A program made the translations under genes and the position numbers. A stretch of 37,643 bases of DNA from Volutella citrinella (lineage: Eukaryota > Ascomycota > Sordariomycetes > Hypocreales > Nectriaceae): the NCBI GenBank assembly GCA_034401135.1, contig JAWZSP010000026.1, positions 1 to 37,643 on the forward strand, read 5' to 3'. The notes beneath the pieces were generated by a model. It was not told where the DNA came from, ran no database searches, and worked only from the letters and a program-made list of their open reading frames with translations. This document shows positions 1 to 37,643 of the stretch, one piece after another; the stretch's first letter is position 1, and each line of letters opens with the position of its first letter.

Positions 1-990
1 CTATCTCTAGTTTTATTTAGTATAGGGTTCTTATTTAAAGTAAGTGCTGCACCATTTCATTTCTGATCACCTGATGTTTATGATGCTATTCCTACTATAG
101 TAACAACATTTGTAGCAATAATTGCAAAAATATCTATATTTATTTTATTATTACATTTAGTATATTATACTAACAATAGTTTTTCAATACAAGCTAATGG
201 AGGTACAAGTTGAACATTTATTTTATTAATTAGTTCATTATTCTCATTAATTATAGGAACTGTAGTAGGTTTGACTCAATTTAGAATAAAAAGATTATTT
301 GCTTATAGTACTATATCACATGTAGGATTCTTACTTTTAGCTTTAAGTATATCTAGTGTTGAATCAACTCAAGCTTTTATGTTTTACTTAACACAGTATT
401 CTATCAGTAACTTAAATGCATTTATGATATTAATAGCTATAGGATTCTCTTTATATTGCTATGTTAGTGAAAATAAAGAACATGAAGAATTAGTAGATAA
501 AACTAATTCACCAATACAATTAGTTAGTCAATTAAAAGGTTATTTCTATATAAATCCAATATTGGCTATAAGTTTAGCTATTACTATTTTCTCATTTGCA
601 GGAGTACCACCTTTAGTAGGATTCTTTGGTAAACAAATGGTATTAAGTGCAGCTTTAGATAAAGGCTTAATATTCTTATCACTAGTTGCAATATTAACTA
701 GTGTTATAGGAGGTATATATTATTTAGGTATAGTAAAAGAAATATTCTTCAGCTTACCTGAATATAAAATAAATCCTTTATTAGAGAATTTAGAATTAAA
801 AGCTAATGTTTTAGACAATAACAGTAAATTAGTAAGAAAACTTAATTTTAACTATAAAAATATAACTATATCAAGTCCAATTTCTTTTGTTATTTCTACA
901 ATAACACTTGTTATATTATTATTTTTATTTATGAACAAAGAATGACTAAGCATGGGTACCATATTGGTACAAATTCTATTTAATAATTAA
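1..990 (+). CDS. nad2: NADH dehydrogenase subunit 2, 3' part
   Basis: This is the C-terminal 329 codons of complex I subunit 2, in frame with the 5' part at 36936-37643. It shows the family's [17 protein letters not shown] segment at the very start, the [18 protein letters not shown] loop (about 270-320) and many hydrophobic helices. A TGA at 943-945 is not the end: under code 4 it is Trp and the frame runs on for 14 more codons to TAA at 988-990. nad3 begins at the very next base, so nad2 and nad3 have zero spacing and are presumably co-transcribed, as is usual in filamentous ascomycetes. Confidence 0.95.
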
Positions 991-1404
991 ATGAGTGGTA
1001 TGACTTTTCTTTTTGTATTTGTAACTATTATTGCAATACTTTTTCTAGTACTTAATTTTGTACTTGCTCCCCATAACCCTTATCAAGAAAAATATAGTAT
1101 ATTTGAATGTGGTTTTCATAGTTTCTTGGGGCAAAATAGAACTCAATTCGGTGTAAAATTCTTTATATTTGCTTTAGTTTACTTATTATTAGATTTAGAA
1201 ATTTTAGTGATTTACCCTTATGGTATGAGCGTATACGATAATGGTATATATGGATTAATTGTTGTACTTATATTTATAGGTATAATTACCGCCGGGTTTG
1301 TATTTGAACTAGGTAAAGGGGCATTAAAAATTGATAGTAGACAATCTAGTAATTATTTTTACAAATCAAAAAAATTTATTAATATGTTCAGTGAACATAA
1401 ATAA
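991..1404 (+). CDS. nad3: NADH dehydrogenase subunit 3
   Basis: This encodes subunit 3 of mitochondrial complex I, a small three-helix membrane subunit whose first loop takes part in the active/deactive transition. It is 137 aa, from ATG 991 to TAA 1402. The conserved loop Y-S-I-F-E-C-G-F (Cys at about residue 41) is present, as are the second and third helices with L-L-L-D-L-E-I-L-V-I-Y-P. The start codon directly follows the nad2 stop, with no intergenic base, so translation probably depends on a dicistronic nad2-nad3 transcript. No TGA codon is used. Nothing suggests truncation. Confidence 0.97.
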   Translation: MSGMTFLFVFVTIIAILFLVLNFVLAPHNPYQEKYSIFECGFHSFLGQNRTQFGVKFFIFALVYLLLDLEILVIYPYGMSVYDNGIYGLIVVLIFIGIITAGFVFELGKGALKIDSRQSSNYFYKSKKFINMFSEHK

Positions 1405-1854
<450 letters not shown>

Positions 1855-2168
1855 TTAATAAGTTACGTATTATATTTTGACTATTTATCTATTTGTATTT
1901 ATATATTTTAGTTAAATATATGAACAAATTCTTACTATAGTTTATATAGTTTATCTTGATTTCACTACGATATTTTTATATTCTTAGATAAATAAAAAAA
2001 AATGTAAAAAAAAATAAAAGTACATATATTGAAAGCAGCTATATAGCTAATATTATGTACTTTTAGGTTTACGATCGTCACAATTCTATTATAATATTTA
2101 TTAAACTAATTCTAACAGGAAAGCGTAGTAAATTTATAATTAGAAATTTTATTTCAAATTATATACAA
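1855..2168 (+). other. atp9-cox2 spacer with long hairpin
   Basis: This 314-bp non-coding spacer contains one strong structure. An 11-bp perfect stem, AAAAGTACATA (2016-2026) pairing with TATGTACTTTT (2054-2064), encloses a smaller AGCTATATAGCT palindrome. It follows an A-rich run and could mark transcript processing between atp9 and cox2. No tRNA or ORF is seen. Confidence 0.6.
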
Positions 2169-2933
2169 ATGAAAAATTTATTTAATACAATTTGTGCAAA
2201 CTATGCACTTAATTTTGATGCACCTTTACCTTGAGGTATCTACTTCCAAGATAGTGCTACTCCACAAATGGAAGGATTAGTGGAACTTCATGATAATATT
2301 ATGTATTATTTAGTGTTAATTTTATTCGCCGTAAGTTGAATATTATTTTCTATAATAAGAAACTTTGCACACAATAAAACACAAATATCACATAAATACT
2401 TAAATCATGGAACTTTAATTGAATTAATATGAACTATAACACCAGCTGTTATATTAATATTAATTGCTTTCCCTTCATTCAAATTATTATATTTAATGGA
2501 TGAAGTTAATGACCCATCTATGACTATTTTAGCTGAAGGTCACCAATGATATTGAAGTTATCAATATCCAGATTTTATAGATTCTAACGAAGAATTTATA
2601 GAATTTGATTCTTATATTGTTCCAGATTCTGACTTAGAAGAAGGAGGATTAAGAATGTTAGAAGTTGATAATAGAGTTATTGTACCTGAATTAACTCATA
2701 TTAGATTTGTTATTACAGCAGGAGATGTTATACATTCTTTCGCTGTACCTTCTTTAGGTATAAAATGTGATGCTTACCCAGGTAGATTAAATCAAGTGTC
2801 AGTATTTATAAACAGAGAAGGAGTATTCTATGGACAATGTTCAGAAATATGTGGAATATTACACAGTTCAATGCCTATCGTTATCGAATCTGTAAATATT
2901 GATAAATTCGTTCATTGATTATATTCTGTTTAA
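2169..2933 (+). CDS. cox2: Cytochrome c oxidase subunit 2
   Basis: This encodes the subunit of complex IV that carries the binuclear CuA centre and accepts electrons from cytochrome c. It is 254 aa. The start at ATG 2169 gives M-K-N-L-F-N-T-I, followed by the conserved [16 protein letters not shown] segment. Two transmembrane helices lie in the N-terminal third. The soluble domain keeps all CuA ligands: His189, Cys224, Glu226, Cys228, His232 and Met235 (in [14 protein letters not shown]). Trp is mostly TGA, and the TGA at 2916 is internal; the true stop is TAA 2931. The C-terminal tail after it (W-L-Y-S-V) differs from what I remember for Fusarium, but the length is normal. Confidence 0.97.
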
Positions 2934-3149
2934 TCCATGGTATGCATCTAAATATTAAATATATATTCAATACAAAATTGTTATGTATACTAATAAAGAT
3001 TACCATACAAGCATGTGTAATTAAACTAGAATTAAGATAGAGTTATACGAAAAATGGAATATGCTTTACTTGAAGTAGTTTAACGTTAAACTACTTCGCA
3101 AGCTATATTTTTCAATAGCCTAAGTTATAATTTTATATATTATAGCTAA
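2934..3149 (+). other. cox2-trnR spacer
   Basis: This 216-bp non-coding stretch holds a 26-nt perfect palindrome (see separate entry) and otherwise nothing recognisable. Confidence 0.6.
3072..3097. repeat. 26-nt perfect palindrome
   Basis: GAAGTAGTTTAAC is immediately followed by its exact reverse complement, GTTAAACTACTTC, with no loop. It can form a cruciform in the cox2-trnR spacer, and the next bases carry a short GC-rich tail (CGCAAGC). Confidence 0.9.
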
Positions 3150-3220
3150 GGGATATTAGTTTAAAGGTAAAACACGATGTTACGGCCATCATAATTGTAG
3201 TTCAAATCTACAATATCTCT
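3150..3220 (+). tRNA. trnR: tRNA-Arg(ACG)
   Basis: The 71-nt cloverleaf has acceptor GGGATAT/ATATCTC (one G-T pair) and an anticodon loop TTACGGC closed by GATG/CATC, giving anticodon ACG for CGN arginine codons. The T-arm is TGTAG-TTCAAAT-CTACA. It lies between cox2 and nad4L, the position I recall for trnR in Hypocreales. Confidence 0.93.
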
Positions 3221-3329
3221 AGTATAGTTAAACTATACTAATAAAAATCAGGAAATTTTTTTTACTTATATACTATAAATTATATAATTCGCTTATAATA
3301 ACTTGCAAATAATAAAACAACTTGCGCAA

Positions 3330-3342
3330 TACGCAATGCGTA
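3330..3342. repeat. Small GC-rich palindrome in trnR-nad4L spacer
   Basis: TACGCA-A-TGCGTA is a 6-bp stem with a one-base centre, embedded in the GC-rich run GCGCAATACGCAATGCGTAA. It stands out in an AT-rich spacer (3221-3433) that otherwise holds nothing recognisable. Confidence 0.7.
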
Positions 3343-3433
3343 ACGCGTAGCTGTAAAATGGGCCAAGTTTGTTTATAAGTAAATAAGAAGCCTGTATCGA
3401 ATAATTAGAAGTTTTAGTAGCAAAGCTCGAATC

Positions 3434-3703
3434 ATGAATTTAACTTTAGTACTTTTTTTAATAGGAATCTTAGGGTTCGTATTTAATAGAAAAAATATTA
3501 TATTAATGCTTATTTCTATAGAAATAATGCTATTATCTATTACATTCTTAATATTGGTAAGTTCTGTTAATATCGATGATATTATCGGACAAACATATGC
3601 TATATATATTATAGTTGTTGCAGGAGCAGAATCTGCTATAGGTTTAGCTATTTTAGTAGCTTTTTATAGATTAAGAGGAAGTATTGCAATAGAATATAAA
3701 TAA
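3434..3703 (+). CDS. nad4L: NADH dehydrogenase subunit 4L
   Basis: This encodes the small three-helix subunit 4L (NuoK type) of complex I, which contributes to the proton pathway beside Nad6 and Nad2. It is 89 aa, typical for the family. The second helix carries I-S-I-E-I-M-L-L-S with the conserved Glu (about residue 30), and the third has [13 protein letters not shown] with the second conserved Glu. The TAA stop (3701-3703) overlaps the ATG of nad5 by one base (TAATG), the classical nad4L/nad5 overlap of ascomycete mitochondria, which implies translational coupling. Confidence 0.97.
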
Positions 3704-5694
3704 TGTATTTAAGTATAATTATATTACCTTTATTAGGTTCAATAGTATCCGGTTTTTTTGGTAGAAAAGTCGGTGTAACAGGTAGTCGTATTTTAGGTTG
3801 TTTAAGTATATTAACAACTACAATATTGGCTATAGTTAGTTTTTTTGAAGTAGGATTTAATAATAATCCTATTTCAATAAATTTATTTAAATGATTAGAT
3901 AACGAATCATTTAATATGGTATGAAACTTTCAATTTGATAGTTTAACAGTTTCAATGTTAATACCTGTATTAATAATTAGTTCTTTAGTTCATTTTTATT
4001 CAATAGGGTATATGAGTCATGATCCTCACAATCAAAGATTCTTCAGTTATTTAAGTTTATTTACTTTTATGATGATAATTTTAGTAACAGGTAATAATTA
4101 CTTATTAATGTTTGTAGGATGAGAAGGTGTTGGAGTTTGTTCATATTTATTAGTTAGTTTCTGATTCACTAGAATAGCTGCTAATCAAAGTTCTCTGTCT
4201 GCTTTCTTAACTAATAGAGTTGGGGATGCTTTCTTAATGATAGGAATGTTTATTATATTATGATCTTTAGGAAATTTAGATTATAGCGTAGTGTTTTCAT
4301 TAGCTCCCTATATTAATGAAAATGTTATTACTATTATAGGTATATGTTTATTAATAGGAGCTATGGCAAAAAGTTCTCAAGTAGGTTTACATATATGATT
4401 ACCTATGGCTATGGAAGGACCTACACCTGTCTCTGCGTTAATACACGCAGCTACAATGGTTACTGCTGGAGTATATTTATTAATACGTTCATCTCCGTTA
4501 ATAGAATACAGTTCAACAGTATTATTAATATGTCTATGATTAGGTGCTATTACAACTGTATTTAGTTCTCTTATAGGATTATTCCAACAAGATATTAAGA
4601 AAATTATTGCTTATTCTACTATGAGTCAACTAGGTATGATGGTGATAGCTATAGGTTTATCTTCTTATAATGTTGCTTTATTCCATTTAATAAATCACGC
4701 CTTCTATAAAGGATTATTATTCTTAGGGGCTGGGGCTGTAATACACGCAGTAGCAGATAATCAAGATTTAAGAAAATATGGTGGATTAATCTCATTCTTA
4801 CCTTTAACTTATTCTGTTATATTAATAGCTAGTCTTAGCTTAGTAGCTTTCCCATTTATGACAGGATTTTATAGTAAAGATTTTATATTAGAATCTGCAT
4901 ATGGTCAATATCATTTTAGTAGTATAAACGTTTATGTTATTGCTGTAATAGGTGCTATATTTACAACATTGTATTCTGTTAAAGTTATTTATTTAACTTT
5001 CTTGACTAGCCCTAATGGTCCTGTAAATTCATACAGAAATGCTCATGAAAGTGATATATTTATTAGCTTACCTTTAGTAGTATTAGCTATTTTCTCTATA
5101 TACTTTGGTTATATAACTAGAGATATATTTATAGGTTTAGGATCAGGATTCTTTACAGATAATAGTATATTTATCCACCCTGTTCATGAAATAATGATTG
5201 ATACAGAATTTGGTGTACCTACTATATTCAAATTAATACCGTTTATATTGACAGTTTCATTTTCAGCATTAGCTATTATATATTCAGAATTTATGCCTAA
5301 TTTGGTATCTAATTTTAAATTGTCAAATTTAGGTTATTATATATATGGTTTTTTCAACCAACGTTTCTTAGTAGAATTCTTCTATAATAAATATATAGTT
5401 AATTCAGTATTAGAAATAGGAGGTCAAACTACAAAAGTTTTAGATAAAGGTAGTATAGAATCAGTAGGTCCTTACGGGTTTGGTGTACTATTAACTAAAT
5501 CAAGTAAGTTAATTTCTAGTTTAAGTAATGGAATTGTAACTAACTACGCCCTTTATATATTAATTGGAGTTTGTTTCTACTTATCTATATTTACTTTTGT
5601 ACCTGTAGTTTCAGATACAGTAAATTCTATTACAATATCATGTATTGCGATATTATTACTTCTAAATGTAAATACAAATACTAAAAATAATTAA
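3703..5694 (+). CDS. nad5: NADH dehydrogenase subunit 5
   Basis: This encodes the largest membrane subunit of complex I, an antiporter-like proton pump with a long lateral helix. It is 663 aa. ATG 3703 overlaps the nad4L stop by one base. The N-terminus is [13 protein letters not shown]. The core has [14 protein letters not shown] (about 4110-4150) and [13 protein letters not shown] (about 4447-4480), with S-Q-L-G-M-M at 4624. Several TGA codons are read as Trp (for example 3892, 4120 and 4162). The frame is continuous without introns, whereas nad5 is often split in relatives. Confidence 0.97.
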
Positions 5695-6085
5695 AGTAGA
5701 GTGGCCAGGGGGCTGGCTATCGAGGGAATATTATATAGTATATTACACTAATTTTAATATAATTAATATATTAAACTAAAAAAATATGCCATACATTGAT
5801 AGTATAATTAAATCTGCAAGATTTAATCTAGTGAAGGCGAAGTGCGAAGCGTAGCTTCACGTATATTTTAAAATCTCATTAGCCCTAAGGGCTAGCTTAT
5901 TTATTGTAAGCTATTTAGTTAAAATCTAAAATGAGATAAGATTATATTAATAGTATTGTAAATTTTACAGTTTAAGCGCATGCGCTAATTTTAAATAATT
6001 ATATGTATTTTAATTTTTGTCCATTTTATGTTTAAAAATCATGAATAAATATATTTATATTATCCTTTTAAATAAAAATACCCAT
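5695..6085 (+). other. nad5-cob spacer with GC-rich hairpins
   Basis: This 391-bp spacer contains several unusual folds. Near 5703-5720 is a G-rich GGCCAGGGGGCTGGC. At 5831-5860 GTGAAG...CTTCAC encloses GAAGC-GTA-GCTTC. At 5873-5938 is a complete tRNA-like cloverleaf (separate entry). An in-frame ATG at 6041 would extend cob by 15 codons, but the ATG at 6086 is preferred. Confidence 0.55.
5873..5938 (+). ncRNA. Minimal tRNA-like cloverleaf, anticodon-position TAT
   Basis: This 66-nt stretch fits the tRNA layout exactly. The 7-bp acceptor is ATCTCAT/ATGAGAT and linker TA follows. The D-stem GCCC/GGGC has only a 3-nt loop, then two bases. The anticodon stem is GCTTA/TAAGC with a 7-nt loop TTTATTG (T at position 33, triplet TAT). 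A 2-nt variable loop, T-stem TTTAG/CTAAA with a 7-nt loop TTAAAAT, and discriminator A follow. All 21 pairs are Watson-Crick. Against a functional tRNA: the tiny D-loop, T instead of a purine at position 37, and no TTCRA T-loop. No tRNA is expected between nad5 and cob in Hypocreales. It may be a decayed or truncated tRNA, a processing signal, or a coincidental stack of hairpins. Confidence 0.4.
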
Positions 6086-7252
6086 ATGAGAATATTTAAA
6101 AATCATCCTTTATTAAAATTAATGAATTCATATGTTGTTGACGCATCACAACCAAGTAACATTAATTATTTATGAAATTTCGGATCTTTATTATTAGTTT
6201 GTTTAATAATACAAATAGTTACAGGTGTAACTTTAGCTATGCATTATAACCCTTCTGTAGCAGAAGCCTTTAATTCTGTAGAACATATTATGCGTGATGT
6301 AAATAACGGGTGATTAGTTCGTTACTTACATAGTAATACTGCTTCAGCTTTCTTCTTCTTAGTTTACTTACACATGGGGAGAGGTATATACTATGCTTCT
6401 TACAGAGCTCCAAGATCATTAACATGAGTTTTAGGAGTAATAATCTTCTTAGTTATGATTATAACAGGTTTCCTGGGTTATGTTCTTCCTTACGGGCAAA
6501 TGTCATTATGAGGTGCTACTGTTATTACTAACCTTATAAGTGCTGTACCTTGAATTGGACAAGATATAGTTGAATTTATTTGAGGAGGTTTCTCAGTTAA
6601 TAATGCGACTTTAAACAGATTCTTTGCTTTACATTTCGTATTGCCTTTTGTATTAGTTGCATTAGTTTTAATGCATATCATAGCATTACATGATACAGCT
6701 GGATCAAGTAACCCATTAGGTGTACCAGTATATTATGACAGAGTACCTATGGCTCCTTATTTCTTATTTAAAGATTTAATCACTATATTTATCTTCTTCT
6801 TTGTTTTAGGTATCTTCGTATTCTTCTACCCTAATTTATTAGGTGATACAGATAACTATATAATGGCTAACCCTATGCAAACTCCACCTGCTATAGTACC
6901 AGAATGATACTTATTACCTTTCTATGCTATTTTAAGATCTATTCCTAATAAATTATTAGGAGTTGTAGCTATGGTGGCTGCTATTTTAATAATAATGGCT
7001 TTACCTTTAACAGATCTAGGTTCAACTAAAGGTTTACAATTCAGACCTTTAAGTAAAATAGCATTCTACGTATTCTTAGTGAATTTTTTAATGTTAATGC
7101 AATTAGGAGCTAAACATGTTGAAACTCCATTTATAGAATTAGGACAAATAAGTACTGCTTTATATTTCGCACACTTCTTGGTTATATTACCTGGTATTAG
7201 TATATTAGAAAATACTCTAATAGATTTAGATTTAGAAAAAAAAGATATATAA
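6086..7252 (+). CDS. cob: Apocytochrome b
   Basis: This encodes the haem-b-bearing core subunit of the bc1 complex, holding the Qo and Qi quinone sites. It is 388 aa. The start ATG 6086 gives [11 protein letters not shown] and is supported by residue numbering: haem ligands fall at His82, His96, His183 and His197, as in yeast. An upstream in-frame ATG (6041) would shift these by 15. Residues Phe129 (TTC 6470), Gly137 (GGG 6494) and Gly143 (GGT 6512) are wild type for Qo-site inhibitors. The P-E-W-Y motif region (P-P-A-I-V-P-E-W-Y) is intact. Trp is TGA. The gene has no intron, although cob is a frequent intron host in fungi. It is followed by trnC. Confidence 0.97.
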
Positions 7253-7467
7253 TATCTATAAAGTTTATAGAACATATAATATAAAATATAAAGAATATGT
7301 GTTAGATAATAACGCGATCTAGCTTAGCTTAGTTCGGGTTTAATGCTTTATGCTTTGCATTTTGCATCCGCATATTTTGTTCCAAAATTAGAATGTTTTA
7401 TAAAGACTACTATTATGTAGCTTGTGAAAATTAAGACAAAATCTCTTTGTATAAATTTTCATTACTA

Positions 7468-7542
7468 AAGATTATGTATGTAAACGGTTTTACACGATGA
7501 TTGCAGATCATTTGCTTGAGGTTCAATTCCTCCTTAATCTTA
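7468..7542 (+). tRNA. trnC: tRNA-Cys(GCA)
   Basis: The acceptor AAGATTA/TAATCTT pairs perfectly. The anticodon loop TTGCAGA is closed by GATGA/TCATT, and the T-arm is GAGG-TTCAATT-CCTC. The 75-nt gene sits between cob and cox1, as in Hypocreales. Confidence 0.93.
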
Positions 7543-8446
7543 ATAAACCTAACTTTATTTGATATAAGCTTATTAGTATAAAAGAAGTTTAATAAAACCT
7601 CTGGGCAGTATAAATTTATGGTACGTTATGGAACGCAAGCTTATCTTTAAGTGAGTTTATGCACCCTAAAGTTACCAATAAATTGCTGATCATTTACCTT
7701 AACTAATATTTGTGAATATAAATAAGTTTTTAATTAAATATAAATAATTTATATAATTAGATAGGCTTAAATGTCCTATTATATGTAGTGAATAATATAT
7801 TCCCGCCGGAGTCCCAAGTCCTACTATATAATTTAATGCTATGTGATATAATACACTATTAGCATCAAATTTAGCTTATGAAGGATATTTCATCCTAAAA
7901 AGCTAAATTAACTTAACAAAATTAGCTAGTTAAGGGAGAAGGAAATACATACCATTTATCTAGCTAAATTTTTAGGTAGTAAACTATAAATGTTTAATTA
8001 CAGAAGTCAAAGTATGACTATTTTTATTTAAAATAATATGACAGTACTGCAGATATGTATTATTTTTATTCATAATTCGTGGAATTTATTCCTAAGCTTA
8101 TAAGCAGCTTACAGCTTATAGGTAAGATATTATATAAATAGGGGGTTAAATATTATTTATAAAATATACATATGTTAATCTATGGATATTTATTATTTAC
8201 CGTCTACCTCGATTTACTCATCTTACCTCCATATCGCCTAATATAAGAATCAGTATTAAATTAATAGCTGGTATACTGAATTTAAGCAGTAGCATAGATT
8301 CGCTCTGTATACCAGATAACCCTAAATTATTATATGAGAATATCATTTAATAAAATTACAATAAGAAATATATACTTATATAGTACTAAATTTTTTAAAC
8401 TTTGTCTTTGGACAATACAGTTTCTAACCTTAACTTAAAATCTCAA
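7543..8446 (+). other. trnC-cox1 spacer (about 0.9 kb)
   Basis: This long AT-rich non-coding region has no ORF or tRNA that I can support. It contains two clear hairpins. TTTAGCTT (7870-7877) pairs with AAGCTAAA (7900-7907), and CTGGTATAC (8268-8276) pairs with GTATACCAG (8307-8315). The last 45 bases before the cox1 ATG are an open in-frame stretch starting with TTG, but the conserved start is downstream. Confidence 0.55.
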
Positions 8447-10039
<1,593 letters not shown>

Positions 10040-10229
10040 TTTTTATATAATATACTAAATAAATATTTATTTAGCTACTTAAATAGATCTTAATAAAAGT
10101 TCTATAATTCAGACGTAAGCCCGATAAAAATATAAAATATTATAGTTTAGCCTTCTCCCTTAAATTATGACAGTTTACCTCTATAGGTACAACCCTGATA
10201 TATAATTATTGTTGAGTATCCTTATACTA
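10040..10229 (+). other. cox1-trnR2 spacer
   Basis: This is 190 bp without recognisable genes. It contains CCTTCTCCCTTAA (10151-10163), the reverse complement of a 13-mer at 7930-7942 on the other side of cox1; its significance is unclear. Confidence 0.5.
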
Positions 10230-10300
10230 GTCTCATTAGCTCAATGGTAGAGCAGAATACTTCTAATATTTAGATCCTAGTTCGAATCTGGGATGAGATA
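10230..10300 (+). tRNA. trnR: tRNA-Arg(TCT)
   Basis: The acceptor GTCTCAT/ATGAGAT has one G-T pair. The anticodon loop CTTCTAA is closed by GAATA/TATTT, giving TCT for AGR codons. The D-arm has AGCTCAATGGTAGAGC and the T-arm CTAG-TTCGAAT-CTGG. The gene is 71 nt. Confidence 0.93.
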
Positions 10301-10775
10301 GCAAATAATATTTAGTCTATTAACAATGTTTTTGGCTACTTTTCTAAAACAGTCTTAATGTTTGATACTTTAATGGAAAAACCACTAAACTTACTTAGAT
10401 TTGTTGTCATTGTTTTTCATGTAAAATCATATAGAAATTAAGAAAATTCTTAATACTATACTATAAATTGCGCCGTTAGTTCACTCTATATAAGTGCCGT
10501 AAGTCCGCTTCATCTTATACATATCTCCCAGAATACTTTGGTATTTGTGTTAGCTTCTAGCCGGTTCTCCGACATGGATACCTGTATGCTGTCATGTATG
10601 TACAATCATGCGTTAGCATAAGCTAAGATATGAAATTTTTTATAACCCTTAAGGATTATAATTTTTTATTGGTATTGATGTACTATAATTAAGGCAATTA
10701 GTATATACATTAGTATATACATTAGTATACCATTAACAAGAATTGATTTAGGGGCGGGCCGTAGGCTCGCTCTAC
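10301..10775 (+). other. trnR2 to ORF-cassette spacer
   Basis: This 475-bp non-coding region contains an imperfect 22-nt palindrome, TTATAACCCTTAAGGATTATAA (about 10640-10661), and a short tandem repeat of ATTAGTATATAC (two full copies and a partial one, 10697-10731). It ends in a GC-rich cluster, GGGGCGGGCCGTAGGCTCGC (10751-10770), right before the left 47-bp direct repeat. No gene is recognised. Confidence 0.5.
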
Positions 10776-10822
10776 ACATTAAAGTATTATTAATGTTATT
10801 AGATTGCATAGGGACTATATGT
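10776..10822 (+). repeat. Left 47-bp direct repeat flanking orf167
   Basis: Positions 10776-10822 match 11316-11362 at 46 of 47 bases (A/G difference at 10782/11322). The repeat includes AGTATTATTAATGTTATTAG followed by ATTGCATAGGGACTATATGT. The start codon of the enclosed ORF (ATG 10819) lies at its right edge. Confidence 0.95.
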
Positions 10823-11322
10823 ACATACATACCGATTATTCAAAAAAAAAATTAATAGATTATACAATAACTACTATGATCTTATTAAAAACAATTTATA
10901 ACTATTTGTGTTTAGATGCACCTAAACCTCATAAGTTTACTACTCTAAACTTAAAAAGCTCTTTAGCTGAAGTAACTGAAATTTCATCTAAAATTAGCGA
11001 ATTATTACCTCAAATTACTGATTTTATTCATCAATTCAATACTCTTATTAACACTAATAGTATTAGTGTTATAACAGACACAATTGGAAATATGGAAATC
11101 GAAGGTCCAGCTACTCTGTCTGACGCAGATTTAAATAAAATAGGTAAAAGAATAGGTATAATAGATCGTTTAATTACTGCTAGGGGTGAACAGATCAGTG
11201 ATTTAATCCATAAAGGGTTAGAGCTTGAAGCAAAGTTAAAAAAAGAAGATCTTAATTATACTTCTCAATTAGTTGAAAAAATTAATGAGTTTAAGAGATT
11301 AAAATTATCTTATAAACATTAG
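10819..11322 (+). CDS. Uncharacterised ORF (167 aa) in a direct-repeat cassette
   Basis: I do not recognise this protein. From ATG 10819 (a TTG at 10804 is a weaker alternative) it is 167 aa, ending at TAG 11320. The N-terminus is short and mildly hydrophobic (T-M-I-L-L-K-T-I-Y-N-Y-L-C-L-D-A-P-K-P). The rest is hydrophilic and looks mostly helical, with heptad-like stretches (S-K-I-S-E-L-L-P-Q-I-T-D-F-I and L-E-A-K-L-K-K-E-D-L). The segment C-L-D-A-P-K-P faintly resembles the Cox2 N-terminus (D-A-P-L-P-W), which could be chance. No LAGLIDADG or GIY-YIG motif is visible. Codons such as CTG, GAC and GCC-like triplets look less AT-biased than in neighbours. Start and stop both lie within the flanking 47-bp repeats, suggesting it came in as one 540-bp unit. 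No TGA is used, so it would read the same in the standard code. Confidence 0.6.
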   Translation: MYIHTDYSKKKLIDYTITTMILLKTIYNYLCLDAPKPHKFTTLNLKSSLAEVTEISSKISELLPQITDFIHQFNTLINTNSISVITDTIGNMEIEGPATLSDADLNKIGKRIGIIDRLITARGEQISDLIHKGLELEAKLKKEDLNYTSQLVEKINEFKRLKLSYKH

Positions 11323-11362
11323 AGTATTATTAATGTTATTAGATTGCATAGGGACTATATGT
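11316..11362 (+). repeat. Right 47-bp direct repeat flanking orf167
   Basis: This is the second copy of the 10776-10822 repeat, 540 bp downstream. The TAG stop of the enclosed ORF lies within its first seven bases. After the repeat, an ATG in the same position opens only about 16 codons. Confidence 0.95.
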
Positions 11363-11532
11363 GTGGACATTGGCTATATAATTTACTAGAGTCACTGCAA
11401 ATATAATGTGAAAACTATGTAATATGCTATGTATCCCACGCCCTATTTGCAATAAATTCGGTTAGGTTTGTCATTCTATACATGTAGAGAAAGTCTTTCA
11501 GCCTTATAAGTTCTAGGAATGTAAGGCTTTTA

Positions 11533-11553
11533 ATTGAGAATAATATTCTCAAT
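11533..11553 (+). promoter_or_regulatory. Hairpin directly upstream of nad1 start
   Basis: ATTGAGAATA-A-TATTCTCAAT is a 10-bp perfect stem that ends 11 nt before the nad1 ATG (11565). The location suggests a role in transcript processing or translation, but that is inference. Confidence 0.6.
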
Positions 11554-11564
11554 AAAAAATCATC

Positions 11565-12674
11565 ATGAAATATTCAGCAACTATTATTTCTATAATAGAA
11601 ACTATAGCATTAATGTTACCTGCTTTACTAGTAGTAGCATATGTTACAGTAGCCGAAAGAAAAACTATGGCCAGCATGCAAAGAAGATTAGGTCCTAATG
11701 CTGTTGGTTATTATGGTTTATTACAAGCATTTGCTGATGCTTTAAAATTAATATTAAAAGAATTTGTTGCTCCTACACAAGCTAATTTAATATTATTCTT
11801 TTTAGGACCAGTTGTAACTTTAATGTTTGCATTATTAGGGTATGCTGTTATACCCTATGGTCCCGGTTTATCACTAGGAGATATGGAATTAGGTATATTA
11901 TATATGTTAGCAGTTTCATCTTTAGCAACTTATGGTATACTACTTGCAGGATGAAGTGCTAATAGTAAATATGCTTTCTTAGGTTCTTTAAGAAGTACAG
12001 CCCAATTAATAGCTTATGAATTAGTATTAAGTTCAGTATTATTAATTATTATAATGATAACTAATAGTTTAAATTTAAATATTAATGTTCAATTTCAAAA
12101 AATAGTGTGATTAGGTTTACCTCTATTTTGTATATTGATAATATTTTTCATAGGGTCTGTCGCTGAAACTAATAGAGCTCCTTTTGATTTAGCTGAGGCT
12201 GAATCTGAATTAGTTAGTGGATTTATGACAGAACACGCGGCTGTAGTATTCGTATTCTTCTTCTTAGCTGAATACGGAAGTATAGTTTTAATGTGTATAT
12301 TCACTAGTATATTATTTTTAGGAGGTTATTTATTACAATTTGACATTGTATACTGATTTGATTTATTAAATTATGCTTATGCATATATATTTGATATAAA
12401 TTGAATAACATCTGCAGATTACTTTAAATTAAGAGGTATTCTTACTAGTTCAGCCGTAGATGGTTTATTCTATAGTTTAACTTTAGGTGTAAAAAGTTCT
12501 ATAATGGTATTTATATTTATATGAGTTAGAGCATCATTCCCTAGAATACGTTTTGACCAATTAATGTCTTTCTGTTGAACTGTATTATTACCTATTTTAT
12601 TCGCATTTATAATATTAATACCCTGTGTACTATATATATTTGGAATGTCAGTAGTAAATGTTAATATGTTCTAA
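11565..12674 (+). CDS. nad1: NADH dehydrogenase subunit 1
   Basis: This encodes the complex I membrane subunit that forms much of the quinone-access chamber at the junction with the peripheral arm. It is 369 aa. The conserved [16 protein letters not shown] segment is near residue 30-50, and the [19 protein letters not shown] loop near residue 200-220. The C-terminal [15 protein letters not shown] segment is present. Several TGA codons encode Trp (for example 11952, 12354 and 12522). The stop is TAA 12672. There is no intron. Confidence 0.97.
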
Positions 12675-12762
12675 AGTATTTTTATGTACTTAAAGTATAT
12701 AAAAATCAATCTTACATATAAAATCTAAGTAGGGTTTTATTCCTCAGGAGATGATATAAGTT

Positions 12763-12810
12763 AAAATAGAATACAGGCAGACAGATATGTCTGTATTTTT
12801 CTATTTTTTT
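12763..12810 (+). terminator. Long hairpin plus T-run after nad1
   Basis: AAAATAGAATACAG (12763-12776) pairs with CTGTAT and TCTATTTT (12791-12807), leaving a small bulge, with ACAGA/TCTGT pairing possible inside. A T-run follows directly. It looks like a terminator or 3'-end processing signal 89 bp after the nad1 stop. Confidence 0.5.
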
Positions 12811-12812
12811 AC

Positions 12813-12827
12813 GGTGGGTTGGGTGGG
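12813..12827 (+). promoter_or_regulatory. G-quadruplex-capable run
   Basis: GGTGGGTTGGGTGGG has four G-runs (2, 3, 3, 3) with loops of one or two bases, enough for a two-tetrad quadruplex in the + strand or its RNA. It follows immediately after the hairpin and T-run. Confidence 0.5.
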
Positions 12828-12886
12828 TAAAAGATAGCGATGGTATTTTCAATGCCATTGGTCAGGTAGGTTTTAATTTTTATATT

Positions 12887-13084
12887 GGTGTTTTTACATA
12901 AATAGGTAGTTCATGGCATTTTATACCATTATGACGAACAATACGGTATAGAGTAAAAAAGAGGAGTAGGTGGATTCCCTGCCCTTCTTAAAATCATTCA
13001 TAATCTCTTAGGAGATTGAACATAGTAATATAAATATCATATATATTTATTTTGCCAATAATCCCTGATATCAAGAAATATACC
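12887..13084 (+). repeat. Dispersed non-coding repeat, copy A
   Basis: This copy has two modules. Module 1 (12887-12927, 41 nt) is present in inverted orientation at 15193-15233 with 39 of 41 matches. Module 2 (12937-13084) is present in direct orientation at 15243-15392, including GAGGAGTAGGTGGATTCCCT and a small hairpin AATCTC-TTAG-GAGATT. It lies upstream of nad4. Confidence 0.9.
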
Positions 13085-13138
13085 CGAGTAATTATAAATT
13101 ACGGATTTTTTTTTGATTTTAAATTTATTAGTTAAGTT

Positions 13139-13191
13139 TTAAATGTAATTTTCCCCTCTCCATTATTTTTAATGGAGTTAATTACATTTAA
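13139..13191 (+). repeat. C-rich hairpin 1 upstream of nad4
   Basis: TTAAATGTAATT (13139-13150) pairs perfectly with AATTACATTTAA (13180-13191), and within it CCATT (13160-13164) pairs with AATGG (13171-13175). The inner bulge has TTCCCCTCT, a motif echoed downstream. Confidence 0.8.
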
Positions 13192-13218
13192 TTCCCCCCC
13201 CCTCATTATTGCAATACT

Positions 13219-13250
13219 CCATTATTAATCCCCCTCATTATTAATAATGG
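13219..13250 (+). repeat. C-rich hairpin 2 upstream of nad4
   Basis: CCATTATTAAT (13219-13229) pairs with ATTAATAATGG (13240-13250) around a CCCCCTCATT loop. It lies 63 bp before the nad4 start. Confidence 0.8.
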
Positions 13251-13312
13251 AATATCAGCCGTGTGACGCATGTGCATAGGTGAAATCTAATTGAATTAAT
13301 TAAAATAAAAAC

Positions 13313-14770
13313 ATGTTTTTATCTTCTTTAATAACAATTCCTGTAATAGGAACCCTTATTGTAGCCAGTTTAGATTCTTATAAAAAAGATTCTGAAATTT
13401 ACGCTAAAACAATAGCATTGGCGGCTAGTGTGCTAAATTTAGTAGTTTCATTAGTAATGTTTGTATTATTTAATAATAGTACTAACCAATTCCAATATGT
13501 ACAAGAACACTATAATGTACAATTATTTGATCTCTATTTAGGTGTGGATGGTATATCTATATATTTTATACTGTTAACTACTATAATCATGCCTATAGCT
13601 TTATTATCTAATTGAGATTCTATAAAAGAAAATTTAAAATCTTATCTTATAATAATGTTATTATTAGAATCCTTATTATTAGTAGTTTTTATGGCTTTAG
13701 ATATAATGCTGTTCTATATTTTTTTTGAAAGTATATTACCACCATTATTTATTTTAATAGGATTGTTTGGATCAGATAACAAAGTAAGTGCTAGTTATTA
13801 TTTATTCTTATATACATTATGAGGTTCTTTATTCTTATTATTATCAATATTAAGTACATCTTCTATAATGGGTAGTACAGATTTTGATACATTGTTTAAA
13901 CTTAATTTTGAATATACAACTCAAGTATTTTTATTTATAGGTATATTTATAGCATTTGCTGTAAAAACTCCTACTATCTTCTTGAATAATTGATTATTAA
14001 AAGCTCACGTTGAATCTCCTTTAGGAGGAAGTATTGTATTAGCGGCCATAGTTTTAAAATTAAGTCTATATGGAATATTTAGATTAATATTACCAATATT
14101 ACCTAAAGCTTCTTTAGATTATACATTCATAATCTTTACTATAGCAGTTATTACTATAATATATGCAAGTTTCAGTACGTTAAGAACAACTGATGTAAAA
14201 GAACTTATAGCATATAGTTCAGTTTGTCATGCTTCAGTGTATTTAATTGGAGTTTTTAGTAACACTATGCAAGGATTAGAAGGAAGTATAATATTAGGAT
14301 TAGCTCACGGATTTGTGTCTAGTGGTCTATTTATCTGTGCTGGAGGTATTTTATATGATAGAACTGGTACAAGATTAATATACTTCTATAGAGGAGTTAC
14401 TCAATTGATGCCTATATTTGCTATATTGTTCTTTATATTATCTTTAGGTAATTGTGGAGCACCTTTAACTTTAAATTTTATAGGTGAATTCATGTCACTT
14501 TATAGTATAATAGAGAGATTACCTATCTTAGGTGCATTTGCTTGTTCTTCTGTAGTATTCTCTGCAGCATATACTATTTATTTATTTAATAGAATATCTT
14601 TTGGAGGTTCTTTCACAAGATTTATAGAAGAAAGTATTTATGATGTTAATAAAAGAGAGTTTATATTACTATTAGTATTAGTTTTATTTACTATTATCTT
14701 AGGTGTATACCCATCATTAATATTAAATGTATTAGATTATTCTATGAATAGTGTAATATATAGTGTATAA
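13313..14770 (+). CDS. nad4: NADH dehydrogenase subunit 4
   Basis: This encodes an antiporter-like proton-pumping subunit of complex I. It is 485 aa, from ATG 13313 (M-F-L-S-S-L-I-T-I-P-V-I-G-T-L) to TAA 14768. Conserved parts include L-G-V-D-G-I-S-I-Y-F-I-L-L-T (about 13539-13580), F-Y-I-F-F-E-S-I-L-P-P (about 13711-13743) with the functional Glu, K-A-H-V-E-S-P-L-G-G-S (about 13999-14031), and A-Y-S-S-V-C-H-A-S-V-Y-L-I-G (about 14212-14251). TGA is used for Trp. The gene is intact with no intron. Confidence 0.97.
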
Positions 14771-14798
14771 TAATAAAAATATTATACATATTTATATA

Positions 14799-14830
14799 TA
14801 GTCAGGAGCATCTTACGATGCTCCTGGCTA
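14799..14830 (+). terminator. Strong hairpin after nad4
   Basis: TAGTCAGGAGCATC-TTAC-GATGCTCCTGGCTA is a 14-bp stem (one T-G pair) with a 4-nt loop, 28 bp after the nad4 stop and GC-rich compared with its surroundings. It is likely to mark a 3' end or processing site between nad4 and atp8. Confidence 0.6.
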
Positions 14831-14931
14831 GCCTGTATTGGGCTAGGATCGTAGTCGGGTCTTAAAAAATAGACTACTTAACACTACGTTTTAGGCCATA
14901 TGCACGTATATTTTTACTCTAAATATTATAA

Positions 14932-15078
14932 ATGCCACAATTAGTGCCTTTTTATTATATGAATGAAGTAATTTTTGCTTTCGCAGTCATAGTTTTTGTC
15001 TTATACATTTTATCTAAATACATTTTACCTAGAATAGTACGTCTATTCTTATCTCGTATGTTTATTAGTAAAATATAA
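14932..15078 (+). CDS. atp8: ATP synthase subunit 8
   Basis: This encodes the small peripheral-stalk subunit 8 (A6L) of ATP synthase. It is 48 aa with the fungal N-terminal signature M-P-Q-L-V-P-F-Y-Y-M-N-E. A single transmembrane helix (about residues 14-30: F-A-F-A-V-I-V-F-V-L-Y-I-L) and a basic tail with several Arg and Lys follow. It has full family length, with stop TAA 15076. It lies between nad4 and atp6, so it was probably transcribed together with atp6. Confidence 0.95.
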   Translation: MPQLVPFYYMNEVIFAFAVIVFVLYILSKYILPRIVRLFLSRMFISKI

Positions 15079-15483
15079 TACAAATTAGATTGTGGATAGT
15101 AAAGCTATCTTCGTTAAAATCGGATAGATAGCAACAAATTGAATAGATAGAGCTATCGTCTTTTATGATATAAAAGTATTCAAGTTTATAGCGGTATAAA
15201 ATGTCATGAACTACCTATTTATGTAAAAGCACCGTTATAACCAACAATACGATTTTAGGGTAAAAAGGAGGAGTAGGTGGATTCCCTGCCCTTCTTAAAA
15301 TCATACATAATCTCCCAGGAGATTGAACATAGTAATATAAATACTAATAATATTTATTTTGCCAATAATTCCTGATATCAAGAAATATACCCATATTATT
15401 ATAATTAATCTATTATACTCTAAAACCATAGGATGTAATAGAGGAATTACTAAAAATAATATAATTTAATTCATAAAAAAAAT
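15079..15483 (+). other. atp8-atp6 spacer with repeat copy B
   Basis: This 405-bp non-coding region is mostly made up of copy B of the dispersed repeat (15193-15392). The first 110 bases contain AGATAGCAACAAATTG-type AT-rich sequence with no gene that I can support. An insertion here is odd because atp8 and atp6 usually lie close together. Confidence 0.55.
15193..15392 (+). repeat. Dispersed non-coding repeat, copy B
   Basis: Module 1 (15193-15233) is the inverted counterpart of 12887-12927. Module 2 (15243-15392) is a direct copy of 12937-13084. The internal hairpin is conserved as a stem while its loop changes from TTAG to CCAG (AATCTC-CCAG-GAGATT), which suggests that the RNA structure may matter. 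It lies upstream of atp6. Confidence 0.9.
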
Positions 15484-16260
15484 ATGAAAAATAATTTCTT
15501 TACAGAAATTATAAGTCCCTTAGATCAGTTTGAAATAAGAGACGTATTACACTTAGAAATTTTAAGTGGTAATTTCCACTTATCATTAACAAATATAGGA
15601 TTATATTTAACTATAGGTGCTTTAATTATATTAACTTTAAGTATAGTTTCTACTAACTATAACAAATTAGTAAGTAATAATTGATCTATAGCTCAAGAAT
15701 CTTTATATGTTACTATTCATAACATAGTAACAAATCAAATAAATGCTAGAAATGGTCAAATTTATTTCCCATTTATTTATACTTTATTTGTATTTATATT
15801 AATAAATAATTTAATAGGTATGGTTCCTTATAGTTTCGCATCAACAAGTCATTTTGCATTAACATTTGCTCTTAGTTTTACAATAGTATTAGGTGCTACA
15901 ATTTTAGGATTCCAAAAACATGGATTAAAATTCTTTTCTTTATTAGTACCAGCTGGTTGCCCATTAGCTCTTTTACCTTTATTAGTTACTATAGAATTAA
16001 TTTCATACTTAGCTAGAAATGTTTCATTAGGTTTAAGATTAGCCGCTAATATTACAGCCGGTCATATGTTATTAAGTATATTAAGTGGGTTTGTTTATAA
16101 TATAATGAACTCAGGATTTATATTCTTTGTTTTAGGTTTAATACCATTAGTATTTATTATCGCTTTTTCAGGATTAGAATTAGCAATAGCCTTTATTCAA
16201 GCTCAAGTATTTGTAGTTTTAGCCTCTTCATATATAAAAGATGGTTTAGATTTACATTAA
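15484..16260 (+). CDS. atp6: ATP synthase subunit 6
   Basis: This encodes subunit a of the Fo sector, which forms the two proton half-channels next to the c-ring. It is 258 aa, from ATG 15484 (M-K-N-N-F-F-T-E-I-I-S-P-L-D-Q-F-E-I) to TAA 16258. The essential Arg is Arg185 in S-L-G-L-R-L-A-A-N-I-T-A-G-H, and the C-terminal helix has A-F-I-Q-A-Q-V-F-V-V-L. TGA at 15682 is Trp. In yeast the first residues are cleaved from the precursor; the same may apply here. Confidence 0.97.
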
Positions 16261-16819
16261 TTAAATATACAAAAGTTACTATATTCACTGCTATAGTGAT
16301 AAATAGATTCTTGAAGAAAACTTTTATGGTACATAAAGTATATTATACTTTATAAATTAAAAATATTAATAAAATTGTTTGATTAATATAGTAATCATAA
16401 GAGAAAAGCGAAATATCCGCATATAATGGATATATAAGAACCAGAGGAATATATATACTAGTTATATTGTAACATATAATTATAAATATATAGGTAAACG
16501 AAGGAAAGTTATGTAAACAATAGTGCAAATCCCCTTCAACAAGGGAATTAGGTAAAATATATGGTCTTTTATATACAGAAAATAGTATAGAATTATTTAT
16601 ATAATTCACATAAAAAAAGCGGACAATTGCTCAGATTGTAGAAAAGTATTTTTAGTAATTTTCACGGTAAATAGCTTATAGTTTATCTATATATATAATT
16701 TAACATATATGTTTATAGGATAGCTAGTATAAAGGATGCGAAAGAACATCCCCTCAAAAACATCACTGATTAATACTTAGATCAGTTAGTGATATAAATT
16801 ATATTATATCAAAAAGTAT
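16261..16819 (+). other. atp6-rns spacer
   Basis: This is about 560 bp of non-coding, AT-rich sequence. It has small hairpins: CCCTT-CAAC-AAGGG near 16530-16550, GGATG...CATCC near 16733-16753, and ATCACTGA...TTAGTGAT near 16762-16796 just upstream of rns. An 88-codon minus-strand ORF (16343-16609) has no family features and is not accepted. The rns 5' leader may begin inside this region. Confidence 0.5.
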
Positions 16820-18297
16820 AAAAATAGTTGAGTTTGGTGATGGCTCTGATTGAATGCTGTCCAAGTGCTTGACACATGCTAATCGTACGTTTTAATTAAA
16901 AAACTCGTAATTTAATTAAAAAGTGGTGTACAGGTGAGTATAATGATATTCTTTGCCGGCCTTAAAGTGAAGGTAAATCCTTCATAATAAATAAAGGAAA
17001 CATGCTAAATATAGCAACATCTAGTTTCTGCTTTAAGAGGATAATAAATATCTTCGGGATAGGTAGTAGTTAAGGTGATGACTTAACTAGCCTTAAACTC
17101 TCGTAGTCGAATCTGAAAGGTTGATCGACCACATTGGGTCTGAAAAAACCCCAATGCAAGTTAGTACAGCAGTGAGGAATCTTGGTCAATGGCCTAACGG
17201 CTGAACTGGCAACTTGGAGAAGTGGCAAGTTTTATAGTTATAATAAATATGATTATAAAATTATATTAGAATTGAATAAAGCTTTGTTTATATATTGATA
17301 ATGACAGTATATATATCGTGTCTTGACTAATTACGTGCCAGCAGTCGCGGTAATACGTAAGAGACTAGTGTTATTCATCTTAATTAGGTTTAAAGGGTAC
17401 CCAAACGGTCAATATAGCTTCTAGAATGTTAGTACTTGACTAGAGTTTTATGTAAGAAGGCAGTACTTGAGGAGGAGAGATGAAATTTCGTGATACCAAA
17501 GGGACTCTGTAAAGGCGAAGGCAGCCCTTTATGTAAAAACTGACGTTGAAGGACGAAGGCACAGAGAACAAACAGGATTAGATACCCTAATAGTCTTTGC
17601 AGTAAATGATGAATGCCATAGGTCAGATAGTAAATTTGGTCTATAAATGAAAGTGTAAGCATTTCACCTCAAGAGTAATGTGGCAACGCAGGAACTGAAA
17701 TCACTAGACCGTTTCTGACACCAGTAGTGAAGTATGTTGTTTAATTCGATAATCCACGAAAAACCTTACCACAATTTGAATATATTACAGGAGTTGCACG
17801 GCTGTTTCCAGTTAATGTTGTGAAACTGTGGTTTCCATGAAATTAACGTAATCCCTCGCTTTATTTTTTTTTTTACGATAACGCATTTGATCTTGGATAT
17901 TTAGGTCGAGAAAGGGGACAAAGACAAGTCATCATGGCCTTGATATTGTGGGCTATAGACGTGCCACATATTCCTAGACAAAGAGATGCGAAAATGCGAA
18001 TTTGAGCTAACCTCAAAAAATAGGATATAAATTTTAAGGATTGTAGTCTGAAATTCGACTACATGAATAAGTAATTACTAGTAATCGTGAATCACCATGT
18101 CACGGTGAATATACCTTGGATTGGTACTAACCACTCGTCACATGCTGAAAGGAGCATGCGCAATAAGTTTGCTTTTTCAGTAATAAGTAAGAAAAACAAA
18201 TAGATTTTTTCTTTTATTGGAAATCTTCGTATGCGTGGCTCTAATTAGTGTTAAGTCGAAATACGGTTCGTGTAGTGGAAGTTGCACGGGATTAATT
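16820..18297 (+). rRNA. rns: Small subunit ribosomal RNA
   Basis: This is the mitochondrial 15S/16S-like rRNA. Landmarks in order are the 5' domain GTTGAGTTTGGTGATGGCTC (about 16827), the 530-loop GTGCCAGCAGTCGCGGTAA (about 17335), GGATTAGATACCCTAATAGT (about 17576), GTTTAATTCGATAATCCACG (about 17739), GTACTAACCACTCGTCAC near 18123, and the 3' helix with GTGTAGTGGAAGTTGCACGG (about 18271). The ends are approximate: the 5' end is placed near the GAGTTTGGT motif and the 3' end after the last recognisable helix. No intron is seen. The gene is followed by trnY and trnD. Confidence 0.93.
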
Positions 18298-18340
18298 AAT
18301 ATTAACAATTAAATATATAATATAATATTATATTATATAA

Positions 18341-18424
18341 AGGAGGGTTCCTTTATTGGTAAGAAGGGTTGAGCTGTAAACTCAATAGCACAAGCTTTTA
18401 AGAGTTCGAATCTCTTGTCTCCTA
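18341..18424 (+). tRNA. trnY: tRNA-Tyr(GTA)
   Basis: The anticodon loop CTGTAAA is closed by the perfect stem TTGAG/CTCAA. A long variable arm (AGCACAAGCTTTT) marks a type II tRNA. The T-arm is AAGAG-TTCGAAT-CTCTT and the acceptor AGGAGGG/GTCTCCT has one mismatch. The gene is 84 nt and abuts trnD. Confidence 0.92.
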
Positions 18425-18497
18425 GAATTAGTAACTTAATAGGTAAAGGACTTCCCTGTCACGGAAGTAGATGTCGGTTCGATGCTGATCTAATTCG
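18425..18497 (+). tRNA. trnD: tRNA-Asp(GTC)
   Basis: The acceptor GAATTAG/CTAATTC is perfect. The anticodon loop CTGTCAC is closed by CTTCC/GGAAG. The gene is 73 nt and directly follows trnY with no spacer. Confidence 0.94.
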
Positions 18498-18705
18498 TCT
18501 AAATAGACTAGAAGTTCGTCCTATATTTTATAAATATATATATTTATAGCTTAGTCTAAACTGTGTATTGCATATATAGCTAATTAACAAAACACTATGT
18601 CAATAGTGTAGCCCGATATGGGTTAAGCATGCGCATCGCGCTACATACCTACATTATATAATGTTTGCTATTTGTTAGTATAGCTTATTTAATATTATAA
18701 GCTTA
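18498..18705 (+). other. trnD-trnS spacer
   Basis: This is 208 bp without a gene. It has short inverted repeats, CACTAT...ATAGTG near 18593-18607 and GTAGC...GCTAC near 18608-18644, around a GC-rich patch GCATGCGCATCGCG. Confidence 0.5.
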
Positions 18706-18786
18706 GGAAAAGTTTCCATTGGTAGGGTAAGACAATTGCTATTTGTTATGTTTTTACATTTAGGTGTTCAATTCACCTCTTTTCCG
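18706..18786 (+). tRNA. trnS: tRNA-Ser(GCT)
   Basis: The acceptor GGAAAAG/CTTTTCC is perfect. The anticodon loop TTGCTAT is closed by GACAA/TTGTT, giving GCT for AGY codons. A long variable arm is present. The gene is 81 nt. Confidence 0.92.
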
Positions 18787-18874
18787 TTTTAGTTGGGTAT
18801 ATTGCAATTTTATATTTACGTATACTTTGCTATACTTTAAGAGCTTAGGCTTTTTAATTATACTATATATTTTA

Positions 18875-18945
18875 GCTTCTATAGCTCAACGGTAGAGCAT
18901 GATACTGTTAATATTATGATAGATGTTCGATTCATCTTAGAGGCT
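18875..18945 (+). tRNA. trnN: tRNA-Asn(GTT)
   Basis: The acceptor GCTTCTA/TAGAGGC has one T-G pair. The anticodon loop CTGTTAA is closed by TGATA/TATTA. The D-arm is AGCTCAACGGTAGAGC. The gene is 71 nt and precedes cox3. Confidence 0.93.
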
Positions 18946-18992
18946 TTTAATTTGTGTATTAAACTGAAAAATTAGTATATATACATATTTAT

Positions 18993-19802
18993 ATGACAAA
19001 CTTAGTTAGAAGTAACTTTCAAGATCATCCTTTCCATTTAGTTTCACCTTCTCCATGACCATTTTATGCAAGTATAGCTTGTTTTAATGTAACAGTAAAT
19101 GGAGCATTATCTATGCACTCATTTAGTAATAGTTACATAGTGTTCTTTATAGCACTTTTTACATTAGCATGTACATTCTTTTTCTGATTTAGAGATATAA
19201 TAGCAGAAGGTACATTTTTAGGTAATCATACTTTAGCTGTACAAAAAGGATTAAACTTAGGTGTTATTTTATTCATTGTATCAGAAGGTTTATTTTTTGT
19301 AGCTATATTCTGAGCATTCTTTCACAGTGCATTAACACCTACTGTTGAATTAGGAGCTCAATGACCTCCTATGGGTATAGAACCCATAAATCCTTTCGAG
19401 TTACCATTACTTAACACTGTATTATTATTATCTAGTGGTGCGACTGTTACTTACGGACACCATGCTTTAATAAAAGGTGATAGAAAAGGAGCATTATACG
19501 GTACTTTCTTTACAGTAATATTAGCTATGATATTTACTTTCTTCCAAGGAGTTGAATATAGCGTTTCTTCATTCACTATTAGTGACGGTGTATTCGGTAC
19601 ATGTTTCTTCTTTGGTACTGGATTCCACGGAATCCACGTTATTGTAGGTACAATATTCTTAGCTATACCTTTATGAAGAATATACGCATACCATCTTACA
19701 GATCACCACCATGTAGGTTATGAAGCTGGTATATTATACTGACATTTTGTTGATGTAGTATGATTATTCTTATACGTTTCTATGTATTATTGAGGTTCTT
19801 AA
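18993..19802 (+). CDS. cox3: Cytochrome c oxidase subunit 3
   Basis: This encodes the third core subunit of complex IV, which binds lipid and stabilises the catalytic core. It is 269 aa. The start at ATG 18993 gives [17 protein letters not shown], followed by S-P-S-P-W-P-F-Y-A-S. The conserved [12 protein letters not shown] region (about 19320-19353) and the C-terminal [16 protein letters not shown] segment are present. Trp is TGA. The stop is TAA 19800. There is no intron. Confidence 0.97.
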
Positions 19803-19874
19803 TATAGGATCTATCCTCTAGAAGAGTATTATTTTATCAATATTTATTGATAATAGCTATCAAAGATAGCTATA

Positions 19875-19945
19875 GCGGTTATAGGTTAATGGTAGACTCG
19901 TCGATTTCCACTCGATATGTGTCAGTTCAAATCTGACTAACCGTA
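19875..19945 (+). tRNA. trnG: tRNA-Gly(TCC)
   Basis: The acceptor GCGGTTA/TAACCGT has one G-T pair. The anticodon loop TTTCCAC is closed by GTCGA/TCGAT. The T-arm is GTCAG-TTCAAAT-CTGAC. The gene is 71 nt and lies between cox3 and nad6. Confidence 0.93.
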
Positions 19946-20001
19946 TTTCTTAAAATATTCAAAGGAACTACCCTAAAATAGGGAAAAATAAAAAAAAAAG
20001 A

Positions 20002-20664
20002 ATCGAAAAATTATTAACAGTACATGAAATTTTTACGAGTGGTTATACTCCAGGAGCATTAGATATTATTAGTATAATGGCATTATTATGTGGTATAGCT
20101 ATAATAGTAAATAAAAACCCTATTGTATCTATAATATTTTTAATAGGACTATTTGCTAGTATATCTGTTTATTTAATATTATTAGGTTTAACTTTTATAG
20201 GATTATCTTATTTAATCGTATATATAGGAGCGGTATCTATATTATTCCTATTTATTTTAATGTTAATTAATATTAGAACTAGTGAATTACAAAGTAATAA
20301 TCAAAATAGTATATCTTTAGGATTGTTCATTACTATTCTTACGAATTTTACTTTATTTCAAGGGTTACCTTATTACATGGCTATATTAAATAATTATAGT
20401 AATAAATTAAATACAATTTTATATTATTTACCTTGAAACAAATATAGTGATATAATAAATTATATAGGTAAAAATACCAATATAAACAATGTACATGTAA
20501 TGTTCGTTTCAAGTAATAATTGAGATGGTAATATTGCAGAAACAGGACATATTGTAACACTAGGTAATATATTATATACTAGCCATAACATGTGAATTTT
20601 CATGGCTAGTTTTATATTGTTATTGGCTATGGTAGGTGCAATTATTATAACTATAAAAAGATAA
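20002..20664 (+). CDS. nad6: NADH dehydrogenase subunit 6 (non-ATG start)
   Basis: This encodes complex I membrane subunit 6, involved in the E-channel and the active/deactive transition. The conserved N-terminal part E-I-F-T-S-G-Y-T-P-G-A-L-D-I-I-S lies upstream of the first in-frame ATG (20077), so that ATG cannot be the true start. The frame is open back to 19954 without any ATG. I place the start at ATC 20002 (an allowed alternative in code 4), which would align with Met1 of relatives as I remember them. TTA 20011 or 20014 is possible. The core G-L-S-Y-L-I-V-Y-I-G-A-V-S-I-L-F-L-F-I-L-M-L-I is intact. Internal TGAs (20434, 20521, 20593) are Trp and the stop is TAA 20662, giving about 220 aa. 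Confidence 0.88.
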
Positions 20665-20686
20665 CTATATGAAATAAACTGATTTT

Positions 20687-20720
20687 ATTCAATATAATTT
20701 ATATATAACTTATATTGAAT
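20687..20720 (+). terminator. Hairpin after nad6
   Basis: ATTCAATATAA (20687-20697) pairs perfectly with TTATATTGAAT (20710-20720), 22 bp after the nad6 stop. It is a likely 3' processing structure; no T-run follows. Confidence 0.5.
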
Positions 20721-20774
20721 GAGTTCCAACACAAAGCGCAAGACTATTCGAGTCGTCTTTGTGAATTAATTAAA

Positions 20775-20846
20775 GGAAAATTAGCTCAACGGTAGAGCGA
20801 TTGTTTTACACACAATAGGTTGAAGGTTCAAATCCTTCATTTTTCA
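20775..20846 (+). tRNA. trnV: tRNA-Val(TAC)
   Basis: The acceptor GGAAAAT/ATTTTTC has one G-T pair. The anticodon loop TTTACAC is closed by ATTGT/ACAAT. The T-arm is GAAGG-TTCAAAT-CCTTC. The gene is 72 nt. Confidence 0.93.
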
Positions 20847-21050
20847 GGCACGATGTGCAAGGTACGTTACAGATGAGCGACCGTTTTCAATGAAAATATA
20901 ATGCATCCTTTTATAATATATAAAAATAAATACAAAAATGAAAATCAGTTTAATAATAAACATAAAAGTTAAAATATTTAGTCTACACTTAACTATAGAC
21001 ACTAAGTAAATAACTAAATGAAAAATTAGATATATTTAATATATTTAAAA
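20847..21050 (+). other. trnV-trnI spacer
   Basis: This is 204 bp of AT-rich sequence with no gene that I can recognise. Confidence 0.5.
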
Positions 21051-21122
21051 GATTCCTTAACTTAATCGGTAAAGTGTATTTTTGATAAGAATATTATCAG
21101 TGTTCGATTCACTGAGGAATTA
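21051..21122 (+). tRNA. trnI: tRNA-Ile(GAT)
   Basis: The acceptor GATTCCT/AGGAATT has one G-T pair. The anticodon loop TTGATAA is closed by TATTT/GAATA. The T-loop is TTCGATT. The gene is 72 nt. Confidence 0.93.
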
Positions 21123-21123
21123 A

Positions 21124-21213
21124 AGAGAATTGGCCGAGTGGTTTAAGGCGGTAAGCTTGAGTCTTATTAGGTTACATTAAATAGCCACATCCGTTCAAAT
21201 CGGATATTCTCTG
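21124..21213 (+). tRNA. trnS: tRNA-Ser(TGA)
   Basis: The acceptor AGAGAAT/ATTCTCT is perfect. The anticodon loop CTTGAGT is closed by GTAAG/CTTAT, giving TGA for UCN codons. A long variable arm is present. The gene is 90 nt and abuts trnW. Confidence 0.93.
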
Positions 21214-21285
21214 AAGAGTATAGTTTAATTGGCAAAATAGGAAGCTTCAACCTTCAAATTCTTGGTTCGAGTCCAAGTACTCTTG
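21214..21285 (+). tRNA. trnW: tRNA-Trp(TCA)
   Basis: The acceptor AAGAGTA/TACTCTT is perfect. The anticodon loop CTTCAAC gives TCA, which reads both TGA and TGG. This directly supports code 4, which every protein gene here needs. The gene is 72 nt with no gap to trnS. Confidence 0.94.
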
Positions 21286-21372
21286 ATAAAATATAAAACA
21301 TTAAAATAATATATAAACGGAGGGGGTGTCAACAAACTCAAACCAGATCATTTTTCTGTAAAAATTACAAAT

Positions 21373-21445
21373 CGGATTAGGGCCGGCGTGGGTAGGCACT
21401 TCGTTTGGGTCGAAGACTAGTTATGTTCGAATCATAATAATCCGA
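21373..21445 (+). tRNA. trnP: tRNA-Pro(TGG)
   Basis: The acceptor CGGATTA/TAATCCG is perfect. The anticodon loop TTTGGGT is closed by CTTCG/CGAAG. The gene is 73 nt and lies upstream of rnl. Confidence 0.93.
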
Positions 21446-21558
21446 TATTTAGAACATTTAGAAATAAATAAATAATTATTGATTGAAAATATGTATAAAT
21501 AAATCAATAATATTTGATTATAAATATAAAAATAAATCAAAGATATTTTATTAAAAAG

Positions 21559-21618
21559 GTTTAAAGGGCGCAAGTTCTAAAACAAAAAAAGAAAATAAAA
21601 AAAGAAAAATGAATATTT
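21559..21618 (+). repeat. Copy of the rps3 leader in front of rnl
   Basis: This ~60-bp stretch (GTTTAAAGGGCGCAAGTTCT, then A-rich to AAAAATGAATATTT) closely matches 24546-24605, the sequence directly before and across the rps3 ATG. It differs by a few substitutions and short indels. Here it leads into no ORF. Confidence 0.75.
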
Positions 21619-21619
21619 A

Positions 21620-24258
21620 AAAGAGTATTATCGTGAGTTATGCTTATTATTAATAATAAGCGTGCTCGCTCAATACCATAACATACTTAAAAATAGAGCA
21701 TCTTATAGGTGTTTTTAGGGGGTGGTGTAGATATATTCCTATTAAAATAATTGATATATAACTTGTAACTTATTTATAATAATAAGGTCAGACTTATTGT
21801 AATAAATACAAGTATATAAAGAAATTATTATGGAATTTAAGCTATGTATTAAAGAGAATAATTTATATAGATGAATAAACATATTTATAAATATATCAAC
21901 TCTAAGAGAAATTGTGTAATAAACGAAGTGAATTGAAATATCTTAGTAACTTTAGGAAAAGAAATCAAAAGAGATTCTATGATTAGCGTGAGCTAAAGTA
22001 GAAAAGTCTAAAAAGTAAAATGGTTGATAAACTGTTTAAAGTAAATGGGGAACCTTCCTCAAAGACTAAATATAATATATAAGCGATAGTGGAAAGTACC
22101 GTGAGGGAACCAAAAGAAAAATAGTGATTTTATAAGCAGTTCGGAAAAATAATCAAGTTAGAACGTACCTTTTGCATAATGGGTCACCAAGTTAACATTA
22201 GACGCGAGATTAAGCGTAGTTAAACCGAGCGTTAAAATAACGTAAAGTGTCTGAAGTTAGACCCGAAGCCCGGTGATTTTACCACAATCAGGATTATAAA
22301 AGTCCGAACGGAATATTGTAGCATAAATATCCGAAGAATTGTGGTAGGTGTAGTGAAAGACAATACTGACCGGGATAGCTGGTTTTCGGCGAAACCTATA
22401 ATAGTAGGCAATTTAAGTATAATATCTTAGCAGGTACAGAATTTAATCTCAGACAAGACATAAACGTATGTTTTATTTTGTACAAATTGGGGGGTCATGA
22501 AGACTTTATCAGTGAGTATGTAGACTCGGAATGGCAAAGATATATCTTAAATCATCAGACATAGAATGATAAGGTTGTATGTCAAAAGGGAAACAGCCCA
22601 GAACAAGAGTTAAGGTTCCTAAATTATTAGTTGAGTGAAATTAAGAAGGTTTTTATTAAAGTCGACAAGGAGATAGGCTTAGAAGCAGCCATAATTTTAT
22701 GACCTCGTAACAGAGCGCTTGTTAAGTTTTAAAAGCATCGAAAATTTACCGGATCTAAACAATATACCGAAACCTTGTCCATAATAATTTATAATATATA
22801 TTATATTATAATTAAATGGGGTAGCCGAACGTTGAGTTGAATTATGATTTTTATTTTTTAAATAAAATGATATAATATGAGTACAGGCATTGTAAAAAGA
22901 TGCTCTGTTCACTCTCTTAAATTTAACTCAAGTGAGAATGGTGACATGAGTAACTAAAAGAAAATTTTCCACCTTAAGCTTATGGATGTAATTAAGTAAC
23001 GGCCTCTAAGTTTATATAATCTAAAGATTTAAACGATGAGATAACCTTTATTACTAAGGACGACATTTACAGTGATAAATGTACTGGAAAAATAGTAATA
23101 TATTTGTGATTTTGTATTCTACAAGATCATGAATGAAAAGTAACCGTACCTAGAATCTGAAACAAGTAAGCTAGTAGAGTATACGAAGGTGTAAATGAGC
23201 TAACAATCATAAAGGAACTCGGCAAAATGACTACCGTAACTTCGGGATAAGGAGAGCTCATTATTCCTGGTTAATATCAGGTAAAGAGGAAGAAGCATGA
23301 AATAGTGTTGTACGACTGTTTAATTAAAACACAGCACTCTGCTGAAAGATTAAAAATCTAAGTATAGAGTGTGATGTCTGCCCGGTGCCGGCTGGTTAAC
23401 AGATATAATTGAATATACTAATATTTGATGTAGACGGAAACCCCGGTTAAAGGCGGCCTTAACGTGAGGGTCCTAAGGTAGCGAAATGCCTTGGCCGTTA
23501 AATGCGGTCTTGCATGAATGATGTAACGATACAACAGCTGTCTCTATGATTGACTCAGTGAAATTGGAATAGCTGTGCAGATACAGTTTACCTCTAGTTA
23601 GACGAGAAGACCCTATGCAGCTTTACTGTCACTAATTATAGAGTATGATAAACAATTTTCAGATTATAAGGTAATTGATTAAATAACAATGAGAAACCTT
23701 TATTTTTTTTTCATATGAATGAATTGATTTAGGATATTTATATAGTAAATCAACCTAGTTCAGCTTATTTTGAAGGCATAGTTTGTAAAATTTTTTTACT
23801 TATTATGTTGTAAATAAGTACCCTTTGGTAAGGAACTATCGCTAGGGGACAGTTTATGTGGGGCACAGACCCTGTAAAGAGTAAACAGGAGTGTCTAATA
23901 ATTTAATTATTTTGTTTGCGATTTAAAATAGTACAACTATTTTTAATCATATATAATTGATTCTATGTACATTCTGAGCGTATTGCTCTGTTTGTATCTA
24001 GAATTAAGTTTAGGTAGGATTTTCACTATATAGAAATTAGAGATAATTTAAAATATTACGAAGAGTGCAAGCTCTTTTTCTAATATTTTTTTAACTATTA
24101 TACAAATGGTTATGTTTGAAATATCTAAAAAGCTCAACGGCTAAATCTTGCCTTACTGTTTGATTATCTACAAATCTTACAGTTGCGTAAGCAGGGCATA
24201 GGATCACAAGATGCAATAAGGAAAGATCTTGGATTATTGGAAAAGCTACGCTAGGGAT
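21620..24258 (+). rRNA. rnl: Large subunit ribosomal RNA, exon 1
   Basis: This is the first part of the mitochondrial 23S-like rRNA. Landmarks are GGAAAAGAAATCAAAAGAGA (about 21954), GTGAGGGAACCAAAAG (about 22101), GGGATAGCTGGTTTTCGGC (about 22372), TTAACGTGAGGGTCCTAAGG with TAGCGAAATGCC (about 23459-23489), GACGAGAAGACCCTATGCAG (about 23602), and CTACGCTAGGGAT at the exon end (24258). The 5' end is approximate. The variable region around 23890-24110 has AT-rich expansions and a copy of the GAG-TGCAAG-CTC hairpin. The exon stops where E. coli 23S has position about 2449, the classical rps3-intron site of filamentous ascomycetes. Confidence 0.92.
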
Positions 24259-24593
24259 GTTTGTCCTTTAATATTCTATTTTGAGAGCGCAAAAAGCGGG
24301 AAGCATTAAGCTATCTATACAAAATAGAATAATTAAGAATATATTGGGTTAATTTCAAAAATTACTAAATTATGTTTTATTTAGTAAATTTGAAGCGAAT
24401 TTTATCTTAGCATAATATAAATATTGAGAGCATTTTAGAGTTGCTACTCTGCTTTATTTAAGATAAAAACGTTCAACGACTATAAGGTGAGTTATATGCA
24501 ATAAACAATAATCCTTTTTAACACCCAACATTTTTATTAATATATGTTTAAAAGGGCGCAAGCTCTAAAATAAAAAAAGAATAAAAACGAAAA

Positions 24594-25985
24594 ATGAAAA
24601 TTTTTAATAATAATTTACGAAGCGGAAGCTCAAATTCTAAAACAGTAATACTAAAAGAAAGATTTAATGATACAGGAAGAATGAGATATTTTCCTTCATT
24701 TTCTAAAGAATGAACAAATACTATTTATTCATTTAATAAAAATACATTAAAAAATATTCCAGCTAATAATATAAATATTAATAAAATAATTCAAGGTTAC
24801 TTTAATTTATATTTTAAAAATAATAAATTTACAGATTCTAAATTTGTATTACTTAAAAGAAGACGTAATTTTTTAAGAAGAATCTATATAAGTAATGCTG
24901 AAATAAAACATACTAATAGTAAAGCTATAATAACTTTATACGCTGTAAATAGAGAAAAAAATGTTTTAAAAAACAAATATTTACATATTAAAAATAAATT
25001 AAGTAATAAATTAATAGCTAAACGTTATTTTTTATTATATAAAGAAAATATACAAAAAATTTATAATATATTAAATAGTAATGAGAGTGCAAGCTCTCGC
25101 TTGGGATTAATTAATCCTATTTTTATAAATGATATAATAAGAAAAAGAAAATTTATAAAGTATAAATTACAATATTTAAATAATTTTATAAAACTAAAAA
25201 ATCTTTACTTAAAAAAAGTTTGAGCCATTATTCTTAAAAAATATGCTCAAAAATATCTTGTATTATTAAGAAAATATGATTTATTATATTCTCTTAATCA
25301 GCATAAATTTAATAAATTAGTATTTTTACCATTATTAAGTAATATTCTTAATAAAATTATGAGTTTACGCCATAAAAAAATAGAATACAACATAATTAAT
25401 TTAAAATCTATTACTTATAATACAGATCTTTTTACTAATGCTTTAGCATTAAAATTAAGAAAAAGAAAAAGAATAAATTATATAAAATCTATGTTTAGTA
25501 TATTAAACAGAGCATACTTGCCTGTAATAAATACTATTAGAGAAAGATCAATGTTCAACGGGAAAACGGATGTTTTCATTAATAAACATAAAGACTTAAA
25601 AATAATTTCTAATTTAGTAAAAAGTTCTAATTCTAACAATAATTTCAGTGAATTATTGAATACTACATATACAAATACATGTAGTAAAGAAGCATTTTCT
25701 AATTCTACTGAAATTCATAATAAAATATTCAACTCGATTGGATACAAAAATATGGGAGGAATTAGATTAGAAATAAAAGGTAGATTGACTAAACGTTACA
25801 GAGCGGATAGATCAATTTATTCTCTAAAATGAAAAGGTGGATTAAAAAATATAGATTCTTCATTTAGAGGTTTAAGTTCAGTATTATTTAGAGGTAATTC
25901 TAAATCAAATGTAACTTATTCTATAGCTAAATCAAAACGTCGTATAGGAGCCTTTGCAGTAAAAGGGTGAATAAGCGGTAAATAA
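24594..25985 (+). CDS. rps3: Ribosomal protein S3 (intron-encoded)
   Basis: This encodes uS3 of the mitochondrial small ribosomal subunit. It is 463 aa, from ATG 24594 (M-K-I-F-N-N-N-L-R-S-G-S) to TAA 25983, very basic and rich in Lys, Asn and Ile. The C-terminal third contains the recognisable S3 region G-I-R-L-E-I-K-G-R-L-T-K-R-Y-R-A-D-R, followed by K-S-K-R-R-I-G-A-F-A-V-K-G-W-I-S-G. TGA is read as Trp (for example 24709, 25222, 25830 and 25968). It is embedded in the rnl group I intron and presumably translated from the unspliced or excised intron RNA. An in-frame GAGAG-TGCAAG-CTCTC hairpin (25083-25098) encodes an extra S-A-S-S stretch and looks like a small insertion. Confidence 0.93.
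25083..25098 (+). repeat. GAG-TGCAAG-CTC mini-hairpin inside rps3
   Basis: GAGAG-TGCAAG-CTCTC is a 5-bp stem with the loop TGCAAG. The same motif occurs at 24061-24076 in rnl (AAGAG-TGCAAG-CTCTT), and related forms lie at 24551-24566 and 21562-21577. Confidence 0.75.
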
Positions 25986-26135
25986 AAATAAAGGAGTGTA
26001 TAATATAAATTATATTCGCTCTTAAATATATATATAATAAAAATGAAGACATAGTCTGAACCATTTCGAAAGAAATGGAAATAAATAACCTTAGTTCAAT
26101 AAATGACTAACGGTTATATATATGATAACACATAG

Positions 26136-26676
26136 AACAGGCTAATTTGCGCAAGAGTGTACAAAATGAGTGCGCGGTTTGGCACCTCGATGTCGGCTTA
26201 ACTTATCCTCATGGATGCAGGAACTATGTAGGGTGCGACTGTTCGTCGATTAAAAAGTTACATGAGCTGGGTTAAATACGTCGTGAGACAGTATGGTTTC
26301 TATCTTCTAGGGGGAATTAGAATATAATAAGAACTAACTTTTGTACGAAAGGAACAGGAAGAATTTAACTTGTAAAAGGGTTAAATAATAGTTACTAATC
26401 TATGGTTTACCTGTTGTCTATATGCCCAAATATTAAATATATATAATTTTATATATATCTTGTACTTTATGTACATAGGGATGTTTCTCTCACTAAGATA
26501 AATATATAGTATAGGCACGGCAGGAAAGCTAAGTTGGTTAAGGATAAGTGCTGAAAGCATATAGGCACGAAGCTTATCTTAAGATATTTCTTAAATATGC
26601 GTAAAATATTATTACGAATTATTATAGGCTCTATCCGTACGAATCTTGAGATTTTTAAGAATAGAGTACTAATTTC
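26136..26676 (+). rRNA. rnl: Large subunit ribosomal RNA, exon 2
   Basis: This is the 3' part of rnl, with the peptidyl-transferase and sarcin-ricin regions. It starts with AACAGGCTAATTTGCGC and continues with GGTTTGGCACCTCGATGTCG (about 26178), GTCGTGAGACAGTATGG (about 26280), and the sarcin-ricin-type AGTACGAAAGGAACAGG equivalent (TTGTACGAAAGGAACAGG, about 26340). TAAGTGCTGAAAGCATATAG (about 26546) and TAGAGTACTAATTT (about 26663) close the gene. The 3' end is approximate. Confidence 0.92.
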
Positions 26677-26719
26677 ATAAATAACTATTTATAAATATAT
26701 CTTATCTTTAACAAGAATT

Positions 26720-26790
26720 GCCTGATTAGCATAAAAGTAATGCAATTGTTTTGTAATCAATAGAAGTAAGCGCGATACTTACATTGGGCT
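26720..26790 (+). tRNA. trnT: tRNA-Thr(TGT)
   Basis: The acceptor GCCTGAT/ATTGGGC pairs with two wobbles. The anticodon loop TTTGTAA gives TGT, with one T-T mismatch closing the stem. The T-arm is GTAAG-CGCGATA-CTTAC. The gene is 71 nt. Confidence 0.88.
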
Positions 26791-26795
26791 TTATA

Positions 26796-26869
26796 GTGCA
26801 TGCATACATGCATGCACGTCAGGATAATTAGATTATCCATTTAATTACCTAATTTAATATAGAATTAGG
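26796..26869 (+). repeat. Three consecutive hairpins between trnT and trnE
   Basis: GTGCATGCAT-AC-ATGCATGCAC occupies 26796-26817, GGATAAT-TAG-ATTATCC 26822-26838, and CCTAATT...AATTAGG 26848-26869. All three stems are perfect. Positions 26796-26819 also alternate strictly between purine and pyrimidine. Confidence 0.85.
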
Positions 26870-26912
26870 CAGACTATAATTTAGCATTTAATTTGTTTGT
26901 ATATTACCCTAA

Positions 26913-26984
26913 GGATTAGTAGTCAAGTGGTAAGACATAGCTCTTTCAATGCTACCATCGTAGGTTCGAATCCTATCTAGTCTA
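26913..26984 (+). tRNA. trnE: tRNA-Glu(TTC)
   Basis: The acceptor GGATTAG/CTAGTCT pairs with two wobbles. The anticodon loop CTTTCAA gives TTC. The T-arm is GTAGG-TTCGAAT-CCTAT. The gene is 72 nt. Confidence 0.92.
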
Positions 26985-26985
26985 A

Positions 26986-27056
26986 GCGGATTAGTGTAAT
27001 AGATAACACGTTCGGCTCATGTCCGAAAAAGTATTGGTGCAAGTCCTTTATCCGCG
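26986..27056 (+). tRNA. trnM: tRNA-Met(CAT), copy 1
   Basis: The anticodon loop CTCATGT is closed by the perfect stem TTCGG/CCGAA, and the acceptor core is GCGGAT/ATCCGC. The T-arm is weak. It is one of three CAT tRNAs. One of them may read AUA as Ile after C34 modification, but sequence alone does not tell which. Confidence 0.88.
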
Positions 27057-27057
27057 T

Positions 27058-27130
27058 AGGGCTATAACTTAATCGGTAAAGTGTACTGCTCATAACAGTA
27101 ATTATAAGTGTTCAAGTCACTTTAGCCCTA
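27058..27130 (+). tRNA. trnM: tRNA-Met(CAT), copy 2
   Basis: The acceptor AGGGCTA/TAGCCCT is perfect. The anticodon loop CTCATAA is closed by TACTG/CAGTA. The gene is 73 nt and lies one base after copy 1. Confidence 0.93.
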
Positions 27131-27132
27131 GA

Positions 27133-27214
27133 ATCCGAGTGGTGGAATCGGTAGACACGTCGAACTTAAGCTTCGATGCTTCAAAGCATGAAGGTTCAAA
27201 TCCTTCCTCGGATA
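27133..27214 (+). tRNA. trnL: tRNA-Leu(TAA)
   Basis: The acceptor ATCCGAG/CTCGGAT is perfect. The anticodon loop CTTAAGC is closed by TCGAA/TTCGA, giving TAA for UUR codons. A long variable arm (ATGCTTCAAAGCAT) is present. The gene is 82 nt. Confidence 0.93.
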
Positions 27215-27321
27215 TATCTATGTTTATAGGGGTATAACATAGATAGTAACTTAACTAATAAAAATTAAACGAAATAAATTCTTAAAATTTACTAAAAATT
27301 ACTTAAATTTAAACATTTACA

Positions 27322-30300
27322 ATGTTATTATTTTTAATTATATTCTACAATAGAGTAGTGTATTATACACTATATTGTAGTAATGTATATGTCTTGCCCA
27401 GGCATATACCCGGCATACACTGGGCCAATTTTTATAATATAAAAATTGTAAAAAATATAGGTATTATATTTATTCATTTATTAAAATTAATACCGTGTGT
27501 ATCATACATAGTGTTATGTTATGTTATAACCAAAGAAATAACAATTAACTATTGCATGATAGAAAATATAAATGATATACTATACCCTTTATTAAAAGGA
27601 GGAATAATAAAAATGAAACTTATCAATGGGACAAGTTACCTTTATCCATTAAAGTTAAAGTATTTCAATGGATGAATACATATAAATGTATTTATTTTAA
27701 TGTATTTATGTATAATAATACCTATATTATTCATTATAAATAATATAATAGCATGTATATTATACATATTAGCTTTTATTTTAATAAAAGCTATTTATAC
27801 AAATTTTTGAAATAAACATATAGGGTTTTTATTGCATAAGTGACAAAATAGAAATAAAAAGCAAGGACAATTTAAGCTATATATAGATTGAATCCGTAAA
27901 AATTATAAGTATTTACTTATAAAATTCATTCAAATATGAATTATTAGTTTTACCATCGTCTCTTTAAATAGAAACGTTGTAAAATTTTTATTTGGGGTGC
28001 AAACTGATAACTTAATATCTTCTTTATTAATAGTGATTCTGGCTTTACCTGTATCATTATTAATAATTAACATACTGGTGAAGAAATTAAAGAACGAAAA
28101 ATTAATTCTTAATGATTTTTATATATTTAATGAATTTATTATAGAAAGAGTTAACTTATATAGAATATTATATCTTATTTCTATAACAATTATCTATAAA
28201 AAGTATTACATATATTGAATTACTACAATAAGTATAATTATACCTATCATTATTATGATATTAACATTATTATTTATACATTGAATAGTACAAAAAAAGG
28301 TATGAAAATATTGTAATTCTAAATGAACAAACTTCAATCTCTCGTTAAGTAAACATAATAAAATTGTAGAATATAACTCCCGTAAATTAAGTTTAAATTT
28401 GGAATCCCAATCGGATTCCTTTACCGTGGCAATATCTTCTATCATTGGGGTAGGAGGTGTATTTCAAAAAGCTTGTAATGATGGTTTAATAGATTTTTAT
28501 AATGGAAACAAGGGACCTGGCTGAAAAAAAATTCATTTTTCTAATCCAGGTAAATATTATTCCAATGGTACTGTAAATATACTCCATAAACCGCAGAATT
28601 ATGTGCAAACAACTGAATATGATTCTATAATTGCAAAACATGAAGCTTATATAAATAAATCACCTATACTTAAGATAACACATAGACAAAAAAAGGCTAT
28701 AGATTGAGTAGTTGTTCCCCATAGTTATTTCAGTAATGAAACAGTTTATGGGTCAGTAGTACGAGTAAAAAAACATAATTTTTTTATAATTAATATTATT
28801 AGAAAAGATTGGGATGCTTGTGTATTTATGCCTTCATATTATTTACCCTTAGACCGGTCTAATGGTTCTCAGGTAAAAATTGATGAAGTTCAAAATTTCT
28901 TTGTAAGAAAATATAATATAATGCTCCCTATCCAAAAAACCGCAAAGGAAAAACCACGTACAGGTTTTATTGTGTTTACTCAAGCAGAATCTATTAACAC
29001 AGGAGGGCCAAGCTCTGGTTTATTTAGACATTGAAGACCTTTCTTGGGTTACGTAGATACGGAATTTCTAGTAAAAAGACCAAATGTAAAAGATTATTAT
29101 CATTTAGATAAGTTATCACACCTAAGAGTCAAAGGTTATAACAACCAGGAAATAATTATGAAGTTAAAAACATATATAGCTAAATATTTAACTTTATCAT
29201 CACTGAATGATAGAATTATATATGAATGTAAAGTTGACCTAGATTATACAAAGATGTTGTATTACTTTTTACTTAAAGGTCAAAAATGCAATAAGGATAA
29301 ATATTTTTGATTTCAAGAAGGTAAATGAGAGAATATATGTAAAAGAGAAAAAGAACTAAACGAATTGTTTAAAAGGGAAGGAGCATCACCAACTTGGATT
29401 GAAAAAGCAATCCAAGAATCCAAAGAGAAACAAGAGGCAAAAGATAAAAAAGTAGAATTACAAAGAAAACAAAAGCTAGAAGAAATAAAAAAACTAGAGG
29501 CAAAAGATAGATCTGATAATCAGCTTGATATAGAACTTGTATCTTATGATCTACTAGTTGAAGATATGAAAAATTTTAGGTTAACGGTCAAAAAACATGA
29601 CTATAATAATAATTCTGCGAGCTCAAGGGCAGATGATCTTGTTTTAAGTCTTCGTCGTAGCTATCCTAAAGATTATTCAATATGAAATCATGAATTAGAC
29701 TATTGTTTTTATTTACGTACAGCTAGGACAGGTTTAATAGAAGGTTTCAAAGGTAAAGGTCAAAAATTAGGAAATTGAGATGAAATTATGTACGTTCCAT
29801 TATCTGAATCTCGAACCAATCTATGAAATACTATATACAAAAAGTATCAAAATGGAGGGGTGCATGCTAAGGAGAATATAAAGAGCGTATATTCTATTTG
29901 CATAACTAGATTGACTTTTGAATTTTTAGAGTTTAGATCATTTAGTGATGTAAATTTATATGTGAATGATGATTCAGCTAAAGGTACTGAAGTTTATAGT
30001 ATTATAGATACTCATAATCAAAATCTTAAGACTGTGTTAGAAACACCTCAGGGAAATCAAGAGATTCAATTACCTAAAGATAATTATAATTTTTTTAACG
30101 ATATTGATGAATATTCTATAAGAAAAGTTATGGATCTTTTATACAGATGTCCAGATAAGGATCTGTATTATCATTCAAATTTCTTAAATGAATTTTGAGA
30201 TGATAAGGTAAAACTGTCCTATGAGAAAAAATTTAATAAATTTGCTAGTAAATTTATGGTTAAAAAATTACTGGATCAGCATATTGCTGAAGTAGTAGAG

Positions 30301-30978
30301 GCAAAAAAACCAAAGGTTTTCCCCTGAGGTAAAGTAACTGAAGAGGATATAACTGCATATTTTGACGCTAAAAGTACTATACGTAATATATGGACAACAT
30401 CAGGAGGACTTAATCCTATAGATCCGTTAGACCAGGAAGTATTACGATCGAAAGCACGTGAAAATATTCAGCACAACAAAGTAGTGGCCCATAATCAAGC
30501 TACAGGTGTAACCCAAAAATACTCACCTCGTCCATCGAATGCCTATAAAAGAAGTGTAAAATTGAGAGTATGTGAAGCAGCTTACGAATCTAGAAAAAAA
30601 TTAGATAAATCTAAAGCTGCGGTAGCAGCTAAAGAGGTTGAAATAGCCAAGGAAAAAGTTGAAAAAAGAGTAGCTGCTCCATTAGAAGCTAATTTAACTA
30701 AAACTTTAGAATTGGATAAAGAGAACACTAGTACCGACCAGTGAGCAGTTTCAGAAGACGTAGGTTTAAATCTAGATCTCTCTCCAATATTGGATGATAT
30801 TTACGTTGAACCTAATACAGAGGAGGCGCAAACTCACTCTGAGGAATTTAGTTCTGTTCTTTTGGGAAGAATGGAGGAGGAAAATTGATTTGGCCTTCCT
30901 TCGCGTGCATATCAAGATTTTATGTATGCACCTGGAACTGATACTATAGAAGACGAGGATATATATTCGGCAAATTAG
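27322..30978 (+). CDS. Giant membrane-anchored ORF, paralogue 1 (1218 aa, LV-uORF type)
   Basis: This is a protein of unknown function, matching in place and size the large variable-region ORF (LV-uORF) described in Fusarium mitochondria. It is continuous under code 4, with about 20 TGA and 4 TGG tryptophans. Hydrophobic segments lie at about residues 43-70, 121-160, 197-215, 231-252 and 299-322. The motif D-F-Y-I-F-N-E-F-I-I-E-R-V-N-L-Y is at about 266-281. The soluble part has G-F-I-V-F-T-Q (548-554) and W-R-P-F (571-574), shared with the two ORFs downstream. A charged coiled-coil-like stretch (about 690-725) and V-Y-S-I-I-D-T (about 890) follow. A unique C-terminal extension is Lys/Ala-rich (about 1075-1120) and then acidic. 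No polymerase, helicase or LAGLIDADG motif is visible. It lies between trnL and trnA. Confidence 0.85.
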
Positions 30979-31193
30979 GTATAAAATCTCTCTCCGATGG
31001 AGGGCAAGCATACTATTGTATGAATTTTATATTTGGTATAATGAATAATAATATTTAGAAAAGCTTCTCGTTTAGAAATTAGTGGGTATATATGCTATTA
31101 GCATAGCTAAGCTAACGCTTTAAATTTTTAATTAATTATTTTACAGTATAGTATAAAATAATATATATAAGTACATCGTATACTTATATATTA
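30979..31193 (+). other. Spacer between giant ORF 1 and trnA
   Basis: This is 215 bp of non-coding sequence, with small hairpins such as TCTCTCCGATGGAGGG near 30990 and an AT-rich palindrome GTATACTTATATA region near 31178. No gene is seen. Confidence 0.5.
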
Positions 31194-31264
31194 GGGGATG
31201 TAGTTTAATGGTAGAACTCCAACTTTGCAAGTTGGCTATCTTGGTTCGATTCCAAGTATCTCCA
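31194..31264 (+). tRNA. trnA: tRNA-Ala(TGC)
   Basis: The acceptor GGGGATG/TATCTCC pairs with two wobbles. The anticodon loop TTTGCAA is closed by CCAAC/GTTGG. The T-arm is TTGG-TTCGATT-CCAA. The gene is 71 nt. Confidence 0.93.
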
Positions 31265-31267
31265 AAC

Positions 31268-31340
31268 GCTCAGGTAACTCAATTGGTAGAGTGAAGCATT
31301 GAAGCTGCTTCTGTTGTAAGTTCGAGTCTTACCCTGGGCA
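31268..31340 (+). tRNA. trnF: tRNA-Phe(GAA)
   Basis: The acceptor GCTCAGG/CCTGGGC has one T-G pair. The anticodon loop TTGAAGC is closed by AAGCA/TGCTT. The T-arm is GTAAG-TTCGAGT-CTTAC. The gene is 73 nt. Confidence 0.94.
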
Positions 31341-31402
31341 CGGGTAATCCTAATCCCGCCAGCGTAAGCTAAAAAATTTAGAAGATATATAAACATAAAC
31401 AC

Positions 31403-33534
31403 ATGACAAGACACACATTTAATAATAAAAATAGTCTATTTACTAGACCCAATTGAATAATAATTGTAAATATAATTATTACTCTCTTAATTTTAAGTTT
31501 GCTATTTATAGCAAACGATTCTTTGGTAATAAAATTATTTTCTTTATGAGATAATGAATTATCAAGAATTATTTATATCAACAAAGTAAATTGTGTTGAA
31601 TATTTTCAATACCAGGGAAAAATATAGGTATAAATATATTTACGTTTTTGGTATTAGTATTTAATTTCGAAATGATTATCATAAAGCTATGTATATTATT
31701 ATGTCAAAATTTTAATATAATTTTGTTAATATTATTAAGTTTATGGTTTTCGACAGCTCTTACTAAAAACTTTTGAGCTAAGCATATTTTAAAATCTAAT
31801 GCAGATCTTATTTCTAAATTCTTTTATGTATTAGAAAATAAAAAATATACTTTTATATTAGTAAGTATTGCTATTACAATATTCATTGTTTTTATTAGCA
31901 GACTAATAAGTAGAAGTGCAGTATGTTTTTTATTAGGAGGGGTAAACCCTTCTTTGGATATATTATCTTATAGTTTAATGATATTACTGTCTTGACCTTT
32001 ATTATGATATATGGCTAATATTATACAAAAGTGACTAGGAATAGGGCAGAAGGGGAAATCTACGTATTCCAAACAACGACTAACGGATGTAGATTTTGAA
32101 TTTTGTAATCCCTATGTAGTAGAAAAAGTAAATTTATATGCAATAAGTTTGAATTTAATAATAAATTATTTAATAACTATTAATTTGTATTGATCAAGTA
32201 TATTTATATGTATAATAATATGTATTTCTTATCTTCTAATAAAGTATGGAAACGATATATTTATGTATTGTATATATATAAATCCAGCAAATATTATGTT
32301 ATTTTCGAGTGGTGCCACTTGAGAGGGGCTTTTAGCGATAGCTGCAGTTTTATCTACCGGTTTAGCAGAAACTGATTGATCGACGGTTGGTACTAACAGT
32401 ATTGTCTACCGTAATCACCACGAGGAATTCATTAATGGTACTTGAAATTGATATTCAGGACACGGAAGTAGAATAAGACCAGGTAGAGCGTTCAGAGAAT
32501 ATAATAAAGACGAGAGCTTACGTAACTTACGTTCTCAAACACGTCAACTCCTTAATGATAATGGGGTACATTTACCTTATATTCAATATAAGTATAATAC
32601 ATCTTTTTCTGCACCAAAATTTCAAGGTTTCAGCTTAAATTCTTACATAACCCATGATTCTAATACCTTAATTATGTTTATAAGGAGTTATCAGGACAAT
32701 AGTGTAAAATATGTACCAAGTTTCTTTAATGATCCTGGTTTGAAAAATGTTGATAGGGACCTAAGAGAAAAATTTGGAATATTTACACTTGATCCCCATA
32801 AATATTCTTCTTTAATATTATTTACTCAAGAACATAAAATAGAGGATTCTCCTTTTGTTAGGGTTTGAAGACCGCTCTCTTATTCACACATGCCTTTTAG
32901 GGATAGACAAAAAAATAATTATTTTCATTTAGGCATAGACACAACTAGAAGCGAGACTTCAATGGCTGGTACTATTCCTAGAATTGAATATGCAAAAACT
33001 TTACTTGCCTCAAAGTTAGATGATTATCATAAATGACAATATGTAAATGCCATAATAGAAGAATTCGTAGTATATTATGTATGACTAGCTAAGAAAAATA
33101 ATGACGGTCGTTTCGACGTAAACCTATCTACAGGATATACTGAGGGCTGGCTAAAAGATATCTATATAAATTACCATGATTGAGGATGAAGTCGTAAGTT
33201 ACTAACTCATAACAAGAATCATAATTTGAGATTGTATAAAAAAGATTTGGTAGCTCAACCTGGGTTTTGAGAGGTTACTGACAGGATTTTTGTGGGTAAT
33301 GTTGACAAATTAGATTTTGAGGCTCATGAGCTGATCAATGAAGATACAGGGAAAGAATTATATAGTATAATTGATACCCGTAACACCCTTAGATGAGAAA
33401 AAATATCTGATGGGGAAAACAAAGAATTTGTTTTATATAAAGATTCTTATAATATTTTTAATGATGAAGATAATACTTCAATAATCCAAATTATAGGTAA
33501 TCACTTTAATTGCACAAAGAAAGAATTTGATTAA
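31403..33534 (+). CDS. Giant membrane-anchored ORF, paralogue 2, with a -1 frame change near 31615
   Basis: This is the second LV-uORF-type protein, of unknown function. ATG 31403 opens a 74-codon frame (one hydrophobic helix, about residues 20-36) that ends at TAG 31625. The -1 frame is open from 31555 to TAA 33532 and contains the remaining helices and all family motifs. These are D-F-E-F-C-N-P-Y-V-V-E-K-V-N-L-Y (about 32092-32139), S-S-L-I-L-F-T-Q ... W-R-P-L (about 32806-32877) and L-Y-S-I-I-D-T-R-N (about 33360-33385). The spacing from the first helix to the second matches paralogue 3 only if both frames are read as one protein of about 710 aa. The heptamer GGGAAAA (31615-31621) lies in the right phase for a -1 shift. 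Without a shift, translation could begin at ATG 31672 (620 aa). About 20 TGA codons encode Trp. Confidence 0.75.
31615..31627 (+). promoter_or_regulatory. Candidate -1 frameshift site GGGAAAA before an in-frame TAG
   Basis: The zero frame reads CAG-GGA-AAA-ATA-TAG. The heptamer G-GGA-AAA fits the X-XXY-YYZ slippery form. Slipping back one base moves reading into the long downstream frame. The alternative is a one-base change in the five-A run, real or from sequencing. Confidence 0.45.
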
Positions 33535-33624
33535 TCCTAAACCAGTTAATAATAATTAAATTTTTATATATTACTTAATATTTATCTTTAAGTATAAAGT
33601 AGAAATAATAATAATTTCTACAAA

Positions 33625-33697
33625 GGAACTTTAGTATAATGGTGAATGCATATGACTTTTAATCATCAAAATGTAGGTTCGAATCCTGCAAGTTCTA
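33625..33697 (+). tRNA. trnK: tRNA-Lys(TTT)
   Basis: The acceptor GGAACTT/AAGTTCT has one G-T pair. The anticodon loop CTTTTAA is closed by TATGA/TCATC with one mismatch. The T-arm is GTAGG-TTCGAAT-CCTGC. The gene is 73 nt and lies between giant ORFs 2 and 3. Confidence 0.92.
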
Positions 33698-33744
33698 AGT
33701 CTATTCACTCTAAAAGTGGTAGACCATCCAAAAATAACTATACT

Positions 33745-36009
33745 ATGAAAAAAATTTTAATTACTTTATGAAAAAATATAGAAAATATAATTATGGCTTT
33801 GATTAGAAATTTTACAGGTTTAAACCATAGAGAGGTTTTAAGCCTATATTCTTTCAATAATAAATTTAAAATTTATAAATCATATAAATGGTTTAACTTA
33901 AAGAGATATAAACAATTAATTGAATGAACAATTAAAATAATATTGTTTATCTCTTTCTTTAGTATAATTTCTATATATATAGAAATCGAAATACCACCTA
34001 ACCTAGAACAACATAAAAATATGTTGTCTTTGGATTTTAGGGATTCAATTATAGAAACACTAGGAACTATAAAAGCATCAAATTCCGTACGTGTTCTAAC
34101 TTTCATATTAATATATGGAAATTTACTAAGTATAAATATGGGAATAATATTTATAAAATTCTTTATACAGAATACCTGCTTATTTATTTTATTATTTTTA
34201 AGCTGAAATTTCATAATAACATTTATGGACCAATTTATACAAAAGCATGTAAACATAACTAAATTTATTAGTCAATTTTTACATAAGTTTCCTTTTGATT
34301 GAGTATATTCCAATTCAGGCATATCTTTTCTAAAAGTAAAAAGTATTATTATGAATATTCTATTTATAATGTTTATTTATCTATTTATAAGAATGATTTT
34401 ATACAATGTAGGTAGTTTTTTATTAAATAATCCAGATGTTCATGATTATACTGCCTGTGGTTTAATAATGTTATTATTTTTACCTTTATCTTTATACTTG
34501 TTTAATATATTAACCAAACTTTTAAAAAAAAAGAAGTTAATGGATGAAGATTATTTATTCCATAATGAATTTGTAGTAAAAGGAGTAAACCTCTGTACAA
34601 TATCTATTATTATAATTATAAATTTATTAAAAAATTATAATTTATTATTTTTTAGTATATGCGTGTTAATTTTATTGGTTTTTATGTATCTTCTAACGGA
34701 AGAAAAAATGCAATATTTTTGAATTTCTTATATAAATAGTAACAAGTTTATTCAGTCTACACTACAGGCAAAATTACCCTTTATGGATTTCGTATACACA
34801 GCCGCTAGTTTATGTGGAGCAATAGCGTTAATGGATCCCCCTAGTATTAATCTTGACGAAATGGTGACGGGATATAGAAAAACAACTACTATTAGTGGTT
34901 GTGAAAATATTTATGATTATGGGGATAGAATAAATATTCAAAAATCATTTATAAATGATAATGATTTTATTAAATTGCAAAAAACAACACTTCATCACCT
35001 AAATACCGGACAGAGAGGGGGAATTCCTGATTATAACCATATGTCAATGTTTAAAAGCGATAAATTCATAGGGTATACCCTTAAGCCTTATGGGTGTAAT
35101 ATTAAGAAACCCGTGATTATGGTTATAAAAGATATTAATTCTAGCACTCTAAAATATTCTCCTAGTTTATTTAAAGATAATTTTGCAAAAGTTAGTGCAG
35201 ATCTTAAAAATAAATATGGAATATTTATAGAGAATTCATCAAAATATAGATCTTTGATATTATTAACTCAACGAATAGATATTGGAGATTCTTGTGCTAA
35301 GATTTGAAGACCTCTTTCTTATTACCATAGCCCTTCTACTCTTGAAAAATTTGTGTGAGATCGTGCCCTTAATATGGTTGTAGATCAGGAGCCTCCTGAA
35401 AATACTTATATAAGATATGGAGATTTTGAAATAAAAAGTCGTGTATTATATGAATGTAGGAATGTAACTGCTAAAGTTATAGCGAAAACAGACCCTCAAG
35501 ATATAAGAGGCTTTAATCAAGCAGCTAAAATGCTTTGTCGTTATAAGATGTTAGAATTATTTAATAAACCCGGTTTAGATCCAAAGAGTACTTTCGTGGA
35601 GAGCTATAATAAAAATTGCATGGTAGGATACATAAACTACCCAAATAAAAAAATTTATGTAAATTTTGAGTATCTTGATCCAAGTTCGGAAAAATTCGAC
35701 TATCAGCATAATAAGTTAGATATGGCTAGAGAAACTTTAGTTGAAAAAGTAAGCCAAGAAAGGGGCAACTCTTCAATAATTTATTTATTTAATGTGGATA
35801 AAACCGCATTTTCAATGCATACCATTGAATCGAGAGATAATAAATTATATAATATAATTGATGAATCTAATTTCCTTGATCTTAATCTAAATAACATACA
35901 TATTATTAATAAAAGTAGTTACTATGTCCATGGTGAAAGAGATGTTATTTCAATATTTAAATTATTAAATAAATTTGAATCACAAAGTGAACTTAATAAA
36001 AAAAAATAA
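33745..36009 (+). CDS. Giant membrane-anchored ORF, paralogue 3 (754 aa, LV-uORF type)
   Basis: This is the third member of the family, of unknown function and uninterrupted under code 4 (seven TGA tryptophans and one TGG). ATG 33745 gives M-K-K-I-L-I-T-L-W-K-N. Hydrophobic segments lie at about residues 64-82, 114-135, 138-160, 200-222, 231-252 and 290-318. D-Y-L-F-H-N-E-F-V-V-K-G-V-N-L is at about 270-284. The soluble part contains Y-R-S-L-I-L-L-T-Q (about 501-509) and W-R-P-L-S-Y (521-526), and near the C-terminus L-Y-N-I-I-D-E-S-N. The closest relative is paralogue 2 (K-[FY]-G-I-F...K-Y-x-S-L-I-L-[FL]-T-Q). It lacks the long Lys/Ala-rich tail of paralogue 1. The ORF begins 48 bp after trnK and ends 461 bp before trnL2. 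Confidence 0.85.
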
Positions 36010-36470
36010 TTTATTCATTAATCTTCCAGCGATTTTATTAAAGCTTTTTAAGGGGGGTATGTTTTAATAGGTAGATTAACCAGCTTTTTTACAAAAACCT
36101 TTGTAAAAAAATAAACAATGTCTATTAATATACCAAATAATCCATATTTATTAAAAAGTTTACTTAGATCTAATAGAAATATTCATTAATTGTTTTTAAT
36201 TAAAAAATAGTGCTAAAAATATATTACATTTTTAATTATTCACAGACTTTATTTTTTTTTGTATAATCTTTTATCCATGTATAGGTAGGAATTATTTTCA
36301 GTTAGTTTTAATATAACGTAAAACTAATTTTAAGGGCTGAGTGTACATAGAAAACTTTTCTATTAAATATAGGTTCTAACCAAGGAAGTTCTATAAAACT
36401 ATGATTAATTATAAATAATTTAAAAAACTTAATTCAATAGAAATTTAAGTAAAAAATTATGTATAATTAA
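36010..36470 (+). other. Spacer after giant ORF 3 with possible tRNA remnants
   Basis: This is 461 bp without an intact gene. A perfect 11-bp hairpin, TTTTTTACAAA-AACC-TTTGTAAAAAA, lies at 36085-36110. Just before it, GGGGGTATGTTTTAATAGGT (36053-36072) resembles the 5' half of tRNA-Ala. A stretch at about 36333-36393 resembles the 3' part of trnK. A 23-codon ORF at 36118 has no recognisable features. Confidence 0.45.
36333..36393 (+). pseudogene. Possible degenerate tRNA-Lys remnant
   Basis: GGGCTGAGTGTACATAG ... AACTTTTCTATTAAATATAGG-TTCTAAC-CAAGGAAGTTCTA loosely parallels trnK (GGTGAATGCATATGACTTTTAATC ... TAGG-TTCGAAT-CCTGCAAGTTCTA). The 3' end AAGTTCTA is identical, while the acceptor 5' strand and anticodon stem are not preserved. 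This is a low-confidence reading. Confidence 0.25.
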
Positions 36471-36552
36471 GCAGGTATGCTGAAATTGGCAAACAGGGCC
36501 GCCTTAGGAGCGGTTGGCGAAAGCCTTACAAGTTCAAGTCTTGTTACCTGTA
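36471..36552 (+). tRNA. trnL: tRNA-Leu(TAG)
   Basis: The acceptor GCAGGTA/TACCTGT has one G-T pair. The anticodon loop CTTAGGA is closed by GCCGC/GCGGT, giving TAG for CUN codons. A long variable arm is present. The gene is 82 nt. Confidence 0.93.
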
Positions 36553-36619
36553 GAGATAACTCAATTTAGTTATCTTTTATAAAATATTGAAAATAGAAAA
36601 ATGAAAAACCAGTATTTAA

Positions 36620-36691
36620 TCTCGGATCGACTAATGGGTAGGTCACGGATTTTTGATGTCTACAGTGAGTGTTCGAATCACTCTCCGAGAA
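36620..36691 (+). tRNA. trnQ: tRNA-Gln(TTG)
   Basis: The acceptor TCTCGGA/TCCGAGA is perfect. The T-arm is GAGTG-TTCGAAT-CACTC. The anticodon loop TTTTGAT gives TTG, closed by a weak stem. The position between trnL and trnH matches the Hypocreales order. The gene is 72 nt. Confidence 0.88.
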
Positions 36692-36715
36692 TAGATATAC
36701 AGTCTAAACTAAAAA

Positions 36716-36789
36716 GGTAAATGTAGTTCAATCGGTGGAACGACTACTTGTGGCGTAGTATGCTCTCAGTTCAAGTCTGAGCTTTTACC
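36716..36789 (+). tRNA. trnH: tRNA-His(GTG)
   Basis: The anticodon loop TTGTGGC is closed by ACTAC/GTAGT. The 8-bp acceptor GGTAAATG/CTTTTACC (one T-T mismatch) includes an encoded G at position -1, the His identity feature. The gene is 74 nt. Confidence 0.92.
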
Positions 36790-36824
36790 CTCAGAGTTAA
36801 TACTCTTAAATTTTTATTGAATTT

Positions 36825-36895
36825 GCCTAGGTAGTTTAAAGGTAAAACCCCAATTTCATGCATTGGCGATGAGAATTCGATTTTCTCCCAAGGCT
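36825..36895 (+). tRNA. trnM: tRNA-Met(CAT), copy 3
   Basis: The anticodon loop TTCATGC is closed by the perfect stem CCAAT/ATTGG. The T-arm is GAGAA-TTCGATT-TTCTC. The acceptor GCCTAGG/CCAAGGC has one mismatch. The gene is 71 nt and is the last tRNA before nad2. Confidence 0.92.
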
Positions 36896-36896
36896 G

Positions 36897-36920
36897 GTAT
36901 TACATGTAAATATGTAATAC
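36897..36920 (+). promoter_or_regulatory. Hairpin directly upstream of nad2 start
   Basis: GTATTACAT (36897-36905) pairs with ATGTAATAC (36912-36920) around a 6-nt loop, between trnM3 and the nad2 ATG at 36936. It resembles in position the hairpin in front of nad1. Confidence 0.55.
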
Positions 36921-36935
36921 TTTTTAATCAAAGCC

Positions 36936-37643
36936 ATGATTATACTTTCTATATTATCTCTCTTATTAAGCAACGCCGTCACCCATAGACGAGATATATC
37001 AATACTATTTAATAGAATAGCGATATTAATTTTAACCTATTGTATCTTATTGGATATTTCTTCTTTATCTATAATTAGTAAAGGAGTAGGTTTACATGGT
37101 GGTTTATTATTTATTAATAATATCACACAAATATTTCATATTTTCATATTTTCAATTAGTATATTAATACTTCAATTGACTAGTTTTTATCCTAGAAAAG
37201 TCTGAGTTTCAGAACATTCATCTTTAAAAGATTTATTGTTACATAGATTTGTTTATTACAATACTAAAATAATAAATAAAATGGGAGAACATTTAAAAAT
37301 TATAGAATATCCTTTAATTATTTTATTTATTATAACTGGAGCAGTATTATTAATGTCAACTAATGATTTAATATCCGTATTTCTTTCTATAGAATTACAG
37401 AGTTACGGTTTATATATATTAAGTACTATTTATAGAAATTCTGAATTATCAACTACAGGTGGATTAATTTACTTTTTATTAGGGGGATTAAGTTCATGTT
37501 TCATTTTATTAGGAACTGCTTTATTATATGCTAATTCAGGTACAACTAGCTTAGATGGTTTATATATTATTACTAGTATAAGTGATGTTAGCGCGTCACA
37601 AGCTATCAGTACAAATTTTTGATATTCTCCTTATTATATAAAT
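36936..37643 (+). CDS. nad2: NADH dehydrogenase subunit 2, 5' part (continues at position 1)
   Basis: This encodes the N-terminal 236 codons of NADH:ubiquinone oxidoreductase subunit 2, a proton-pumping antiporter-like membrane subunit of complex I in the inner mitochondrial membrane. It starts at ATG 36936 ([11 protein letters not shown]), right after trnM3 and a 24-nt hairpin. The reading frame is open to the last base of the window, which completes a codon (aat). It continues in frame at position 1 with [22 protein letters not shown], the conserved core of fungal Nad2. TGA codons (for example 37203 and 37620) are read as Trp. Together with 1-990 the protein is 565 aa, normal for this family as I know it. 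The split is only an artefact of where the circle was opened. Confidence 0.95.

Follow-up and report, generated by a model that had tools for sequence, protein, structure and literature searches.

Three long reading frames between rnl and nad2

The window analysed here, a stretch of DNA of 37,643 bp with a GC content of 27.8%, is a single circular fungal mitochondrial unit. As the original prediction had it, the interval between rnl and nad2 contains three long open reading frames in genetic code 4 (1218, 647, and 754 codons) with tRNA genes between them:

27133..27214, + strand: trnL(taa), upstream of ORF1
27322..30978, + strand: ORF1, 1218 aa, code 4; about seven hydrophobic segments at residues 48–323, soluble region after
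31194..31264, + strand: trnA(tgc), between ORF1 and ORF2
31268..31341, + strand: trnF(gaa), upstream of ORF2
31591..33534, + strand: ORF2, 647 aa, code 4, from TTG; start uncertain
33625..33697, + strand: trnK(ttt), between ORF2 and ORF3
33745..36009, + strand: ORF3, 754 aa, code 4; the frame reaches upstream through trnK to an ATG at 33646
36471..36552, + strand: trnL(tag), downstream of ORF3

ORF1 is flanked by trnL(taa) and trnA, ORF2 by trnF and trnK, and ORF3 by trnK and trnL(tag), after which follow trnQ, trnH, trnM, and the nad2 frame at 36936 (apart from cox1, core genes were named by eye). The ORFs measure 3,657, 1,944, and 2,265 bp. Their total of 7,866 bp amounts to 20.9% of the genome and not, as anticipated, to nearly a quarter of it. 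Frames of this length are not a product of chance; in 300 simulations of 10 kb at matching composition, the longest frame had 220 codons, compared with 647–1218 in the ORFs. The tryptophan codons of the three ORFs comprise 45 TGA and 7 TGG, consistent with the predicted heavy use of TGA, read as Trp. Because the first ATG of the ORF3 frame (33646) falls within tRNA-Lys (33625–33697), the ATG at 33745, which gives the 754-aa protein, is the likelier start.

Relatedness and architecture of the three proteins

Judged by their sequences, ORF1, ORF2, and ORF3 are paralogs that form one diverged tandem family, as originally proposed. BLASTP relates ORF2 to ORF3 with E = 3e-31 (28% of 669 positions) and ORF1 to ORF2 with E = 5e-8; ORF1 and ORF3 alone reach just E = 0.002, within the hydrophobic part. 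In the profile comparison set beforehand as a check of similarity among the three proteins, a profile of ORF2 and ORF3 recovered ORF1 with E = 4.3e-9, and none of 500 locally shuffled ORF1 sequences was reported at E ≤ 100. Three motifs had been described as shared, and across all six frames of the whole window each full motif is indeed found exactly three times, with one copy in every ORF:

28114..28158, + strand: DFYIFNEFIIERVNL in ORF1, in the loop preceding the sixth hydrophobic segment
32092..32136, + strand: DFEFCNPYVVEKVNL in ORF2
34549..34593, + strand: DYLFHNEFVVKGVNL in ORF3
28969..29043, + strand: IVFTQ...WRPF in ORF1
32815..32880, + strand: ILFTQ...WRPL in ORF2
35257..35316, + strand: ILLTQ...WRPL in ORF3
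29992..30009, + strand: VYSIID in ORF1
33358..33375, + strand: LYSIID in ORF2
35845..35862, + strand: LYNIID in ORF3

In 100 windows simulated with a third-order Markov model, the D-[FY]...VNL and FTQ...WRP motifs were absent and the [LV]Y[SN]IID motif occurred 6 times. At the DNA level ORF2 and ORF3 match in one stretch only (32705–32884 and 35150–35323, 70%), and the ORF2 copy of ILFTQ...WRPL sits inside it.

The three ORFs have a common anatomy, with a hydrophobic N-terminal half and a soluble domain after it, in keeping with the predicted hydrophobic segments and large soluble region. The helices were partly placed by hand; an automatic scan gives 6, 4, and 6 segments in ORF1, ORF2, and ORF3. 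ORF1 contains a charged stretch at about residues 690–735, and its C-terminal ~270 residues are without counterpart in ORF2 or ORF3:

30166..30975, + strand: ORF1 C-terminal extension, beyond residue 948, the last aligned to ORF2; acidic-rich towards the end

The positive-inside rule relates loop charge to membrane topology. In the numbering of a seven-segment scheme, the counts of K+R in ORF1, ORF2, and ORF3 are 9, 6, and 5 in loop 3–4, 2, 1, and 0 in loop 4–5, and 6, 6, and 5 in loop 5–6. By this rule the pattern weakly suggests that the C-terminal soluble domain lies in the matrix. Loop 5–6 also has 4 acidic residues in every ORF, leaving a net charge of just +2, +2, and +1, and the N-terminus of ORF3 (12 K+R) suits another orientation.

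ORF2 as listed is without the first hydrophobic segment; the helix that it lacks may be encoded upstream, out of frame with the rest:

31403..31627, + strand: short open frame, in another frame and overlapping the 5' end of ORF2, with a hydrophobic segment of the kind that ORF2 lacks
31615..31621, + strand: GGGAAAA, in −1 slippery-heptamer register, just upstream of the short-frame stop

It is possible that the short frame is the former N-terminus of ORF2. Its similarity to the N-termini of the other two ORFs falls short of significance: the score is reached by 282 and 331 of 2000 shuffles for ORF3 and by 1994 of 2000 for ORF1. A codon score weakly favours the short frame to about 31550. GGGAAAA fits the −1 slippery-site pattern; about 0.2 in-register sites are expected by chance in this stretch, by arithmetic from site density. 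An N-terminus split between frames would fit decay and count against the reading of a working family that we favour below.

Searches of Pfam, NCBIfam, and PHROGs found no plasmid-polymerase, homing-endonuclease, toxin, nuclease, or recombinase domain in the three proteins. Pfam gave nothing better than E = 0.11, NCBIfam gave no match, and the best PHROGs match (E = 0.016) was to a family without an assigned function. At E ≤ 1, Pfam gave no match to a B-type DNA polymerase or phage-type RNA polymerase domain and none to LAGLIDADG or GIY-YIG. A search of the whole genome for DNA_pol_B_2 gave no match, as was the case for its 14 control genomes. The domain searches gave no support to the selfish or conflict element or the plasmid-derived relic suggested in the original prediction. 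Among solved structures, RNase H1 was the best match (E = 0.02 over 75 profile positions) and was taken as chance. Structure prediction gave no usable fold, with a mean pLDDT of 33.9 for ORF3 and 37.5 for the soluble part of ORF2. No relatives were found in collections not meant for fungal mitochondria, namely viral contigs (searched with each ORF and the three-row alignment), bacterial and archaeal genomes (the alignment and ORF1), plasmids (ORF3), and phages (ORF1), a negative result of little weight for that reason.

Codon usage and selection

The codon usage of ORF1–3 is untuned. Fourfold-site GC is 19.5% in the ORFs (754 sites), compared with 6.2% in 11 core genes (1386 sites) and 7.9% in the presumed rps3 (114 sites), for which a Pfam scan gave no confirmation. 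The 11 core genes never use the codons AGG, CGA, CGG, or TGG, which occur 13, 5, 1, and 7 times in the ORFs; one such codon is found in the presumed rps3 and two in orf172. Because both measures are unlike those of the core genes, we regard the family as accessory and weakly tuned. Overall GC is 0.281, 0.286, and 0.250 in ORF1, ORF2, and ORF3 against 0.279 in the core genes. In the hydrophobic part of ORF1 fourfold-site GC is 27.9% (68 sites), resembling the 26.5% of an intergenic sample of eight stretches picked by hand. In a separate comparison, the notion that ORF172 carries the C-terminal tail of cox1 was dropped (score 44, against 54 for the best of 300 shuffles).

The proposal that the ORFs are held by selection stands in part, and only in that the frames have stayed open. 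Arithmetic from position identities gives about 425 base differences between ORF2 and ORF3 in 328 aligned codons; this is the well-aligned set out of 605, after exclusion of blocks with less than 28% identity or fewer than 15 codons. Without constraint on either copy, and with 3.6% of changes creating stops, about 15 stops would be expected, and none is present. The dN/dS comparison of ORF2 and ORF3 adds no weight. Omega is far below 1 with a likelihood ratio of 94.6, but locally permuted controls (n = 30) give the same kind of result, with a mean ratio of 66 and a maximum of 105. By the codon model, the silent sites have diverged very far. Saturation may nevertheless be incomplete, because 83 of the 124 identical residues use the same codon compared with 65.7 expected if the codons were independent.

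The tail of ORF1 does not speak for selection either. A decayed nuclear copy of 30116–30925 lies on contig C10 and in part on C5, and relative to it omega is 1.06 (of 266 codon pairs, 4 were excluded because the nuclear copy has a stop there). There is no excess of silent change, and divergence is about equal at the three codon positions. A candidate copy of ORF3 on contig C8 was rejected, as the match falls in self-similar, AT-rich sequence with further matches to many parts of the window besides ORF3, and a supposed telomeric mitochondrial insertion was reinterpreted as a long-read chimera.

One rival explanation takes ORF1–3 for a decaying relic, a family that once worked, perhaps in a plasmid or transferred element, that is now drifting and has open frames only because its decay is recent. 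The even divergence of the ORF1 tail, the intergenic-like fourfold-site GC of the ORF1 hydrophobic part, and the possible out-of-frame N-terminus of ORF2 are consistent with it. However, ORF1 and ORF3 are fully open over 1218 and 754 codons, all three copies retain the three motif blocks, and ORF2 and ORF3 are both still open despite their deep divergence. The omega of 1 may reflect decay of the nuclear copy, which is itself dead. We consider a relic somewhat unlikely.

Interpretation and comparison with known systems

The reading that we favour, with a probability of roughly 0.45, is that ORF1–3 are an accessory family of mitochondrial membrane proteins, dispensable and fast-evolving, with a matrix-facing C-terminal domain and a conditional or mitochondrion-level advantage. 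Duplication within the rnl–nad2 tRNA cluster, followed by divergence, would have produced the three ORFs. Removal of the flanking tRNAs would release each ORF as an mRNA to be translated by mitochondrial ribosomes; the protein would be anchored in the inner membrane by its N-terminal helices, leaving the C-terminal domain, which carries the FTQ...WRP and YSIID blocks, on the matrix side. Such a family would not be needed for respiration, and its persistence would most plausibly reflect an advantage in segregation, in conflict, or under stress, and not a role in assembly. The analysis shows the paralogy, the open frames, the shared architecture, and the untuned codon usage; expression, topology, dispensability, and role are inferred.

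The predicted correspondence in position to the Fusarium LV region holds against the description of that region in PMC5604515. The giant LV-uORF occupies the same rnl–nad2 interval, and its slot is matched by ORF1; ORF2 and ORF3 have other positions there. As described there, it is likewise a very long code-4 frame with no convincing domain matches, changes in length by insertion, and has codon usage unlike core genes. The two systems, compared by position and description, differ in that three paralogous ORFs are present here and one in Fusarium; the main text of PMC5604515 does not mention duplication or paralogy (searched as duplicat- and paralog-). ORF1 has 3.7 kb compared to 4.2–6.4 kb for LV-uORF in four species (PMC7263005). 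LV-uORF is described as having a GC content above that of conserved genes, whereas here overall GC is not above the core genes, although fourfold-site GC is higher.

The coding status of the giant Fusarium ORF is disputed in the accounts of PMC5604515 and PMC7214670. LV-uORF was judged non-functional in the F. oxysporum complex from indels and fragmentation, according to the account in PMC5604515, and all 5 of its SNPs in F. graminearum alter an amino acid (PMC6304159); both observations count against a working family. The fragmentation in F. oxysporum, together with an eroded LV-uORF of 2,748 bp described for F. tricinctum (PMC7218506), fits the relic reading.

Two related Nectriaceae are reported to be without the large Fusarium ORFs (PMC6110257), PMC11633160 describes quite different regions at this place in relatives, and in some F. 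oxysporum the large ORFs are said to be replaced by unrelated regions (PMC5604515, PMC11633160). Homologs of LV-uORF outside Fusarium are reported as small hits only (PMC11633160). The absences and replacements count for accessory status. They also argue against an essential inner-membrane factor that acts in assembly or associates with ribosomes, although they bear on ORF1–3 only if these are relatives of LV-uORF. Such a factor would suit the multi-segment hydrophobic part and a possibly matrix-facing domain, but the codon usage, unlike that of core genes and the presumed rps3, also speaks against it, and we think it highly improbable.

A further alternative treats the LV region as a transmissible cassette, a selfish or conflict element whose membrane proteins help their mitochondrial type to prevail in heteroplasmic cells or to control inheritance. 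The unusual silent sites and the tandem multiplication with strong protein divergence agree with it, as does an exchange of entire LV regions among F. oxysporum clades, which the account in PMC11633160 claims for LVR2 and LVR3, both without LV-uORF. Against it, the same account reports a heterokaryon trial in which no mitochondrial exchange was observed, and describes LVR1, which carries LV-uORF, as following the nuclear tree. No toxin, nuclease, or recombinase domain was found in ORF1–3 by the searches above, and no evidence of transfer was seen in this genome. We consider such an element unlikely. A bolder proposal, which we find very doubtful, is that ORF1–3 belong with LV-uORF, a fusion or expansion of the same theme, to a hitherto undescribed family of multi-span inner-membrane proteins encoded in mitochondria and possessing a matrix domain. 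Such proteins would have been retained and multiplied because they bias the fate of the mtDNA that carries them, and ORF2 would be made via a −1 frameshift at GGGAAAA.

Three diverged copies in one genome provide an internal comparison that singles out conserved blocks and a common architecture, which can be sought in LV-uORF and probed for translation. Should the same blocks turn up in LV-uORF, it would be difficult to maintain that it was never functional.

Variant 2 of the F. oxysporum LV region (11–12 ORFs) lies in the same interval and likewise has several ORFs with tRNA genes between them, as described in PMC5604515, but endonucleases of the LAGLIDADG or GIY-YIG type are matched by four of its ORFs and by none of ORF1–3. 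The mitochondrial DNA of Ilyonectria destructans has the same order of tRNAs in the interval save an extra trnD, ORFs between the tRNAs, and a genome GC of 28.23% compared with 27.8% here; the main text of its description (PMC8837645) does not mention duplication or paralogy under the same two search terms. Its free-standing ORFs include a B-type DNA polymerase and endonucleases. A putative function is given for 3 of its 13 ORFs, in each case polymerase or endonuclease, in contrast to ORF1–3, which match neither. In plastids, Ycf1/Tic214 is a giant organelle-encoded ORF with a multi-span N-terminus and a fast-changing soluble part. Its architecture is like that of ORF1–3, as an analogy between different organelles in which no sequence relation is expected.

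The family of three frames and its setting

The window is one complete circular mitochondrial unit, as the contigs of its own assembly (45.1 Mb, 26 contigs) demonstrate: contig C16 has 75,286 bases, exactly 2 × 37,643, with two copies of the window sequence inside, and contig C26 is the same sequence in the same numbering. The window ends interrupt nad2. The larger standard fungal mitochondrial genes all lie on the + strand (code 4; core-gene names were assigned by eye, with Pfam confirmation for cox1 only). Both rns and rnl are present, with 22 tRNA genes by ARAGORN and one further Rfam tRNA match at 26720-26790. The reading frames considered here are the following.

Reading frames without assigned function
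10804-11322: orf172, ORF between cox1 and nad1
27322-30978, + strand: ORF1, code-4 frame in the rnl-nad2 interval
31591-33534, + strand: ORF2, code-4 frame in the rnl-nad2 interval
33745-36009, + strand: ORF3, code-4 frame in the rnl-nad2 interval

ORF1 to ORF3 share a strand and are separated by trnA-trnF (ORF1/ORF2) and trnK (ORF2/ORF3). In 300 simulated 10-kb stretches no open frame exceeded 220 codons. The original prediction described three long ORFs with common motifs, and this is confirmed: the D-[FY]...VNL, FTQ...WRP and [LV]Y[SN]IID motifs each occur once per ORF and nowhere else in the six frames of the window, compared with 0, 0 and 6 matches in 100 simulated windows. That the three are paralogous is supported by BLASTP for ORF2 with ORF3 (E = 3e-31) and ORF1 with ORF2 (E = 5e-8), the pair ORF1 and ORF3 reaching only E = 0.002. 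A profile of ORF2 and ORF3 matched ORF1 in the hydrophobic part and the YSIID block with E = 4.3e-9, while none of 500 locally shuffled ORF1 sequences was reported at E ≤ 100.

Hydropathy and alignment also support the proposed common architecture. Hydropathy gives 6 segments each for ORF1 and ORF3 and 4 for ORF2; adding those set manually with the help of the alignment brings the totals to seven for ORF1 and ORF3 and to six for ORF2. ORF1 alone also has a charged stretch and, at its C-terminus, an extension of ~270 residues. In the hand-completed numbering, loops 3-4, 4-5 and 5-6 contain 9/2/6 K+R in ORF1, 6/1/6 in ORF2 and 5/0/5 in ORF3. The positive-inside rule orients membrane segments from loop charges, and by this rule the C-terminal domain might lie on the matrix side, a tentative prediction because loop 5-6 also has 4 acidic residues in every ORF and the 12 K+R at the N-terminal end of ORF3 are at odds with the same scheme.

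The first hydrophobic segment is missing from ORF2 as listed. An ORF in another frame (ATG 31403 to 31627) contains a hydrophobic segment, and the codon score weakly favours this frame to ~31550 and ORF2's own frame thereafter. Its similarity to the N-terminus of ORF3 (score reached by 282 and 331 of 2000 shuffles) or of ORF1 (1994 of 2000) is not significant. A GGGAAAA heptamer at 31615 is placed in register for -1 slippage, with ~0.2 such sites expected there by chance. The start of ORF2 may reflect a genuine break, an error in the consensus, programmed frameshifting or simply a later start.

Selection and codon usage

The original prediction also held that the frames are maintained by selection. 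Among 328 aligned ORF2/ORF3 codons no stop is present, compared with ~15 expected from ~425 base differences if 3.6% of changes create stops. The codon model placed silent sites at its upper bound and omega far below 1; this omega was discarded as evidence for selection, since the likelihood ratios in 30 controls with locally permuted ORF3 codons (mean 66, maximum 105) were similar in size to that of the real pair (94.6). Identical residues amounted to 31% in the real pair and at most 28% in the controls. The prediction is partly supported: the family and its architecture stand, selection stands as maintenance of open frames only, and function is something we infer.

Fourfold sites of the three ORFs are 19.5% G+C (n = 754), compared with 6.2% for 11 core genes (n = 1386); the presumed rps3 has 7.9% (n = 114) and orf172 6.2% (n = 48) at such sites. 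An intergenic sample has 26.5% GC. AGG, CGA, CGG and TGG codons number 0 in the core genes, 26 in the three ORFs, one in the presumed rps3 and two in orf172. Such usage is equally compatible with low expression, weak selection or an origin of the ORFs as late arrivals, and does not distinguish them.

Nuclear copies, contig ends and repeats

Contig C10 carries a nuclear copy of the ORF1 tail (322103-323002), and a portion of this copy is repeated on contig C5 (about 653980-654527) with 98.7% identity and a nuclear flank 98% identical. Tail and C10 copy diverge by 25.6%, with differences of 0.29, 0.24 and 0.24 at codon positions 1, 2 and 3. Omega is 1.06 in the codon model and 1.38 (bootstrap 0.97-2.04) in a second estimate, and the copy has 4 in-frame stops compared with 8.4 (sd 2.7; P = 0.06) expected under all-neutral change. 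The comparison gives no sign of constraint on the tail, and an omega near 1 does not prove its freedom because the nuclear copy is itself dead.

The C10 copy is permuted, mitochondrial 30928-31016 preceding 30116-30925 with adjacent break points (window 30116-31016), as if a circle of ~0.9 kb had been cut once and then inserted. The opening 60-odd bases match the mitochondrial sequence almost perfectly, whereas identity in the second piece is 74%, a difference that a single insertion event does not readily account for. Eight other nuclear matches, to other mitochondrial regions, are short (38-114 bases): seven show 88-100% identity and the C11 match 72%. The majority seem younger, or slower to change, than the ORF1-tail copy. 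They include the following sequence matches.

Short nuclear matches
C8:1881458-1881528
C2:5373533-5373595
C1:5600215-5600276
C3:5447561-5447645

PMC7202290 reports that nuclear copies of mitochondrial genes are common.

Contig C10 begins with mitochondrial 31006-31887 (C10:1-883; 882 identical bases and a one-base difference within a T run), directly followed by CCCTAA telomere repeats, and contig C7 starts likewise with 15137-16411 (11 single-base gaps, one mismatch). Errors of this indel type point to noisy long reads joined by ligation into chimeras at chromosome ends, more than to genuine insertions.

Within the window, a 50-bp direct repeat (96%; 10773-10822 and 11313-11362) flanks orf172, whose PKPHxFxxLxLxS stretch resembles the cox1 end with a match not above shuffles. 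The two copies of a 175-bp direct repeat (89%; 12925-13097 and 15231-15404) precede nad4 and atp6, and a 48-bp inverted match is located close by. The arms of a 40-nt inverted repeat (88%; 33770-33809 in the 5' part of ORF3, 36921-36960 at the nad2 start) enclose four tRNA genes and the greater part of ORF3; the repeat scores 54.5 bits, and the highest value among 20 simulated windows was 51.8.

Comparison with LV-uORF and related mitogenomes

ORF1 occupies the same slot as LV-uORF, the very large ORF of disputed coding status in Fusarium mitochondria, and likewise has no recognisable domains, but it does not have the size and raised overall GC of LV-uORF. Compared on these four features, ORF1 is not classed as LV-uORF, because size and overall GC differ. 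In the passages of PMC5604515, LV-uORF of F. oxysporum is judged non-functional, and Al-Reedy et al. 2012 is cited for purifying selection. Between F. asiaticum and F. graminearum, 21 of 34 LV-uORF SNPs are non-synonymous (20 of 32 in the discussion of the same paper), with no indels or nonsense changes (PMC7214670); PMC6304159 gives 5 of 5 within F. graminearum. With codon content taken from ORF1-3 as a stand-in, the neutral expectation is 73-79%, and 21/34 yields a one-sided P between 0.01 and 0.11, according to the weight given to transitions.

The literature passages compared here contain no description of a paralogous family in the rnl-nad2 interval, and "duplicat-" and "paralog-" are absent from the main text of PMC5604515 and PMC8837645. 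The sections of PMC7202290 on duplicated genes in 35 Hypocreales mitogenomes apply a 50% identity threshold, by which a family as diverged as ORF1-3 would be missed. In Ilyonectria destructans, as far as the passages of PMC8837645 describe it, the tRNA genes of the rnl-nad2 interval follow the window's order, the difference being an extra trnD in I. destructans.
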